Part shown: positions 1-64,000 of the stretch, piece by piece
Position numbering within the stretch: the stretch's first letter is position 1
Layout of the letters: every line of letters begins with the position of its first letter
Assembly: GCA_005116965.1 (NCBI GenBank)
Contig: SWDG01000006.1
Location: forward strand, 173,495 to 237,494
From: Nitrospira sp.
GTDB taxonomy: Bacteria; Nitrospirota; Nitrospiria; Nitrospirales; Nitrospiraceae
DNA: 64,000 nt
Reading direction: 5' to 3'
The notes under the pieces: model-generated
The model's database searches: none
What the model was told of the DNA's origin: nothing
What the model saw: only the letters and a program-made list of their open reading frames with translations
Made by a program: the position numbers and the translations under genes

Positions 1-44
1 GATCTGTCACATCCCGGGTGTCTCATGTACCACAATTCCAAGAT

Positions 45-126
45 ACAAGGCGTACCCTCTGGGGTACGTTGAGGGCCTGAACGATGCGAGAACGCCGTTG
101 GCGGACTTTTTCAACACGCTGCTAAC
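45..126. repeat. Truncated copy of a dispersed palindromic repeat
   Basis: Read on the minus strand, this stretch runs GTTGAAAAAGTCCGCCA, then a GTTCTCGCAT-like stretch, then a small hairpin (CGTACCC, four-base loop, GGGTACG at 51-68) and GTACGCCTT. The same order of words occurs in the longer element at 36343-36466, so both belong to one family. Only the half up to the central hairpin is recognisable here. It lies just downstream of, and slightly overlaps, the end of the FmdB-like gene, where it may also act as a transcription stop. The homology is seen by eye; the outer boundary is approximate. Confidence 0.5.
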
Positions 127-286
127 TCTTCTTCGTGGTGTGAGCGATGAAGGAACTAAACAGCTGCTGCAGCTTCTTGCTTCCGCAGGCCGGGCATGTC
201 ACCTCGCCGGCTGCATGCTCTTTCAATGTTACCACGATCAACGATTCCTTCCCGCAATCGAGGCACGTATAGTCGTACATCGGCAT
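122..286 (-). CDS. FmdB-type zinc-ribbon protein
   Basis: This short frame of 54 residues starts MPMYDYTCLDCGK and carries two CxxC pairs, CLDC near residues 8-11 and CPAC near residues 34-37, with the spacing of the FmdB/CxxC-ssDA family of small putative regulatory zinc-ribbon proteins. It ends with a basic KK tail. The start is an ATG; a second ATG lies two codons in. It follows the universal stress protein gene by 20 bases on the same strand and is probably its last co-transcribed partner. The molecular role of the family is not established. An overlapping plus-strand frame is a shadow. Confidence 0.8.
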   Translation of the reverse strand: MPMYDYTCLDCGKESLIVVTLKEHAAGEVTCPACGSKKLQQLFSSFIAHTTKKS

Positions 287-306
287 GGTGTACACCCTTT
301 CGACAA

Positions 307-1170
307 TCAGCCAACAATCATGAGTGGATAGGTCCCCTGGTGCAACAGCGCATGTGACACGCTGCCGAGTAGCATGCGGGTGATGCCGCGGCGTCCACGG
401 GATCCCGCGAGAATAAGGTCGGGATTCAAGGCCTTGGCTTCCTGAAGAATTCCCTCGACCGGGGTGCCGAACGTAGTCACCACGCGGGTTTGGTAGCCAT
501 AGGATTTCAGCTTGGCGGCTATCTCGTCGAGGAAGTTCTTCGCCTTGCCGAGGGAATGGGTTTCCATATGCTCGGCCGAGACCGCATCCACCGGCCAGGG
601 TGGCCTGGTATGGGGGAGGACGGTGAAGAGGGTGACAGTGGGCGGTTCACGAAAGGGTTTCTGTTGAAGGAAGGAGAGAGCATGGTCTGCATCATAGCTC
701 CCTTGCAGGGGAAGCAAGATATGATGAAGCCTTTTTAAGGGGCCAGGAAGGATCAATTTCGCGCCAGGCCCGAATGTCAGCACTCGGTGGGAGACACTTC
801 CAACCAGCCGTTCCTTGATTGGTCCAAGGCCTCGGGCACCCAACAGAATGAGATTTATCTTTTGTTGTTCAGCCAAGGCCACGATCTGATCCACCGGAGA
901 TCCGACGACCAAATGTCTCGTCACCGGTCCGGCATCTAATGGCAGCAAGGACACGATGCGATCCAACAAGCGAGTCCCGTCATCGCGCATGTTGCGCTCG
1001 ACCGATTCGTACAGTTCTTGTGCTACCTCCGGAATCATCATGGGATAGGCTGGACTCGGAACATCGAGCACATGCACGAGGTGCAGTTCCTCGGCACGTG
1101 CTACGTATTTCAAGGTGCGCACGGCTTCATAGGAATGGTCGGAACCATCGACTGCAAGTAAGAGCTTCAT
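307..1170 (-). CDS. Universal stress protein, two UspA domains
   Basis: The 287-residue protein has two tandem UspA domains, about 1-140 and 147-287. Each keeps the ATP-binding loop of the family: ILLGARGLGPIKERLVGS in the first and ILAGSRGRRGITRMLLGS in the second (pattern G-x2-G-x9-G-S). The start MKLLLAVDGS is the classical UspA N-terminus with the nucleotide-contacting Asp. GAGG overlaps the stop of the upstream 31-codon gene and serves as ribosome-binding site. Tandem UspA proteins are cytoplasmic and generally bind ATP during starvation or oxygen stress. It is one of four usp genes in the first 7.4 kb, and the FmdB-like gene follows closely. Confidence 0.92.
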   Translation of the reverse strand: MKLLLAVDGSDHSYEAVRTLKYVARAEELHLVHVLDVPSPAYPMMIPEVAQELYESVERNMRDDGTRLLDRIVSLLPLDAGPVTRHLVVGSPVDQIVALAEQQKINLILLGARGLGPIKERLVGSVSHRVLTFGPGAKLILPGPLKRLHHILLPLQGSYDADHALSFLQQKPFREPPTVTLFTVLPHTRPPWPVDAVSAEHMETHSLGKAKNFLDEIAAKLKSYGYQTRVVTTFGTPVEGILQEAKALNPDLILAGSRGRRGITRMLLGSVSHALLHQGTYPLMIVG

Positions 1171-1177
1171 AAGAACC

Positions 1178-1273
1178 TCATTGGCAATCTGCCGGACAGA
1201 AGAAAACGATGTAGATTACAATCGCGAGACCAACGCCCACTGCTCCGAGCAGGAACCACTGTGCACGTGTCAT
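1178..1273 (-). CDS. 31-residue single-pass membrane peptide
   Basis: This short frame reads MTRAQWFLLGAVGVGLAIVI and ends YIVFFCPADCQ. It is one hydrophobic segment of about 20 residues with a short basic start and a tail holding two cysteines. A strong ribosome-binding site (GGGAGAAGA) lies directly before the ATG, and the stop is 7 bases from the start of the usp gene, so the two are likely translationally coupled. I do not recognise a family. The good start signal, the membrane-like composition and the tight spacing support a real gene; length alone would not. A role as a membrane partner of the stress protein is a guess. Confidence 0.55.
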   Translation of the reverse strand: MTRAQWFLLGAVGVGLAIVIYIVFFCPADCQ

Positions 1274-1324
1274 TCTTCTCCCCCTTAGTACAGATGGTCT
1301 TCAGCAAGTCCAATGCCGTCATAG

Positions 1325-1422
1325 GCGTGAAACGTGAAACGTGAAATGTGAAAGGAATCCGGGGCGGTTTAGAGGCACTTGTTCCTCGCCTCTCACTTTT
1401 CGCTTCTCACGCTTCACATCCT
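1325..1422. repeat. Imperfect intergenic palindrome built of GTGAAAC repeats
   Basis: The left arm holds three tandem CGTGAAA-like heptads; the right arm (CTCACTTTTCGC, TTCTCACGCTTCACATCC) is its imperfect reverse complement. Transcribed, it would form a long interrupted hairpin. It sits in the 345-base gap between two divergently transcribed stress genes (1274-1618). The rest of that gap shows no coding frame and no clear promoter. It resembles the element at 21339-21394 in plan (short direct repeats folded into a palindrome) but not in sequence. Confidence 0.5.
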
Positions 1423-1618
1423 GTGGCGCCTTCTGCCACAGCAGGCGAACAACCTCTGTAGCAGAGAGCCCCTGCTTCCGGAGGCGGCCCTATAGCCAGT
1501 AGCTGATCACGAAAGCAACCAACCGCAAATCCGTGGTTTCTCCAACCTCTTCACCAACTCCGGAAGCTCTTCGTGGGTGGCATCGCCCTTGCTCAATTAT
1601 TGGCCAGGAGGATCGTTC

Positions 1619-2122
1619 ATGGGGAAGGAGGCAAATCTCTTCGAGACCATACTGGTCCCGGTTGATTTTTCCCCCTGTTCAGATGAAGCATTTCGGGTCG
1701 CCTGTCAGGTCGCGCGGTTGTGTGGGGCGACAGTGCTTGTTCTGCACGTGATCGACACCAGTGCGCTTGCCGCATTCAATCGATTGGGTTTGCTGGCTGT
1801 TCCATCCGATGCCGCGCCACAGCGCCGCCGTTTACGCCATCATGCCCGTCTCAAAGTGAGGCAGTTGTTGGAGTCGAAGGTAGCCATGGATGTGAAGGTC
1901 ACACGCCTGATCGTGGAGGGGGTGCCCTTCGTCGAGATCGCCAAAGTTGCGCGCACGGGGGATATCGATCTGGTCGTGATAGGAAGCTACGGCGGTCGGT
2001 CCGGCAGTGTGGACAGGATTTTCTTTGGCAGCACAGCGGAAAAAGTCGTTCGCACAGCCGGTTGTCCCGTCTTGACCGTGCCGCTTGAAGCATCCGCGCC
2101 ACAGCGGAAGTCCACGCGTTGA
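1619..2122 (+). CDS. Universal stress protein, single UspA domain
   Basis: With the start at MGKEANLFETILVPVDFSP the protein has 167 residues. AGGAGG lies about 8 bases before this ATG, so it is preferred over an in-frame ATG at 1577. The N-terminal strand ILVPVDFS and the C-terminal VVIGSYGGRSGSVDRIFFGS loop give the complete ATP-binding form of UspA. It is followed after 30 bases by a cupredoxin gene and then another usp gene overlapping that one, suggesting one operon from 1619 to at least 3537. The substrate or partner is unknown. Confidence 0.9.
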   Translation: MGKEANLFETILVPVDFSPCSDEAFRVACQVARLCGATVLVLHVIDTSALAAFNRLGLLAVPSDAAPQRRRLRHHARLKVRQLLESKVAMDVKVTRLIVEGVPFVEIAKVARTGDIDLVVIGSYGGRSGSVDRIFFGSTAEKVVRTAGCPVLTVPLEASAPQRKSTR

Positions 2123-2152
2123 TCAATGGTTCATTGGCAGATGGAGGATCTC

Positions 2153-2584
2153 ATGACGATTGGGGCAAGTCTGGTACAGTGGCGCAGGTTGGGAATGGTT
2201 CTCTCTATGGTCTGTCTGGCCTGGATGTATGGGTCGGTTCTCCTGGCGCAATCCGAACAAGTGGTGGACGTGACGATCAAGGATTTTCGTTTTGTGACGA
2301 AGCAGAGTCCGTTGCGCTTGGGGTTTCCCACCGTCATTAAGGTACGGAATGATGACGCGGAGCGACACGATTTCAGCTCGACCATGTTTGAAGGGATTCC
2401 GACACAGATTGAAAAGGACGGTGTGATCGTGTATGGACGCGGGGTGGGGGGTGTCTTGCTCGATCCGAAGCAGGACGCCACGATTCGATTTGACATGACG
2501 CGACCAGGCCGGCACGTCTTTCGATGCTCGATTCACCCGACGATGAGCGGAGAGTTACTTCTATTAAGTGCGGAGGCAGTGTGA
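2153..2584 (+). CDS. Exported cupredoxin-like protein
   Basis: The 143-residue protein begins with an export signal (basic RR at residues 11-12, then a hydrophobic run to about residue 32, cleavage likely after LLAQ). The mature part has a plastocyanin-like layout with a possible type 1 copper site: His72 in ERHDF, then Cys125, His128 and Met131 in CSIHPTM. The ATG at 2153 is chosen because GGAGG precedes it by 5-6 bases; two upstream in-frame ATGs lack this. It probably carries electrons or copper in the periplasm. Its stop overlaps the GTG start of the next usp gene (GTGA), so the two are translationally coupled. Confidence 0.8.
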   Translation: MTIGASLVQWRRLGMVLSMVCLAWMYGSVLLAQSEQVVDVTIKDFRFVTKQSPLRLGFPTVIKVRNDDAERHDFSSTMFEGIPTQIEKDGVIVYGRGVGGVLLDPKQDATIRFDMTRPGRHVFRCSIHPTMSGELLLLSAEAV

Positions 2585-3537
2585 GTGTATCAGCAGGGGG
2601 ATTAAGAATTCTCTTGGCCACTGACGGGTCACAGGGATCAGCGGCGGCGGAGGCCTATGCCTGTGCGCTCGCCCACTCGTGGGGTGCCTCGCTGACCGTG
2701 ATGAGCGTTCTGGAGTTTCCACCTGGGATGAACCCAGACTATGCGGTGAATCGATTGTACTTGGATGAGTTGATGCAGGAGGCAACAACAAGGTTGGTGG
2801 ACTTAAAAGTGCGCGCGGGAGGCTTGGGGCTAGCAGTCCAATCACGCATCGCCACAGGAATCCCGAGTGAAGAAGTGCTGGCCGTCGCACGGGCTGAAGA
2901 CGCGGATCTGGTCGTGGTCGGAACGAAAGGGAAGACTGGTCTCGAGCACATCTTGCTGGGAAGCACGGCTGAGCGAATCATTCGTAGGGCACCCTGTCCC
3001 GTGTTGACCGTCCCGGCGGCAAAACAGCGCGCAGGGGAAGGTCTGAAGGCCACAGTCACAAGAATGCTCGTGCCGGTTGACTTCTCAGATTGCTCACTTG
3101 ACGCACTGGAGTATGGAGCGCTGATTGCACAACGATCGAAAACCTCGGTGAAACTCTTCCATGTGCTAGAGCCGGTGTCGTACGGGTTAGACTTTACGCT
3201 GCCCCAAATGGCTCAGCGGGAATCGAGCAAGACAGCCATCACGAAGCGGTTATCGGATCTCGTCTCCACGCTCACTTCCCTCGGCCTTGTATCCGACTTC
3301 CTGATTTCTGGCGGGCTGCCGGCCGATTCCATCCTTGATGCGGCTCAAGCTCAATCGGTTGACGTGATTGTGATGGGGACGCATGGCCGCCGGGGGTTGT
3401 CTCATGCGTTGTTTGGTAGCGTCGCGGAGTCCGTCCTGCGGAGATCCTCGTGCCCTGTTCTCACAGTACGGAGCCCGAAGTTACCGCCAGAACATCGTCG
3501 GGTCCTCTCAGGACAATCGATGCCGACCAATGTGTAA
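2581..3537 (+). CDS. Universal stress protein, two UspA domains
   Basis: The 318-residue protein starts at a GTG that overlaps the cupredoxin stop, with GGAGG 4-5 bases upstream. A longer frame opening at 2524 would lie inside the preceding gene and lacks such a site. Two UspA domains are present: ILLATDGS to VVVGTKGKTGLEHILLGS, and MLVPVDFS to IVMGTHGRRGLSHALFGS. Both keep the ATP-binding glycines and Ser. The second domain closely resembles the single-domain protein at 1619, so this array may have grown by local duplication and fusion. Confidence 0.92.
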   Translation: MSVSAGGLRILLATDGSQGSAAAEAYACALAHSWGASLTVMSVLEFPPGMNPDYAVNRLYLDELMQEATTRLVDLKVRAGGLGLAVQSRIATGIPSEEVLAVARAEDADLVVVGTKGKTGLEHILLGSTAERIIRRAPCPVLTVPAAKQRAGEGLKATVTRMLVPVDFSDCSLDALEYGALIAQRSKTSVKLFHVLEPVSYGLDFTLPQMAQRESSKTAITKRLSDLVSTLTSLGLVSDFLISGGLPADSILDAAQAQSVDVIVMGTHGRRGLSHALFGSVAESVLRRSSCPVLTVRSPKLPPEHRRVLSGQSMPTNV

Positions 3538-3551
3538 CCCAGGAGCGAGTT

Positions 3552-3776
3552 ATGCGAACGCGAAAAACAACAACCGGTAAAGCGAAAAGCCGAGTCGTCT
3601 CCAAAACAAGACGAACCGAGAAGCCCATCGAATTACCGGATGGCATGTGGGAACGGATCTCGCAGAAAGCGTACGAACTGTGGGAACAGCGCGGCCGTCA
3701 AGAAGGGAGCGCGTTTCGAGACTGGCTTGATGCGGAGGAAATCGTCATGGAAGAAATACATGAATCCCGCGAGTGA
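3552..3776 (+). CDS. DUF2934 protein
   Basis: The 74-residue protein has a lysine/arginine-rich N-terminal third (MRTRKTTTGKAKSR) followed by the DUF2934 core, where RISQKAYELWEQRGRQEG and WLDAEEIV match the family pattern of a short helical unit ending in a Trp-x-x-Ala-Glu motif. AGGAG lies 6 bases before the ATG. DUF2934 proteins are small and of unknown function, often found near stress genes. The basic head could bind nucleic acid, which is inference. The 3' end overlaps the following gene by 17 bases in another frame. Confidence 0.8.
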   Translation: MRTRKTTTGKAKSRVVSKTRRTEKPIELPDGMWERISQKAYELWEQRGRQEGSAFRDWLDAEEIVMEEIHESRE

Positions 3777-5151
3777 ACAAGCAACGGGATTCTGGGCTCC
3801 ACGGCCTGCGGCTCTGGATGCGATTCTCGCGCGGCTCGAATCGCTGTCGCTCAAGCCGGAATTTGCCCTGCAGCGAGAGATGGCGTTGGCACGGGCGTTG
3901 AGACCCTACCTGGGGGGCATCGCGGACAGACTCGTCGCACCGCTCGCTCAAGAAACCGAACTCGCCAATCTGTTCCTTCTCTGCGATTTCTATCCTGAAG
4001 ACGGGCAATTGACGCTGATCGAACAGTTACGAGATGTGATCACCGAACACATCCCCAATGAAGAACGGCAGTGGCTCGATCCCTTGAAACATTCCTATTT
4101 CGATCTGATGGAACTGACTTCTTTGCCGAGGCCAGGGGAAGATCTCACCCTGCGGTCGCTCGGAGATCGAACCACATTGGTGGTTCCCGGCCATGAATCC
4201 CTCAAGGATCTTGCTGCAGGCCGGGTGTTACTGACCCGCCTCGTCGGCACTCCGGATGGTGGCGAATCAGGCAAGGCAGTGTGGGCCGGCTGCGGAATCG
4301 TCTTGTCTCAGGCCGATGCCAACGCGGTGCTCGAGAGGACTGTGGAATGGCGCAGAGAAATGGAGTTGACCACCGGATCCTTTGCATTAGGGGAGTGGAG
4401 GGAGTTTACCAAGCGTTTCGGGTACATGTTCCTCTGGGCATTCGCACAGCTCCGCACGGATGCGTTGGTGGATGCCGTCGTCCATATTCGCTATCGCCGT
4501 CCCGATGGCCAGCCCTATCTCTATGCTGTGGCTCTGTACGACCACCATGAGTATCGGTTCTTTGTCGATGGATTGTCCGAGATGGGTGAGCTTAAGCCGG
4601 AGCAGACGGCGCCTCAGGTTAGAAGGCAAGGCCAGACCGACGATGTTCCTCCGACTTGCACATGGGCGCAGCGCGATGAGAGCGGTGTGACCGGCTCGAT
4701 TGTCGCGAAGGTGACACTCACGTCGTCCCAGCTCATCGTGGAATGCGATAGTCCAGCACGACTTGACCAGATCAAGCATCGACTCGCGGCCTCGTTTGGA
4801 TTTTCACTACATTTCCGATGTGAGACGCTCGTACCGCCCGCGCGGCAACTCTCGGTAGCCGAACTCATGTCCGATGAATCGCCGCCGTTAGTCGTGACAT
4901 CGGAAGAAGACCGTGCGCTGCTCAACCAGTTTCTTGAAAAAGCCTACTTGGAGTGGTCGGATCAGCCTCACCTCGCGCTTGGCGGGCACACGCCGCGACA
5001 TGCCGCCGCATCTGCCGCTATGAGCGGCAAGGTCGGTGCCTTAATCAATGAGATGGCCCAGCATGATCCAGGCCATCAGCGATGTGGCCGACCAGCGTTC
5101 GATTACAATCGTCTTCGCGCTCATGTGGGCTTGGATGAACTGCCAGAGTAA
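3760..5151 (+). CDS. Conserved protein of unknown function, 463 residues
   Basis: The start MNPASEQATGFWAPRP inside the end of the DUF2934 gene is chosen because the frame further upstream is the shadow of that gene. I cannot name the family. Visible traits are a helical N-terminal third, a middle with mixed strands, and a C-terminal segment (about 405-440) with EWSDQPHLALGGHTPRHAA, resembling the LGG-x-TP-x-A element found at the C-terminus of SEC-C-associated and Xre/MbcA-like proteins. No signal peptide or membrane segment is evident. Overlap with DUF2934 suggests coupled translation. The frame is long, intact and has normal codon use. Confidence 0.75.
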   Translation: MNPASEQATGFWAPRPAALDAILARLESLSLKPEFALQREMALARALRPYLGGIADRLVAPLAQETELANLFLLCDFYPEDGQLTLIEQLRDVITEHIPNEERQWLDPLKHSYFDLMELTSLPRPGEDLTLRSLGDRTTLVVPGHESLKDLAAGRVLLTRLVGTPDGGESGKAVWAGCGIVLSQADANAVLERTVEWRREMELTTGSFALGEWREFTKRFGYMFLWAFAQLRTDALVDAVVHIRYRRPDGQPYLYAVALYDHHEYRFFVDGLSEMGELKPEQTAPQVRRQGQTDDVPPTCTWAQRDESGVTGSIVAKVTLTSSQLIVECDSPARLDQIKHRLAASFGFSLHFRCETLVPPARQLSVAELMSDESPPLVVTSEEDRALLNQFLEKAYLEWSDQPHLALGGHTPRHAAASAAMSGKVGALINEMAQHDPGHQRCGRPAFDYNRLRAHVGLDELPE

Positions 5152-5241
5152 TTCGAGCTGCACCACTTGCCTCTTGACGAGATGGCGTATACAACCATCT
5201 CGCAGATGATGGCCGATGGGGAATAGCCTAAGGAGAAGCCG

Positions 5242-6489
5242 ATGACAGTAGAGCGTCCAACCGTCGGTATCTTAGTCGGTGGCGGGCCGGCTCCCGGAAT
5301 CAATAGTGTGATCAGCGCCGCCACGATCCGCAGTATTCTCGGGGGCTCGGACGTACTTGGAATCATCGATGGGTTCAAATGGCTCATGGAAGGGGGGACG
5401 GGACAGGTACGGCCGCTCTCGATCGAAGATGTGAGCCGAATCCATTTTCGGGGCGGGTCCTATCTGGGCACGTCGCGTGCGAACCCGACGAAAAGTACCG
5501 AGCTGCTCAATAACGTGTTGTTCGCGCTGTCGAGACTCAATGTCACCCGGCTGGTGACGATCGGTGGGGATGATACCGCATTTTCGGCCATGAAATTGGA
5601 AGAACATTCCGGCGGCCGTCTTCAAGTCATTCATGTTCCCAAGACCATCGACAATGATCTCGACCTTCCTTATGGCATTCCGACATTCGGGTTTCAAACG
5701 GCTCGTCACGTCGGGGCCGAGATCGTCAAAAATCTGATGGTCGACGCCCGCACCACCGCACACTGGTACTTGATCGTGACCATGGGGCGCAAGGCCGGCC
5801 ATCTCGCCTTGGGTATCGGAAAGGCCGCTGGTGCGACGCTGACGATTATTCCAGAGGAATTTCGCGAGAGGCCGGTCAAATTACAACGGGTCATCGATCT
5901 TCTCATCGGGGCCGTGATCAAGCGTCTTGAATATGGTCGGGCCGACGGGGTTGCAATGTTGGCCGAAGGACTGATCGAAATCATTGATTCTCGAGATCTT
6001 GGTGGGTTAGAGCATGTCGAACGAGACGAACACGGCCATTTACGAATGAGCGAAATAGATATCGGTGATGTGCTGCGGCGTGAACTGACGAAGCAGCTTC
6101 ACCAGCTGGGGCTTGCCATCAGCCTGGTGACGAAGAACGTCGGATATGAGCTCCGTTGTGCCGATCCCATTCCATACGATATCGAATACACACGCGATCT
6201 CGGCTATTGCGCTGCTCAGTATGTACTCGACGGCGGGACATCGGCCATGGTCTCGATTCAAAACGGACGGTTCACCCCGATTCCATTCAAGCAGATGGTG
6301 GATTCCTCCACTGGACGGACCAAGGTGAGGATGGTGGATATCGAATCCCAGTCCTACCAGATCGCTCGGCAATACATGATTCGACTCACGGAAGCCGACG
6401 TGAACAATCAGGACGCGCTGGGCCGCTATGCCGACTTGGCCGGCCTGTCTCCAGAGGCGTTTCGAGAACGGTTCAGTATAGTCCTTTGA
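5242..6489 (+). CDS. pfp: 6-phosphofructokinase, probably pyrophosphate-dependent
   Basis: The 415-residue protein has the PFK fold signatures: GGGPAPGINSVIS near residue 13, GGSYLGTSR, IGGDDTAFSA, and PKTIDNDLDLPYGIPTFGF. The second Asp in GGDD and the Lys in PKTIDND are the residues that mark PPi-dependent enzymes; ATP-dependent enzymes usually have GGDGS and PGTIDND. It would interconvert fructose 6-phosphate and fructose 1,6-bisphosphate in the cytoplasm using PPi, reversibly. AAGGAG precedes the ATG by 6 bases. It sits between stress genes rather than with other glycolytic genes. The cofactor call is inferred from motifs. Confidence 0.85.
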   Translation: MTVERPTVGILVGGGPAPGINSVISAATIRSILGGSDVLGIIDGFKWLMEGGTGQVRPLSIEDVSRIHFRGGSYLGTSRANPTKSTELLNNVLFALSRLNVTRLVTIGGDDTAFSAMKLEEHSGGRLQVIHVPKTIDNDLDLPYGIPTFGFQTARHVGAEIVKNLMVDARTTAHWYLIVTMGRKAGHLALGIGKAAGATLTIIPEEFRERPVKLQRVIDLLIGAVIKRLEYGRADGVAMLAEGLIEIIDSRDLGGLEHVERDEHGHLRMSEIDIGDVLRRELTKQLHQLGLAISLVTKNVGYELRCADPIPYDIEYTRDLGYCAAQYVLDGGTSAMVSIQNGRFTPIPFKQMVDSSTGRTKVRMVDIESQSYQIARQYMIRLTEADVNNQDALGRYADLAGLSPEAFRERFSIVL

Positions 6490-6529
6490 ACAACAGGGAT
6501 ACATCTCGTCGAACAAAAGGATATCCGAC

Positions 6530-7387
6530 ATGAAGATTCTTGCGACAGTTGATGGGTCAAAACATGGCAAGTGGGCGATCGAGTGGTTAGCGGAGATGCC
6601 GTTCGCGGTGCAGCCGGTCGTTCGTGTGCTGCATATCATCGATCTGGCGAGCCTTCGGGCTCCCTTTATGATCCAGCCGGCGATCGTCGGGACCGGACGA
6701 TACATTCAGTCCGAAGTCAAGCGGATGGAGGCAGCGGCCAAGTCCACGAAGAAAGAGTCGGAGGGTTTGTTGTCAACGCTTGGCTTGAGCGGGACCGTGA
6801 CGACCGACCAGGGCGCGGTGGCAGCGACGATCATGAAGCATGCGCAGCGTGGGGTCGGACTGCTGTCGATCGGGTCCCGAGGCTTGGATGCCTTAGACCG
6901 CTTTATGTTGGGCAGTATCTCGAATCATGCTATTCACCATGCGCCTTGTTCTGTGCTGGTGGTGAAAGAGAGTCCTCGGCCTGTACGGCATCTGGTTCTC
7001 GCAATTGATGGCTCGTCAGCCTCAGATAAGGCGGTTAAGTTCCTGATTCGCAACGTCAACCCGACACCCGATGGTTTGGATCGCGAACCAGTCGTGGTGA
7101 CCGTGATACATGCCGTGCCCTATTTTAAGTATCCAGAAGTCAAAGAAGCCGGGAAAGCGCTGGTCCAGCGCTATAGTGCTAAGCTCTCGAAATCAGGCTT
7201 CCAGATCCGTGAAGTCTTGAGGCTGGGGAAGCCGGCGGACGAGATTCTGACCGTGGCCAAACAGGAGAAGGCGGATCTGATTGTGACCGGAGCGAAGGGG
7301 CTGGGCGCAATCCGCCGAGTGCTGCTTGGCAGCGTTTCTACTCGTGTGGTGCAGCATGCCCACTGTGGAGTGCTCGTGGTCCGCTGA
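6530..7387 (+). CDS. Universal stress protein, two UspA domains
   Basis: The 285-residue protein starts MKILATVDGSKHGKWAIEWL. The first domain ends with LSIGSRGLDALDRFMLGS and the second (from LVLAIDGSSASDKAVKFL) with IVTGAKGLGAIRRVLLGS, so both ATP-binding loops are complete. It begins 40 bases after the phosphofructokinase stop and may be co-transcribed with it. This is the fourth usp gene and brings the total to seven UspA domains in 7.4 kb. Confidence 0.92.
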   Translation: MKILATVDGSKHGKWAIEWLAEMPFAVQPVVRVLHIIDLASLRAPFMIQPAIVGTGRYIQSEVKRMEAAAKSTKKESEGLLSTLGLSGTVTTDQGAVAATIMKHAQRGVGLLSIGSRGLDALDRFMLGSISNHAIHHAPCSVLVVKESPRPVRHLVLAIDGSSASDKAVKFLIRNVNPTPDGLDREPVVVTVIHAVPYFKYPEVKEAGKALVQRYSAKLSKSGFQIREVLRLGKPADEILTVAKQEKADLIVTGAKGLGAIRRVLLGSVSTRVVQHAHCGVLVVR

Positions 7388-7462
7388 AGATCAAAAGTAG
7401 GGGGTGGCTTATGGTTGGAGGAACAGGCTTGACGGAAAGGAAGAAGGCGCAATAGACTGACA

Positions 7463-7486
7463 CCCTCTCGGATCAACAAGAGAGGG
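7463..7486 (+). promoter_or_regulatory. Inverted repeat that covers the ribosome-binding site of the MarR gene
   Basis: CCCTCTC at 7463-7469 and GAGAGGG at 7480-7486 form perfect 7-bp arms around a 10-base loop. The right arm is itself the likely ribosome-binding site, 6 bases before the ATG at 7493. In RNA the hairpin would hide it; in DNA the repeat could be an operator for the MarR-type product. Either would allow self-control. The symmetry is direct; the function is inference. Confidence 0.45.
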
Positions 7487-7492
7487 AACCGT

Positions 7493-8173
7493 ATGACCGC
7501 ATTAATGAAGATTGGCCAAGAATCGCTTCCAGATCGTTTAGTGACAGGGCTTTCAAAAATCGGGTTGGCGATGAAGAGCCGTGCCTGGAGACGAAAGGGA
7601 CGGGCAGGGATTGGTCCCTTGCAAATCCAAGTGCTGACGTTTCTCCGATCTCGACCGAATCATTCGGCTACCGTTTCAACGATTGCCCGAGAACTCTCCG
7701 TGAAACTGCCGACGGCTTCTGAAGTCATCCGAACGCTTGAGGGGAAGCGATTGGTCCGCCGGCGCCGTCGGGAAATCGACAACCGTGTCGTGACAGTTCA
7801 CCTCACCGCCCTCGGGGCAAAGGCAGGCCATGTTGAAAATCGATGGCCGGAGATTCTGGCGTCCGCGACCAAGAATTTGTCGGTACAAGAGCAGGTCGCG
7901 CTTCTGAGTTCTCTCGTGAAGCTGATTCGCGCGCTTCAATTGCAAGGGGAAATTCCTGTTGCGCGCATGTGCGTCTCCTGCGAGCATTTCCGTCCGCATG
8001 CCTATGCGGAATCGGACAAACCGCATCACTGCGACTTCTACCATGTGGCATTTGGAGATCAGGCATTTCGCCTTGATTGTCCCGAGTACGTGGAAGGTCC
8101 CGCGGAAGATTCGAGCAATACTACCGACTCTCACAAAGCTGTGAGCATGGCCCAAGGCCTACCTACCGGCTGA
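7493..8173 (+). CDS. MarR-type regulator with cysteine-rich C-terminal extension
   Basis: Residues about 20-150 match a MarR winged helix: VSTIARELSVKLPTASEVI as recognition helix region and RRRREIDNRVVTVHLTALG as the wing. The remaining 60 residues hold four cysteines in CVSCEHFRP, HHCDFYHVAFG and LDCPEY, spaced like a zinc or Fe-S site. Such a tail would give a MarR dimer a metal- or redox-sensing part; this is inference. The gene follows the stress block on the same strand and its start is embedded in a hairpin (7463-7486). Length (226 residues) exceeds the usual 140-170 because of the tail. Confidence 0.8.
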   Translation: MTALMKIGQESLPDRLVTGLSKIGLAMKSRAWRRKGRAGIGPLQIQVLTFLRSRPNHSATVSTIARELSVKLPTASEVIRTLEGKRLVRRRRREIDNRVVTVHLTALGAKAGHVENRWPEILASATKNLSVQEQVALLSSLVKLIRALQLQGEIPVARMCVSCEHFRPHAYAESDKPHHCDFYHVAFGDQAFRLDCPEYVEGPAEDSSNTTDSHKAVSMAQGLPTG

Positions 8174-8177
8174 TGGC

Positions 8178-8747
8178 TTATCCTGGCAGTTTCTGTGACG
8201 GCTGTTCTGTTCGGCTGAGGTAGAGTGCTCCGTCCGCCTCGACCTGCCTCATTAAGTCTTCCAACGCTCCCTGTAACGCGGTTTCGATGGGGTTGCGGTC
8301 TGACGCCGTGACCCACCGCACCGATGATCCCGCTGCGGAGTATTCGGCGCGATAGGACTTCATAAGCCCAGCGGCTTCGCTCATCTCTGCGTGCAACACG
8401 ATTCGATACTGATAGAGGCCGCTTCGGGAGGTCAGCGTCAATTTCGTGGCCACGCGAAGCGTCAGGTCGGCTGGGTCAGGCGAGACCGACGTGAAGGTGC
8501 CTCGTTGTTGCAGGTATCGCAAGACCGCCTGTTTCAGGTCCAGATGCGGCCATTCCAGCAAGGCGATGCCTGGCCGATGGTCCGCGCCTTCCATTGCAAT
8601 CGGGCTGACAACGGCTTGAAGCGTTCGAGGGATCGTGATGGACGACACGCTGATGGGGAGAGGCGTCACCTGAATCCGATGGACGCATCCCACCCCTGTG
8701 ACACAGAGTGCGAGCAGGAGCATTGTGAACCGTCTTGAGTGGGTCAT
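8178..8747 (-). CDS. Lipoprotein-like exported protein of unknown function
   Basis: The start MTHSRRFTMLLLALCVTGVG is followed by Cys, which gives a lipoprotein-like signal with a weak lipobox (GVGC). The mature part of about 165 residues has no motif I recognise. Phrases such as LTLRVATKLTLTSRSGLYQYR suggest a beta-rich periplasmic domain comparable in style to proteins that assemble at the outer membrane. The ATG at 8747 is preferred to the TTG two codons upstream. It converges with the MarR gene, with 4 bases between stops, and shares strand with the next lipoprotein gene. Confidence 0.65.
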   Translation of the reverse strand: MTHSRRFTMLLLALCVTGVGCVHRIQVTPLPISVSSITIPRTLQAVVSPIAMEGADHRPGIALLEWPHLDLKQAVLRYLQQRGTFTSVSPDPADLTLRVATKLTLTSRSGLYQYRIVLHAEMSEAAGLMKSYRAEYSAAGSSVRWVTASDRNPIETALQGALEDLMRQVEADGALYLSRTEQPSQKLPG

Positions 8748-8802
8748 CGGCAATCAAAGGATAGGCGGCTCGACCCTTCTCCCAATATTTTGATCTGGGC
8801 GA

Positions 8803-9294
8803 TTAATGAGTCGAGCTGGGAGAGGACCCTGACAGGATCTCTAAGTCGTTCAACGCTCGAGCAGCCTGTTCTCGATAGGTACGTTCCGTGGGGTCCGTGT
8901 AGGTATCGACCACACGTTGATAGGAGGCACGGGCTTTCTCCGGTTGCTGCTTGATCGCGAAATATTGTCCCAACGCGATCCAGTTCTGAGCCGTCGTTCC
9001 GCGAGCCGTTTTCATGAGTGCGAACTCCCGTTCGACCTGCGATGTCCCCTGTAACTGACCTTGCTTCCTGACGGTGTCCGCCATCTGATCGGCCATAGCT
9101 TCGATTTGCTCATTTTCGTGAACCGCTGCGGCCACTCGATTGGCCTTGAGGTGCGTATAGAAATTCTCGACGTGGTCCTTCATGACATCCGCTCGCCGCT
9201 GATAGGAGTCTGCGGCACAACCAGACATGATCAATACGAACAAGGCGATGACGCCTGCCGTTCGGTAGAAGACATGGTGACCGGAAATCTTCAT
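8803..9294 (-). CDS. TPR-like lipoprotein
   Basis: The 163-residue protein has a lipoprotein signal, MKISGHHVFYRTAGVIALFV followed by LIMSGC, with a good lipobox (MSGC). The mature part is helical, and its C-terminal half (WIALGQYFAIKQQPEKARAS, then YQRVVDTYTDP) reads as one tetratricopeptide repeat. GAGGAA lies before the ATG. It probably sits on the inner face of the outer membrane as a scaffold; its partner is unknown. The gap upstream (9295-9498) is divergent with rubrerythrin and contains a small hairpin at 9335-9357 but no clear operator. Confidence 0.7.
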   Translation of the reverse strand: MKISGHHVFYRTAGVIALFVLIMSGCAADSYQRRADVMKDHVENFYTHLKANRVAAAVHENEQIEAMADQMADTVRKQGQLQGTSQVEREFALMKTARGTTAQNWIALGQYFAIKQQPEKARASYQRVVDTYTDPTERTYREQAARALNDLEILSGSSPSSTH

Positions 9295-9498
9295 ATGGTT
9301 CCTCGGTTGATAAGAGTCCTCGTATATCTATCCTCTGGGAGTGTAACATACCCCCAGCAGTGCGAATACTAACTGGACCGGATGGCACGAAGCCTCTTGA
9401 ACCTCTGACGACGGCTGCGCTATCTTAGTCGCCGGTTTACTAGCGACGAACATCTCGGCGGGGGTAAGGGTGGGCCTTCGAACAACGGGGAGGATGAT

Positions 9499-9924
<426 letters not shown>

Positions 9925-10020
9925 CGCGCGCGTATCGGCTCACGTTCAGCGGTCAGTTTTCGGCGACGTGACTGGTATCCGTCGGCGAAGGCTGGCCGCT
10001 GATCGTTTTTGGAGAGAGGA

Positions 10021-11301
10021 ATGAAAGGTCTCAGCCTCCTTACCCCGATCGACTCCACGCAGTTGGAGAAGGAAACGCTGCGGATCTACGAGGTCTGTGA
10101 CGGCTGCCGGCGCTGCTTCAATCTGTGTCCCTCGTTCAACACGCTCTTAGATCGGATTGATGTGTGCGAGAGTGACGTGGCCAAGCTGACCCCGTCCGAT
10201 CATCATCAAGTCGTCGATGAATGTTACTACTGCAAGCTCTGCTTCAACCATTGTCCCTATACTCCACCGCATCACTATGCCATCGACTTTCCGCATTTGA
10301 TGGTCGCCTGGAAAAAGCGTCTTGCGGTGGAGCGTGGCGTTCGGTGGCGAGATCGCCTGTTGATCATGACAGATGTGATCGGAAGACTTGGCAGTGCCAC
10401 CGCTTCGCTCACGAACAGGTTGTTGGGCAGCCGGCTTGTGCGCCGTGTTCTTGAACGGGTCATGGGGATTCATCGGGACCGTCAGCTCCTGCATTTTTCA
10501 GGAGAGACATTTCCACGCTGGTTCGGCCGGCGAGCCAAAACGGCCATCGTAGATCCACCCGTCCGCAAGGTCGCCCTCTTTGCCAGTTGCCTCGTGAACT
10601 TTCAGGCGACCGACGTCGGCAAGGCGACAGTGCAAGTGCTGGAGAAGAACGGCGTCCAGGTGGTGGTTCCAGAGCAGCGCTGTTGCGGGATGCCCAGTTT
10701 TGATATTGGGGATACTCAGGCGATTCAACAGGCTGCTCGAAGTAACGTTGCGTCATTGTATCCGTTGGTCGCCGAAGGGTACGATGTGGTGGTCCCGACC
10801 GCCAGTTGCAGCTTAATGTTGAAACGCGAATACCCGGAACTCTCTCGCGATGAGAAGACGAAACGGGTGGCGGAGCGGACCTTCGATGTCTGTGAATATC
10901 TGATGGCCATGAAAAAAACAGGCCAGTTGGCGACCGATTTCACGCAGAAGCCAGGGCGAGTCGCCTATCAGATTCCCTGCCACCTCAGGGATCAAAATAT
11001 CGGGTTTAAATCCAGAGAACTCATGGAGTGCGCCGGTGCTCAGGTCGAGGTGATCGAACAGTGTTCGGGGCATGACGGCGCCTGGTCGGCGAAGACGGAG
11101 TTTTTCCAGCTTTCAATGAAGATCGCCGGAAAGGCCATGCGAGCGATCGAGCAGACACCAGCGGACCTCGTCGCGTCGGACTGTCCCCTGGCCGGCTTAC
11201 AGTTGGATCAGGCCGGCGCGTCGGCCCATGCCGGAGGACGGAGCACTCTGCATCCGATTCAGATTGTCCGTGATGCCTATGGGTTGCCACGACAACCATG
11301 A
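10021..11301 (+). CDS. GlpC/HdrD-like Fe-S oxidoreductase
   Basis: The 426-residue protein begins with two [4Fe-4S] binding motifs, CDGCRRCFNLC near residue 27 and CYYCKLCFNHCP near residue 72. These are followed by two CCG-type domains, ALFASCLVNF to QRCCGMPSFD, and VAYQIPCHLRD to CSGHDGAW with SDCPLAG. This is the layout of GlpC and heterodisulfide reductase subunit D. ATG at 10021 is chosen because GGAGAGAGGA lies just before it; a TTG four codons upstream overlaps that site. It likely passes electrons between a quinone or thiol partner and rubrerythrin; that pairing is inferred from position. No membrane segment is seen. Confidence 0.85.
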   Translation: MKGLSLLTPIDSTQLEKETLRIYEVCDGCRRCFNLCPSFNTLLDRIDVCESDVAKLTPSDHHQVVDECYYCKLCFNHCPYTPPHHYAIDFPHLMVAWKKRLAVERGVRWRDRLLIMTDVIGRLGSATASLTNRLLGSRLVRRVLERVMGIHRDRQLLHFSGETFPRWFGRRAKTAIVDPPVRKVALFASCLVNFQATDVGKATVQVLEKNGVQVVVPEQRCCGMPSFDIGDTQAIQQAARSNVASLYPLVAEGYDVVVPTASCSLMLKREYPELSRDEKTKRVAERTFDVCEYLMAMKKTGQLATDFTQKPGRVAYQIPCHLRDQNIGFKSRELMECAGAQVEVIEQCSGHDGAWSAKTEFFQLSMKIAGKAMRAIEQTPADLVASDCPLAGLQLDQAGASAHAGGRSTLHPIQIVRDAYGLPRQP

Positions 11302-11350
11302 GGCTGGAGTCAGCTTCACGCTGGACGAATCACGAGAGAGGGGACAATCA

Positions 11351-11941
11351 ATGAAAGCCATCGCTCCAGCAGATATCATTCCGCACCAGGAGTACGAGCG
11401 GCAGCGTGAGGCCTTCCGAGCGAACATCATTACGCTGAAGCAGCGGCGGCGCATGTCGGTCGGCCCCTGTATGACAATGGTATTCGAGAATCGTGAAACG
11501 GTGCAGTTTCAAATTCAGGAGATGATCCGCGTCGAGCGGATTTTCGATCCGGTCAAGGTCCAGGATGAACTGGATGTGTACAATGCCCTTCTCCCGGCTC
11601 CGGGCGAGTTGAGCGCGACCCTGTTGATCGAAATCACCCAGGACGCGATGATCAAGGAACGGCTCGATCAGTTCATGGGGCTCGATCATGGAGAAAAAGT
11701 AGCCATTGTCGCCGGAGGCGAGGAAGTATTCGGCGAATTTGAAGGCGGTCGGAGCCACGAGACGAAAATCAGCGCGGTCCATTTCGTGAAGTTTCGACCG
11801 ACTGCATCCATGACCAAGACCTTTGCAGACCTCAGCCAACCTGTGACGATCCGTGTCGCCCATGGCAACTATCGAGAAGCAGCGCCTGTGTCCGGCACGA
11901 TGCGCGAAGAGTGGCTTGCCGATTTAAGAGGCGGTGCGTAG
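11351..11941 (+). CDS. DUF3501 protein
   Basis: The 196-residue protein starts MKAIAPADIIPHQEYERQRE and has the hallmarks of DUF3501: KQRRRMSVGPCMTMVFENRE and a central QEMIRVERI helix. GAGGGG lies 7 bases before the ATG. The family has no known biochemical activity and is usually found with rubrerythrin and a GlpC-like Fe-S protein, as here. The start within a longer frame beginning at 11228 is rejected for the upstream part because it overlaps the previous gene. Confidence 0.8.
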   Translation: MKAIAPADIIPHQEYERQREAFRANIITLKQRRRMSVGPCMTMVFENRETVQFQIQEMIRVERIFDPVKVQDELDVYNALLPAPGELSATLLIEITQDAMIKERLDQFMGLDHGEKVAIVAGGEEVFGEFEGGRSHETKISAVHFVKFRPTASMTKTFADLSQPVTIRVAHGNYREAAPVSGTMREEWLADLRGGA

Positions 11942-11953
11942 CACCTGAAAACC

Positions 11954-12706
11954 ATGCCCCCTGTCTTGTTGACGAAACGGATTGAATTCGCCGCCTCCCA
12001 TCGCTATGGACGTCCGGAATGGGATGATGCGAAGAATCGCACGGTATTTGGGCGTTGCTACAACCCTCCCGCGCACGGGCATAACTACCTGCTTGAACTC
12101 ACCGTCTCCGGCGACATCGATCCCACGACCGGCATGGTCGTCAATCTGTTCGATCTCAAACGGGTGCTCCTGGACGTGATCGAAGAGTTTGATCACAAGA
12201 ACCTGAACCTGGACATGCCATACTTCAAAGACCGGATTCCAACTTCGGAAAATTTCGCGCATGTGCTGTGGACGAAGTTGGCGGCTCAACGGGATATCGG
12301 TGTCCTCCATACCCTTCGGCTCTGTGAGGATGAAGATCTCTATGCCGAGGTCACCGCAGCCGACGGACCTGACACCGCCGCAGTCGCAAAACGATATTCG
12401 TTCAACGCGATCCACGAGAGCCATCAGGGGCGAGACTGGGACTGCTACGTGACGGTTCACGGGACGATCGATCCAGTGACGGGCATGGTGACCGACATTG
12501 GCGCGTTGGACCGACTGGTGCAGGACCGGGTCATCAAGCCGTTTGATCGGCAGGATCTCCACCAGGTGCTTGGCTCTGAAACGGTGAGGGGAGAAGTTCT
12601 CGCCAAGACCATTTGGGACCGCCTCGACGGACATCTCTCAGGCGGAACGCTCCACAACGTCCGTCTTGTCCAAACCCGCGACCTCTCATTCGACTACGCA
12701 GGCTGA
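11954..12706 (+). CDS. Two-domain 6-pyruvoyl-tetrahydropterin synthase/QueD-like protein
   Basis: The 250-residue protein contains two copies of the PTPS/QueD fold. The first (1-130) keeps the zinc ligands, AASHRY and AHGHNYLLEL, a nearby Cys in GRCYNPPAHGHNY and TSENFAHVLW. In the second (about 140-250) the aligned region reads FNAIHESHQGRDWDCYVTVH, so the HGHNY pair is lost. It is probably non-catalytic and may serve dimer-like packing. The active half could make 6-carboxytetrahydropterin or a related pterin. It lies 12 bases after DUF3501, which suggests one operon, although the link between the functions is unknown. Confidence 0.78.
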   Translation: MPPVLLTKRIEFAASHRYGRPEWDDAKNRTVFGRCYNPPAHGHNYLLELTVSGDIDPTTGMVVNLFDLKRVLLDVIEEFDHKNLNLDMPYFKDRIPTSENFAHVLWTKLAAQRDIGVLHTLRLCEDEDLYAEVTAADGPDTAAVAKRYSFNAIHESHQGRDWDCYVTVHGTIDPVTGMVTDIGALDRLVQDRVIKPFDRQDLHQVLGSETVRGEVLAKTIWDRLDGHLSGGTLHNVRLVQTRDLSFDYAG

Positions 12707-12782
12707 CTGAGTGCTCCCGATGTCCCGTCGGGGTCGTTGAAACCTCGCGAATCATATGGTAACTTTAAAGCTACTATAAGAC

Positions 12783-13121
12783 ATGTCGGATATACGCATT
12801 CTTGAATATGTTGACGCCCAAGGCCGTTCGCCATTCGAGCTTTGGTTCAATAGCCTCAATGCCGTCGCCTCAGCAAAGGTGACGGGTGCGCTTTATCAAC
12901 TGAGTGCGGGCAATTGGTCGAACGTCAAAGGGGTGGGCGCTGGTGTATTTGAACGAAAACTGGATGTGGGTCCCGGCTACCGGGTGTACTTCGGCAAGGA
13001 CGGAGACACACTTGTGATTCTGCTGGGAGGTGGAACCAAGAAACGCCAGCAAGCGGCGATCGATATGGCCCGAGCGCGATGGGCCGACTATCGGCGACGG
13101 AAGCAGGTCGGGGAGCGATAG
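12783..13121 (+). CDS. HigB/RelE-type toxin
   Basis: The 112-residue protein has the layout of phage Gp49-like HigB toxins of the RelE/ParE fold: EYVDAQGRSPFELWFNSL at the start, GVFERKLDVGPGYRVYFGKD in the core strands, and a C-terminal KKRQQAAIDMARARWADYR helix. Such toxins cut mRNA on the ribosome. The antitoxin gene follows after 14 bases. Toxin-first order is typical of higBA. It stands directly in front of the restriction-modification operon. Confidence 0.85.
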   Translation: MSDIRILEYVDAQGRSPFELWFNSLNAVASAKVTGALYQLSAGNWSNVKGVGAGVFERKLDVGPGYRVYFGKDGDTLVILLGGGTKKRQQAAIDMARARWADYRRRKQVGER

Positions 13122-13135
13122 GGGAGGGATGTACC

Positions 13136-13456
13136 ATGGCACTCACACGCGAATTCAAAGAAACGGTAGCAGCGCGGGTCCAGCGAGATCCTCGCTTTCG
13201 TGAGGCGCTCTTCAGCGAAGCCCTCAATGCCTATCTGGCTGGCGAGGGAGCTCAGGGGAAGGCGATACTTCGGGATCTTGTCAACGCCACCATCGGATTC
13301 GAAGAATTGGGAGCCACCCTGCAAGTACCAAGCAAGAGTTTGCACCGCATGCTCTCGCCACGGGGCAACCCCAGCACTGAGACCTTTTTCGGAATCGTGC
13401 GGACGCTGCAAAAGAAAGCGCGGGTGAAATTGCATGTTACCGCCAAGGCGAGCTAA
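13136..13456 (+). CDS. HigA-like antitoxin
   Basis: The 106-residue protein starts MALTREFKETVAARVQRDP after a GGAGGG site. It holds a helix-turn-helix: IGFEELGATLQVPSKSLHRM followed by SPRGNPSTETFFGIV. The family is found next to HigB-like toxins as the antidote and usually represses its own operon. A longer frame starting at 13079 overlaps the toxin and is not needed. A short gap (13457-13630) before hsdM contains a fragment of a common CGACAGGCTCAG-type hairpin repeat and no gene. Confidence 0.85.
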   Translation: MALTREFKETVAARVQRDPRFREALFSEALNAYLAGEGAQGKAILRDLVNATIGFEELGATLQVPSKSLHRMLSPRGNPSTETFFGIVRTLQKKARVKLHVTAKAS

Positions 13457-13630
13457 GGACGGAGTCTCCGCCGTGTCATTGACCAGTCACCAGACTGCAG
13501 TCTTTAGCTGCACCCCTTTCTGAGCCTGTCGAAAGGCAACACTTCCTCCCCAAGAGAAGGCGTGGTTTCTTCCAGGGAAAACGGGTAAGCTTCGGCGCTG
13601 ATTTCCCTACAGCTGCCTGGAGAACCCTGC

Positions 13631-15127
13631 ATGTTTGAACAAGCCTTCAAGAACATCGATAACGTGCTGAGGAAAGAGGCTGGCTGCACCACTGAGCTGG
13701 ACTATACCGAGCAGACCTCCTGGCTCTTGTTTCTGAAGTATCTCGATGGGTTGGAGCAGGACAAGGCCGACGAAGCGAAGCTGGAGGGCAAGCGGTACAG
13801 TTTCATTCTCGATAAGCCCTACCGGTGGGAAAGTTGGGCCGCGCCAACCCTTCGGCAGAGCTCAGGGACCGGGCGAGTAATCGACCACAACAAAGCCCTG
13901 ACCGGCAGTGATCTGAGCGAGTTCGTCAACCTCAAGCTCTTTCCCTACCTGCACAGCTTCAAGCAGAAGGCCAGCGGGCCGAATACCATCGAGTACAAGA
14001 TCGGGGAAATTTTCGGCGAGATTAAGAACAAGATCCAAAGCGGCTACAACCTGCGCGAGATCATCGACCGTATCGACGAACTGCGGTTCCGCTCACAGGT
14101 GGAAAAGCACGAGCTGTCGCATCTCTACGAAGCCAAGATCAAGAACATGGGCAACGCCGGGCGTAACGGCGGCGAGTATTACACCCCGCGCCCGCTCATT
14201 CGCGCCATGGTGCAGGTGGTCAAGCCGAAGATCGGCGACAGGATCTACGATGGGGCCTGCGGGTCGGCAGGATTCTTGTGCGAGGCCTTCGATTACTTGA
14301 ATGCGAAGGGCAACCTGAGCACCAAAGACCTCACCACGCTCCAGACCCGCACCTTCTATGGCAAGGAAAAGAAGTCCCTCGCCTATGTCATGGCGATCAT
14401 GAACATGATCCTGCACGGCATAGAGGCGCCGAACATCATCCATACCAATACGCTCACCGAGAACCTGGCTGACATTCAGGAGAAGGACCGTTACGACGTG
14501 GTGTTGGCGAATCCTCCCTTCGGCGGGAAAGAACGGAAGGAAGTGCAGCAGAACTTCCCCATCCGAACCGGCGAGACGGCATTTCTGTTCCTCCAGCACT
14601 TCATCAAGATGCTCAAGGCGGGCGGACGTGGCGGCGTGGTCATCAAGAATACCTTCCTCTCCAACACCGACAATGCCTCCGTGAGCCTGCGCAAATTGCT
14701 ATTGGAAAGCTGCAATCTGCACACAGTGCTCGACTGTCCCGGTGGCACGTTCCAGGGTGCGGGTGTAAAGACCTATCTCCTATACACATCTGTAAAGACC
14801 GTGGTGCTCTTCTTCGACAAAGGCGCGCCCACGCGCAAGGTCTGGTTCTACCAGCTCGACCCAGGCCGCAACCTCGGCAAGACCAACCCGCTGAATGACG
14901 ACGATCTCAAGGAGTTCGTGAAGCTGCAAAAAACCTTCGCCAACTCGCCCAAGAGTTGGACCGTAGACGCCAAGACCATCGACCAGACGACCTTCGATCT
15001 CTCCGTAAAGAACCCGCACGGCGGCGAGGTCATCGCGCACCGCAGTCCGCAAGAGATCATGGACGAAATCGCCGCGCTAGATGCGAAGAGCGCGGATGTC
15101 TTGGGGAACATCAAGGCGTTGCTATGA
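13631..15127 (+). CDS. hsdM: Type I restriction-modification DNA methyltransferase subunit
   Basis: The 498-residue protein has the HsdM N-terminal helical domain (FEQAFKNIDNVLRKEAGCTT, about 1-150) and an N6-adenine methylase domain. The SAM-binding motif is IYDGACGSAGFL (around residue 215) and the catalytic motif is VVLANPPFGG (around residue 292). It methylates adenine in the target site named by HsdS. GGAG lies 9 bases before the ATG. The stop overlaps the hsdS ATG (ATGA), as expected of a tight hsdMS pair. Confidence 0.93.
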   Translation: MFEQAFKNIDNVLRKEAGCTTELDYTEQTSWLLFLKYLDGLEQDKADEAKLEGKRYSFILDKPYRWESWAAPTLRQSSGTGRVIDHNKALTGSDLSEFVNLKLFPYLHSFKQKASGPNTIEYKIGEIFGEIKNKIQSGYNLREIIDRIDELRFRSQVEKHELSHLYEAKIKNMGNAGRNGGEYYTPRPLIRAMVQVVKPKIGDRIYDGACGSAGFLCEAFDYLNAKGNLSTKDLTTLQTRTFYGKEKKSLAYVMAIMNMILHGIEAPNIIHTNTLTENLADIQEKDRYDVVLANPPFGGKERKEVQQNFPIRTGETAFLFLQHFIKMLKAGGRGGVVIKNTFLSNTDNASVSLRKLLLESCNLHTVLDCPGGTFQGAGVKTYLLYTSVKTVVLFFDKGAPTRKVWFYQLDPGRNLGKTNPLNDDDLKEFVKLQKTFANSPKSWTVDAKTIDQTTFDLSVKNPHGGEVIAHRSPQEIMDEIAALDAKSADVLGNIKALL

Positions 15128-16302
15128 AGAGCGGGTGGCCAACGAAAACACTAGGGCAGTTATGCCAACTCATTTCTGGCCAGCATATCGAGGCAAAAGA
15201 CTACAACACAGAGTCTCGCGGGGTCGGCTATCTCACTGGCCCTTCTGACTTTGGGCCTTTGAATCCAGTCATCTCAAAGTGGACAGAACATCCGAAGGTC
15301 AAGACGTAGTGTGGTGACGTTCTGATTACTGTCAAAGGATCGGGCGTCGGAAAAATTAACCTGCTCGACCAAGACGAAGTTGCGATAAGTCGCCAGTTGA
15401 TGGCTGTGCGGGTAACAGGCGCTGACCCTAGATTTGTCCACGCGATTCTCAGTTCGACGTTTGACCACTTTCAATCATTGTCCACCGGCGCGGCAATCCC
15501 TGGAATCTCACGGGAGCAGGTTCTTGGATTGGAAATTGCCCTTCCCCCGCTCCCCGAACAGCAGCGAATCGTTGGCATCCTCGACGAAGCGTTTGAGGGT
15601 ATCGCCATGGCCACAGCCAATGCCAAAAAGAATTTCCACAACACCCGTGCTCTCTTCGAAAGCCACCTCCAATCCGTCTTCACTCAGCGCGGCGAGGGGT
15701 GGGAGGAGAAGTTGCTCGGGGACGTGTGCGAATTTGAGAACGGTGACCGCGGGAAGAACTATCCGCACCGAAGCGAATACATCGAATCCGGAATACCATG
15801 GATTAACACAGGTCACATTCAGCGGGACGGAACGCTTTCTGAGACCGAAATGAATTTCATCTCTCGGAAAAAATATGAATCACTTCGGAGCGGGAAGATT
15901 CAACCGGGAGATTTGGTCTATTGTTTGCGGGGAGCGACGCTAGGCAAAACCGCATTGGTCGAACCTTACACAATAGGAGCGGTAGCGTCCTCACTGGTCA
16001 TACTTCGCCCGAGCAGTGTTTTGGATAGCCGGTATCTCTACTCCTTTCTAACCAGCCCGCTCGGACAGGGGCTCATCAAAGGATATGAAAACGGCGCTGC
16101 CCAACCAAACCTTGGAGCAAAGAGCGTTGCGAAGTATCCGATTTCACTTCCTCCGATTGCCGAACAAAAGCGACTCGTCGCCAAGCTTAATGACCTCCAC
16201 GAAGAAACCCAACGCCTCGAATCCATCTACCAGCAAAAGCTCGCCGCGCTGGATGAGTTGAAGCAGTCGCTGCTGCACCAGGCATTCAATGGAGAACTCT
16301 AG
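15124..16302 (+). pseudogene. hsdS: Type I specificity subunit hsdS with an in-frame amber codon
   Basis: Translation from 15124 gives MKSGWPTKTLGQLCQLISGQ and reaches a TAG at 15307-15309, after 61 residues. The same frame continues without shift as CGDVLITVKGSGVGKINLL through to 16302, with the conserved central PLPEQQRIVGILDEA, a second target-recognition domain and the end PPIAEQKRLVAKLNDL and HQAFNGEL. A complete HsdS would have 392 residues, including one at the amber position. One base change (for example from TAT, TAC, CAG or TGG) explains it. The remaining protein could restart at the ATG at 15397, giving 301 residues with part of the first recognition domain missing. Sequencing error, true inactivation or readthrough are all possible. 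Confidence 0.8.
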
Positions 16303-16310
16303 AGGGCCCG

Positions 16311-17357
16311 ATGCCTGAAGAGACGCCACCACAATCGTCGATTATCCTTTACCAAACGGAAGACGGGCGCACGCGCATCCAATGCCGCTTCGAGAATGAC
16401 ACGATCTGGCTGCCTCAGGCGCAGCTTGCGGAGCTGTTCCAAGTCACCGTGCCGACTGTTAATGAGCACCTCAAAGGCATATACATCGAAGGCGAGTTGA
16501 CTGCCGAGGCAACTATTCGGAAATTCCGAATAGTTCGATCAGAGGGAGCGCGGCAGGTAGCTCGCGAAATCGAGCACTACAGTCTTTCTGCCATCCTCGC
16601 TGTGGGCTATCGCGTGCGCAGCCATCGTGGCACGCAGTTCCGCCAGTGGGCGACGGCACGATTGAGCGAGTATCTTGTCAAGGGCTTCACGATGGACGAT
16701 GAGCGCCTGAAGAATCCGCCGGGCAAGGGGCAGAAGGATTACTTCGACGAGCAACTGGAGCGCATTCGGGATATCCGTTCGTCGGAACGGCGTTTTTACC
16801 AGAAGGTGCTCGATATTTACGCGACGAGTGTGGACTATACGCCCAACACGGAGCTATCGCAGCAGTTCTTTGCCACAGTGCAGAACAAGATGCACTGGGC
16901 GGCGCACGGTCAGACGGCCGCGGAGGTGATCCATGCGCGGGTGGATGCTGCCCGACCGTTCATGGGGCTGAAGACGACGCGGCCCGGCGGCATCATCCGC
17001 AAAGAGGATGTCTCCATCGCCAAGAACTACCTCGACCCGGAGGAACTCGGCGCGCTGAACCGGATCGTCAATGCCTACATTGAGTTTGCCGAGCTGCGAG
17101 CGCTGCAACGCAAGGTGATGACGATGCGGGATTTGATCACGAAGCTGGATGAGTTTCTGAAGCTCTCCGAGCACGAGCTGCTGGACCACGCAGGAAGGGT
17201 TTCCGCCGAGCAGGCGAAGATGAAGGCGGAGCTGGAATATGACCGCTACCGCAAGCTGGAGGATGCGCAGCCCCGCCCGGTGGACGCCGATTTCGATACG
17301 GCAGTGAAGCAATTGCAGAAGCCAGCACCGAAACCTCAAAAGAAAAAGCAGCCATGA
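16311..17357 (+). CDS. RhuM family protein
   Basis: The 348-residue protein shows the RhuM pattern: an N-terminal winged-helix-like part (IWLPQAQLAELFQVTVPTV), the phrase HYSLSAILAVGYRVRSHRGT, FRQWATARLSEYLVKGFTMD, and a Lys-rich C-terminus. RhuM proteins were named from a Salmonella island and often lie inside type I restriction operons; their action is unknown. It starts 9 bases after hsdS and its stop overlaps the hsdR ATG (ATGA), so it is an integral part of the operon. Nothing suggests damage. Confidence 0.85.
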   Translation: MPEETPPQSSIILYQTEDGRTRIQCRFENDTIWLPQAQLAELFQVTVPTVNEHLKGIYIEGELTAEATIRKFRIVRSEGARQVAREIEHYSLSAILAVGYRVRSHRGTQFRQWATARLSEYLVKGFTMDDERLKNPPGKGQKDYFDEQLERIRDIRSSERRFYQKVLDIYATSVDYTPNTELSQQFFATVQNKMHWAAHGQTAAEVIHARVDAARPFMGLKTTRPGGIIRKEDVSIAKNYLDPEELGALNRIVNAYIEFAELRALQRKVMTMRDLITKLDEFLKLSEHELLDHAGRVSAEQAKMKAELEYDRYRKLEDAQPRPVDADFDTAVKQLQKPAPKPQKKKQP

Positions 17358-19705
17358 ACGAAGCCGAAACCAGAGCCGAGCACATTGACCCCGCTCTCAA
17401 GGCAGCGGGCTGGGGGGTGGTGGAGGGGAGTCGCATTCTGCGCGAATATCCCATTACGCTCGGCCGCATCGAAGGCTTAGGACGGCGCAGCAAGCCCTTG
17501 ATCGCCGACTATGTGCTGGTCTATCGGAACCGCAAGCTAGCCGTCGTTGAGGCGAAGGCCTGGGATGAAGAGCTGACCGAAGGGGTAGGGCAGGCGAAGA
17601 GCTATGCGGGGAAACTCGCCATCCGCTTCACCTATGCCACCAATGGCCAGGGCCTCTACCGGATTGACATGGAGACCGGCACGGAAGGCGAGGTGCCGCA
17701 CTATCCCGATCCGGACGAACTCTGGAACCTGACCTTCGCAAAACAGGATGCCTGGCGCGATCGCTTCGCTGCCGTGCCATTTCCGGATAAGAGCGGAAGT
17801 TGGACCATTCGCTTCTATCAGGAAATTGCCGTCGAGCGAGTGTTGGAGCGAATCGCCAATGGCGATAATCGAATTCTCCTCACGCTCGCCACAGGAACGG
17901 GAAAGACCTCGATCGCTTTTCAAATTGCGTGGAAACTCTTTCAATCTCGTTGGAACCTGAGTCGGGAACCGTTGAGACGCCCGCGCATTCTCTTCTTGGC
18001 CGACCGTAATACTCTCGCCACTCAGGCCTATAACGACTTTACGTCATTCGCTGCCTTTGAAGATGAAGCGCTGGTTCGAATCAAGCCGGACTCGATCCGC
18101 GAAAAAGGGAGAGTTCCGACGAATGCGAGCCTGTTCTTTACCATCTTTCAGACCTTCATGAGCGGGCCGCCGAAGGATGGCAAGCCATCGCCATACTTTG
18201 GGGAATATCCGCCGGACTTCTTCGACTTCATTGTCATCGACGAATGCCATAGGGGCGGGGCTAACGACGAGAGCAACTGGCGCGGCATCCTTGAGTACTT
18301 CGCCCCCGCCGTCCAGCTCGGCCTCACCGCCACGCCTAAACGCAAAGATAACGTGGATACCTACGCCTATTTCGGCGAGCCGGTCTATATCTATTCCCTC
18401 AAGGACGGCATCAACGACGGCTTCCTCACGCCGTTCAAGGTGAAGCAGATCTCTACGACGCTTGATGAGTATGTCTATACGCCGGACGATCAGCTCATCG
18501 AGGGCGAGATCGAAGCGAAGAAGCGCTACCAGGAGAGCGACTTCAACAAGATTATCGAGATCAAAGAGCGGGAAAAGAAGCGGGTCGAGATCTTCATGCG
18601 CCAGATCAACCAGCAGGAAAAGACGCTGGTGTTCTGTGCCACGCAAGATCACGCACTGGCTGTGCGCGATCTTATCAACCAAATGAAGACGAGCGCAGAC
18701 CCGAACTACTGCCAGCGGGTGACCGCCAATGACGGCGAGCTCGGCGAGCAACATCTCCGTGACTTTCAAGACAACGAAAAGACGATCCCGACTATCCTGA
18801 CGACCTCGCAAAAGCTCTCGACTGGGGTCGATGCTCGCAATATCCGCAACATTGTCCTCATGCGCCCGATCAATTCCATGATCGAGTTTAAGCAAATCAT
18901 CGGGCGAGGGACGCGGCTCTATGACGGGAAGGACTACTTCACGATCTATGACTTCGTGAAGGCGCACCACCATTTCAGTGACCCTGAATGGGATGGGGAA
19001 CCGATCGAGCCGGAACCCACACGCAAAGATCAGTCCTATCCGCCTCCGCAGGATCCCCAAATTAAGGGGATGCATGAAAAGGCTCCTGCTGATTACGTCA
19101 AAAAGCAGAAGATCAAAGTGAAGCTGGCTGACGGGAAGGCCCGGACCATCCAGCACATGATGGTGACGACCTTTTGGCACCCGGACGGCACGCCCATGTC
19201 GACGCAGCAATTCCTGGAAGTGCTGTTTGGAAAACTCCCAGAATTTTTCAAGAACGAGACCGAACTTCGCGCACTCTGGAGCAGCCCCGATACGCGCACC
19301 AAGCTATTACAGGGGCTTGCCGAAAAAGGGTTTGGAGCTGAGCAGATGGCGGAGATGCAGCGAATCATCGACGCCGAGAACAGCGATCTCTTCGACGTGC
19401 TGGCTCACGTAGCCTATGCGTTTGCCCCACTCACCCGCGAGGAGCGGGCGGCTAGAGCAAAACTAGAGATCAGTGCTCACTTTAACCGCAAGCAGCAAGC
19501 CTTTCTGGACTTTGTTCTTGCTCAATACGTGAAGGTGGGAGTGGAGGAACTCGCGCGAGAGAAGCTCTCGCCGCTGCTTAAGCTCAAGTACCACAACGCC
19601 ATCGCCGACGCCGTGGCCGATCTCGGTCAGCCTGAAGAGATCGGAAAGGTCTTCACGGGATTTCAGAAGTATCTCTATCAACCACAGATTCAAAGGGGCG
19701 TGTAA
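17354..19705 (+). CDS. hsdR: Type I restriction endonuclease subunit (helicase-nuclease)
   Basis: The 783-residue protein has, in order, a PD-(D/E)xK nuclease region (LIADYVLVYRNRKLAVVEAK, residues about 48-68), a superfamily 2 helicase with Walker A LTLATGTGKTSIAFQ (near residue 178), motif II DECHRGGAND, motif III GLTATPKRKD, and motif VI QIIGRGTRLYDGKD. A C-terminal helical part contacts the methylase core. It translocates and cuts unmodified DNA in complex with HsdM and HsdS. If HsdS is truly broken, this nuclease would lack a target-reading partner unless one is encoded elsewhere. Confidence 0.93.
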   Translation: MNEAETRAEHIDPALKAAGWGVVEGSRILREYPITLGRIEGLGRRSKPLIADYVLVYRNRKLAVVEAKAWDEELTEGVGQAKSYAGKLAIRFTYATNGQGLYRIDMETGTEGEVPHYPDPDELWNLTFAKQDAWRDRFAAVPFPDKSGSWTIRFYQEIAVERVLERIANGDNRILLTLATGTGKTSIAFQIAWKLFQSRWNLSREPLRRPRILFLADRNTLATQAYNDFTSFAAFEDEALVRIKPDSIREKGRVPTNASLFFTIFQTFMSGPPKDGKPSPYFGEYPPDFFDFIVIDECHRGGANDESNWRGILEYFAPAVQLGLTATPKRKDNVDTYAYFGEPVYIYSLKDGINDGFLTPFKVKQISTTLDEYVYTPDDQLIEGEIEAKKRYQESDFNKIIEIKEREKKRVEIFMRQINQQEKTLVFCATQDHALAVRDLINQMKTSADPNYCQRVTANDGELGEQHLRDFQDNEKTIPTILTTSQKLSTGVDARNIRNIVLMRPINSMIEFKQIIGRGTRLYDGKDYFTIYDFVKAHHHFSDPEWDGEPIEPEPTRKDQSYPPPQDPQIKGMHEKAPADYVKKQKIKVKLADGKARTIQHMMVTTFWHPDGTPMSTQQFLEVLFGKLPEFFKNETELRALWSSPDTRTKLLQGLAEKGFGAEQMAEMQRIIDAENSDLFDVLAHVAYAFAPLTREERAARAKLEISAHFNRKQQAFLDFVLAQYVKVGVEELAREKLSPLLKLKYHNAIADAVADLGQPEEIGKVFTGFQKYLYQPQIQRGV

Positions 19706-19718
19706 TCACGCTGTTTTA
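19698..19718 (+). terminator. Short hairpin at the end of hsdR
   Basis: GCGTG (19698-19702) and CACGC (19707-19711) pair around a TAAT loop that contains the hsdR stop codon, followed by TGTTTTA. The stem is only 5 bp, so strength is modest. The following 19720-19911 shows no convincing gene; very short open frames on both strands have no start signals. Confidence 0.35.
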
Positions 19719-19911
19719 CCTCTCCGGAGTTTGTTCATCCGGACATGTTAAACAGAGACGATGAGCGCAACGGACTCGATGGTCATCGGCATGGTGTGGG
19801 CGCTGATGTTTCTGATCAGCGTGGAATGAATCACGTTCTTGACCAACATGGACAAGCCGTTATGCAACTTGCTGTCCTGATATCTTGACGGTTGAACCAA
19901 GACGGCTGTGA

Positions 19912-20367
19912 CTAATGTTTTGCCTTGTGAGGGGGCTCGCCTCTTGATGCGGCTCCGCTCTTGGTATTGAGCGGGGTAAAGCGGGCGGCATAGGCCTGCT
20001 GTTCCGGTAGCCTGAGGAAGACCAGAATCCCGGTATCCGGATGAATCGTAAACGTTCCGCTCCCCTTCAGCTGGTTGTCACCGGACGGTTCCAGTTCAAC
20101 CTGGATCGTGGCCTTTTCAAACCCGTGTTGGATGGTGGCCTTAGCTTTCGCTCCATCGGAAGGGATCCCCTTGTCGGAATGATCGGTCAGATACAGCAGC
20201 AGCTCTCCGTCCGTGGCAACCAACTCAAGATGATACGGGCCTGCGGCAAGCGATTGCCCGCCGTGAAGGGCCTTCACGGGTTCTGCGTGTTTCGCTGAAT
20301 GGGCCCCAACCGACGCCGCCCCGAGCAGCGTGGCGCAGAGGGTCAGGTTCACCAGCAGATGTTTCAT
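19912..20367 (-). CDS. Exported protein with HGG/DH motifs, paralogue of the upstream gene
   Basis: The 151-residue protein has a Sec signal (MKHLLVNLTLCATLLGAASV, cut near GAHS). The mature start LHGGQSLAAGPYHLELVATD and LLLYLTDHSDKGIP resemble an N-terminal domain seen on heavy-metal efflux adaptors of the CusB type, where an HGG motif and a DH pair recur. It is a tandem paralogue of the gene at 20412-20891 on the same strand. The C-terminus is rich in Lys/His (PPHKAKH). A periplasmic role in binding a soft metal is inference from the histidines and the domain resemblance. Confidence 0.65.
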   Translation of the reverse strand: MKHLLVNLTLCATLLGAASVGAHSAKHAEPVKALHGGQSLAAGPYHLELVATDGELLLYLTDHSDKGIPSDGAKAKATIQHGFEKATIQVELEPSGDNQLKGSGTFTIHPDTGILVFLRLPEQQAYAARFTPLNTKSGAASRGEPPHKAKH

Positions 20368-20411
20368 GATCGATACTCCCTAGAAACCCGGATTTATATC
20401 TAACTCGACCA

Positions 20412-20891
20412 TCAATGCTTCGGTGAATGGTGATGGTGATGTGGGCCGGCATCATCCGCGTGGGACGGGGATTTTTCCGCCTGTTCGCTCTTGGGTTTCA
20501 ACGGCGTGAAGCGGGCGGCATAGCCGTCTTGATTCGGCAGTTTCATGAAGACGACAACCACGGTATTGGGGGTCAACGAAAAGGTGCCGGAACCTCTGAG
20601 CATATTGTTCCCCACCGGGTGCATGTTCACCTGCATCCTGGTTGGCCCGTTCTCGATGTTGGCTTTGGCTAAACCGCCGTCGATGCTGATGGGGTTGTCG
20701 GCGTGGTCTGTGACGTAGACCGTCAGGTCGCCATCCTTAGCGATCAGCTCCATATGAAACGGGCCGGTCATGCGCAACTGCCCGCCATGGGGCGCCTGGA
20801 CAGATTCAAAATATTCGTCGGTATGGGCACCGGCCGAGAGGGACAGGGACAGGGTCATGCCACACACCAAGCCAACAATCGTCTTGTTCAT
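20412..20891 (-). CDS. Exported protein with HGG/DH motifs and polyhistidine tail
   Basis: The 159-residue protein has a signal peptide (MNKTIVGLVCGMTLSLSLSA, cut near GAHT). The domain reads APHGGQLRMTGPFHMELIAK, then LTVYVTDHADNPI, and ends with GPHHHHHSPKH. It shares this plan with the protein downstream; both end their core with DGYAARFTPL or QAYAARFTPL, so they arose by duplication. The five-histidine tail could bind metal ions. This gene is transcribed first. Thioredoxin-like and peroxiredoxin genes follow on the same strand further upstream, which suggests a redox or metal-stress neighbourhood. Confidence 0.7.
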   Translation of the reverse strand: MNKTIVGLVCGMTLSLSLSAGAHTDEYFESVQAPHGGQLRMTGPFHMELIAKDGDLTVYVTDHADNPISIDGGLAKANIENGPTRMQVNMHPVGNNMLRGSGTFSLTPNTVVVVFMKLPNQDGYAARFTPLKPKSEQAEKSPSHADDAGPHHHHHSPKH

Positions 20892-20990
20892 GCTCTGCTC
20901 GCCTCCTAACTCATGGACCGTTCAGTGCTGCCTGATCCAGTGGTTGTGGAAGAGTCTCCGGGTTCACTGACTCACGATGCAGCAGCGGAC

Positions 20991-21323
20991 CTACTTGAGT
21001 AAATGGTCTGAAATGAGTGCGGCGAGTTCGGCCGGCTCGACGACTCCTTCGCGTGTCAGTAGTAATTTACCATGCGCGAAGAAATGTGTGGTGGGGTATG
21101 TTTCAAACGTGTGGGTCTTCTTGATTTCACGACAGCGGCCTGGCACATGCATCTTGGCCTTCCCGATTTTGATCTCAGGAAATTTCGCAGCAGTCGCTTC
21201 AAGAATGGGATCGTAGGCCTTGCAGGGCTCGCAGGTGGCAAGGCCGTACGCGACGACCGCACCGGCGCTGTCGGTGAATTCTTTGTAGTTGGCGTCGCTG
21301 ACGTCGAGAACAGTGCCAGTCAT
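20991..21323 (-). CDS. Thioredoxin-like protein
   Basis: The 110-residue protein has a single thioredoxin fold with the active site ATCEPCKAYDP (CEPC, residues about 31-34) and the cis-proline region TYPTTHFFAHG. No signal peptide is visible, so it is cytoplasmic. The CEPC pair differs from the usual CGPC. The neighbouring peroxiredoxin, transcribed just upstream, is a likely substrate. A palindrome lies between the two genes. Confidence 0.85.
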   Translation of the reverse strand: MTGTVLDVSDANYKEFTDSAGAVVAYGLATCEPCKAYDPILEATAAKFPEIKIGKAKMHVPGRCREIKKTHTFETYPTTHFFAHGKLLLTREGVVEPAELAALISDHLLK

Positions 21324-21338
21324 AAGCTACCTAACGTT

Positions 21339-21394
21339 GAAAGTCTGAAAGTCAGGAAGCCAACACGTGACGACTTTCCAACTTTCAGACTTTC
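21339..21394. repeat. Palindrome built of GAAAGTC repeats
   Basis: GAAAGTCTGAAAGT at 21339-21352 is exactly reverse-complementary to ACTTTCAGACTTTC at 21381-21394, and further pairing (GGAAG with CTTTCC) tightens the inner part. It lies between the peroxiredoxin and thioredoxin-like genes. On RNA from the minus strand it would fold into a stable stem that could end or stabilise the transcript. Each arm is made of two GAAAGT-type units. Confidence 0.6.
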
Positions 21395-21405
21395 TGACTA
21401 TAGAA

Positions 21406-21876
21406 TTAGTTCAGCTTGGACAGCGCGTCAAGGATGTCCTTGTCTTCGCGTGCCGTCTTGATCTCCTGCACCTTCGCGTAGGCGACCTTGCCGTTCTTAT
21501 CGACGATCACGGTCGCGCGCTTCGAGCAGTTCAACGGCTCAAAATACAGACCATACGACTTTGCGGTCGTCCGGTGGACGTCCGACAACAAGCGGTGCTT
21601 CAGGTCCAGCGAATCCGCCCAGGCTTTGTGGGAAAAAAAGCTGTCGCAGCTGATGCCGAACAATTCCGCATTGGCGGACTGGAACTTGGGGAAGTCATCG
21701 GTCAGGCACTTGTTTTCACCCTGGCACACAGGGCTCCAATCCAACGGATAGAAGCAGAGCACGACGTTCTTCTTGCCTTTGTACTCGCTCAACTTCACGT
21801 CCTTTTGGTCCTGATCCTTCAGATTGAAGTCCGGTGCTGTATCGCCCACCTTAATTTCTGATGCTACGTCGCTCAT
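21406..21876 (-). CDS. Peroxiredoxin (AhpC/TSA family)
   Basis: The 156-residue protein starts MSDVASEIKVGDTAPDFNLK with AAGGAGG seven bases upstream, which decides the start against a longer frame. The peroxidatic cysteine region reads FYPLDWSPVCQGENKC; the usual T-x-x-C is replaced by SPVC, as in some bacterial peroxiredoxins. A further Cys occurs in GISCDSFF. It reduces peroxides in the cytoplasm with electrons from a thioredoxin, probably the gene just downstream. Confidence 0.9.
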   Translation of the reverse strand: MSDVASEIKVGDTAPDFNLKDQDQKDVKLSEYKGKKNVVLCFYPLDWSPVCQGENKCLTDDFPKFQSANAELFGISCDSFFSHKAWADSLDLKHRLLSDVHRTTAKSYGLYFEPLNCSKRATVIVDKNGKVAYAKVQEIKTAREDKDILDALSKLN

Positions 21877-22050
21877 TGCAAACCTCCTTATTAGGACATC
21901 TATATATGGGTGATGGCTGTACTGAGGTCTCGTATTGGCAGGACCCCACATGAACCATAAACTTTGTACCCTGTGCTTGAAAGGGATGTCAACGGCCCGA
22001 TAGGCCTAGTATTGGATGTGAATTGATAACATGTTGAGTTATCAAGGGAC

Positions 22051-22803
22051 TTACGAGGATTGAAGTTCTCGGAATCCCAGCATCCGTCCGGCAGGCGCAG
22101 CGGTGCGGTAGTTCCTGACATGAAGGGTACGGCCGAGCAGAGGAAGGTCGAGCGCTGTTCCAACTTTAGGAGAATGCCCCAGCCGCAGCAATTCGCCGGC
22201 CGACTCAGTCAACAGGTCCTTCGCCGCGCTGTCGGAAAGTCCTTTTGCCGTCAACATTTCAACTTCGTCCAACCCAAATTTGCTGAGTCCGAGTGAGTAG
22301 GACCACACCCGGTCCGGGTGAGTGGTGTCATCATGGACGATGGACACATGGTCATCCAGAAGAAAACTCCCGAGTGTACGAGGCTGCCAGTCCGAGGGAT
22401 TGGCGTACGCTTGCCGAATGACGTCATAGGCCGTGCCTTGCGATAAGAGGGTCAGACAACGGGCCAATCGTGTGGCCAGGAGGACGGTATCGGGCATATC
22501 ACGAGGGGCGGTGACGGACGGTGCAACGGCACCCATGAGGTCATGTTCCCAGGTCAATTGTTTCATCACTTCAGCCACATGACTCATCGGGAGTGGCAGG
22601 ACTACATGTGCGGACCAAGGGCCATGGGTTGCCTGCCAGGATTCAGGCGAGCCGTCTTCATGGTGGATGGCCAAGGGGACGCCATATTCCCGGTCGTAGA
22701 GTGTCTGAACCTCCTCGGTTGATGGAGCCGTACCCCGATAGCCGATGAAGTAGAGAGGGGGGCGCTTGGCAGAAGGCTTAGGAGACTTTTTCCGAATCCT
22801 CAT
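22051..22803 (-). CDS. Conserved hypothetical protein, 250 residues
   Basis: The protein begins with a basic stretch (MRIRKKSPKPSAKRPPLYFI) and has no signal peptide or membrane segment. I do not recognise a domain. A central run PDTVLLATRLARCLTLLSQG looks helical, and DHVSIVHDDTTHPDRVWSYS precedes an LSKFGLDEVEML segment. It begins 17 bases after the typA stop on the same strand and is probably co-transcribed. The region between its end and the peroxiredoxin gene (21877-22050) shows nothing definite. Confidence 0.65.
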   Translation of the reverse strand: MRIRKKSPKPSAKRPPLYFIGYRGTAPSTEEVQTLYDREYGVPLAIHHEDGSPESWQATHGPWSAHVVLPLPMSHVAEVMKQLTWEHDLMGAVAPSVTAPRDMPDTVLLATRLARCLTLLSQGTAYDVIRQAYANPSDWQPRTLGSFLLDDHVSIVHDDTTHPDRVWSYSLGLSKFGLDEVEMLTAKGLSDSAAKDLLTESAGELLRLGHSPKVGTALDLPLLGRTLHVRNYRTAAPAGRMLGFRELQSS

Positions 22804-22820
22804 ATGGGTACCTGTGACAA

Positions 22821-24677
22821 TTACTTTCCGGATTTCTTCGCCTTGCGGCGGTCGTCCGGGTTCAGGAGTCGCTTTCGCAGACGGAGGTTCTGCGGCGTGA
22901 TTTCGACCAGCTCATCGCCCCCAATGTATTCCAACGCGAATTCCAGGGTCATTTCGCGCGGAGGGGTGAGCACCAAGGCTTCATCAGAACCGGACGCCCG
23001 CATATTCGAGAGATGCTTTTCCTTGCACACGTTCACATCGAGATCCTCGTCTCGGCTGTTTTGGCCGATGACCATCCCTCGGTACACTTCAACGCCTGGG
23101 CCGATGAACATGGCCCCGCGTTCTTGGGTCATGAAAATAGCATAGCCCGTACTGGCACCGTCCTCATACGCGACGAGTGAGCCATGCGGGGCGACAATCA
23201 AGTCTCGCTCTTCTGCCGGTTCGTAGGCCGCAAAGACGTGATGCATAATGACGGTTCCACGGGTCTTCGCCAGCAGCACGTTCTTGAGGCCCATGATGCC
23301 TCGCGTTGGAATATGGTATTCCAAATGCATTTCACTGGTGCCGACGTCGGAATGAATGAGCCGCATGTGTCGCATTTCGCCGCGGCGCTTTCCGATCTCT
23401 TCGATGACCGTTCCCTGATAAGTCTCCGGCACCTGAATGGTCAGCTCCTCGTACGGTTCCATGACGGCGCCGCCTTCACGATGGAGGATGACCTCTGGTT
23501 GCGAGACTTGGAGCTCGTACCCTTCCCGTCGCATCTGTTCGATCAACACACCGAGATGGAGTTCGCCGCGACCTGCCACGAGGAAGCGATCCGCGCTATC
23601 AGTCTCATTGACGCGTAACGAGACATTGGTCTCCAGCTCTTTGAAGAGCCGCTCGCGCAAGTGGCGCGATGTCAGAAACTTCCCTTCCCGTCCGGCGAAG
23701 GGGCTGTTGTTGACCGAAAACGTCATCTGAACCGTCGGCTCATCGATTGTCACGCGCGGGAGGGCGACGGGATGGTCGGCATCTGCGATGGTATCCCCGA
23801 TACTCACGTCATCCAGCCCCGCGACTGCAACGATTTCTCCGGCCGAAACCTGTTCGGTGTCGGCCCGTTCAAGGCCCGAATAGACGGCGAGGTCGGACAC
23901 CTTTCCGGGAATCTGTGCGCCGTCCTTGCCGAGCACCATGACACTCTGCCGCCGGGCAATTGAACCAGACTGAATCTTGCCGATCCCCATCTTGCCTTTG
24001 TAGGAGTCTTGCACAAGGGCGAGCACGAGGATTTGGAGCGGGGCTTCGGCGTTGATCGCTGGGGCAGGAATCTTCTCCAGCACGGTATCGAGTAGCGGGA
24101 CGATGTCGGTCCCCGGTTTATTGACATCGAGCGTGGCGATTCCTTTAATGGCCGACGTGTAGACGATCGGAAAATCAAGTTGTTCGTCGGTGGCTCCCAA
24201 GTGTACGAAGAGGTCAAATGTGCGGTTGACGACGTCGTCGATGACTGCATCGGGCCGGTCGATCTTGTTGATGACGACAATGGCTTTGTGTCCCAGCGCC
24301 AAGGCTTTCCGCAACACAAAGGTCGTTTGCGGCATGGGGCCTTCTTTGGCATCGATCAAGATCAACACACCATCGACCATCCGGAGCGTCCGTTCCACCT
24401 CACCGCCGAAATCGGCATGGCCCGGCGTATCGACGATGTTAATTTTTACCCCGTTGTAGATGACGCTGGCGTTTTTGGCCCGGATTGTGATTCCACGCTC
24501 CCGTTCCTGGTCCATCGAGTCCATGATGCGTTCGCCCATATCATCGATCTTACGATGGACGTGAGTTTGGCGGAGCACCGCATCGACCAAGGTAGTTTTG
24601 CCGTGATCGACGTGGGCAATAATGGCGATATTCCGAATATCGACTCGACGGTCCTGAGGGGCGCGTACTGTGGACAT
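22821..24677 (-). CDS. typA: Ribosome-associated GTPase TypA/BipA
   Basis: The 618-residue protein has the translational GTPase layout: IIAHVDHGKTTLVDAVL (G1, residues about 18-34), RERGITIRAKNASV (switch I), DTPGHADFGGEVER (G3), NKIDRPDA (G4), then EF-G domain II and III-like parts and the TypA-specific C-terminal domain ending with a basic tail (RLLNPDDRRKAKKSGK). It binds the ribosome and helps assembly and stress or cold adaptation. AAGGAAG lies about 10 bases upstream. A terminator-like hairpin lies 20-50 bases before the start. Confidence 0.95.
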   Translation of the reverse strand: MSTVRAPQDRRVDIRNIAIIAHVDHGKTTLVDAVLRQTHVHRKIDDMGERIMDSMDQERERGITIRAKNASVIYNGVKINIVDTPGHADFGGEVERTLRMVDGVLILIDAKEGPMPQTTFVLRKALALGHKAIVVINKIDRPDAVIDDVVNRTFDLFVHLGATDEQLDFPIVYTSAIKGIATLDVNKPGTDIVPLLDTVLEKIPAPAINAEAPLQILVLALVQDSYKGKMGIGKIQSGSIARRQSVMVLGKDGAQIPGKVSDLAVYSGLERADTEQVSAGEIVAVAGLDDVSIGDTIADADHPVALPRVTIDEPTVQMTFSVNNSPFAGREGKFLTSRHLRERLFKELETNVSLRVNETDSADRFLVAGRGELHLGVLIEQMRREGYELQVSQPEVILHREGGAVMEPYEELTIQVPETYQGTVIEEIGKRRGEMRHMRLIHSDVGTSEMHLEYHIPTRGIMGLKNVLLAKTRGTVIMHHVFAAYEPAEERDLIVAPHGSLVAYEDGASTGYAIFMTQERGAMFIGPGVEVYRGMVIGQNSRDEDLDVNVCKEKHLSNMRASGSDEALVLTPPREMTLEFALEYIGGDELVEITPQNLRLRKRLLNPDDRRKAKKSGK

Positions 24678-24698
24678 GGTGACAGTGCTTCCTTAATG

Positions 24699-24726
24699 AC
24701 AAAAAAGACGCCCCGATAGTGAGGCG
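24699..24726 (-). terminator. Terminator or attenuator in front of typA
   Basis: On the minus strand CGCCTC and GGGGCG pair (one G-U) around an ACTATC loop and are followed directly by TCTTTTTT, the form of an intrinsic terminator. It points towards typA and lies about 25 bases before its ATG. It may stop transcripts from the gene-poor region or act as an attenuator within the typA leader; the sequence does not decide. Confidence 0.55.
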
Positions 24727-24864
24727 CAAACTTGGCAGTATACGCGAACTGAGTTCTTCCACACAAGCTAGGGGCGTGAAATAAAATGGAGAGGAGCTTA
24801 GAAGCAAGGAACGCTGGAAAACCACAGGGCGGTCTTTGTTATGCCGTGGGGGCTACTCGTCACG

Positions 24865-25029
24865 TCACCGCTCGGTGGCAAGGGTTGGAAGAGGTTGAAT
24901 GCTATATTGCCGCGAGGTTTCCTGGGCATCGATGAGGCTGACGAGCGCGATTGGGGTTCCGCAGATCTGAGCGGCGAGTTCGGTCAAATCGTCAAAGGCC
25001 TCTTCCTGCGGCTTGTCGAGAATCTTATA
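24865..25029 (-). pseudogene. Relic of a GAF-domain sensor gene
   Basis: Between two stops the minus strand reads [20 protein letters not shown] followed by [16 protein letters not shown]. This matches the very conserved opening of GAF domains in sensor kinases and diguanylate cyclases (Y[15 protein letters not shown] ... I-C-G-T-P-I-A-L-[VI]-S-L-I-D). Homology then fades and a TGA follows. There is no start codon in place and no remaining domain nearby. It is the only recognisable content of the 24.73-25.42 kb gap; the rest of that gap shows no frame or motif I can support. Confidence 0.65.
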
Positions 25030-25424
25030 TTATTGTCATGCGGCGAGACGAGAGGCTTCGTTCTCTGGCAAAGGCAGCATGCTGCATTGCTCGCTCCTTC
25101 TTTGCTAGGGGGGTGCTTCCTTGCGTTCACCTATCGCTGGTCGGTAGCCGGTCTAGGTCAATGGTGCGTACGTGAGATCATCTAGCCGCGTGTGTTCGTA
25201 TGGTTGGCGAAATGGCCTGCGATACCCTCAGGAGTTCTATGGTATTCGTACTATGAGAATCGCAAGGGAGAAAGTAGAATGGGTTTTTGCTGATGCAGTG
25301 TGAGAACGGTTGCGGAGCTGATGGGAAACGCCAAGTATCTGATCGGCATCTCGCTTGAGTTTTAGGAGGGCGCATTGTAAGGTTTTGCTGACCTCGGCTT
25401 CACCTCTACAAGGCTCCATTCACC

Positions 25425-27827
25425 ATGCCGAATGATCGTCGTTTTATCGAAAAAATAGAACAGCCACGCCGTCGCTGGCGTTGGTGGCATGTCGTCCTGA
25501 TCGGTGTGTTGGCCTGTAGTATCGTCGGAGCGGCGACGGTCGCAGGAATCATCTGGTATTTTTCCCGAGACCTTCCCTCGCTTGATCTGCTCCAAAACTA
25601 TCAACCGAGTTTGGTCACCACCGTCTATTCCGATGATCGGCAGCCCATTGGCCAGTTCTTTATCGAGCGCCGCATTCTCACGCCGCTCCCAGAAATTCCA
25701 AAAACACTGACGCAGGCGGTGATTGCGACGGAAGATGCGAGGTTTTTTGAGCATCCGGGTCTGGATTTTATCGGAATGCTGCGAGCGGCTTGGACGAACA
25801 TTCGGCACGGAGGGAGGAAGGTTGAAGGAGCCAGCACCATCACGCAACAACTGGCTCGTGCGCTCTTTCTGTCGTCCGAACGGTCCTATGAACGGAAAAT
25901 TCGCGAACTCGTCTTGGCCTACAAGATGGAAGTGGTCTCTGGGAAAGAACAGATTCTTGAAACCTATCTGAATCAAATTTATTTCGGGCAAGGCGCCTAC
26001 GGAGTCGGCTCGGCGGCGCAATCGTATTTTGGAAAAGATATCAGAGGCCTGACCCTTGCCGAATCCGCGTTCTTAGGTGGTCTGCCGAAGTCGCCCAGCC
26101 GGTTTTCTCCGTTTAGCGCCTATGAATCGGCGAAGAAACGCCAAGAGCATGTTCTTGCCAGAATGGAGGAGGTTGGGTTTATTACCGCAGCGGAACGGGA
26201 AGCGGCTGCTCGCGAAAAACTAAATTTCCATCGGCCTGGAAGCGAGCATCTTGCTCCGTACTTCGTCGAGTACGTCCGTCAACTGCTCATGGCGAAGTAC
26301 GGGGAGTCGATGGTGTACAAGGGCGGGCTTCAAATTTACACGACCTTGAATGTGGAAATGCAAAAAGCGGCGGAGTCGGCGTTTTTGAACGGGGTTCGCG
26401 AGCTTGATAAACGAGAGGGGTGGCGAGGGCCTCGGCGAACCGTCGATGTCGCGACGTTCCAACCTTCGGAACTCACTTCCGGGGATCAGCTGCTCAAACC
26501 CGGGTATCTCGGGGAAGGGGTCGTTCTAAGAGTTGCGAAAGATCATTATGTGGTTCAAGTCGGCGCGTTCGCCGCGAAGCTGGCGTTTGACGACATGGCC
26601 TGGGCCAAGCGGATGCTCAAGGGGCCGGATCCCACCGTGGATTTCGTGGTGAATCCGAATCTCAAATCACTCCTGAAGCCTGGAGATGTCATCGAAATCG
26701 GTGTGAAAAGGCTCACGAAGGATGGCGTGCAACTCACATTGGAGCAGACGCCGGTCGTCGAGGGAGGCCTGATTGCGATCGATCCCAAGGGGGGTGCGAT
26801 TCGTGCGATGGTGGGCGGGTATGATTTCACCCGCAGTGAATACAACCGTGCGGTGCAGGCCCACCGGCAACCGGGGTCCGCGTTCAAACCCCTCATTTAT
26901 GCGACCGCGATGAGTCAAGGGTTGAGCCCTGCCACACAGATCCTCGATGCCCCGGTCGTCTATGAGCAGGCAGAGGACGAAAAGATCTGGAGGCCGGAGA
27001 ACTACGGCCGGAAGTTTCATGGCATGGTGAGCCTTCGGGATGCGCTGGCGCAGTCACATAATCTTGCCACAGTTCGGTTGTTGGACAAGATCGGCGTGAA
27101 AAACGTGATCGAGCTCTCGCGTACGGTCGGGATCACGAGTCCGCTTCCTGCCGATCTTTCCCTCGGGCTTGGCACCTCGTCGGTCGGCTTGCTGGAGTTG
27201 ACCTCAGTCTATGGGGTGTTTTTGAATCAGGGAAATCGAGTGGAGCCCTTTGCTGTTAAATCGGTCAAAGACAATACGGGGAAGGTCCTTGAAGTGACCG
27301 AGCCTGAGCCCCATGAAGTCATCGCCAAAGAAGCCGCCTATTTGATTACCAACATGATGGAAGACGTCGTGCAGCGGGGAACCGGGCAGGCGGCGAAGGT
27401 ACTGGGGCGTCCGATCGCCGGCAAAACCGGCACGACGAACGACTACATCAATGCCTGGTTTATCGGGGGAACACCGAACTTGGTCACCGGTGTGTATGTC
27501 GGCTTTGACGACCGTCGCTCGCTCGGAGAGAGTGAAACGGGGGCCCGTTCAGCCTTGCCGATCTGGATCGCCTTCATGAAAGAGGCGCTCAAGCAACTTC
27601 CTGTCGTGCCGTTCGAGATTCCAGACGGGGTAACCTTTGTGAAGGTTGATTCCTCGACAGGACTCCTTGAGTCCGAACAGGAAGGAGAAGGGCAAAAGGG
27701 AACGGTTGAGCTCTTTACGAAGGGAAGTGAGCCGACTCAGGCAGTGCAGCGTCGACAGGATCCGACGGATTTCTATAAGTTGGACCAGATTCCCGAGGGA
27801 CAACCAGCAGGGGACGGGAATTTGTAA
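25425..27827 (+). CDS. mrcA: Class A penicillin-binding protein 1A
   Basis: The 800-residue bifunctional enzyme has a short cytoplasmic head, one membrane anchor (WHVVLIGVLACSIVGAATVA, residues about 22-44), a GT51 glycosyltransferase domain (ATEDARFFEHPGLDF and EGASTITQQLARALFLS) and a transpeptidase domain with the catalytic serine in PGSAFKPLIYA, the SHN motif in QSHNLATVRLL, and KTGTTNDYINAWF. It polymerises and cross-links peptidoglycan outside the inner membrane. A 130-residue OB-like linker lies between the two enzymes, as in PBP1A. It converges with the isc operon. Confidence 0.95.
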   Translation: MPNDRRFIEKIEQPRRRWRWWHVVLIGVLACSIVGAATVAGIIWYFSRDLPSLDLLQNYQPSLVTTVYSDDRQPIGQFFIERRILTPLPEIPKTLTQAVIATEDARFFEHPGLDFIGMLRAAWTNIRHGGRKVEGASTITQQLARALFLSSERSYERKIRELVLAYKMEVVSGKEQILETYLNQIYFGQGAYGVGSAAQSYFGKDIRGLTLAESAFLGGLPKSPSRFSPFSAYESAKKRQEHVLARMEEVGFITAAEREAAAREKLNFHRPGSEHLAPYFVEYVRQLLMAKYGESMVYKGGLQIYTTLNVEMQKAAESAFLNGVRELDKREGWRGPRRTVDVATFQPSELTSGDQLLKPGYLGEGVVLRVAKDHYVVQVGAFAAKLAFDDMAWAKRMLKGPDPTVDFVVNPNLKSLLKPGDVIEIGVKRLTKDGVQLTLEQTPVVEGGLIAIDPKGGAIRAMVGGYDFTRSEYNRAVQAHRQPGSAFKPLIYATAMSQGLSPATQILDAPVVYEQAEDEKIWRPENYGRKFHGMVSLRDALAQSHNLATVRLLDKIGVKNVIELSRTVGITSPLPADLSLGLGTSSVGLLELTSVYGVFLNQGNRVEPFAVKSVKDNTGKVLEVTEPEPHEVIAKEAAYLITNMMEDVVQRGTGQAAKVLGRPIAGKTGTTNDYINAWFIGGTPNLVTGVYVGFDDRRSLGESETGARSALPIWIAFMKEALKQLPVVPFEIPDGVTFVKVDSSTGLLESEQEGEGQKGTVELFTKGSEPTQAVQRRQDPTDFYKLDQIPEGQPAGDGNL

Positions 27828-27836
27828 CGCTGGAGA

Positions 27837-28049
27837 CTAGGCCTTCGTGTCCTGATATTCCTCGTGCCATGCCATCTGAATCATTTCTAGGATTTTCTCA
27901 TTCGATTTCTTCGGATCGTCCTTAAATTCAGGCAGGGCCACAATCCAGGTATGCATCTCGGTGAAGCGTACGGTGAGCGGATCTGTCTCAGGGTGTTGTT
28001 CAACCAGCCGGATGGCGATCTCTTCGGCATCTTGCCACTTCAGGTCCAT
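27837..28049 (-). CDS. iscX: Fe-S assembly protein IscX
   Basis: The 70-residue acidic protein matches IscX: LKWQDAEEIAIRLVEQHPET, then DPLTVRFTEMHTWIVALPEF and SNEKILEMIQMAWHEE. IscX binds IscS and iron and tunes cysteine desulfurase activity. It is the last gene of the isc operon, 16 bases after hscA. The ATG has a GGAGG-like site (GGAGTACC) upstream. Confidence 0.92.
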   Translation of the reverse strand: MDLKWQDAEEIAIRLVEQHPETDPLTVRFTEMHTWIVALPEFKDDPKKSNEKILEMIQMAWHEEYQDTKA

Positions 28050-28065
28050 GGGTACTCCTCCACGA

Positions 28066-29886
28066 TCACGATACCTCCGATACTTTCTTCCCTTGCAGAC
28101 TTTTCTTGAGTGAATGATCGAGCATCATGACATTCAAATGCTTCGCGGTCTGTTCGAGTTCCGCCATATGCGCCCGGATGACACGAGAGTCTATTCCGTT
28201 CTTCGCGGTGGACAGCTGAGATAATGACGTCCGAATATCATCAGCGTCTTTCTCCGAAATTAGGTGTCCAGCTTCCAGGAGCGATTTGTCAGTGGTCTTA
28301 ATCAAAGCTTCGGCATCCAGCCTGGCTTCGATCAACTTTCTGGCAGTCACATCTTCTGCCGCAAACTTGAACGAGTCTTCGATCATCCGCTCCACTTCTG
28401 TGTCGGACAATCCGTAGGAGGGTTTGACCTCGATCGACTGGCTTTTGGCCGTCCGCATGTCCGTCGCCGTGACGTTCAAGATGCCATTGGCATCGATCAA
28501 AAAGGTCACCTCGATACGCGGAACGCCGGCGGGGAGAGGCGGTACTTTCAGACGGAATTGCGCTAAGCTCCGGTTGTCTTTCACGAGTTCGCGCTCACCT
28601 TGCAGAATGTGAATGTCTACTCCGGTCTGACCATCGACATAGGTCGTGAACATCTCCTTGGCGCTCGCCGGGATGGTCGTGTTTCGTCGGATCAAGCTGC
28701 TCATGACCCCACCCATCGTTTCTATGCCGAGAGACAAGGGCGTGACGTCCAATAGCAACATGTCTGTCGTCCCACCGCTGAGAATATCGGCTTGCACCGC
28801 AGCCCCAAGCGCGACGACTTCATCCGGGTTCAAGTGGCAATGTGGTTGCTTTCCAAAGAGCGCTTCGACTCGTTGCCGGACCAATGGCATCCGGGTAGAC
28901 CCGCCCACGAGCACGACTTCATCAATGTTCTTTGGAGTGAGCCCGGCGTCTTTTAACGCGATGCGACAGGGCGCTAAGGTGCGTTCGATGATCCCTGCCA
29001 CGAGAGACTCGAGCTGATCACGCGTCAGCTCTCTGGTAAAGCGTCCTTTGTCCTCCGGTAGCTCGATGGTGATCTTGGTCTTGAGCTCATCGGACAGGCG
29101 GATCTTAGCCCGCTCCGCTTCCAACCGGACAGTCTGCATGTGATCGGGGTAGCGGCTGACGTCGATCCCGTAACGATCTCTAATGTCTCCGATGAAGAGA
29201 TCGACCAGTACGCGATCGAGATCGTCTCCGCCAAGATGGGTGTCGCCGCTGGTCGCCAGCACTTCAAAGATGCCGTCTTTCAACTTCAGAATTGAGATAT
29301 CGAATGTCCCACCCCCGAAGTCATAGACGGCGATGGTCCCTTGCGTTTTTTGTTGAAGTCCGTAGGCCAGCGACGCGGCGGTCGGCTCATTGATGATGCG
29401 CAACACCTCCAGCCCGGCAATGAGGCCGGCATCTTTGGTGGCCTGTCGTTGGCTGTCGTTGAAGTAGGCCGGCACTGTGATGACGGCCTTGGTGATGCTT
29501 TCGCCGAGGGAGGCCTCCGCGCGCAGCTTCAGTTCCTTAAGGATCATGGCGGAGACCTGTGGTGGGGAATAGCTCTTCTGGCCAAGCCGGATCCGAATGA
29601 CACCACCGGTCTCAGTGACATGGTATGGGAAATAGACTAGCTCGTCCTGGACATCGGCCAGCCCCTTACCCATGAATCGCTTCACGGAGTAGACCGTCCG
29701 TTCAGGATTGCGAGTTAAATGCTCTTTGGCCGAATCTCCGACGATCAAGCCATTGTCCGTCAAGGCGACCACCGAGGGCACCATGGTCCGACCGTTGCGG
29801 TCTGGGACGACGCAGGGCTGCCCATCCTTCATGTACGCAACCAGTGAATTGGTGGTGCCGAGATCGATACCGACTATTCGTGCCAT
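28066..29886 (-). CDS. hscA: Hsp70-type chaperone HscA
   Basis: Starting at MARIVGIDLGTTNSLVAYMK the protein has 606 residues, close to the usual HscA length. The nucleotide-binding domain shows VPAYFNDSQRQATKDA, NEPTAASLAYG, YDFGGGTFDISIL and VLVGGSTRMPLVR; the substrate-binding domain follows from about residue 380. With HscB it delivers the cluster from IscU in an ATP-dependent cycle. A longer start at 29943 has no support. The gene lies 31 bases after hscB. Confidence 0.93.
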   Translation of the reverse strand: MARIVGIDLGTTNSLVAYMKDGQPCVVPDRNGRTMVPSVVALTDNGLIVGDSAKEHLTRNPERTVYSVKRFMGKGLADVQDELVYFPYHVTETGGVIRIRLGQKSYSPPQVSAMILKELKLRAEASLGESITKAVITVPAYFNDSQRQATKDAGLIAGLEVLRIINEPTAASLAYGLQQKTQGTIAVYDFGGGTFDISILKLKDGIFEVLATSGDTHLGGDDLDRVLVDLFIGDIRDRYGIDVSRYPDHMQTVRLEAERAKIRLSDELKTKITIELPEDKGRFTRELTRDQLESLVAGIIERTLAPCRIALKDAGLTPKNIDEVVLVGGSTRMPLVRQRVEALFGKQPHCHLNPDEVVALGAAVQADILSGGTTDMLLLDVTPLSLGIETMGGVMSSLIRRNTTIPASAKEMFTTYVDGQTGVDIHILQGERELVKDNRSLAQFRLKVPPLPAGVPRIEVTFLIDANGILNVTATDMRTAKSQSIEVKPSYGLSDTEVERMIEDSFKFAAEDVTARKLIEARLDAEALIKTTDKSLLEAGHLISEKDADDIRTSLSQLSTAKNGIDSRVIRAHMAELEQTAKHLNVMMLDHSLKKSLQGKKVSEVS

Positions 29887-29917
29887 ATCAAAGATGAGGA
29901 TGTTGGGAAAGAGTTGC

Positions 29918-30640
29918 TTAGGCGATTGTTGCTGCCAGATCATTCACGATATTGTTGACGTATGTGCGATTAGAAAGGAGATCGCGCATCTCTTTCAGAA
30001 TTCTGTCCCGTTCCACTCTCGCCAGGCTCGTAGCTTCTCCCGCGTCTTGTAGCTTGTCCCAGTCGGCGAACAACTGCCGAAGTTGAGCTTCCATCCCTTC
30101 CTTGCGCCGCTCCAGCGCCTCTTGCTCAGTCTGGAGGGTGGCACGGAGCCGGTGGCCCTGATCTGAATCACGTTCCGATGCCCGGTACTCTTCCAGGGTA
30201 TCTTGTAGGTCCAGGATCTCTTCAAAGAGATCGGCCGGCGGGGAGGTTCGAATGTCTTTGACCGAGCCGGTTTCCAAGGCCAAGAGGTATTCTGCTCGTT
30301 GAATGGAGTCACGGAGTGTGCGATAGGCGGTATTGAGAACTGCGGCATTGCTGAGGCTGATCGTCTGTTCGTCCGCGCTCTTGGTCTGATAAAAATCTGG
30401 ATGGAATGTCCGGCTTAGCTCGTAGAACTTGGCCTCTAGTTTCTGCGGGTCGAGCAGGAGACGCCGTGGAAACCCGAGGCAGGTGAAATAGTCGGTTTCT
30501 TTTGAAACCGGCTGAACTTTCACACACCGGTCACAGAAGTATTCTCCTGTCACTTCTGACTGACAGTGCCAGCACATGCTCCGGGCCATCTGCAGCTGGC
30601 GACGAGTATCGGGATGGGGAGGTGATTGCTGGTTATCCAT
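29918..30640 (-). CDS. hscB: Co-chaperone HscB with N-terminal zinc ribbon
   Basis: The 240-residue protein has a J-domain (DYFTCLGFPRRLLLDPQKLE to FHPDFYQTKS, with the HPD triad) and a C-terminal HscB helical bundle. In front of it sits CWHCQSEVTGEYFCDRC, a tetracysteine zinc ribbon as in human HSC20 and plant proteins, absent from E. coli HscB. The start is uncertain: ATGs at 30670, 30640 and 30589 all keep the ribbon and none has a strong ribosome-binding site. HscB brings IscU to HscA. Confidence 0.85.
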   Translation of the reverse strand: MDNQQSPPHPDTRRQLQMARSMCWHCQSEVTGEYFCDRCVKVQPVSKETDYFTCLGFPRRLLLDPQKLEAKFYELSRTFHPDFYQTKSADEQTISLSNAAVLNTAYRTLRDSIQRAEYLLALETGSVKDIRTSPPADLFEEILDLQDTLEEYRASERDSDQGHRLRATLQTEQEALERRKEGMEAQLRQLFADWDKLQDAGEATSLARVERDRILKEMRDLLSNRTYVNNIVNDLAATIA

Positions 30641-30700
30641 GAGCAACAAACGGCATGGTGTATACCCCATGCCCGGTCGGTATCTTGAGTGGATGGCGAA

Positions 30701-31057
30701 TTAAGCCGAGAACGATTCTCCGCAGCCACAGGTCTTATTGGCGTTTGGGTTCAAAAACTTAAAGTTTCCGCCCATCATGTCTTTTTGATAATCCAATTGG
30801 GTGCCCTGGAGATAGATGGCGCTTTTCGCATCGACGATTACTTTGACACCATTGATCTCATGGACTTGATCGTATTGTCCGATCTTGTCATCGAAGTTAA
30901 TCGTGTAGCTGAGGCCCGAACACCCGCCGCCTTTCACGCCAAGGCGAAGGCCACCTTCTTCAATGCCTTGTACGTTGATGAGCCGCTTCACTTCTTTTAC
31001 GGCTGCGTCGGTGAGCGAGATAATCGGAGTTGGAGTCTCGACATTTGTGGTGTCCAT
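30701..31057 (-). CDS. iscA: A-type Fe-S carrier
   Basis: The 118-residue protein has the conserved cysteines of A-type carriers, in GGGCSGLSYTINFDD and NANKTCGCGESFSA. It passes Fe-S clusters or iron to target proteins. It lies between iscU and hscB in the usual isc order. The product name IscA rather than ErpA rests on position. Confidence 0.93.
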   Translation of the reverse strand: MDTTNVETPTPIISLTDAAVKEVKRLINVQGIEEGGLRLGVKGGGCSGLSYTINFDDKIGQYDQVHEINGVKVIVDAKSAIYLQGTQLDYQKDMMGGNFKFLNPNANKTCGCGESFSA

Positions 31058-31078
31058 GAGGCGCTCCCTTCGTGGCTG

Positions 31079-31477
31079 TTACTTGGTGCCGGTTGGTTGT
31101 CCGTCTGTCTTCTTTTGATAATCGGCCAACGCGGCTTTGATGGCATCTTCTGCCAGAACCGAGCAGTGAATTTTTACAGGAGGGAGATTCAACTCCTGTA
31201 CGATGTCCGTATTCTTGATCTTTTGGGCTTCCTCGATCGTCTTCCCCTTGAGCCATTCGGTGGCTAGGCTGGAGCTGGCGATCGCTGATCCGCAACCGAA
31301 GGTCTTGAACTTCGCATCGACGATCGTATCGTTCTGGACCTTGATCTGCAGCTTCATCACGTCACCGCACTCCGGGGCTCCCACCATCCCGGTGCCCACG
31401 TCTGCATCATCCTTCTTAAAGCTGCCCATGTTGCGGGGATTGTTAAAATGATCGACGACTTTATCGCTGTATGCCAT
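31079..31477 (-). CDS. iscU: Fe-S scaffold IscU
   Basis: The 132-residue protein shows all three cluster-binding cysteines, in GAPECGDVM (residue 37), FKTFGCGSAIASSS (about 62) and VKIHCSVLAEDA (about 105), and the LPPVKIHCS motif that HscA recognises. Clusters are built on it with sulfur from IscS. The spacing to iscS is 31 bases and to iscA 21 bases. Confidence 0.95.
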   Translation of the reverse strand: MAYSDKVVDHFNNPRNMGSFKKDDADVGTGMVGAPECGDVMKLQIKVQNDTIVDAKFKTFGCGSAIASSSLATEWLKGKTIEEAQKIKNTDIVQELNLPPVKIHCSVLAEDAIKAALADYQKKTDGQPTGTK

Positions 31478-31508
31478 GGTGTCCTCCGAAATATACGTTG
31501 TGTCTCAG

Positions 31509-32726
31509 TTAGTGCGCGGCCCACTGAACGGATTTCAGGTCCACGCCTTCTTTGGCCATCTCATAAAGAGGGGACATTTCCCGCAACTTGGTGACGACCT
31601 CAATAACCTTTTTGATCGTATAGTCAATCTCATCGTCGGTATTGAAACGGCCCAAGCCGAAACGAATCGAGGAGTGAGCGAGCTCTGTCCCCACGCCAAG
31701 TGCGCGCAACACATACGAGGGTTCCAGGGTGGCCGATGTGCAGGCCGAACCGGACGAGAGCGCGATGTCTTTCATGCCCATGAGCAGTGACTCGCCTTCG
31801 ACGTAGGCAAAGGAGATATTGAGATTACCTGGTAGGCGGTTCGTCGGGTGGCCGTTGAGATAGCTTTCTTCCAGGGCCGCCATGATATCAGTCTGGAGAC
31901 GGTCTCGCATCTTGATCAGCCTCGCCGTTTCCGTCACCATCTCCTGTTCACACAGTTCACAGGCTTTCCCAAAGCCGACGATCAACGGTACTGGCAGGGT
32001 CCCGGACCGCATGCCGCGTTCATGCCCGCCTCCGTCTATTTGAGCTGCGATCCGAACGCGGGGATTTCTTTTCCTCACATAGAGGGCACCGACTCCCTTG
32101 GGGCCGTAGATTTTGTGGGAGGTAAATGACATGAGATCAATGCCCATGGCCTGGACATCGACGGGAATCTTGCCGACGCCCTGCGTGGCATCGCAATGGA
32201 ACAGGACCCCCTTCGCTTTGGCGATCTTACCGATCTCCTGGATAGGGTTAATCGTGCCGATTTCGTTATTGGCCAGCATGATCGAGATCAGGATGGTCTT
32301 GTCGGTGATGGCATTCTGCACGTCTTGCGGGTTGACCATGCCGTATTTGTCGACCGGCAAATAGGTCACGGTCGCCATCCCTTTGGCTTCCAGAGACTTG
32401 GCGGTATCGAGCACGGCCCGATGTTCCGTGGATGACGTGATGATGTGCGTGCCTTTCTCCTTATACATCTCCAAGACACCCTTCAGTGCCAGGTTGTCCG
32501 ATTCCGTGGCACCGCTGGTGAAGACGATTTCTTTTGCGTCGGCCTTGATGAGCTTCGCAATCTGTTTCCGGGCTTGTTCCACCCCTTCTTCTGCGGCCCA
32601 GCCAAACGCATGATTACGGCTGGCGGCGTTGCCGAACTTTTCCACGAAATAGGGCAGCATCGACTCCAGCACTCGTGGGTCCATGGGGCTTGTGGAGTGG
32701 TTATCGAGGAAAATGGGAAGTTTCAT
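31509..32726 (-). CDS. iscS: Cysteine desulfurase IscS
   Basis: The 405-residue PLP enzyme has the cofactor lysine in [16 protein letters not shown] (residue about 206) and the mobile catalytic cysteine in [18 protein letters not shown] (about 328). It releases sulfur from cysteine to IscU and to tRNA-thiolation partners. Its ATG overlaps the iscR stop by four bases (ATGA). Confidence 0.95.
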
Positions 32727-33196
32727 CGTTCGACTCCTTGTGCCGTAGGAGACTGAATCGTAATAAGAGGCGTGCCCCCCATCATGTCTCCCAACGTCAT
32801 GTTGTTCAGTAACTGATAGATGCTGTCTTGGATTTTCAGGAGCGGCGTGCGGATGTTACAGTGTTCGCGCTGCATGCAGAAGTCGCCATCTTTTTCGTGC
32901 GAGCAGTCGGTGATGGCAAGCGGGCCTTCGATGCTTTCGATGATTTGCGCAATCGTGATCTGTCTGGCACTTCGTGCCAGGAGATACCCTCCCTTCGGAC
33001 CATTGTGGCTTTCGATGAGGCCCTGCTTTGAGAGAACTTGCAGGACCTTCGCCAACAATTCCAGGGGAATATTATATTCCTCGGCAATCTCTTTTGTATT
33101 CACCACGCGACCGGGCGTCACATCGCCGAATTGGACTGACGCAATGTGCTGCAGCGCCATGAGCGCGTAATCAGCCTTTTTTGATATCTTCAACAT
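32723..33196 (-). CDS. iscR: Rrf2-type regulator IscR
   Basis: Started at [20 protein letters not shown] the protein has 157 residues. It contains the winged helix ([20 protein letters not shown], with [20 protein letters not shown]) and the three cluster-binding cysteines in [16 protein letters not shown]. [2Fe-2S] IscR represses its own isc operon when clusters are plentiful. An upstream in-frame ATG at 33244 lies beyond the palindrome and is not chosen. The palindrome at 33216-33242, 20 bases ahead of this ATG, is the likely operator. Confidence 0.93.
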
Positions 33197-33201
33197 TGCT
33201 A

Positions 33202-33231
33202 TTGCCGATTCCTTAGATCGGAGACTATAAT
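33202..33231 (+). promoter_or_regulatory. Sigma70-like promoter of the ferredoxin gene
   Basis: TTGCCG at 33202-33207, 18 bases, then a perfect TATAAT at 33226-33231. It points to the ferredoxin start at 33332, leaving a leader of about 90 bases. The -10 box lies in the spacer of the palindrome, so a protein bound there would block this promoter. Confidence 0.55.
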
Positions 33232-33242
33232 GGTCTCCGATC
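33216..33242. promoter_or_regulatory. Perfect palindrome between iscR and fdx, candidate IscR operator
   Basis: The arms GATCGGAGAC (33216-33225) and GTCTCCGATC (33233-33242) are exactly complementary around a 7-base spacer, TATAATG. A dimeric Rrf2 regulator would fit this size. It lies between the divergent iscR and ferredoxin genes and covers the -10 box of the latter. No such site was noticed in the other intergenic gaps. Assignment to IscR is inference from position and symmetry; the arms do not match the E. coli consensus closely. Confidence 0.6.
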
Positions 33243-33331
33243 AATATGGTCGTACTAAGAGTAGCATGCAGGTTTCTCTGGTGTCAATACACAGCCAGAG
33301 TTCTTATGATCACTCAGAAAGGAATAGGCAC

Positions 33332-33757
33332 ATGGGTGGCACAAACCCCTATATTGAACGGGCCGAATATGAACTTCCCAAAGTTTCCTATACCATTACC
33401 TTTATCCAGCCGGATGGAAGCTCAACTGCGGTTGCAGTCGATCCTGCAAAGATTCCCTATGGTCCCACTGGGCTGCCAGGGAGCATTTTAGATATTGCAA
33501 TGGGTCATGGCATGGATTTGGAGCACGTGTGTGGCGGGGTCTGCGCCTGTTCGACCTGTCACGTCATGGTGAAGCAGGGATTAGACACCTGCAATGAAGG
33601 TACGGATGATGAGTATGATCAGTTGGATGAGGCTCCCATGACGACACTACAATCTCGTCTGGGATGCCAATGCGTGCCGAACGGGACCAAGGATATCGTC
33701 GTTGAAATTCCAGCCGTCAATAAAAATCTTGTGCGGGAGGGGCATTCATTGGCGTGA
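33332..33757 (+). CDS. fdx: [2Fe-2S] ferredoxin of the isc system
   Basis: The 141-residue protein starts at MGGTNPYIERAEYELPK after AAAGGA. Its cluster ligands are in EHVCGGVCACSTCHVMV (C-x5-C-x2-C, counting from the first Cys of the set) and LGCQCVPNG. The adrenodoxin-like spacing with a GGVCACSTC loop is that of isc ferredoxins, which supply electrons for cluster assembly. It is transcribed divergently from the isc operon instead of following hscA. Confidence 0.88.
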   Translation: MGGTNPYIERAEYELPKVSYTITFIQPDGSSTAVAVDPAKIPYGPTGLPGSILDIAMGHGMDLEHVCGGVCACSTCHVMVKQGLDTCNEGTDDEYDQLDEAPMTTLQSRLGCQCVPNGTKDIVVEIPAVNKNLVREGHSLA

Positions 33758-33821
33758 TTTCTCACACGGGACTCATTCAGCCCTTCGGCGTGTTCTGAGT
33801 GAACAGTGCCGACCGACCATT

Positions 33822-34526
33822 CTAATCGTACGTCTCTATCTTCACGTCCTTGCGGTCGTACCCTTCTTTTGTAAAATAGGCACGCAGGGGACGGACGAAC
33901 GCTTTAGTTCCACAAATCATGGGCGCGACTTTGGGCTGTCCGTTGACCAGCGGCGTGAGCATGGACAAGGTCTTTTCCACAGCCTCCGACTCCCCGTTCT
34001 GAGCAACCAGCGGAAGATAGCGGAACGAGGGATATTGCATAGCCATCGTGAGCCATTCCTGATGGAACAAGACCTCATCTTCGCCGGGTGCCACGGCAAT
34101 CAATAGGACGGGAGTTTGGATTTTCGAGAAAAACATCTGTTTGAGGAGGCACCGCATCGGAGCAAGGCCCGTGTAGCGCGCAATCAGGAGCAGTTCTCGA
34201 TCAAGTGGGTGAGGGAGGACGAAATTCCCATAGGGGCCTGACAGGGGAACCTCATCTCCAGACCGCAACTCATAGAGATAATTGGAAGCCAGCCCACCGG
34301 GAACACGGTCAAATACCAGCGTTAACTCCCCATACGGAGACGAAGGATCGGCTATGGAGTATGCACGGTTGAGCGGGGGCTTTGGTCCCACCGGCAGTTT
34401 GAGGGAGACCCACTGCCCCGGTTGAAAGGAAATCTTCCTCGTCTTGGGCTTGACGACGAGTTGGCGAACGTGGGGCGTGAGATCGGTGACCGCAAGTACC
34501 GTGGCCGGTTGCGTGAGTTCCGCCAT
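33822..34526 (-). CDS. FAD/NAD(P)-binding oxidoreductase (ferredoxin reductase-like)
   Basis: The 234-residue protein has a FAD-binding barrel with the motif NRAYSIADPSS (R-x-Y-S, residues about 53-63) and a nucleotide-binding half beginning LLLIARYTGLAPMRCLLKQM, where the usual G-T-G-x-x-P is TGLAP. The end KIETYD contains a C-terminal aromatic residue typical of the family. It could reduce the neighbouring ferredoxin, with which it converges (64 bases apart), but this is inference. Confidence 0.8.
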   Translation of the reverse strand: MAELTQPATVLAVTDLTPHVRQLVVKPKTRKISFQPGQWVSLKLPVGPKPPLNRAYSIADPSSPYGELTLVFDRVPGGLASNYLYELRSGDEVPLSGPYGNFVLPHPLDRELLLIARYTGLAPMRCLLKQMFFSKIQTPVLLIAVAPGEDEVLFHQEWLTMAMQYPSFRYLPLVAQNGESEAVEKTLSMLTPLVNGQPKVAPMICGTKAFVRPLRAYFTKEGYDRKDVKIETYD

Positions 34527-34653
34527 AATCGATTCGCGGCTCCGTCATAGCAGAAGCCGTCAAGAGATGGAAGTGGCAAGGCGATGTACAAGGATTTTCA
34601 CAGCATGGTATAGATGACTGGGTTGTCGTGTGTGAAGAAGGGACGGCACGGTC

Positions 34654-36069
34654 ATGAGTCAGGTTCGCGTTCGGTTTGCCCCCAGTCCGACGGGGTTTCT
34701 CCATATTGGAGGAGTGCGTACGGCTCTGTTCAATTGGCTCTTCGCGCGCCAACAACAGGGTGTGTTCATCCTTCGTATTGAGGACACCGATCAAAGTCGT
34801 TCGACGGATGAATCGATTCAGGCCATCATCGACGGGATGAAATGGGTCGGGCTTGATTGGGATGAAGGGCCATTCCGCCAAACAGAGCGGATGGACTCGT
34901 ATCGATCCCATGCCATGAAGTTACTGGAGACCGGGCAGGCGTACTGGTGTGTGTGTAAGGCGGAAGAGTTGGAGGCTCGGCGAAAAGAAGCCGAGGCCAA
35001 GGGGTTGTCGCCTCGCTACGACGGGCGCTGTCGCAATGTGAAGCTTGCCAACCCGCCTGGCGATGCCGCCCTGCGATTCAAGGCCCCGCAAGAAGGCCAG
35101 ATGGTGATCGAGGATCTCATCAAGGGCAAGGTCGTCTTCGACAATGCCGTCGTGGACGATGTGATCATTCTCAGGTCCAACGGGTATCCAACCTACAACT
35201 TTTCAGTTGTGGTCGATGATGCCTTGATGGGCATTACACATGTGGTCCGAGGGGACGATCATTTGACAAACACGCCGCGCCAGATTCCCATTTTCGAGGC
35301 GTTAGGGTTTCCCGTCCCGCGTTTCGGACATCTGCCGATGATTTTAGGAGCAGATAAGACCCGGCTCTCTAAGCGCCATGGTGCCACCTCGATTATGGCT
35401 TACAAAGACATGGGCTATCTTCCCGATGCCATGGTCAATTATCTGGTCCGCCTCGGTTGGTCGCACGGGGATCAAGAGCTCTTTACTCGTCAGGAGCTGA
35501 TCGAAAAGTTTTCGTGGGATCATGTGCAAACGTCGGCGGCGGTTTTCAATCCGGACAAGTTACTTTGGATGAACGCCGAATATATCAAGACGAGTCCACC
35601 GAGCGAGGTTGCGCAAGCGCTCGTGCCACACTTGGAACAGGCGGGTTTGAAGGACGAGCTACGCACCGTTTCAAACGAATGGCTCGCTCAATTGGTCGTG
35701 CTGGTCAAGGAACGGGCGAAGACCTTAGCCGACATGGTGGAGTGGGTCAGGCCCTATTTTGGGCAAGGGGCCACGTTCGAGGTGGACGCAGCCAAGAAAT
35801 TTCTCACCCCAACGACCGCGCCGTTGCTTCAGAAGCTTCTGACACGATTCGAGGCGCTTCCGGGATTTTCCAAGCAGGTGTGGGAAGACAGTTTCAAAAA
35901 GCTCGTCGAAGAAGAAGGTATCAAGATGGGGGCGTTAGCCCAGCCAGTTCGCGTCGCCTTGACTGGACGGACGGCAAGCCCAGGGCTCTTTGAAGTGATG
36001 GAAGTCCTTGGTCGAGAGCGGACCTTATTTCGGCTCCGCAAAGGGATCGAGCGCGCCTCCACCGGGTGA
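34654..36069 (+). CDS. gltX: Glutamyl-tRNA synthetase
   Basis: The 471-residue class I synthetase has the HIGH motif in PTGFLHIGGVRTALFNW and the KMSKS equivalent in LSKRHGATS (residue about 236). Length is normal for bacterial GluRS. It attaches Glu to tRNA-Glu in the cytoplasm. Two tRNA-Gln genes follow immediately and a GlnRS gene and tRNA-Glu lie within 5 kb. With its own GlnRS the cell does not need this enzyme to charge tRNA-Gln. Confidence 0.95.
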   Translation: MSQVRVRFAPSPTGFLHIGGVRTALFNWLFARQQQGVFILRIEDTDQSRSTDESIQAIIDGMKWVGLDWDEGPFRQTERMDSYRSHAMKLLETGQAYWCVCKAEELEARRKEAEAKGLSPRYDGRCRNVKLANPPGDAALRFKAPQEGQMVIEDLIKGKVVFDNAVVDDVIILRSNGYPTYNFSVVVDDALMGITHVVRGDDHLTNTPRQIPIFEALGFPVPRFGHLPMILGADKTRLSKRHGATSIMAYKDMGYLPDAMVNYLVRLGWSHGDQELFTRQELIEKFSWDHVQTSAAVFNPDKLLWMNAEYIKTSPPSEVAQALVPHLEQAGLKDELRTVSNEWLAQLVVLVKERAKTLADMVEWVRPYFGQGATFEVDAAKKFLTPTTAPLLQKLLTRFEALPGFSKQVWEDSFKKLVEEEGIKMGALAQPVRVALTGRTASPGLFEVMEVLGRERTLFRLRKGIERASTG

Positions 36070-36099
36070 AAGGTTGCTCTTGCCAAACCCGCGTCGATC

Positions 36100-36126
36100 T
36101 TGACGGAATTACGATCGATATATTAC
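36100..36126 (+). promoter_or_regulatory. Possible promoter of the tRNA-Gln pair
   Basis: TTGACG at 36100-36105 and TATTAC at 36121-36126 are 15 bases apart; a shifted reading gives TTACTG at 17. It lies 14 bases before the first tRNA gene, the usual place for a tRNA promoter. Confidence 0.4.
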
Positions 36127-36139
36127 TGTGAACTCCGGT

Positions 36140-36213
36140 TGGGGGATCGTCTAGCGGTAGGACGTCAGTCTCTGGATCTGACTACCTAGGTTCGATTCCT
36201 AGTCCCCCAGCCA
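36140..36213 (+). tRNA. tRNA-Gln (anticodon CTG)
   Basis: The acceptor arms TGGGGGA and TCCCCCA pair fully, the T arm is CTAGG-TTCGATT-CCTAG and the 3' GCCA is encoded. The anticodon loop is CTCTGGA with CTG at 36172-36174. The anticodon stem TCAGT/TCTGA closes with a T-T mismatch next to the loop, unlike its neighbour. The first base pair is U-A-type (T1), typical of bacterial tRNA-Gln. Confidence 0.93.
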
Positions 36214-36260
36214 AAATTTCTTTCTCCGTTTCCGCAACACGACGCGTCATGGTACCGCGC

Positions 36261-36334
36261 TGGGGGATCGTCTAGCGGTAGGACGCCGGCCTTTGGAGCC
36301 GGCTACCTAGGTTCGATTCCTAGTCCCCCAGCCA
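36261..36334 (+). tRNA. tRNA-Gln (anticodon TTG)
   Basis: It is nearly identical to the tRNA 47 bases upstream in acceptor, D and T arms. The anticodon stem is a perfect CCGGC/GCCGG and the loop CTTTGGA carries TTG at 36293-36295. The 3' GCCA is encoded. The two genes arose by duplication and together read both Gln codons. Confidence 0.95.
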
Positions 36335-36342
36335 TTTTCAGT

Positions 36343-36466
36343 CAGGACGTTGAAAAGAACCCGCCAGCTTCGTTCTCACTCGCTCAGAGGTTCGACGTAC
36401 GGCGCAAAGTACGCCTCACTTCTTTACTCGCTGCGGCCTTGCCGGACGGATCTTTTGAACGTCCTG
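36343..36466. repeat. MITE-like element with terminal inverted repeats
   Basis: The ends read CAGGACGTTGAAAAGA and, on the other strand, CAGGACGTTCAAAAGA, giving inverted repeats of about 22 bases with few mismatches. Inside lies a small hairpin (GTAC ... GTAC at about 36399-36414) and GC-rich text such as CTCGCTGCGGCCTTGCC. The left half is shared with the copy at 45-126. There is no open frame, so if mobile it would depend on a transposase elsewhere. It follows directly after tRNA-Gln(TTG). Confidence 0.6.
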
Positions 36467-36487
36467 TAATTTGATAAGAACCAATGG

Positions 36488-37531
36488 TCAACGTAGCGAC
36501 GCCATGTCGATCACAAATCGAAACTTCACATCGCCTCGCAGTACCCGCTCGTAGGCTTCGTTGACCTGTTGGATGGGAATCACCTCAACATCCGACTCGA
36601 TCTGATGCTGGGCGCAGAAGTCGAGCATTTTTTGTGTTTCTTTGATCCCGCCGATGAGCGAGCCGGCCAAACACCTCCGTTTGAAAATGAGCGAGAAGGC
36701 CTCAACGGGAGTGGGCGTTTCGGGTGCGCCCACGAGAATCATGGTGCCGTCCGTCTTGAGGAGGTTCAAATAGGCGTTGTAATCGTGTGGAGCCGAGACC
36801 GTGTCGAGGATGTAATGGAAGTACCCCTGGAGCTTGGTGAAGGCCTGAGGGTCTGCTGTTACGACAAAGTTCGCAGCACCCAGCCGTTTCGCGTCCTCTC
36901 GTTTTTTCTCGGATGTGCTTAATACCGTGACCTCGGTTCCCATCGCCCTGGCAATCTTCACCGCCATATGGCCAAGCCCACCGAGGCCGACGACGGCCAG
37001 TTTGTGATAACGCCCGACACCCCATTGGCGCAGGGGTGAGTAAGTCGTGATGCCGGCGCAGAGCAGCGGGGCCGCTCCCGCTGGGGAGAGTGTCGTGGGA
37101 ATTCGGAGGACATAGTTTTCGTCCACGACGATCTGGGTCGAGTAACCACCCTGAGTGATCTGGCCAGCGGTATCCTGCGCGCTGTACGTCCAGAGGGTGC
37201 CGCGGTCGCAGTATTGCTCCAGACCTTCGCGGCAAGATGTGCACGTTCGGCAGGAATCCACGAAGCAGCCGACGCCGGCTCGATCACCAACCTTGAAGGC
37301 TGTCACCGCGGTGCCGGCTTGCGCCACGGTTCCCACGATCTCGTGTCCTGGTACCATTGGGAAGAGAGAGATGCCCCATTCGTCACGGGCCTGGTGGATA
37401 TCTGAGTGGCAGATGCCGCAATGCGAGATTGCGATCAAGACATCGTGCGGACCGACCTCGCGTCGTTCGAAGGAGAAGGGCTGTAAACTCTCCTTGGCGG
37501 CCATTGCCGCGTAACCTTTAGTCGCAAGCAT
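36488..37531 (-). CDS. Zinc-dependent alcohol dehydrogenase (CAD/YahK type)
   Basis: The 347-residue enzyme shows catalytic zinc ligands in SHCGICHSDIHQA and VPGHEIVGTV, structural zinc cysteines in CRTCTSCREGLEQYC, and a Rossmann motif VVGLGGLGHMAVKIA. Sequence style is that of the cinnamyl alcohol dehydrogenase/YahK group, which reduces aldehydes with NADPH. Substrate is unknown. It stands alone between the repeat and yacG. Confidence 0.9.
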   Translation of the reverse strand: MLATKGYAAMAAKESLQPFSFERREVGPHDVLIAISHCGICHSDIHQARDEWGISLFPMVPGHEIVGTVAQAGTAVTAFKVGDRAGVGCFVDSCRTCTSCREGLEQYCDRGTLWTYSAQDTAGQITQGGYSTQIVVDENYVLRIPTTLSPAGAAPLLCAGITTYSPLRQWGVGRYHKLAVVGLGGLGHMAVKIARAMGTEVTVLSTSEKKREDAKRLGAANFVVTADPQAFTKLQGYFHYILDTVSAPHDYNAYLNLLKTDGTMILVGAPETPTPVEAFSLIFKRRCLAGSLIGGIKETQKMLDFCAQHQIESDVEVIPIQQVNEAYERVLRGDVKFRFVIDMASLR

Positions 37532-37688
37532 GGAATGTTCTCCTTCGAGAGGTGAGCAGAGAATATGACCTTAGCAAGTTCAACGGGACTTGCCAACAGC
37601 AAAGGCAGCAGATTTTTGGTGTCACCGATAGCAGCGGTTCATTGGGTGACGGTGGATTGCGGGGAAACGTGGAATTGGGGGAGGGTGC

Positions 37689-37883
37689 TTAGGTGCAGTC
37701 GTTCGCTTTGCCGTCGTCGATCGATCCAGGAATATCGGTGTCCGTGGTGAGTGGCGAACCGGGAATGCGGTACTGTTCTGCTGCCCATGTTCCTAAGTCC
37801 GTGACCTGACAACGTTCGGAACAAAATGGGCGCCAGGTGTTTCCTTCCCACGTGGTTGGTTGGCGACAGGTCGGGCACAGCAT
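37689..37883 (-). CDS. yacG: Zinc-ribbon protein YacG
   Basis: The 64-residue protein has the YacG pattern: [32 protein letters not shown] and YRIPG, with four zinc-binding cysteines. E. coli YacG binds GyrB and inhibits gyrase. It follows glnS by 9 bases on the same strand and is probably co-transcribed. The C-terminal 20 residues are variable. Confidence 0.9.
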
Positions 37884-37892
37884 GAAAATTGT

Positions 37893-39599
37893 TTAGCGCT
37901 GAGGGGCTTGCTGGGTTTTCTCGATCTTGGCCCATGCATCCTTGAGAGAGACGGTCCGGTTAAAAATGAGTGTCTCTGATGAGGAATCGCGGTCTACGCA
38001 GAAGTATCCCTGCCGTTCGAATTGGAAGCGGGACCCTGGTGCAGCTGAACGGAGACTTGGTTCAACCACACAGCCGCTGAGGAGTTCAAGTGATTGGGGA
38101 TTCAAGGATCGAGTCCAGTCCTGATCAGCCGGAAGCTTAGCCTGGTCAGGAAGAAAAAGCGGATGATAAAGCCGGATGGCTGCTTGGGCTGCATGTGGCG
38201 CCGACACCCAATGAATGGTGGCTTTCACCTTGCGCTGCTCTTGTGCGGATCCGCTTCTGGTCTCAACGTCATAGGTGCAATGCAGCTCAGTGATCGCACC
38301 GGTCTGAGAGTCCTTGGTCGCGCTCACACACTTGATGATGTACCCATAGCGCAGCCGGACCTCGCGGCCAGGCGCCAGGCGGTAGAACTGTTTGGATGGG
38401 TCCTCGCGGAAATCGTCTTGCTCAATGTAGAGCGTCCGTGAGAAGGGGACTTTTCTGGTTCCTGCTGACGCATCTTCCGGGTTATTCACGGCATCAAGTT
38501 CTTCAACAGCGCCTTCCGGATAGTTGTCGAGCACCACTTTTAGCGGTCGGAGCACCGCCATCACGCGTGGTGATCGTTTGTTCAAGTCCTCTCGGATGAA
38601 GTGTTCAAGCAGCTGCATCTCGACGATGGCGTCCCGCTTAGCCACACCGATGTGCTCGCAAAATGCCCGGATCGCTTCAGGCGTCACGCCTCGTCGGCGG
38701 AGGCCTTTCAAGGTGGGGAGGCGCGGATCATCCCAGCCGGTCACGAGTTGCTTCTGGACCAATTCGAGCAGCTTCCGCTTGCTCATCACCGTGGAGGTGA
38801 GATTCAGTCTGGCGAATTCGATCTGCTGTGGACGATGGAGAGCATTGGTTTCAGCAATGACCCAATCGTATAAGGGGCGGTGGTCTTCAAATTCGAGGGT
38901 GCAAAGGGAATGGGTGATGCCCTCGATGGCGTCGGACAACGGGTGCGCGAAATCATACGAGGGATAGATGCCCCACGCGGTGCCGGTCCGATAATGCGTG
39001 GCATGTCGGATGCGATACAGAATCGGGTCCCGTAGATTAATGTTGGGCGAGCCCATATCGATCTTTGCGCGTAAGACATGCACCCCGTCGGCAAACTCTC
39101 CCGCGCGCATGCGCGCCAACAGATCCAAGTTGTCTTCGATGGACCGAGTTCGAAAGGGACTGTCTCGGCCTCGTTCAGTCAGGGTGCCGCGATACTCACG
39201 GATTTCATCGGCCGTGAGACTATCGACGTAGGCTTTTCCTTTTCTGATCAGAGTCACGGCGAATGCATAGAGTTGGTCAAAATAGTCCGAGGCGTAGAAT
39301 ATCTTGTCGTGCCAATCAACTCCCAACCATCGGACGTCTTCCTGAATGGCTTGGACATATTCAGGGTCTTCAGTCGTTGGATTGGTGTCGTCGAATCTCA
39401 GGTGGCACATCCCGCCGGGGGTGTCCTGTGCAATCCCGAAATTGAGGACGATGGATTTAGCATGCCCGATATGGAGGTATCCATTGGGTTCAGGGGGAAA
39501 TCGCGTGACGACCCGTCCATCATGTTTACCGGCGGCACGATCGGTCGCCACAAGATCCCGAATGAAATTCGATGAATGGGAGGACTCTGGTGTGCTCAT
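37893..39599 (-). CDS. glnS: Glutaminyl-tRNA synthetase
   Basis: The 568-residue enzyme has [20 protein letters not shown] (HIGH motif), the class I core with [16 protein letters not shown] (KMSKS variant MSKR) and the two C-terminal beta-barrels of GlnRS. The start at [16 protein letters not shown] aligns with the N-terminus of E. coli GlnRS (NFIR-); a start 14 codons upstream has no ribosome-binding site. Presence of GlnRS means tRNA-Gln is charged directly. GlnRS is rare outside a few bacterial groups and is thought to have been acquired from eukaryotes by ancient transfer. Confidence 0.94.
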
Positions 39600-39694
39600 G
39601 AACTCTTGAGAGAACGGTTTAGCCTGGTCATTGTCAGTCAATTCCAGAAAGGAGTTCTACCATAGACTGGCCGACGGGAGGAATGGGGGGACGG

Positions 39695-40120
39695 CTAAGC
39701 AGAAGGTTCTGGGGTGGAGCGGTCTGACGCCTGCATGACATGGAAGTCCTTTTGGGCGATGAGATGCCCATCCATTCGCAAGCGGAATTCATACCGACCA
39801 GGTGCGGGAAAGATTAATAGCGGAATGTTGATCCCGAAGTCAGAAATCTGAAGGCGATCGCTGATCTCGATGTTGGGAAGCGCGGCCCGGCAGATGAGTT
39901 GTTCGGAGTTGAGGTAGGTCAACTCAATATCAAAATGGTACAGGCCTTCCGCATCGGTGAGGCAGAAATAGAGGCCCATTTGCTGATGCTGGAAGGGGAA
40001 GGCAGCTGTCTGCAGATGTGTGAAGATTCCGATCAAGCTTTTCTTTTTCGTGAAGCTGTCTTCGATGACTTGGTCGCAAACGAGAAATGCTTGGACGGTG
40101 GGTGTGGGGATATCGGCCAT
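39695..40120 (-). CDS. DUF6941-like protein
   Basis: The 141-residue protein reads PTVQAFLVCDQVIEDSFTKK, then SLIGIFTHLQTAAFP and ends LIFPAPGRYEFRLRMDGHLI. This resembles small beta-sandwich proteins annotated as DUF6941, with an F-L-x-C-D start and P-G-x-Y-x-F-R near the end. No signal peptide is visible. The role is unknown. It is separated from glnS by 95 bases. Confidence 0.65.
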   Translation of the reverse strand: MADIPTPTVQAFLVCDQVIEDSFTKKKSLIGIFTHLQTAAFPFQHQQMGLYFCLTDAEGLYHFDIELTYLNSEQLICRAALPNIEISDRLQISDFGINIPLLIFPAPGRYEFRLRMDGHLIAQKDFHVMQASDRSTPEPSA

Positions 40121-40266
40121 AGGGACATTCTATGAAAAACAGGAGGAAGGGTACAACGGTTCCCACTTTTCCGCACAAATGGGCAGAAGGATGTTGTGTC
40201 CAAGGGGAGAGCTGGAAGCATGAAGGGTACGTACGAGTCGATGAGGTGAGTGGATGACAAATGTAG

Positions 40267-40800
40267 TCAACCGAGGACAGCTGGACCACCTTGGGCTTCG
40301 ATGATTTCCTGAAACAGGGTTGCTTGGGAGCCGATCCGGCAGTAGTGAGAGGTGATTTCCACCGGTATGCCCTTATGCGAGTGCAATCTCCCGCAGATGA
40401 GGTCGACTCTGGAATCCGATGCCATCCGTGCCTCGAACACGTGGTGACCAGATTGTACATCTCTCAGACGAACAGACGGCATGTCGGACGGCGACAGACC
40501 TTGTCCGAGCCGCACATCGACGGCGAACTGTCCGCGGTCATTCAACGTGAGGACGTTTCGACGTAGGTGCGCGATGCGGGTGCCGCGCTCGTCATACAGA
40601 TCAAGCGTGGTGAGAAGCAGTCCCTGCTCCAGTTTGGCTTCAATGACGAGTTGCTCTTTCCCATGAATCGTGACCACACCGTTGGTGCGACGAAAAATGT
40701 TGGATCCGATCCGCAGTTCGAGTCCTGGCCTGGAGAGTACTCCCGCCGTTGCCGTACGACCAAAGGATTCGGTCCTGCGGAACGCCGCCGGATCATCCAT
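40267..40800 (-). CDS. Hypothetical protein, 177 residues
   Basis: I do not recognise this family. The sequence alternates strands in a way that suggests beta structure (LVIEAKLEQGLLLTTLDLYD, RIAHLRRNVLTLNDRGQFAV), and HSHKGIPVEITSHYC near the end is His-rich. GAGG lies about 6 bases before the ATG. No signal peptide. The gap that follows (40801-41060) shows no further gene and leads into the tRNA-Glu gene on the other strand. Confidence 0.6.
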   Translation of the reverse strand: MDDPAAFRRTESFGRTATAGVLSRPGLELRIGSNIFRRTNGVVTIHGKEQLVIEAKLEQGLLLTTLDLYDERGTRIAHLRRNVLTLNDRGQFAVDVRLGQGLSPSDMPSVRLRDVQSGHHVFEARMASDSRVDLICGRLHSHKGIPVEITSHYCRIGSQATLFQEIIEAQGGPAVLG

Positions 40801-41060
40801 GTGAGCCTCAAGTCACAGTTATTCCAGGTCCTGTGGAGCTTCGCAGACCCCACACGGAGTATTACCAAAACACTCGGAGGCTAGGCTTTTTGAGCAACTC
40901 TGTCAAGGGTATGCGGCTCGAGAGCAGGAGCATATTATGGCCATGTGCATTAGGCCTGCATGGCCACCCATTTAACGAGATCTTTACTCAACAGAGCGGC
41001 GTTTCATTGCAAACGGAAAACCGCTTATGCTACGGTCCGTCCTTGGGGTAGTTCCCGGAT

Positions 41061-41138
41061 GGTCCCATCGTCTAGCCTGGCCTAGGACGGAGCCCTCTCA
41101 AGGCTTAAACACGGGTTCGAATCCCGTTGGGACCACCA
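41061..41138 (+). tRNA. tRNA-Glu (anticodon CTC)
   Basis: Acceptor arms GGTCCCA and TGGGACC pair completely and the 3' ACCA is encoded. The anticodon stem is GAGCC/GGCTT with loop CTCTCAA, giving CTC at 41097-41099. T arm is ACGGG-TTCGAAT-CCCGT. The D loop is long (AGCCTGGCCT). The following 41139-41458 holds a weak hairpin (GCTCT, TCGTG loop, AGAGC) that may end the tRNA transcript, and no gene. Confidence 0.93.
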
Positions 41139-41458
41139 AAAGCCGCTCTTCGTGAGAGCCGGTCTATTTTGAACGCAGCATCGCAACTGCGAGGACTGGA
41201 TAAGCACCTCGAGTAGTTGTGTTCTTCTCCGAATGTCGCTCGTGCGTGCCGAAACCTCTTTATCGTGTTATCGAAACTTGACGGCGGCTGGATAAAGGCC
41301 TCCATCAGCTCTCGGTTAGGGTACCGTCCTTCACGCCCGTTGCCGATCCATTACTTGCTGATGCAGCGGGACAATTTATTTCACATTTCGAATTCAGAAA
41401 GACCGAACATGCATGTCCCGCAAGCTTGTGAGAACTGACGGAACCAACCAACCTTTCA

Positions 41459-41488
41459 TTGACGCTTCTATTCATGGTTGTGTATAAC
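41459..41488 (+). promoter_or_regulatory. Sigma70-like promoter of the deoxyhypusine synthase-like gene
   Basis: TTGACG at 41459-41464, 18 bases, then TATAAC at 41483-41488: each hexamer has five of six consensus bases. It lies 33 bases upstream of the ATG at 41522. Confidence 0.6.
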
Positions 41489-41521
41489 GAAAGCGTTTGT
41501 GAATTTCTTTAGAGGATCGCT

Positions 41522-42628
41522 ATGTATGCACGAGAATTTCATGACGGTGCAAAAGACGGCTTAGAAGCGCTCGAGCCGCTGGACCCAGACAAGATTGCCT
41601 CGTTCAGCGATCTGCTCGAAGCCATGGGCAAGACCGCGTTCGGAGGACGGCATCTCGGCCACGCGTTCGATGTGCTGTGGGAGATGATCGAGGACCCTGA
41701 CTGCCATGTTGTGATGACCTTGTCCGGTGCGATGACAATTGCCAAGATGGGGAAGATCATCACGAAGATGATCGATGAGGGCATGGTGCAATGCATCATT
41801 TCGACCGGGGCCTTAATGGCGCATGGCCTCAGTGAGTCGGTCGGCAAGACGCATTATCGCCACGATCCTGCGATGGGTGACGAAGAGCTCTTTCGGAAAG
41901 GGTACAATCGCGTCTACGACACGCTTGAGATGGAATCGAATTTGAATTATGTCGAGCATGTTGTCGCGCAGACATTGAAGCGCCTCGATCAGGATCAGCC
42001 ACTGTCGTCGGCTGTCCTCACGAGGGAGATTGGGAAGACGCTGGCGGAGGAGTTAGATAGCGACGGAATTCTGAAAAGCGCCTATTTGAAAAAGGTGCCG
42101 GTCTATATCCCGGCGTTCACTGACTCGGAAGTGGGGCTGGACATGGGAACCTGGGCGATGGCTCGGGAGGTCGATCGAGCCCGAGCTCAGGTCGAGCCTG
42201 GGAGAGATTTGGACATTTTGCGAGCGATCCATCAATCGTGTCCTTTGTTCAATCCCTACCTCGATCTCAACAGCTATGCCGACCATGTCCTTTCCGCTAA
42301 ACGACTTGGAATTTTCACGATCGGCGGGGGAGTTCCTCGGAACTGGGCGCAACAGGTTGGGCCATACATTGAAATCAGTAATCTCCGGTTGGGTCTGAAC
42401 GTGAAGCCGCCCCGATTTCATTACGGGGTGCGAATTTGTCCTGAGCCGGATTACTGGGGAGGGCTCAGTGGCTGTACGTATCAAGAGGGGCTGTCCTGGG
42501 GAAAATTTGTGACTCCCAAAGACGGTGGGCGATTCGCTGAAGTCTTAAGCGATGCCACGGTTGTCTGGCCTTTGTTGATGATGGGGATTCTTGAGCGAAA
42601 GAAGGCCGGCGCGGTGCGTCGCCCATGA
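41522..42628 (+). CDS. Deoxyhypusine synthase-like protein, probable homospermidine synthase
   Basis: The 368-residue protein belongs to the deoxyhypusine synthase family: VVMTLSGAMTIAKMGKII, FTIGGGVPRNWAQQVGPYIE, and YQEGLSWGKFVTPKDGG. The lysine of SWGK (Lys328) aligns with the catalytic Lys329 of human deoxyhypusine synthase, so the NAD-dependent aminobutyl transfer chemistry is likely kept. Bacteria have no eIF5A to modify; relatives use free putrescine as acceptor and make homospermidine. Nearby arginine decarboxylase and agmatinase genes would supply putrescine. The stop overlaps the next ATG (ATGA). The product assignment is inference. Confidence 0.85.
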   Translation: MYAREFHDGAKDGLEALEPLDPDKIASFSDLLEAMGKTAFGGRHLGHAFDVLWEMIEDPDCHVVMTLSGAMTIAKMGKIITKMIDEGMVQCIISTGALMAHGLSESVGKTHYRHDPAMGDEELFRKGYNRVYDTLEMESNLNYVEHVVAQTLKRLDQDQPLSSAVLTREIGKTLAEELDSDGILKSAYLKKVPVYIPAFTDSEVGLDMGTWAMAREVDRARAQVEPGRDLDILRAIHQSCPLFNPYLDLNSYADHVLSAKRLGIFTIGGGVPRNWAQQVGPYIEISNLRLGLNVKPPRFHYGVRICPEPDYWGGLSGCTYQEGLSWGKFVTPKDGGRFAEVLSDATVVWPLLMMGILERKKAGAVRRP

Positions 42629-43266
42629 ATCGAGTGGTAGATCGACGATCGGTTCAGCTGTTCGTGTGCGGTGTTCTTCTGTGGTCTTCCTCGGTCCTGG
42701 CCGGGCCATCATCTGAAACCGACGTGCGGATCAGAGGGCAAGCCAACGCACCTGTGACCTTGATCGAATATTCTGATTTCACATGCGGGTATTGTGTGAA
42801 ATTTTTCAAACAGACGTGGCCGCGGATTCAAGCTCGTTATGTCGACACGGGGAAAGTTCGATTTATCTACCGCGATTTTCCACGCGGGGATCAAGGTTCC
42901 GGGGTAGATGCCGCGATGGCTGCCCGATGTGCCGGGGTACAAGGGCAGTATTGGGCGATGCATGATCGATTGTTTGCCGAAGGGGGCCACTTGGGCAAGC
43001 AAGTCTATCTTCGCCATGCTGTGGCGCTTAGTTTGGATCAGCCTGCGTTTGAACGGTGCGTGAACGAGGGGCGGTATACGAAGGCGATTTTTGAAGACCG
43101 TCAGGAAGCCAACCAATGGGGGTTTCACGGAACTCCTGGGTTCGTCCTTGTGCGAACGGCCAGTGAGCCGACGGACAAAGAGCCGGCGGTCGCGATCCCT
43201 GGAGCTTTTCCATTCGAGATGTTTGCAGAGGAAATCGATCGGCTTCTGGCGGGTGAGAAAAAATAG
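42625..43266 (+). CDS. DsbA/DsbG-like thiol oxidoreductase
   Basis: The 213-residue protein has a signal peptide (RRSVQLFVCGVLLWSSSVLA, cut near LAGPS) and a thioredoxin fold of the DsbA/thioredoxin_4 type with the active site YSDFTCGYCVKFFK (CGYC) and the cis-proline FHGTPGFVLV. It acts on disulfides in the periplasm. Translation is coupled to the deoxyhypusine synthase-like gene through a 4-base overlap, though a functional link is not obvious. Confidence 0.88.
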   Translation: MNRVVDRRSVQLFVCGVLLWSSSVLAGPSSETDVRIRGQANAPVTLIEYSDFTCGYCVKFFKQTWPRIQARYVDTGKVRFIYRDFPRGDQGSGVDAAMAARCAGVQGQYWAMHDRLFAEGGHLGKQVYLRHAVALSLDQPAFERCVNEGRYTKAIFEDRQEANQWGFHGTPGFVLVRTASEPTDKEPAVAIPGAFPFEMFAEEIDRLLAGEKK

Positions 43267-43306
43267 CTGAACTTCGCCGGAGCAGCGTGAATCTTTGCGC
43301 GTGCTG

Positions 43307-43335
43307 TTGACATCCGCACGCAGGTACGATAGTCC
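43307..43335 (+). promoter_or_regulatory. Weak promoter in front of the 90-residue protein
   Basis: A perfect TTGACA at 43307-43312 is followed after 17 bases by TAGTCC, which is a poor -10 box. The next ATG is at 43364. Confidence 0.35.
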
Positions 43336-43363
43336 TCTTCGACAATAAAGGTAGGGTGCCTCT

Positions 43364-43636
43364 ATGGATTCGATGCAATCGTTCTGGCCCGTTTCCCATC
43401 GCGCTGACGACTTCTGGGTCTGTATGTCGTGCCTGACCGAAGTCTTCTATAGAAAAGTTCCGATGCCGGAGTGTCCGTCGTGTCACGGGGTATCGACCTA
43501 CGAGGGCTTTACCTTGGAGGCGATCCGCGATTGGGGCACGGAAGAACTGATCGGCAAGGCCGTTGCCGCACAAGAAGCAGCCCCAGTTGCTCAACCTGCC
43601 GCTGAAGCCGCTGCGCCGGTTGAAGCAGTGGACTAA
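43364..43636 (+). CDS. Small zinc-ribbon-like protein with Ala/Pro tail
   Basis: The 90-residue protein has two CxxC pairs, VCMSCLTEVF and ECPSCHGVST, that could bind zinc, followed by a helix and a 30-residue tail made mostly of Ala, Pro and Val. The family is not known to me. The order after the DsbA-like gene and the aldehyde dehydrogenase 35 bases downstream suggests co-transcription with the latter. Confidence 0.65.
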   Translation: MDSMQSFWPVSHRADDFWVCMSCLTEVFYRKVPMPECPSCHGVSTYEGFTLEAIRDWGTEELIGKAVAAQEAAPVAQPAAEAAAPVEAVD

Positions 43637-43671
43637 CACCAACCTCGTCACAGACTCCAGCGAGTCCTCCA

Positions 43672-45126
43672 GTGCAAGCATCCCGTCCGTTCCTCGTGCA
43701 TGGCCAGTGGAAGTCAGGCGAGCGCTTGGCCCCGGTCGTTGATCCGTTCACCGGAAAACTCATCGCCCAGGTCACCCAAGCGACGGAATCGGATGTCGAT
43801 GAGGCCATCGCGTCTACGTGCAGTGCGGCGACCGCCATGGGCCAGCTGCCGGCGCACGCCAGATACAATACTCTCCAGCAGATCGCAGCCCTGCTCTATC
43901 GACGGCGAGATGAGGTCGCGCAGACCATCACGGCGGAGGCCGGTAAGCCGATCACCGACGCGAAGCGGGAAGTCAGCCGGGCAATCCAAACCTTCACGGT
44001 CGCCGCCGAAGAGGCACGTCGCATTCCCGGGGAGGTCGTCCCTCTGGATTGGACGCCCGGTTCCGATACGCATCTTGGCATGCTCCGCCGATTTCCGATC
44101 GGTCCGATTCTCGGCATTACCCCCTTCAACTTTCCGCTAAACCTCGTGGCCCACAAAGTGGCGCCGGCACTCGCTGCCGGGAATCCGATTCTGATCAAGC
44201 CGGCGCCTCAGACCCCGTTGACGGCGTTGCTTCTCGGAGAGATTGCGCTTGAAGCGGGACTTCCTCCGGGCGGGCTCAACGTGGTGCCCTGCGACAATGC
44301 CCTTGCCGAGCGGATGGTGGTCGATCCGCGATTCACATTGCTGAGCTTCACCGGAAGTGCCTCGGTGGGATGGATGCTGAAGGCAAAATGTGGGAAGAAA
44401 AAAGTCACGCTCGAACTTGGGGGGAACGCCGGTGTGATCATCGAGCCTGATGCCGATCTTGAACTGGCGGCCCAGCGTTGCGCGGCAGGCGGATTTGGGT
44501 ATGCCGGCCAGACGTGCATTTCGGTGCAACGGGTGTACGTGCATCATTCGGTCGCCGATGTGTTTACGACCAAGTTGCTCATGTATGTCGCTCGATTGAA
44601 GGCGGGAGATCCTGCCGACGAAACGACCACCGTCGGTCCTCTCATCGATCATGCGGCTGCTCAGCGCGTGGAGGGCTGGATCGGGGAAGCGGTTGCGGAG
44701 GGGGCGCGTGTATTGCTGGGAGGAAAGCGGAGGGGCTCGCTTGTCGAGGCGACGGTGTTGTCGAATGTGAAGCCTGATATGAAAGTCTCGTGTCAGGAGG
44801 TGTTTGGGCCGGTCGTGACCGTGACGCCGTATCGTCAGCTCAGCGAGGCCGTGGCGCTACTCAATCAATCGGCCTATGGATTGCAGGCTGGTCTGTTTAC
44901 GCAGGACATCAACAAGATTTTTTACGCCTTTCGGCATCTGGAAGTCGGCGCGGTCTTGGCGAATGAAATTCCCACGTTTCGTGCCGATCATATGCCCTAC
45001 GGCGGGGTGAAAGACTCCGGATTGGGACGCGAAGGCGTGCGGGCCGCGATCGAAGATATGACCGAGCCGCGCATGCTCATCTTGAATTTAAAAGACCTCC
45101 CAAATTCAACCGAAAAAAGTGTCTAG
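43672..45126 (+). CDS. NAD(P)-dependent aldehyde dehydrogenase
   Basis: The 484-residue enzyme starts at a GTG (MQASRPFLVHGQWKSG) and shows the Rossmann phrase FNFPLNLVAHKVAPAL, SFTGSASVGW, the catalytic Glu in VTLELGGNAG and the nucleophile Cys in GYAGQTCISVQRVYV. It resembles the lactaldehyde/succinate-semialdehyde branch. In this context it could oxidise aminoaldehydes from polyamine breakdown, but its substrate is not evident. No strong ribosome-binding site is seen before the GTG. Confidence 0.88.
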   Translation: MQASRPFLVHGQWKSGERLAPVVDPFTGKLIAQVTQATESDVDEAIASTCSAATAMGQLPAHARYNTLQQIAALLYRRRDEVAQTITAEAGKPITDAKREVSRAIQTFTVAAEEARRIPGEVVPLDWTPGSDTHLGMLRRFPIGPILGITPFNFPLNLVAHKVAPALAAGNPILIKPAPQTPLTALLLGEIALEAGLPPGGLNVVPCDNALAERMVVDPRFTLLSFTGSASVGWMLKAKCGKKKVTLELGGNAGVIIEPDADLELAAQRCAAGGFGYAGQTCISVQRVYVHHSVADVFTTKLLMYVARLKAGDPADETTTVGPLIDHAAAQRVEGWIGEAVAEGARVLLGGKRRGSLVEATVLSNVKPDMKVSCQEVFGPVVTVTPYRQLSEAVALLNQSAYGLQAGLFTQDINKIFYAFRHLEVGAVLANEIPTFRADHMPYGGVKDSGLGREGVRAAIEDMTEPRMLILNLKDLPNSTEKSV

Positions 45127-45282
45127 AAGATATTGCGAAGCCAGTCCAATCTTGCTACAACAAGCGCCTGATACAGCAGTTGATCTGGTCCGGTTTGTTT
45201 GTCTGGCTGGCCGATTGGGAACACGTCACCAAACAACCTTCGAACAACCAGAGAGGCCGATTACCAGACGAAAGGGGAAATG

Positions 45283-45852
45283 ATGGTACCTAAGCATATG
45301 TTTTTAACGAGAGGAGTGGGGGTCCACAAGGAAAAGCTGACCTCCTTCGAGGAGGCATTGCGCAGCGCTGGTGTGGCCTACTGCAACCTCGTCAGCGTGT
45401 CGTCCATTCTCCCGCCCCATTGCAAGGTTGTTCCTAGAAAGCGTGGGGAGCAACTGTTGAAGCCTGGAGAGATTACGTTTTGTGTTATGGCCCGATCTGA
45501 AACCAACGAACGCAATCAGCTGGTGTCAGCCTCCGTTGGTCTTGCGAAGCCCACGGACCTCGGCACGTATGGCTATCTGTCCGAGCACCATGCCCATGGT
45601 GAGACGGACGAGGAGACCGGAGAGTATACCGAAGATCTGGCCGCGCAGATGCTGGCGACGACGTTAGGCGTCGAGTTTGACCCGAATGTGGCTTGGAAAG
45701 AGCGTGAACAAGTGTTCAAGATGGGTGGGAAAATCGTAAAGACCCAGAATATCACCCAGTCGGCCGTCGGGAAGAAGGGGAAGTGGACGACAGTCATTGC
45801 ATTGGCGGTCTTCATCCCACCGGAAAATGTGCCCACCCGGTCTCGCAAGTAG
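45283..45852 (+). CDS. pdaD: Pyruvoyl-dependent arginine decarboxylase
   Basis: The 189-residue proenzyme matches archaeal-type PvlArg[26 protein letters not shown]-type core [18 protein letters not shown], and the glutamate-rich [17 protein letters not shown]. Self-cleavage at the serine in VSSILPP makes the pyruvoyl group. It turns arginine into agmatine. AAAGGGGA precedes two ATGs; the second is taken for spacing and family fit. The agmatinase gene follows after about 70 bases. Confidence 0.92.
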
Positions 45853-45920
45853 GGGCGGGTGTTGGTCTTGGATGCATGCATACCGATTCAGCCGTTGGTC
45901 TCATCAAGAGAAGCATGCCC

Positions 45921-46853
45921 ATGACGCTTCCCGTCGGTTGGGAGGGGCCCGACCATAACTTTCTGGGCATCGACGAACCCTGGTGTCATCCGGACCACGC
46001 GGGTGTCTACGTGCTGCCTGCTCCCTACGAGCACACCTCCAGCTATATCCGCGGATCGGACCACGGCCCCTCCGCCATTTTGGAAGCCTCGTCCCAGGTT
46101 GAATTCTACGACGAACAACTCGGGACTGAGCCGTTTCGAGAATGGGGCGGGATTGCGACGGCTTCACCGCTCGATCTCAAAGGGAGCGTCGACCGCGCGG
46201 CCGTCGACGCCATTGAAGCGTTTGTCTCCCCGCATGTCGGAACCGGACGGTTTCTCATCACGCTGACAGGTGAACACACCGGCGCCTTGGGAGCGATCCG
46301 GGCCCATACGAAGCGGTATCCGCAGATGACCGTGGTGCAGATCGATGCCCATGGAGATCTACGGGATGCCTATCAAGGCAATCCGTTCAGTCATGCCAGC
46401 GTGATGGCGCGGGTCGTGGACGATGGATTACCACTGGTGCAGGTAGGCATCCGATCGATCAGCCGAGAAGAGGTCGCTCGTGTTGAGGCCATGGACCGAA
46501 TCAAGACGTTTTATGCGGCGACGATCCTTGATCCATCCGGTCCGTACGAAGGCAAAGCATCGAACTGGATACCAGATGTGGTTGCGGTCTGCCGAACGCC
46601 CGTGTACCTCACATTCGACTGTGATGGGTTGGATGCGTCCATCATGCCCGCCTTGGGCACTCCCGAGCCGGGTGGGCTTGGGTGGTACGAAACCCTCAAC
46701 CTCATCACCGCGTTGGCCAACGGGCCTGGCATCGTCGGGATGGATGTCAGCGAGATCGCTCCCATTGAAGGATTCGTGGCGCCGCAATTTTCCATCGCAC
46801 GGTTGATCTATCGCATACTCGGTCGTATCAAGGCCGGCCGTCGTGTCCATTAG
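45921..46853 (+). CDS. speB: Agmatinase (ureohydrolase family)
   Basis: The 310-residue enzyme carries the binuclear manganese ligands of ureohydrolases: TGEHTGALGAI (variant of GGDH), VVQIDAHGDLRD, FSHASVMARV and LTFDCDGLDASIMPALGTPE (D-x-D), plus E-type EIAPIEG. It removes urea from agmatine to give putrescine. The first ligand motif is GEH instead of the usual GGDH/GGEH. ATG at 45921 is preferred; an ATG two codons upstream is possible. It completes the arginine-agmatine-putrescine route. Confidence 0.9.
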   Translation: MTLPVGWEGPDHNFLGIDEPWCHPDHAGVYVLPAPYEHTSSYIRGSDHGPSAILEASSQVEFYDEQLGTEPFREWGGIATASPLDLKGSVDRAAVDAIEAFVSPHVGTGRFLITLTGEHTGALGAIRAHTKRYPQMTVVQIDAHGDLRDAYQGNPFSHASVMARVVDDGLPLVQVGIRSISREEVARVEAMDRIKTFYAATILDPSGPYEGKASNWIPDVVAVCRTPVYLTFDCDGLDASIMPALGTPEPGGLGWYETLNLITALANGPGIVGMDVSEIAPIEGFVAPQFSIARLIYRILGRIKAGRRVH

Positions 46854-46888
46854 CGGTTAATATCACACGTCATTCGCCCCATCTTTGC

Positions 46889-47602
46889 GTGACTCGAACT
46901 ATCCGCATCAATAAGTTCTTTACGGAACATGGAATCTGTTCCCGGCGCGAAGCTGACCGCTTGGTTGAGTCTGCAGTCATCACGATCAATGGCCGAGTAG
47001 CCAAACTCGGTGACCAGGTCGAGGTAAGCGACGTCATTGCCCGCGAGGGCCGCGTCATTCCGTGGGGGAAGCCGAACCTCTATATCAAGTATCATAAGCC
47101 TGTCGGCGTGACGACGACGAGCGAATTGCATGTCGCCCGCAATATCATTGCGGAGATTGGGCATCCAGAGCGGATTTTTCCGATCGGACGGCTGGATAAG
47201 GATTCGTCCGGTCTCATCTTGCTGACGAACGATGGGAACATCGTGAACGAGATTCTCCGCGCCGAATTCGGACATGAACGGGAGTACCTCGTGCAAGTCG
47301 ATCGTCCGTTCGACCAAGCATTCCTGGATCGCATGTCCTGCGGAGTCGTCATTCTCGGAAGCGTCACGAGGCCCTGTCAGATGACGCGAGTCAGGCGTGA
47401 TCAGTTTCGCATCATCCTGACCGAGGGACGGAACCGGCAGATCAGGCGCATGTGTCACGCGCTTGGCTATCGCGTGACCACGCTGCACCGGACGAGGATT
47501 ATGCACATAACCGTCAAAGGGCTGCGCGTCGGTGAGTGGAAAGAGCTTAGAAGTCAGGAGCGAGAACAACTCATGCGAGCTGTGGGGCGATCTCACATAT
47601 GA
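46889..47602 (+). CDS. rluF: RluF/RsuA-type rRNA pseudouridine synthase
   Basis: The 237-residue protein has an S4 RNA-binding start (RINKFFTEHGICSRREADRL), and the pseudouridine synthase core with the catalytic Asp in FPIGRLDKDSSGLILLTNDG and EGRNRQIRRMCHALGY. The sequence is closer to RluF/RsuA than to RluA. The start is a GTG with weak upstream pairing. It follows agmatinase by 35 bases, and may be only a read-through neighbour. Confidence 0.88.
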   Translation: MTRTIRINKFFTEHGICSRREADRLVESAVITINGRVAKLGDQVEVSDVIAREGRVIPWGKPNLYIKYHKPVGVTTTSELHVARNIIAEIGHPERIFPIGRLDKDSSGLILLTNDGNIVNEILRAEFGHEREYLVQVDRPFDQAFLDRMSCGVVILGSVTRPCQMTRVRRDQFRIILTEGRNRQIRRMCHALGYRVTTLHRTRIMHITVKGLRVGEWKELRSQEREQLMRAVGRSHI

Positions 47603-47630
47603 TGGATCTCGTCTTGTAGTCAGTCAAGAA

Positions 47631-47658
47631 TGCCGCTGGAGGGCCTTTCAACAGCCTG
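47631..47658. repeat. Possible end fragment of the dispersed repeat
   Basis: TGCCGCTGGAGGGCCTTTCA and ACAGCCTG resemble the right end of the 36343-36466 element (TGCCGGACGG, TTTTGAAC, GTCCTG). It lies between converging genes and is followed by a short T-run, so it could also act as a terminator. The match is short. Confidence 0.35.
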
Positions 47659-47661
47659 TTT

Positions 47662-48561
47662 TTAGCCGAGTAGTTCTTGCCGGGCGGTCCGGACGAGAGC
47701 AAGGACGGCCGGGTGCTTCAGCCGTCGTTCCACCGTGATCGCATAGAAATGTTGCTTGAGCGTCTCAAGCCGTCCGAGCACCTGCACTTGGTATTGGCGG
47801 CAGATTTCCTTCTCGATCACCGACGCGCCGGGGAAGATGCCATATCCGTCCTGGCCGAACGCCTTCAAGGTTGCGCTGTCGTCGAACTCTCCCACAATGT
47901 TGGGCCGCAGCCCATGGTTGATTAGCCATTGGTCGAGCAGTCGTCGAAGCACGGCGTTGGGCGTTGGGAGGAGCAAGGGGGCGTTGTTTAATGACTGCGG
48001 AAATTCCCGACGATATTGAGCCGTCAGCTTCGCCGTTGCAAACAGCGTGATTCCTGATTCGCCCAAGGGATGGCTGTAGGCGTGCTCCTTGATGCTTGAT
48101 GGGGGTGGTGTGTCGGCGATTACGAGATCCAATCGATGGGCCGTCAGATCGGTCAAGAGTTGGAGCAGTTTGTCTTCTTGGCAGATCAAACGGGTCGGTC
48201 GGTACAGTTTCAGAGCCGACTTGAGGAGTTGGGTTGCCAGCGGTTTTGGAACGGCGTCTGCGATGCCGACGACCAGCCGGGCAGGATGCCCATTCACCTG
48301 CCCTTTGACCGTGTTCATCAGTTCCTGTCCGGTCGAAAAGATGTCTTCGGCGTACTTAAATACCAGATGTCCCATCTCCGTCAACGCCAGCCGGCGCCCT
48401 GTTCGGATGAACAACTTTTCGCCCAAGGTATTTTCCAACTGTCCGATCTGTCCGCTGATCGTGGGTTGGGCCAAGCGGAGTTCTTCGCACGCTTTCGTCA
48501 TGGTGCCGTGCTTCGCGACAGACCAGAAATACAAGAGATGATGATAGTTCAACCACTCCAT
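47662..48561 (-). CDS. nhaR: LysR-type regulator, NhaR-like
   Basis: The 299-residue protein starts MEWLNYHHLLYFWSVAKHGT, followed by an HTH (ACEELRLAQPTISGQIGQLE) and a LysR effector domain. The N-terminus (NYHHLLYFWSV, ISGQIGQLE) and the phrase VVGIADAVPKPLATQLL match NhaR rather than other LysR proteins. E. coli NhaR responds to sodium and pH. GGGGG lies before the ATG. It is divergent from the first TolC-like gene (start at 48706) and may control the export locus. Confidence 0.85.
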   Translation of the reverse strand: MEWLNYHHLLYFWSVAKHGTMTKACEELRLAQPTISGQIGQLENTLGEKLFIRTGRRLALTEMGHLVFKYAEDIFSTGQELMNTVKGQVNGHPARLVVGIADAVPKPLATQLLKSALKLYRPTRLICQEDKLLQLLTDLTAHRLDLVIADTPPPSSIKEHAYSHPLGESGITLFATAKLTAQYRREFPQSLNNAPLLLPTPNAVLRRLLDQWLINHGLRPNIVGEFDDSATLKAFGQDGYGIFPGASVIEKEICRQYQVQVLGRLETLKQHFYAITVERRLKHPAVLALVRTARQELLG

Positions 48562-48705
48562 GCGGCCCCCTTCGGTTGAGTCGGAGGCACTACTATACAT
48601 AGGAATTACCGATATCTCCAATCCGCTTTATCTATTTTCAAAAAAGAAGGGGAGATTGCTACTGTTGGCGCCGTCCGCCCAATGTATACGAGAGGAGCAT
48701 CCTTC

Positions 48706-50256
48706 ATGATCGCTCTGGTATTGGCCCTTGTGACTCTCCTGCCAATGACCGCACTGGCGGAACAGATTCATGATTCCAGCGCATTGAACGTCCAGTCGAC
48801 GCGCACCGCTCCACTGAGCATTGGCGAAGTTCTGGCTCGCATTGAGTTGACGCATCCACTGCTTCGAGCGATGGGGGCCGAGCGAACGAAGGCCCGGGCG
48901 AAAATCCTCAAGGCGCTCGGGGCCTGGGAACCGCAAGTCAAGAACTATATACAGACCGAACGGTATAATACGTGGAATCTCACGACGGCGTTCGACATTC
49001 CAAGTCAACACACGACGGGGTATGCCGACAGCACGGTCCAGGTCGGGCATCCATGGGGCTTCACAGTCGAAGGCGGGCTCCGCAGCGGTTTCGGGGATCG
49101 CGGCAACGCCAGGATTGCTTATCCGCCTGATTTGCTGGGCACCTATCAGCAGCAGCATTTCTACTACGGCGGGTCGTTCCACCTGCTTCGAGGCTTCATG
49201 GTCAACGAGGAGAACGCCCAGTTTCAACAGGCTGAACTCTCAGGGCCGCAAGCGGAGATCAAGGTGGCGCAGAAGCGACAGGATCTCTACCTGGCCGGGG
49301 CCGTGCAGTACTGGGATTGGCAGGTCGCCGTCAGGCAAGCCGAGATGGTAAAGCGTGCCTTGGCCGTTGCCGAAGAGCGCGTGGTCCAGGTCGAAGGGTT
49401 GGCCAAGGGCGGGAAGGTCGCGCCGCTCGATGTCGTCGAGGTGAGTCAAGAGGTGCAGAAGCGTCGAGAGGCTGCCATCGCCGCCCAGCGGAAGGTGGAG
49501 TATGAGCAGTACAAGCTGTCCCTCTTTCTCTGGGAGAACGGCGAGCCTGTGACGCCGCGACCGGAATGGGCGCCTGAATTCCAGGGCGAAACGCCGCTCC
49601 CGACGAAGGAGGAGGTCGCGGCCTATAAAGTAGAGGCGAAAGAAGCGCGGCCGGAAGTCCAGGATCTCTATATTGAAGCCAAGATGAACAATATCGATAT
49701 CAAGCTCGCCAAGAACAAACTGCTCCCGTTGTTGGATCTTGAGGGGGGGCCGACCAAAGGCGCTGCGGACTGGGTTGTGGGACTCGGGTATCGGGTCGGC
49801 GTGCACCTTGAGGTGCCGGTGTTCCAGCGGGAAGGGCGTGGGAAAGTCATGGCTGCGGAAGTGAACCAGCAACAATTGGCGTTGAAGCAGCTGTACACCG
49901 AGCAACAAGTCAGCATCGACGTGGATAACTGGCTCTCGGCCCAAGTACGCGCCAGAGACCGGGTGATGGCGGCGACGGAAGCCCTGCGGTTGGCCAAGAC
50001 GCTGGAAGAAGGTGAGCGCACGAGGTTTAACATGGGGGCCACCACCGTGTTATTCGTAAACCTCCGAGAGCGCAACGTAGTGGAATCGGCGTACCAGCTG
50101 TATCGGGCGCAGGCCGACTACGCCGTGTCGCGTGGAGGGATGCTGTGGGCCAGGGGAGCATTGGCCAAGCCGTGGGCCGAAAGCGAGTTGAGCAAGTACG
50201 GGAGCCCGCTGACGGCAGCGGGCATGAACGGTTACAAACAACCGGGCCGCGATTAA
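48706..50256 (+). CDS. TolC-like outer-membrane channel, first of three
   Basis: The 516-residue protein has a signal peptide (MIALVLALVTLLPMTALAEQ) and the TolC repeat layout with a long helical hairpin: REAAIAAQRKVEYEQYKLSL and the late RFNMGATTVLFVNLRERNVV. It forms an outer-membrane exit duct as a trimer. Its start is set by AGGAG in the cassette AGGAGCATCCTTC directly before the ATG. The C-terminus reads GYKQPGRD. It is 24 bases from the next paralogue. Confidence 0.85.
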   Translation: MIALVLALVTLLPMTALAEQIHDSSALNVQSTRTAPLSIGEVLARIELTHPLLRAMGAERTKARAKILKALGAWEPQVKNYIQTERYNTWNLTTAFDIPSQHTTGYADSTVQVGHPWGFTVEGGLRSGFGDRGNARIAYPPDLLGTYQQQHFYYGGSFHLLRGFMVNEENAQFQQAELSGPQAEIKVAQKRQDLYLAGAVQYWDWQVAVRQAEMVKRALAVAEERVVQVEGLAKGGKVAPLDVVEVSQEVQKRREAAIAAQRKVEYEQYKLSLFLWENGEPVTPRPEWAPEFQGETPLPTKEEVAAYKVEAKEARPEVQDLYIEAKMNNIDIKLAKNKLLPLLDLEGGPTKGAADWVVGLGYRVGVHLEVPVFQREGRGKVMAAEVNQQQLALKQLYTEQQVSIDVDNWLSAQVRARDRVMAATEALRLAKTLEEGERTRFNMGATTVLFVNLRERNVVESAYQLYRAQADYAVSRGGMLWARGALAKPWAESELSKYGSPLTAAGMNGYKQPGRD

Positions 50257-50279
50257 TCTGGCATAAGGAGCATCCTTCG

Positions 50280-51827
50280 ATGGCCGCTCTATTACTCGTG
50301 ATTCTGATCTTGCTTCCCGTGGCGACCGTGGCGGGACCCGTGCATGATTCAAGCGTATTGAAGGCGCAGTCCGCCCGCACCGAGCCCCTGACCATCAGCG
50401 AAGTGCTCGCTCGTATTGAGCTGACGCATCCGTTGCTTCGGGCGACCGGGGTTGATCGGATGCAGGCCAGGGCGAAAATTCTAAAGGCGCTCGGGGCCTG
50501 GGAACCGACGTTCAAGAACAGGACAGAGGTTGATCGGTATCAGTCTTGGAATTTCTTGGCCTTCGTGAATGAAACGACGGGGGGATTTAACGACAGCACG
50601 ATCGAGATGGGGCATCCCTGGGGCTTCAGGCTCAATGGGGGGATCCGCAACGGGTTTGGGGATCGTACCAGCCAAGGCGCCCATGCGCTCCTCGCGAATG
50701 ATGGACTGCTCTTCTGGCATAACCAGCAAATGCTCGTCGGTGGGGAGGCCCACCTGCTACGCGGCCTTATGATGAACGACGAGTACGCCGACTTCCAGAA
50801 GGCCGAACTCGCGGGGCCTCAGGCGGAGATCCATGTCGCTCAGGAACGACAGGACCTGTATCTTGCCGGGGCCGTGCAGTACTGGGACTGGCAGCTGGCG
50901 GTAAAGCAGGCTGAAGTGCAAAAGCGGACATTGGCCGTCGCTGAAGAACGCCTCCTTCAGATGCAAGGACTAGCCAAGGGTGGGAGGGTGGCGCCGCTCG
51001 ATGTCATTGAAGCCAACCAAGAGGTTCAGCATCGGCGAGAGGCTGCCATCGCCGCCCAGCGGAAAGTGGAGTATGAGCAGTACAAACTGTCCCTCTTTCT
51101 TTGGGAGAATAGCGAGCCGGTTACACCGAGGCCGGAATGGGCGCCAGAGTTCCAGGGCGAGACTCCTTTGCCGACCAAGGAGGAAATCGCCGCGAACAAA
51201 GTGGCGGCGAAAGAAGATCGGCCAGAAGTACGGGAGCTCTACATCGAAGCCAAGATGAACAATATCGACATCAAGCTCGCCAAGAACTACCTGCTCCCAA
51301 AGTTTGATTTTAAGGGAGGGCAAATGGAAGCCGGTGCGGACTGGACTGTGGGAGTCGGGTATCGGACGGAATCGTGGTTTGCGATGCCGCTGTTCCAGCG
51401 GGAAGGGCGCGGGAAGGTTCTGTACGCTGAAGCGGAGCAGCAACAATTGGTCTTCAAACAGCTGTACGCCGAGCAACAAGTCAGTATCGACGTGGACAAC
51501 TGGCTCTCGGCTCAAGTGCGGGCCAGAGACCGGGTAAAAGCGGCGACGGAAGCGCTGCGATTGGCCAAGACCTTGGAAGAGGGTGAGCGTACACGTTTCA
51601 ACATGGGGGCGAGCAGTGTGCTGTTCGTCAATCTGCGGGAACGCAATGTCGTAGATACAGCCTACAAGCTCTACCAGGCACAGTATGATTACACATTGTC
51701 ACGCGGAGGAATGTTGTGGGCCAAGGGCGCGTTGGCCAAGCCGTGGCCAGAAAGCGAGTTGGCCAAGTACGGGGACCCGCTGACGGCGGCGGGCATGAGC
51801 GGTTTCAAACGACCAGGACGCGATTAA
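50280..51827 (+). CDS. TolC-like outer-membrane channel, second of three
   Basis: The 515-residue paralogue starts MAALLLVILILLPVATVAGP, with the same AGGAGCATCCTTC cassette upstream. Long stretches of the helical part are near-identical to the first copy (YEQYKLSLFLWENSEPVTPR), while the stretch after residue 55 that would face the outside or the channel mouth differs (FLAFVNETTGGFNDSTIEMG). It ends GFKRPGRD. Duplication followed by divergence of one region suggests different partners or cargo. Confidence 0.85.
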   Translation: MAALLLVILILLPVATVAGPVHDSSVLKAQSARTEPLTISEVLARIELTHPLLRATGVDRMQARAKILKALGAWEPTFKNRTEVDRYQSWNFLAFVNETTGGFNDSTIEMGHPWGFRLNGGIRNGFGDRTSQGAHALLANDGLLFWHNQQMLVGGEAHLLRGLMMNDEYADFQKAELAGPQAEIHVAQERQDLYLAGAVQYWDWQLAVKQAEVQKRTLAVAEERLLQMQGLAKGGRVAPLDVIEANQEVQHRREAAIAAQRKVEYEQYKLSLFLWENSEPVTPRPEWAPEFQGETPLPTKEEIAANKVAAKEDRPEVRELYIEAKMNNIDIKLAKNYLLPKFDFKGGQMEAGADWTVGVGYRTESWFAMPLFQREGRGKVLYAEAEQQQLVFKQLYAEQQVSIDVDNWLSAQVRARDRVKAATEALRLAKTLEEGERTRFNMGASSVLFVNLRERNVVDTAYKLYQAQYDYTLSRGGMLWAKGALAKPWPESELAKYGDPLTAAGMSGFKRPGRD

Positions 51828-51852
51828 TTCAGCAACAAAGGAGCATCCTTCC

Positions 51853-53448
51853 TTGATCCTTCTCTTGCTGTTCTTGTTGATGATGGTGCCGGCGACCGCA
51901 CTGGCGGACTCGTTGCTCGACTCGAGTGTCCTGCAAGCGCAGTCGACTCGGACTGCTCCTCTGACCATTGAAGAGGTGCTGGCCAGGATTGAGTTGACCC
52001 ATCCGCTGCTCAAGGCAACCGGACTGGAGCGGGCGCAGGCTCGAGCGAAAGTCCTGAAAGCCTTGGCTGCGTGGGAGCCCAAGGTTCGGAACGAGATCGA
52101 GTTCGACCGGTATCAAACGTTCAATCTGACGAACGTCAGTGGCGCACCGAATCACTTAAGTTCTGGCTATAACGATCTCTTTGTCAAGCTTGGGCACCCC
52201 TGGGGGTGGGAGCTCTTCGTCGGTATCCGTAACGTCTTTGGGGATCATGCTACTCTCATGGGGGACAACACTAATGCCCCAACACGTAATGTACAGAGTC
52301 CAGGGGTGGGGATCCCTCAAGACTTGCAACTGTTCTATCCGCAGCAAATGGCCATAATCGGCGGAAAGTTTAATCTCCTGCGAGGGTTCATGGTCAACGA
52401 AGAGAACGCCCAGTTTCAACAGGCCGAACTCGCGGGGCCGCAAGCGGAGATCAAGGTGGCGCAGAAACGGCAAGATCTCTATCTCGCCGGGGCCGTGCAA
52501 TACTGGGACTGGCAGGTTGCCGTCAAACAAGCCGATGTGGTGAAGCGTGCACTGGCCGTCGCGGAAGAGCGCTATCGCATGGTTGAGGGGAGATCAAAAG
52601 CCGGCGCGGTCGCTCCGATCGACGTGGTCGAAGCCAAAGAAGAAGTTCAGCGACGTCGAGAAGCCGCAATTGCCGCGCAGCGAAAGGTTGAGTACGAGCA
52701 ATATAAGCTGGCGCTCTTTCTCTGGGAGAACGGCGAACCTATGACGCCTCGCCCTGAATGGGCGCCGGAATTTACAGGGGAAACGCCGTTGCCGAGTGAC
52801 GAGGATGTGGCGGCCTTCAAGGTGGAAGCGACGGAGGACCGGCCGGAAGTGCGAGATCTCTACATTGAAGCCAAATTGAATAATATCGAACTGAAACTGG
52901 CGAAGAATGGTCTGCTTCCCAAGCTCACGGTTGAGGGGGGCCCGGCGATCGGCTCTATCTATTGGGTTGGAGGTGTTGGCTACCGAATGGCTACTTTGTT
53001 CAGTATGCCGTTGTTCAATCGGACTGCTCGAGGGAAGGCCCTTCACGCGGAAGCGCAGCAGGAACGATTGGTATGGAAACAAGCCTATGCCGAGCGACAA
53101 GTTCAGATCGACGTTGATAACTGGCTTTCTGCCCAAGTGCGGGCGAGAGATCGTGTGAAGGCTGCGACAGAAGCTCTACGCTTGGCCAAGACGTTGGAAG
53201 AGGGCGAACGAGCTCGGTTTAATATGGGAGCAACGAGCGTGCTCTTCGTCAACCTGCGCGAGCGTACGGTGGTCGCAGCGGCCTATGAGCTCTACCGCGC
53301 CCAGGCCGATTATGTCGTGTCTCGAGGAGGAATGCTGTGGGCCAGAGGGGCGTTGTCGAAAGCGGTGCCTGACAACATACTCGCCAAATACGGTGATCAA
53401 TTACACGCGGCAGGGTCATCAGGCCGTAAACTGCCGGGACGTGACTAA
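51853..53448 (+). CDS. TolC-like outer-membrane channel, third of three
   Basis: The 531-residue paralogue starts at a TTG (MILLLLFLLMMVPATALADS) placed at the same distance from the AGGAGCATCCTTC cassette as in the other copies, which decides the start. It has an insertion of about 15 residues in the variable region (GDNTNAPTRNVQSPGVGIPQ). It shares the helical hairpin (LYRAQADYVVSRGGMLWARG) and the ending GRKLPGRD. The gap to the ABC gene is 130 bases. Confidence 0.85.
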   Translation: MILLLLFLLMMVPATALADSLLDSSVLQAQSTRTAPLTIEEVLARIELTHPLLKATGLERAQARAKVLKALAAWEPKVRNEIEFDRYQTFNLTNVSGAPNHLSSGYNDLFVKLGHPWGWELFVGIRNVFGDHATLMGDNTNAPTRNVQSPGVGIPQDLQLFYPQQMAIIGGKFNLLRGFMVNEENAQFQQAELAGPQAEIKVAQKRQDLYLAGAVQYWDWQVAVKQADVVKRALAVAEERYRMVEGRSKAGAVAPIDVVEAKEEVQRRREAAIAAQRKVEYEQYKLALFLWENGEPMTPRPEWAPEFTGETPLPSDEDVAAFKVEATEDRPEVRDLYIEAKLNNIELKLAKNGLLPKLTVEGGPAIGSIYWVGGVGYRMATLFSMPLFNRTARGKALHAEAQQERLVWKQAYAERQVQIDVDNWLSAQVRARDRVKAATEALRLAKTLEEGERARFNMGATSVLFVNLRERTVVAAAYELYRAQADYVVSRGGMLWARGALSKAVPDNILAKYGDQLHAAGSSGRKLPGRD

Positions 53449-53578
53449 GCTGTGCGTGAGGTCGGTGGTAGAAGATAGTTCATTCGGTGGGTTGGAAATA
53501 AACTCTCGAACATGATCTAGTTGGTGAGGGGTGTAAGGGGCCAATGATTCACATTTTGACTTATTACTGGGGGTGGTC

Positions 53579-55255
53579 ATGAAAGAACCTCATGGCGAAG
53601 GTTCCAAGGGCCTGTTCGAAGCGCTGATGAAGCAGCTGTCTGTGGCCATGAAGGCTGAGAAAAAAATCATGAGTTTGATTTTTTCTTATGCGCTGGCCGT
53701 CGGGTTCTTTTCTCTTATCATCCCGTTGACTGTGCAGGAATTGGTCAGCACCTTTTCCTATGCGGTTCAGCCGGTCATGATCTGGACGTTGACCGGCATT
53801 ATGTTGTCGGTGCTGTTGTTTGTCGGCCTGTTCAAGACATTCCACTTCTACGCGGTGGATGTCGTGCAACGCCGGATCTTTGCCCGAGTCACCGTTGCGA
53901 TGGTTGATCAGCTCCCTCGAAATCGTTTTAAAGGCACACGGCCGGAAATTGCGAATTACTTCATTGAAACGGTTTTCATGCAACGTGCCTTATCCACGTT
54001 GCTCATCGACCTGATCAATGTTGTAGTGGGTGGTACGGTCGGCATGATTATGCTGGTCGTGTACCATCCCTATTTTCTTATGTACGATATTCTGCTCATG
54101 ACTGGGTTCGCGATCACGTTTTTCGTGCTCTCGCGTGGTGCCCTCCGGACAACCCTCGCCATGTCTCATGCGAAATACGACGTCTTCAATTTTGTTCAAG
54201 AGGTTTCAAAGAATGCGTTGCAGCTGAAGGCCACTGATAGCCGCCCGTTTCTCATGAACAAAACGAACGAGCTCGTTAGTCGGTATGTTGAAACTCGGAA
54301 GGCGCGATTTGCTGTTCTCGTGCGGCAATATATTGGGTCCGTGGGCGGACAAGCCATTGCACAAGCCGGAGCTCTTGGCATCGCAGCCTCACTCATGTCG
54401 TTAGGGCAGTTGACTCTGGGGCAGTTAGTCGCCGTTCAAGCGGTCGTGAGCGCACTCGTCATCAATTTCGACTCCCTGATCAAGAACATGGGATATGTGT
54501 ATTATTTCTTCGCCTCCCTGACCCACCTTGATGAGGTCTTTAGTCAGGAGCAAGATCATATCTCAACCGAATCAACCGTGGCGCTGCCTAAACACTTGGC
54601 TCAAGGAGTTCGGGTTACCTGCAAAGGCGTGAGTTTGGTTCACAGTGGGGTATCCGTATTCGATGGCTTCAACCTGGATGTTGCACCGGGTGAGAAGCTC
54701 GGTATCTACGCTCGGACCACGGGGGCCAAAACAGCTTTGGCTAGAGTGTTAGGTGGCCTCGAAGTTCCAACGAATGGCGTTGTTCAGTATAATGGGGTCG
54801 ATCTCAGGTATATCGACGGCAATGCCATCAACCAATGCCGCAGTGTCATGATCGACTCTCAATTGTCGTTGGTGAGGGGAACGGTCGAAGAAAATATCGT
54901 CATGGGACGTTCCTATGTCACGTATGACGACCTCAACTGGGCGCTCCGCTTTACCGAACTTGAAGAAGATGTCGAAGGGTTGCCACGCGGAGCCAAGTCC
55001 GATATCTCTACGCTGGGAGAATCCCTTTCGCCGACTCACATTGTCCAGATCCTCTTGGCTAGAGCCATTTTGGGACGTCCGCAAGTCCTTATATTTGATG
55101 GCCTCATTCACTCGCTCGAGCCGTCGTTGCGTGAGCGTATCTTGCGTCGGCTGTGCTCGAAAGATGAAGCCTGGTCCGTGATTTTCGTGTCGACGGATCC
55201 CAATCTTACGGATCATGCGGATCGTCGCATCATGCTGCATCACGCTCATGCGTAA
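53579..55255 (+). CDS. ABC exporter-like protein with a degenerate ATPase domain
   Basis: The 558-residue protein has an N-terminal membrane domain with about five or six segments (LIFSYALAVGFFSLIIPLTV onward) and a C-terminal ABC domain from about residue 345. The ABC motifs are altered: Walker A is ARTTGAKT (Lys384 kept, glycines lost), the Q-loop reads MIDSQ, the signature is LSPTH (483-487), Walker B is LIFDG with Gly508 in place of the catalytic Glu, the D-loop is HSLE, and the switch His is Thr539 in FVSTDPN. The frame is intact and codon use is normal. It probably cannot hydrolyse ATP. It lies between TolC-like and HlyD-like genes. GGGGG precedes the ATG. Confidence 0.85.
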   Translation: MKEPHGEGSKGLFEALMKQLSVAMKAEKKIMSLIFSYALAVGFFSLIIPLTVQELVSTFSYAVQPVMIWTLTGIMLSVLLFVGLFKTFHFYAVDVVQRRIFARVTVAMVDQLPRNRFKGTRPEIANYFIETVFMQRALSTLLIDLINVVVGGTVGMIMLVVYHPYFLMYDILLMTGFAITFFVLSRGALRTTLAMSHAKYDVFNFVQEVSKNALQLKATDSRPFLMNKTNELVSRYVETRKARFAVLVRQYIGSVGGQAIAQAGALGIAASLMSLGQLTLGQLVAVQAVVSALVINFDSLIKNMGYVYYFFASLTHLDEVFSQEQDHISTESTVALPKHLAQGVRVTCKGVSLVHSGVSVFDGFNLDVAPGEKLGIYARTTGAKTALARVLGGLEVPTNGVVQYNGVDLRYIDGNAINQCRSVMIDSQLSLVRGTVEENIVMGRSYVTYDDLNWALRFTELEEDVEGLPRGAKSDISTLGESLSPTHIVQILLARAILGRPQVLIFDGLIHSLEPSLRERILRRLCSKDEAWSVIFVSTDPNLTDHADRRIMLHHAHA

Positions 55256-55300
55256 GCAATTGGAACGGCAAATCAACACCGGTAAATTAATGGAGGCTCC

Positions 55301-56746
55301 ATGGCTAGCCTAGGTCGTGATCTCGAAAACAGTGGGGAACGTGCGCTGGTCCGGCGAGGGGTCGGTTTAGCGGCGATCACCATCGAACAGGGGCAGGCAT
55401 TGGCCAAGATGCCATGCTGGGAAGCAGTACAGATTCCTCGCGGAATGTTCACGGCTTCTCGTGCCATTCTGACGATCCTGTTGCTCTTTCTGATCATCCT
55501 CGAATTCGTGCCCTGGACACAAACTATTCAGGCGTCTGGAAAAGTTTCCGCCTACACGCCATATGACCGGCCGCAGCAGATTGAGTCTCGGATTACAGGC
55601 CGTGTCAAAGCCTGGCATATTTATGAGGGTGTCAAAGTCAAAAAGGGCCAACTTGTCGGCGAGTTGGAGGATTACGATCCAACCTTTATGGCGCCCGAGA
55701 TTCTCCCCCTCTTCGAACAGCGCAAGGTAGCCTTGGAGCAAACGCGCCAGGCAGCTATGTCCAGGGCTGATCAGCTGACGAAAAGAATCGGGGAGATGAA
55801 AAAGTTGGTGCAGGCTGCCGTGCCCTCGGCGGAGGCCCGCGTGGTGGAGGCAGACAATAGAGTGCGTGAGGCTCAACAGAAGGTTGAGCAGTACAAGATC
55901 GACGTGCATACGGCACAACTCAATGTCGACCGTCATCGGCAGCTTGTCCGAGACGGACTGGTTTCCCAGCGGGAACTTGAGCTCACGATTCAGACTGAAA
56001 TTGGCACCAAGGCCGGTTTGCAGGCAGCACAGGCCGCTTTGTCGGGTGCCGAGCAGGGGCGGTCTGCCTTGAGCTTCGGTCGTGATCAAATCACTGCCGA
56101 TGTGCAACAACGGCTCATGGATGCAATCGCATCACGCGACTCCGCCGTGGCGGAAGCCGCAAAGGCAACAGAGCAGTTGGCGGATATCTCCTACCGACAA
56201 CAGGGAGTTCAGCAACGTATTGAAGCCGCAAAGCTGTTTGCACCGATGGATGGCACGGTCGTTAAGATGGCTAAAGTCGGTATTAATGAGACGGTCAAGC
56301 AGGGAGAAAACCTAATTACCATTTCTCCATTAGCGTCGGATCCCGCTATTGAAATGACAGCCGAAGGGTTGGATTCTCCACTTTTGAAGCCTGGGCGAAA
56401 GGTTCGGATCCTCTTTTTCGGAGTCCCAGCCATTCCATTGCCGGCCTGGCCTGGATTGATGGCAGGCACTCGCGGGGGCGTGATCAAGGTCGTTGACCAG
56501 ATTGACGATGGAAAAGGGAACTACCGGTTCTGGGTCGTTCCTGATCCAGAGGATCCTCAACCATGGCCTGAGCAGACTCAGGTGAGGCAGGGAACCAAGG
56601 TATTGGGCTGGGTGATCATGAATCGTGTTCCACTCTGGTACGAGCTGTGGCGGCGCTTTAACTTCTTCCCGCCAGACTACCTTGAACGGTCACCGAGTGT
56701 GTTTGAGATGTTTGCGCCTAAGGTGGCAGCACCGGGCGGTAAATAG
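55301..56746 (+). CDS. HlyD-like membrane fusion protein
   Basis: The 481-residue protein has a cytoplasmic head of about 55 residues, one membrane anchor (SRAILTILLLFLIILEFVPW), the lipoyl-like half-motif GRVKAWHIYEGVKVKKGQLV, a long coiled coil (about 135-290, EARVVEADNRVREAQQKVEQ), and a beta-barrel end. This is the adaptor of type I secretion and efflux systems that links inner-membrane transporter to TolC. GGAGG precedes the ATG. It follows the ABC gene by 45 bases, and a strong terminator follows it. Confidence 0.88.
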   Translation: MASLGRDLENSGERALVRRGVGLAAITIEQGQALAKMPCWEAVQIPRGMFTASRAILTILLLFLIILEFVPWTQTIQASGKVSAYTPYDRPQQIESRITGRVKAWHIYEGVKVKKGQLVGELEDYDPTFMAPEILPLFEQRKVALEQTRQAAMSRADQLTKRIGEMKKLVQAAVPSAEARVVEADNRVREAQQKVEQYKIDVHTAQLNVDRHRQLVRDGLVSQRELELTIQTEIGTKAGLQAAQAALSGAEQGRSALSFGRDQITADVQQRLMDAIASRDSAVAEAAKATEQLADISYRQQGVQQRIEAAKLFAPMDGTVVKMAKVGINETVKQGENLITISPLASDPAIEMTAEGLDSPLLKPGRKVRILFFGVPAIPLPAWPGLMAGTRGGVIKVVDQIDDGKGNYRFWVVPDPEDPQPWPEQTQVRQGTKVLGWVIMNRVPLWYELWRRFNFFPPDYLERSPSVFEMFAPKVAAPGGK

Positions 56747-56752
56747 TCGATC

Positions 56753-56775
56753 GTGCCGCACCATCGGTGCGGCAC
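56753..56775 (+). terminator. Hairpin at the end of the export locus
   Basis: GTGCCGCACC (56753-56762) and GGTGCGGCAC (56766-56775) form a perfect 10-bp stem with a three-base loop just after the HlyD-like stop. No T-run follows directly, so it probably works together with the second hairpin. Confidence 0.6.
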
Positions 56776-56794
56776 CTCACCTCTCCTTCTTGAA

Positions 56795-56826
56795 GATGGC
56801 TCAGGGCATTTCCCTGGGCCATCTTT
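56795..56826 (+). terminator. Intrinsic terminator downstream of the export locus
   Basis: GATGGCTCAGGG (56795-56806) pairs with CCCTGGGCCATC (56812-56823), a 12-bp stem with one G-U, followed by TTTG. The remaining 56827-57097 shows no gene; it holds the purE promoter candidate. Confidence 0.65.
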
Positions 56827-57013
56827 GTAATGAGTAATCGCTGTACGCTTTGTTTCCATCAATTCTCCAGTGAACGTTGATTTCTCTAACGCACTGCGAC
56901 CGGAAAGCATAAATCCTGTGCCGGTCTCGTTGTGTGTGCAAATCAGCGAATTGCTGTTAGCGCCGTATCACGCTCAATTGTTCGAAGGGGTAATTGTCAC
57001 ACCTCCAATTTCC

Positions 57014-57042
57014 TTGACCCCAATAGTTGGACTCGCTAAGGT
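57014..57042 (+). promoter_or_regulatory. Possible promoter of purE-purK
   Basis: TTGACC at 57014-57019 and TAAGGT at 57037-57042 are 17 bases apart. The -35 box is good, the -10 box poor. The purE ATG lies at 57098. Confidence 0.3.
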
Positions 57043-57097
57043 GCCACTACTTTTTCTCTGGAAAGAGACTGCATGGTGGAGATAGAAGGAGAGGTAG

Positions 57098-57691
57098 ATG
57101 ATGGCCAGAATACTGCAGGCAGCGAACCGCTCTAGGCAACGAGCGAGCCGAGAGGTCAAGAACCGCAAGCCGCTTGTCGGGGTCTTGGGGGGCAGTAAAT
57201 CAGATTTTCCCATTTTGGAAAAGGCCGGAGTGATTTTGGATGAGCTCAATATTCCCTATGAACTACTCGTTGTTTCTGCGCATCGAACGCCGGACCGCCT
57301 TTTTGAATACGCCACTAGTGCTCCGGCGCGTGGGATCAAAGTCATCATTGCGGGGGCTGGAGGAGCGGCTCACCTTCCCGGTATGCTGGCAGCTAAGACT
57401 CATCTTCCGGTGATCGGTGTCCCGATTCCCACAGAAAACCTTCGCGGCCTCGATTCCTTGTTGTCAATTGTTCAGATGCCCAAAGGCATTCCCGTGGCCA
57501 CCGTGGCGATCGGAGGTGCCGAAAATGCTGGCCTCCTCGCAGGACAGATTTTGGCGGGAAGCCATCCTGAAATTGCCAAAAACATTAAGCGCTATCGGGC
57601 GGCTCAAACGAAGAGTGTTCTCAATTCTCCCGAGGCCAATAGCACAGGTCTTGGTAACCTCGGGGCGGACGAGATGAGCCGACGACCGTGA
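57098..57691 (+). CDS. purE: N5-carboxyaminoimidazole ribonucleotide mutase
   Basis: The 197-residue protein has the PurE core: [51 protein letters not shown] and [20 protein letters not shown]. It moves the carboxyl group in de novo purine synthesis. The first 25 residues are a basic extension not needed for the fold. AAGGAGAGG precedes the ATG. The stop overlaps the purK GTG (GTGA). Confidence 0.94.
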
Positions 57692-58851
57692 CGGAACGAG
57701 TCCTTGAGCCTGGCTCCACGCTCGGAGTATTGGGTGGGGGACAATTGGGGGCGATGTTCACTGGGGCTGCCCACCGCATGGGCTATCAGGTGGCTGTCTG
57801 GGATCCAGATGTCGACGCGCCAGCTCATCGGCTTGCCACCCACTCATGTACTGCGCCATTCTCAGATCTTGTCGCCCGCGACCGATTTGCCAGTATCGTT
57901 GATGCCGTGACTTTGGAATGGGAAAATGTGCCGGCTGAGCTCTGTGAATGGCTGGAGATGCGTTGCCCGATGCGACCTACGGGAGCTGTGCTTAAGATCC
58001 TCCAAGACCGGATTGAACAGAAGCAATACTTATTGTCACGACACCTCTCTGTCCCCGCGTTCGCCATCGTCGAATCGGCAGCTCAACTAGTCTCAGCTGT
58101 CGACCGTCTCGGTCTTCCCGCTGTCTGTAAGACCGCAAAGAGTGGGTACGACGGGAAAGGTCAGTGGCTCCTTCGAACGCCCTCGGATGTCCAGGAGCTT
58201 GAACACAGCTTGGGAACAGTCAAGTCCGGCCAACGATGGATTCTCGAACAGTTCATTGCATATGTCCGAGAGCTCTCGGTGCTCGTCGTGCGAAGCGAGT
58301 GTGGGGCGTCCTGTGTGTATCCAGTGGTCGAGAATCGGCATGAGCTGGGGATCTTACGAGAAACGCGGGTGCCTGCTGCTATTCCACTAGACGTTGCTGA
58401 GCAGGCAACAGAACTTTCGAAGCGAGCCGTCACGGCGTTACAGGGTGTAGGTGTATTTTGTGTGGAACTCTTTCAGGCCAACGATGGGTCCCTGCTGATT
58501 AACGAGATTGCACCTCGTCCTCACAACTCGGGTCACTATACGCTGGACGTCTGTACGGTATCCCAATTCGAGCAACAGGTACGAGTGACCTGTGGGCTTC
58601 CATTGGGAGAAACAAGACTTTTGAGCCCCGCGGTTATGGTCAATCTCATTGGTGAGGAAATGAGAGCCGTCACATCCAGTGAAGGATCCTACGGACTCCA
58701 TTCAACCGCAGGGGCTGTGCTTCATCTGTACGGAAAGCGGATGATTCGTCCTGGGAGGAAGATGGGGCATGTGACCTTTACCGCTCTTCAAGTGGCGACA
58801 GCAGCAGAATTGGCGCACCAATTCATCAAACGGGTCCCAAAGCCCGCCTAA
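57688..58851 (+). CDS. purK: 5-(carboxyamino)imidazole ribonucleotide synthase
   Basis: The 387-residue ATP-grasp enzyme starts at a GTG with [20 protein letters not shown] and has [17 protein letters not shown] in the ATP-binding fold, and [19 protein letters not shown] near the metal site. It makes the carbamate that PurE rearranges. The gene pair is translationally coupled by a 4-base overlap. Confidence 0.93.
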
Positions 58852-59055
58852 GTTCGTTCCCATACATCAAGTACATGGGGTGAAAAGGCTTTTCGGAAGC
58901 CAGCAGGCTCCTGCCGTTCGATTTTGTTAATGGCTGGTCCGAAAAGGATCGGGAGGCAGATAACAACCCTCGTAAATAACATGGTTGGCTGGGAATCCTA
59001 GGGTATGACACTTGCTGGCTCCCACGTCCTGTTGCAAGCGGGAGGCACGAAAAAC

Positions 59056-60903
59056 ATGGGGCACAATTTGGTCCAAACAGGTACCAGTCAGGCGTCGGCT
59101 AGACTCTGTCGGTTGCTCTCGAATCCAAGCTCCCGGTTCCTGGTTCTCCAGGGCCTCGTTACCATCATCCTCTCGTATGAATTGCTCTTCGGTGCCGAAT
59201 CAGTTGTGAGTCGAGTGATGAGCAACAGTCTGGTGGTAGGGCTATGGCTGGGAATCCTCGTCATCGCGATGTTGCCTCAAGCTATACTGGGATCGGCCTG
59301 GTTTAGTGCAGGACTTGTTGCAGCAGATACGCTCCTTGTGACAACGGTCATCTATCTTTCCGGAAACGCCCGATCGGATCTGTACATTGCCTATTTTGTT
59401 CTTATGTTGGTGGCGGCGTCAGTCAGGCGGCTCAGTCATCTACTTGGCCTCTCACTGCTTTTGAGTGCTGGCTATGCGGTTGTGCTCTATGAGGGGGTAC
59501 TGCAAACCGGAGTCATGGCTACCGGACAGCTGCTGGGCATCCCGGTTCTTCTCGTCATGGCGGTGTTCTACGGGGTCGCACTAGAAAGCACGGCTGTTGC
59601 TCAGGAAGAAAAGGCCTCGCTCCAGAAGGATGTAGAGCAGCTGAAGAAGACCGAGGAGGAATTGGAGGCCGCCAAAACTCACCTTGAAGCCAGAATTAAA
59701 TCCCTGAAAGAGGACCTTGCAAAGGCGAATGTCGGTCTCCGCGAGGGGCATGTTGTCAGGAAGGGACTTGAGCGACAACTTCATGAGGCACAGAAGATGG
59801 AAGCCGTCGGTCGAGTCACGGCCAGAATTGCCGGTGAATTCGGGGCGTTGTTTGCTGTCATTGGAAAGCAGACCGGTGTCATGTTATCGGGTCTGCAGCC
59901 GAACGACCCTCTCAGGTCTTCTGCCGATGAGCTCTTTAGAGTCGGGGGAAAGGCTGCCACGCTCACGGCTCAGCTCATTGCACTGGAGTTTGAGAGCCGG
60001 CACGTTGGACACGTCTGGTCCGTCCAAGCGGTATTCGCCGATTTGCACAGTATGATCGTGAGTCTCTTACCCGACCATATTGAGCTGATCGTCAAGGTGG
60101 ATGAGCAGGTGGCCTATGCCGAGGTGGATCGAGAAGGCTTGGAAACCGTTCTTTTTCAATTGGTTGTTAATGCACGAGATGCGATGCCCAACGGAGGCCG
60201 ACTGACGATTGAGATCAAGACCATTGCGGATCTCTCAACATTGGCCAGACCGGTGTCAATCAATACAACACAGTCCCAGATCCTCATTCAAATCAGTGAT
60301 ACTGGAACCGGTATGAGTCTGGATACTCAGGCCCATATGTTCGAACCGCTGTTCTCGACGAAAGAAACCAACATCGGCCTTGGTCTCACTGCGGTCTTCG
60401 GGATTGTTAAACAAAACTGCGGCCTTCTAGACGTCGAGAGCCGACCAGGGCACGGGACTGTTGTCCGAGTCCTGTTCCCTGCGGCCCCGGCGCAGGAGGT
60501 ACGGGACGAGATGACTCCTAAAGCGATGTTAGCCAAAGGAGATGAAACGATCCTGCTTGTGGAGGAAAGCGAAATCGAGCGGAAGCTGGCACGGTCCATC
60601 TTACAGCGCCATCGCTATCGAGTCTTGGAGGCGGCCTCATCGGTCGAGGCGCTTATGCTCACTCAACACTATAAGGGGATTGTTCATCTCGCAGTGAGTC
60701 CCTTAGTGATGCGTGAAATCGGAGGGCGTGAACTTGCCCGCCGGCTTCTGAGCCAGCATCCAACGATGAAGACGCTGTTTGTCTCGGGCTACGATGATGA
60801 AACGATTCAGCACCATCGGATCAATCAGCGGTTTGTCCTACAGCATCCCTACCGCCAGTCCGGATTAGTCGAGAAGGTTAGAGAGATGTTGGATGCGGCA
60901 TGA
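59056..60903 (+). CDS. Hybrid sensor kinase-like protein lacking phosphorylation residues
   Basis: With the start at MGHNLVQTGTSQASARLC the protein has 615 residues; GGAGG lies about 10 bases before it, but an ATG at 59005 is possible. It has five or six membrane segments (about 30-185), a coiled coil (about 190-245), a DHp-like segment, a HATPase domain and a receiver. In the DHp segment KMEAVGRVTARIAGEFGALF, Gly260 stands where the His of IAHDFNN is expected. ATP-lid motifs remain (VVNARDAMPNGG, DTGTGM, GLGLTAVFGIV). The receiver has EE503-504 instead of acidic DD, Ser548 instead of the phospho-acceptor Asp, and His597 instead of Lys. Phosphotransfer is unlikely. Confidence 0.8.
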   Translation: MGHNLVQTGTSQASARLCRLLSNPSSRFLVLQGLVTIILSYELLFGAESVVSRVMSNSLVVGLWLGILVIAMLPQAILGSAWFSAGLVAADTLLVTTVIYLSGNARSDLYIAYFVLMLVAASVRRLSHLLGLSLLLSAGYAVVLYEGVLQTGVMATGQLLGIPVLLVMAVFYGVALESTAVAQEEKASLQKDVEQLKKTEEELEAAKTHLEARIKSLKEDLAKANVGLREGHVVRKGLERQLHEAQKMEAVGRVTARIAGEFGALFAVIGKQTGVMLSGLQPNDPLRSSADELFRVGGKAATLTAQLIALEFESRHVGHVWSVQAVFADLHSMIVSLLPDHIELIVKVDEQVAYAEVDREGLETVLFQLVVNARDAMPNGGRLTIEIKTIADLSTLARPVSINTTQSQILIQISDTGTGMSLDTQAHMFEPLFSTKETNIGLGLTAVFGIVKQNCGLLDVESRPGHGTVVRVLFPAAPAQEVRDEMTPKAMLAKGDETILLVEESEIERKLARSILQRHRYRVLEAASSVEALMLTQHYKGIVHLAVSPLVMREIGGRELARRLLSQHPTMKTLFVSGYDDETIQHHRINQRFVLQHPYRQSGLVEKVREMLDAA

Positions 60904-60936
60904 GTAGCCACGACGTCCCTCCCAGAACTGGCCTCA

Positions 60937-61635
60937 TCAGGACCAGGTCGACCGGCCCGGCGAAAAAAAACGCACATCCTTCCGTTTGAAAAGACCGATC
61001 AGTGCCATGCCTGCGATGAATCCACCGATATGAGCGAAAAAGGCGACGCCCCCTCCTGTCGTGCCCACGCTCATGCCTCCGCTGATCAGCTGCGTGATAA
61101 ACCACATGCCGAGAACGATGCCTGCTGGCACTCGGGTCATCCCGATCGCTGGCAGCAAGACCAGCACGTGAGCGCGTGGAAATAACAGCAGATAGGCACC
61201 AAGCACAGCCGAGATGGCCCCGCTGGCACCCACCATTGGGATTTGGGAGGAAGGGTCAGTTAAGGCATGGCTCAGCGCGGCCAGGATACCGGATAGGAGA
61301 TAGAAGACGACGAACTTCGCATGACCCATCGCATCTTCAATGTTATTGCCGAAAATCCAGAGGTAAAGCATGTTCCCGAGCAAGTGCATCCAGCCTCCGT
61401 GAAGAAACATGCTGGTTACCAGGCTGAGGGACGCCGGAAGGGCAACGGCTTCCTCGGGAAGCAAAGCCTGGCCGAAGACAATGGCAGGGATGGCACCGTA
61501 TTGAAATGCGAAGAGCTCGGCGGCCTCATGGGGAAGATTCCCCTGATAGAGAAACACGGCGGCACAGATGCCGATAAAGATCATCGTGACGATGGGAGTC
61601 CGTTGAGTAGGATTATCGTCGTGGAGAGGAATCAT
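60937..61635 (-). CDS. Rhomboid-family intramembrane protease
   Basis: The 232-residue protein has six membrane segments. The catalytic serine is in PMVGASGAISAVLGAYLL and the histidine in VAFFAHIGGFIAGMALIG; HGGWMHLLGNMLYLWIFGNN is the conserved membrane loop. It cuts membrane proteins within the bilayer; no substrate is suggested. It lies 12 bases after the DHH gene stop on the same strand. Confidence 0.92.
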   Translation of the reverse strand: MIPLHDDNPTQRTPIVTMIFIGICAAVFLYQGNLPHEAAELFAFQYGAIPAIVFGQALLPEEAVALPASLSLVTSMFLHGGWMHLLGNMLYLWIFGNNIEDAMGHAKFVVFYLLSGILAALSHALTDPSSQIPMVGASGAISAVLGAYLLLFPRAHVLVLLPAIGMTRVPAGIVLGMWFITQLISGGMSVGTTGGGVAFFAHIGGFIAGMALIGLFKRKDVRFFSPGRSTWS

Positions 61636-61647
61636 GAGGGTTTGTGG

Positions 61648-62520
61648 CTATGGTGCTTGACGATGACCTTGGATGACACGAGGCAATCTGGAATCAATCG
61701 GAGGAGTCCCATCCTTCTCCAACGGAACGGAAAACCCGGCTGCATGGGTATGGCCTCCGCCACCAAACGAGGCGGCAATGGTCCCAACATCGGTCCCGTC
61801 GGCACTGGAACGCATACTAAAATAGCGACGACCATCGCGGTCATGCCAGATTAGGCAAAAGGGATGATGCGGCGAGAGCCGTTCGCCAATTTGGCTGGTC
61901 AGAATCGCGCTTTGCACGGCAGGAACGACGATCCCCTGGAATTCAACCAGAGCGGCCTGTGCCGCGAGTTTGCCGACCAGTTCCTGTTCATACCGCAAGA
62001 TGGCTCGGCCTTCCTGCTCGAGGGTCGACTGCGTAAAGCGATCCCATACAGTGAAGTCAAAGGTGTAGGAAGCCAAGGCCGCGTTGATTTCGCGACTGTT
62101 CGGCAAAGCCCAGGTCCATAAGTCCTTGTCCTGAATATATTGAAGCAGCCAGGGAGCCGGCGTGCGGTGAGCCCATTCCCAGCTTAGGACGGCGCCGGAC
62201 TTTGTTTGATCGAAGTATGCGTTTGAAAAGCCGTCCAAGATCCGCTCGGCGGTGATATGGTGATCTAGAATGAGCAGTTCCTTGGTCTCGGAGGCCATGG
62301 CTTCCAGGATCGGTCGAGCGTAGCTGAAATCGACGATCACGACACGGCGATCCTTGAGATCGGGAGGGGGCGGGTGGCCGTGTTTGACTGGAAAAAAACT
62401 CGCACTCGGAAACTTTTTCCAGAGAGCCCAGGCTGCCCCGAACCCATCGGAACATTCGGCATGGTACAGGACAATGTCCGGAGAACCCTGAAATGGAGGT
62501 GCAGAAGATACGTTACCCAT
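61648..62520 (-). CDS. DHH/DHHA1-family phosphoesterase
   Basis: The 290-residue protein has YHAECSDGFGAAWALWKKF, VVIVDFSYARPILE, LILDHHITAERIL (DHH motif) and a C-terminal SFGGGGHTHAAGFSVPLE (DHHA1 GGGH motif). The family includes oligoribonuclease-like and exopolyphosphatase-like enzymes with manganese. The exact substrate cannot be told from sequence. Co-transcribed with the rhomboid gene. Confidence 0.85.
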   Translation of the reverse strand: MGNVSSAPPFQGSPDIVLYHAECSDGFGAAWALWKKFPSASFFPVKHGHPPPPDLKDRRVVIVDFSYARPILEAMASETKELLILDHHITAERILDGFSNAYFDQTKSGAVLSWEWAHRTPAPWLLQYIQDKDLWTWALPNSREINAALASYTFDFTVWDRFTQSTLEQEGRAILRYEQELVGKLAAQAALVEFQGIVVPAVQSAILTSQIGERLSPHHPFCLIWHDRDGRRYFSMRSSADGTDVGTIAASFGGGGHTHAAGFSVPLEKDGTPPIDSRLPRVIQGHRQAP

Positions 62521-62599
62521 ACGAGTTGGGAGAGAATAGCATGCCCTGGTCAGGACTAAAAGACATCTGTCGCGTTCATATCGACCCGCACGGCATGGC

Positions 62600-63655
62600 T
62601 CACAACTCGTTCAGGTGGCTGATCAATTGGCGAAGTCGACCGGCGTTGCGTCGATTAAAAGTGAACACGAGTCGAGGGAGATCACGCAGGGCCGGTTCGT
62701 CTAATTCTTCCGCGAGTGGGCCACGAAGTTCGAACGTGCCGTCCGATAGGAGATCGGAGAATCGGTTCCGGAGCTGTTCGAGTTGCTCAGGCGTAATGGC
62801 CTGCTTGAGGCGCATGACGAGCTCTCGTCCCACAAAGCGCATGGAATGATAGCGGCGATAGAATCTGAGGATCTGGCTCACGGCTGCATCTGCCGAATTG
62901 ACGATGGTGAAGAGACTCATGTCCTCTTCATTGATGAGCTTACGCTTCAGTAGTTGTCTCGTCACAAAGGCCGACCAATCGTCCCAATAGTCGCAGCCGG
63001 GGGCCTGAATGCAGATGATTGGTTGTGGATCACTTTTGCCCGTCTGGGCGAGCGTGAGAATTTCAAAACCTTCGTCATGTGTGCCGAACCCACCAGGGAA
63101 GAGCGCGATGGCGTTGGCTTCCTTTTGAAACATCAACTTGCGGGTGAAAAAGTATTTGAAGGTAATGAGCTTTGGGTCATCGGCGATCGTGGAGTTCGGA
63201 CCTTGTTCGAAGGGAAGCATAATGTTGACGCCAAAGCTGTTCTCGCGTCCGGCACCCTCTTGAGCCGCACGCATGATCCCATCTGCCCCACCGGTGATGA
63301 CCATGAACCCTTCCCGGACGATGGCCTGGGAGAATTGGTGGGCGAGTTGATAATTGGGATCGGTGGAGGGGGTGCGAGCCGAACCAAAAATGCTGACTTT
63401 CTGCCGGTCCCGATAACCGTTGAAGACGCCGAATGCATGACGCAGTTCTTTGACGGCGCGGTTCACAATTTTCACATCCAAGAGGTCTAAGTGTGCGTCA
63501 TGGAGTTTCAACATGCCCGTCAGGAGCTCGCGCATGAGCGCGGCATGCAGGTCATCCTCTGGGCTATCCAGAAGGGTGCTGACCTGATGAAGAATCTCAT
63601 CTCGCGATAAAACGGGGCGGGATCGACCCTGCGAAGACTTACCGGTTGTATTCAT
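62600..63655 (-). CDS. LOG-family protein (TIGR00730-like)
   Basis: The 351-residue protein has a Rossmann core with VSIFGSARTPSTDPNYQ, MVITGGADGIMRAAQEGAG and the signature PGGFGTHDEGFEILTLAQTG, followed by a long C-terminal extension of about 130 residues. Smaller relatives are cytokinin-activating phosphoribohydrolases or nucleotide nucleosidases. The start MNTTGKSSQ is preferred because GGAAAGGG precedes it; two upstream ATGs are not. It is larger than the typical LOG protein (about 180-250 residues). Confidence 0.85.
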   Translation of the reverse strand: MNTTGKSSQGRSRPVLSRDEILHQVSTLLDSPEDDLHAALMRELLTGMLKLHDAHLDLLDVKIVNRAVKELRHAFGVFNGYRDRQKVSIFGSARTPSTDPNYQLAHQFSQAIVREGFMVITGGADGIMRAAQEGAGRENSFGVNIMLPFEQGPNSTIADDPKLITFKYFFTRKLMFQKEANAIALFPGGFGTHDEGFEILTLAQTGKSDPQPIICIQAPGCDYWDDWSAFVTRQLLKRKLINEEDMSLFTIVNSADAAVSQILRFYRRYHSMRFVGRELVMRLKQAITPEQLEQLRNRFSDLLSDGTFELRGPLAEELDEPALRDLPRLVFTFNRRNAGRLRQLISHLNEL

Positions 63656-63737
63656 AGCTACCCTTTCCATTGAGTGAGACATGAAATTGTACCAATGGAT
63701 CAGACGTTGGTCAAAGATTGCCGGGATCTGGTGCGGT

Positions 63738-64000
63738 CTAGGAGGACTCGAACGTCTTAGGGAGATTGGCCAGCACCCAGGATTTGATTCTGGACTGGTC
63801 TGCGGGAGAGAGATCGACGAATTGTATCTCTATACCCCGAGGCGCGGCTATGAGGGAACCGGTGGTGCCAGATACCGGCTCAACTCGCGTGGTATTCAAG
63901 ATATTCCCTCGGATGGTCAAAGGACTCATCATCTCAGAGAGGCAAAAACTCAATAGGACTCTGGTTCCTGGCAGTAACAGCGAGGGAGACTCCACCGAAG
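63738..64000 (-). CDS. PilZ-domain protein, 5' end outside the window
   Basis: The last 85 codons read VLLSFCLSEMMSPLTIRGNI and GIEIQFVDLSPADQSRIKSW, the second half of a PilZ domain (strands, then the G-[IV]-x-[IV]-x-F-x-D-L motif and final helix). The frame remains open to the window edge, so the c-di-GMP-binding RxxxR part is most likely upstream outside the sequence. It is 82 bases upstream of the LOG gene on the same strand. Confidence 0.7.
   Translation of the reverse strand, partial: SVESPSLLLPGTRVLLSFCLSEMMSPLTIRGNILNTTRVEPVSGTTGSLIAAPRGIEIQFVDLSPADQSRIKSWVLANLPKTFESS

Follow-up and report, generated by a model that had tools for sequence, protein, structure and literature searches.

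The pseudo-ABC gene and its export cassette

The window, a 64,000 nucleotide stretch of Nitrospira sp. DNA, contains an export cassette in which three genes for TolC/OEP-family outer-membrane channels are followed by a fourth gene, encoding a fusion of a transmembrane domain (TMD) and a nucleotide-binding domain (NBD) without ATPase motifs (hereafter pseudo-ABC), and then by the gene for a HlyD-family adaptor (Table 1). A preliminary description of this locus had placed the pseudo-ABC in an otherwise intact export operon, and both the adaptor and the three channels are indeed recognised by Pfam. The channels are encoded by a tandem array of duplicated genes with 65-71% identity, and the same leader, GGAGCATCCTTC, precedes each of the three channel starts (window 48690-51860); a mixed trimer of three different TolC-like subunits could be conceived. 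Promoter and terminator scans returned nothing above chance, and no substrate gene was recognised beside the operon.

Table 1 Features of the pseudo-ABC locus, with coordinates in the window
Feature	Coordinates	Strand	Remarks
LysR-type regulator	47662..48621	-	divergent from operon; start probably 48561
TolC/OEP-family outer-membrane channel 1	48682..50256	+	Pfam OEP E 2.8e-23
TolC/OEP-family channel 2	50145..51827	+	true start probably near 50280; 71% identical to channel 1
TolC/OEP-family channel 3	51853..53448	+	65-67% identical to channels 1 and 2
Pseudo-ABC exporter (TMD-NBD fusion without ATPase motifs), 558 aa	53579..55255	+	uninterrupted ORF; start ATG 53579 (alternative GTG 53573), stop at 55255
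Pseudo-ABC TMD, residues ~1-330	53579..54568	+	hhalign vs HlyB/PCAT TMD
Degenerate NBD, residues ~345-553	54611..55237	+	Pfam ABC_tran 362-507; median dN/dS 0.038
Former Walker A, A-R-T-T-G-A-K-T	54710..54733	+	three motif glycines gone, Lys/Thr retained
Former Q-loop, D-S-Q	54854..54862	+	S427 in Gln position; DS near-invariant
Former signature motif, L-S-P-T-H instead of LSGGQ	55025..55039	+	alignment
Former Walker B and D-loop, VLIFD-G508-LI-H511-SLEP	55085..55123	+	Glu to Gly; His511 near-invariant
Former switch region, S-T-D-P	55190..55201	+	His to Thr/Asn; D540-P541 near-invariant
HlyD-family periplasmic adaptor, 481 aa	55301..56746	+	Pfam HlyD_3 E 9e-7; TIGR01843 E 2e-18

The pseudo-ABC matches Pfam ABC_tran with 35.1 bits (cut-off 25), and hhalign aligned it with intact HlyB/PCAT exporters over 516 columns, the TMD included (99.96% probability, E 4e-39). 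Judged by sequence, it is a descendant of a type I secretion-like ABC exporter, and its TMD-NBD architecture places it in the ABC exporter superfamily (type IV fold). The NCBIfam cut-offs of the type I secretion system (T1SS) subfamilies are not reached (TIGR03375, 101 of 693 bits; TIGR01846, 90 of 726 bits); the T1SS trait of a HlyD-type adaptor and a TolC-type channel encoded alongside is present. The nearest matches, up to 99% identical, are from Nitrospira MAGs. An AlphaFold2 model built on 14 orthologues (pLDDT 50, pTM 0.36) was too poor for inspection.

Replacement of the ATP-site residues

The motifs were read from an alignment with 12 intact exporters, the genome's own HlyB included, all 12 of which retain their ATPase motifs in that alignment. 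In the pseudo-ABC, Walker A (GxxGxGK[ST]) has become A378-R-T-T381-G-A383-K384-T385, the Q-loop Gln is Ser427, LSGGQ reads L483-S-P-T-H487, Walker B (LIFD507-G508) keeps its Asp and has Gly in place of the catalytic Glu, the D-loop SALD is H511-S-L-E514 with its Asp gone, and the switch His is T539. A complete ATP site (Walker A, Walker B with Glu, LSGGQ, Q-loop and switch His) is absent from the window protein. The preliminary description had held every ATPase hallmark to be altered, which is correct for the Walker A glycines, the Q-loop Gln, LSGGQ, the Glu and the His, and slightly too broad in that Lys and Thr of the P-loop and Asp of Walker B are kept. Its readings of LSPTH for LSGGQ, LIFDG for LIFDE and an altered switch His agree with the alignment, and its reading of MIDSQ at the Q-loop is off by one residue: the Gln position is occupied by Ser427, and the Gln that had been noted is the next residue, which is unconserved (80 Q, 15 H and 5 R in 110 homologues).

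Conservation was counted in 110 distinct NBD-bearing homologues, nearly all of them from Nitrospirota and two from Persicobacter. The catalytic Glu, the switch His and LSGGQ were each found in 0/110, Gly stands at the Glu position in 107/110, and two rows still have Gln at the Q-loop position. The motif loss is not a matter of chance, since neither Glu nor switch His survives in any row and a single residue, Gly, has taken the place of the Glu in nearly all. Several new residues are near-invariant (G508, 107/110; H511, 109/111; W532, 109/110; D540, 107/110; S427, 100/110), and on this alignment the ATP-site residues were replaced and then fixed. Three residues of the old site are retained across the family (K384, 91/110; T385, 82/110; D507, 104/110), and nucleotide binding may be possible because Lys384 and Thr385 persist in most Nitrospirota members. 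Some tandem copies keep near-complete P-loops (e.g. GTSTGKT), and in the second family of the order the P-loop Lys is lost too (TESQRL).

Purifying selection on the pseudo-ABC

Among 213 pairs of close orthologues, the median dN/dS was 0.069 over the whole protein; taken separately, the TMD had 0.083 and the NBD 0.038. The NBD is thus more tightly conserved than the TMD in Nitrospira and therefore does something important there. The sequences argue strongly for a working pseudo-ATPase, as had been suggested, and against decay: the same altered motifs recur in all orthologues and paralogues under strong purifying selection, and neither intact Glu or signature motifs in orthologues nor a high dN/dS, the two observations named beforehand as contrary evidence, were found. 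A decaying pseudogene was rejected on the low dN/dS (0.04 for the NBD) and the conserved altered motifs, with no catalytic Glu in 110 homologues and new near-invariant residues in their stead; a sequencing or assembly error was rejected because dozens of independent genomes agree. Real loss occurs too, as in one genome (G411) with a decayed pseudo-ABC remnant containing several stops (L131 1441-2004, L133 1498-1788).

Distribution of the family

A relative of the pseudo-ABC was found at E 1e-60 in 74 of the 79 genomes of the genus Nitrospira, and a three-clade profile detected members in 111 of 396 Nitrospirota genomes, all within two families of one order. The usual cassette is HlyD-OMF-ABC, with three channels in place of one in the window's clade, and LysR genes, about 54% identical, flank the cassette in the second family, copies without an NBD included. 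Tandem pseudo-ABC pairs, both copies lacking the catalytic motifs, are present at L135 4594-8102, L136 7692-11215, L137 7877-11323, L138 8098-11527, L139 6293-9844 and L146 7838-11416; these are possible pseudo-heterodimers. A clade 38-41% identical stands without its own HlyD or OMF (L077 8574-10376, L144 8755-10494, L148 8399-10093) and adjoins glycosyltransferase, lipid A N-terminal-like and ArnT-like genes, named from sequence alone. A 263-aa 4HB_MCP_1 protein (E 2e-9), apparently without a signalling domain, is encoded after the pseudo-ABC at L139 9934-10725 and at 11 other surveyed loci, found in many Nitrospiraceae outside the window's clade.

Outside the phylum, plasmid and chromid records were searched by tblastn with the window protein, and the best full-length matches in these records were proteins of Persicobacter, Novosphingobium and Riemerella, not intact exporters. 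The Bacteroidota and sphingomonad homologues sit in ABC-HlyD-TolC runs wherever annotation exists. All are degenerate, with LLKEP, VINDT or MLSPL as Walker B and neither LSGGQ nor a switch His; the sphingomonad proteins have no P-loop, and in that of Riemerella a complete P-loop and a Glu persist, with the Walker B Asp changed to Lys. In a tree built from the TMD only (no motif columns), with the non-Nitrospirota members taken from the plasmid and chromid records, the three groups came together against an outgroup of the 12 intact exporters (support 100/100). In the TMD, the Bacteroidota and sphingomonad proteins share 23-26% identity with the window protein, and intact exporters 11-16%. The window HlyD matches the adaptors of both groups at 5e-54 to 4e-16. 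From the tree, the higher TMD identities, the alike adaptors and the degenerate motifs throughout, we infer one old family, of common ancestry in three phyla, whose ABC exporters are ATPase-dead and belong to tripartite cassettes. Pseudo-ABC, adaptor and channel have stayed together as one cassette in these phyla. The proposed family criterion is the lack of a complete ATP site, with LSGGQ, the Q-loop Gln and the switch His gone and the Walker B acids impaired; no sampled member has a complete site, in the 110 rows or among the Bacteroidota and sphingomonad proteins.

Natural loss of the NBD

Three species of genus g16, which belongs to the second family, encode a pseudo-ABC reduced to the TMD (337-346 aa; L128, L129, L130). 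HlyD, OMF and LysR genes still adjoin these copies and are followed by DabB/DabA genes. No separate related NBD was found in the three genomes at E 1e-40 among all first-look candidates scored. The TMD-only genes are constrained, but less so than their HlyD and OMF partners (dN/dS 0.23-0.29 versus 0.10-0.17).

DabB/DabA genes (inorganic carbon uptake) were located at L155 9518-15736, L156 5504-11731, L157 1997-8210, L160 14975-19000 and L180 82-3914. They lie beside the three NBD-less copies and near one full-length copy of the same family, and, on one Sphingobium plasmid, directly upstream of a pseudo-ABC; this neighbour thus recurs in two phyla. As part of the mechanism the DabA/DabB link was rejected, because none of the remaining sphingomonad and Nitrospira loci that were inspected shows it; the window's own genome carries DabA on a separate contig.

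Energy source and alternative explanations

Because the residues that burn ATP are replaced and the ATPase half is gone altogether in three species, the cargo is probably moved by an energy source other than ATP hydrolysis at the protein's own active sites. One alternative is that the protein is half of a heterodimer with an intact ABC exporter; heterodimeric exporters in which one of the two sites is degenerate are familiar (TM287/288, BmrCD, TmrAB; PMC8277102). An intact HlyB-type exporter gene (L166 10491-12671) does exist elsewhere in the window's genome, but within a complete HlyB-HlyD-TolC type I secretion operon (L166 10491-15435), where it already has its own HlyD and TolC. The pseudo-ABC is moreover present without that HlyB (E 1e-100) in ten genomes at least 90% complete (G002, G012, G014, G028, G031, G038, G043, G044, G045 and G067), so an obligatory heterodimer with the genome's intact HlyB was rejected. 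A mixed dimer would have no complete ATP site, because the pseudo-subunit has lost the Walker B Glu and the signature and both composite sites would be incomplete; in the tandem pairs of some genomes both copies are dead, and the conserved cassette holds no second ABC gene save the equally dead copy in some relatives. The role of heterodimer half, which the preliminary description had offered, is accordingly disfavoured and is considered most unlikely. The pseudo-ABC could instead be powered in trans by an ATPase encoded elsewhere, possibly one that also serves other systems. For T1SS-like loci without an ABC transporter, Kamneva et al. proposed SecA_DEAD proteins as the power source (PMC4452313), and the genomes contain other ATPases. 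However, the loci surveyed in Nitrospirota and outside have no ATPase gene that recurs in the cassette from one family or phylum to another, and this arrangement is considered distinctly unlikely.

That ATP is still bound or slowly turned over, by unusual chemistry through Lys384, Thr385 and Asp507, would fit the retention of these three residues at the frequencies given above, the near-complete P-loops of some tandem copies and the complete one in Riemerella, but is hard to square with the loss of the Lys in the second family, the sphingomonad proteins without a P-loop and the three species without an NBD, and is judged very unlikely. The pseudo-ABC could also be a non-transporting scaffold, anchoring HlyD and the channel, or a passive conduit opened by a ligand at the reshaped NBD site, with the substrate following its own gradient or being periplasmic; the preliminary description had offered both roles. 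The near-invariant replacements at the former ATP site suggest that a ligand binds or an interface forms there, the TMD is fully kept, and the sensor-like four-helix-bundle protein (4HB_MCP_1) follows the operon in 12 surveyed loci; against this, the NBD-less copies show that the system can do without a ligand site in the NBD, and passive conduction through six TM helices would be atypical of the ABC exporter fold. A scaffold or conduit is regarded as unlikely. A gradient-driven transporter is the better guess, because the NBD has been deleted naturally with the TMD conserved and because SbmA, an ABC-exporter-like TMD without an NBD that is proton-driven (PMC13316013), provides a precedent.

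Proposed mechanism

The best explanation, to which about an even chance is given, is that the pseudo-ABC forms the inner-membrane part of a HlyD/TolC-type tripartite exporter that does not hydrolyse ATP and whose TMDs are driven by a gradient. By analogy with SbmA, the substrate would pass through a pair of TMDs whose conformational changes are driven by a proton or sodium gradient; the paired dead NBDs, where still present, may act as a structural clamp or a ligand-sensing regulatory domain, and the adaptor and channel(s) would hand the substrate on to the outside. Within the TMD, E27, H163 and Q250 are invariant or nearly so in the family, and D144 and D/E298 are always acidic in Nitrospirota. 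The only TM acid that the three phyla share and intact exporters lack is E287 (TM6); in the subclade of the window protein this position is Gln instead (43 of 116 family rows). D144, D/E298 and E/Q287 are candidate coupling residues, with the case for E287 weakened because the window's own subclade has Gln there. At the level of sequence, where the conserved acids E27, D144, D/E298 and E/Q287 are seen, the glutamate ladder of SbmA was not recognised in the TMD. In a more tentative extension, put at somewhat under an even chance, the tripartite exporters of the three phyla may represent an ABC exporter that turned gradient-driven without first shedding its dead, repurposed NBD. They would then stand between ABC exporters and SbmA-like secondary transporters, with several steps preserved in members that keep the P-loop, lack it or have no NBD at all.

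Comparison with known systems

The pseudo-ABC is homologous to the HlyB/LssB-type T1SS exporters (TIGR01846, TIGR03375) along TMD and NBD and has the same kinds of partner, HlyD and TolC, but it lacks the C39-like domain and the catalytic motifs and scores ~90-101 bits against cut-offs of 693-726. In TM287/288, BmrCD and TmrAB the catalytic residues of one NBD are likewise altered; those exporters keep one complete ATP site, whereas the pseudo-ABC has lost its share of both. The SecA_DEAD-associated T1SS-like loci (PMC4452313) also have T1SS-type partners without an ordinary ABC ATPase, but contain no ABC-like membrane protein, and no SecA_DEAD gene was noticed beside the pseudo-ABC loci. The HlyBD2-OMP2 cassette of Blastomonas fulva (hlyB 1659 bp, hlyD2 1053 bp, omp2 1503 bp; PMC9505733), compared by description only, appears to belong to the sphingomonad branch by its gene order and sizes and its best match in N. 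aromaticivorans; the excerpted account calls it an ABC-type pump under a heading that presents ABC transport as ATP-driven and, within that excerpt, does not mention motif loss.

SbmA/BacA (SLiPT) has an ABC-exporter-like TMD that works without an ATPase and the same domain content as the NBD-less copies. SLiPTs are thought to be derived from YddA-like ABCs, have TM0 helices and a glutamate ladder, lack coupling helices and import peptides (PMC13316013). In contrast, most pseudo-ABC members retain a dead NBD and lie within an export cassette with adaptor and channel; the SLiPT trait of a TMD without an NBD does not apply to the window protein, which has kept its dead NBD, and is confined to the three relatives that lack it.

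Literature searches covering mainly open-access papers returned no account of tripartite systems with a degenerate or pseudo-ABC protein, and the ATPase-dead tripartite ABC exporter family is apparently undescribed so far. Non-ATPases may go unnoticed in databases under names like 'ABC transporter ATP-binding protein' or 'HlyB', and the family forms a natural series for asking what roles NBDs have besides hydrolysis. ABC transporters are near-synonymous with ATP hydrolysis, SbmA being the established exception; if the present reading is true, the move away from ATP occurred more than once, and also inside a trans-envelope export machine.
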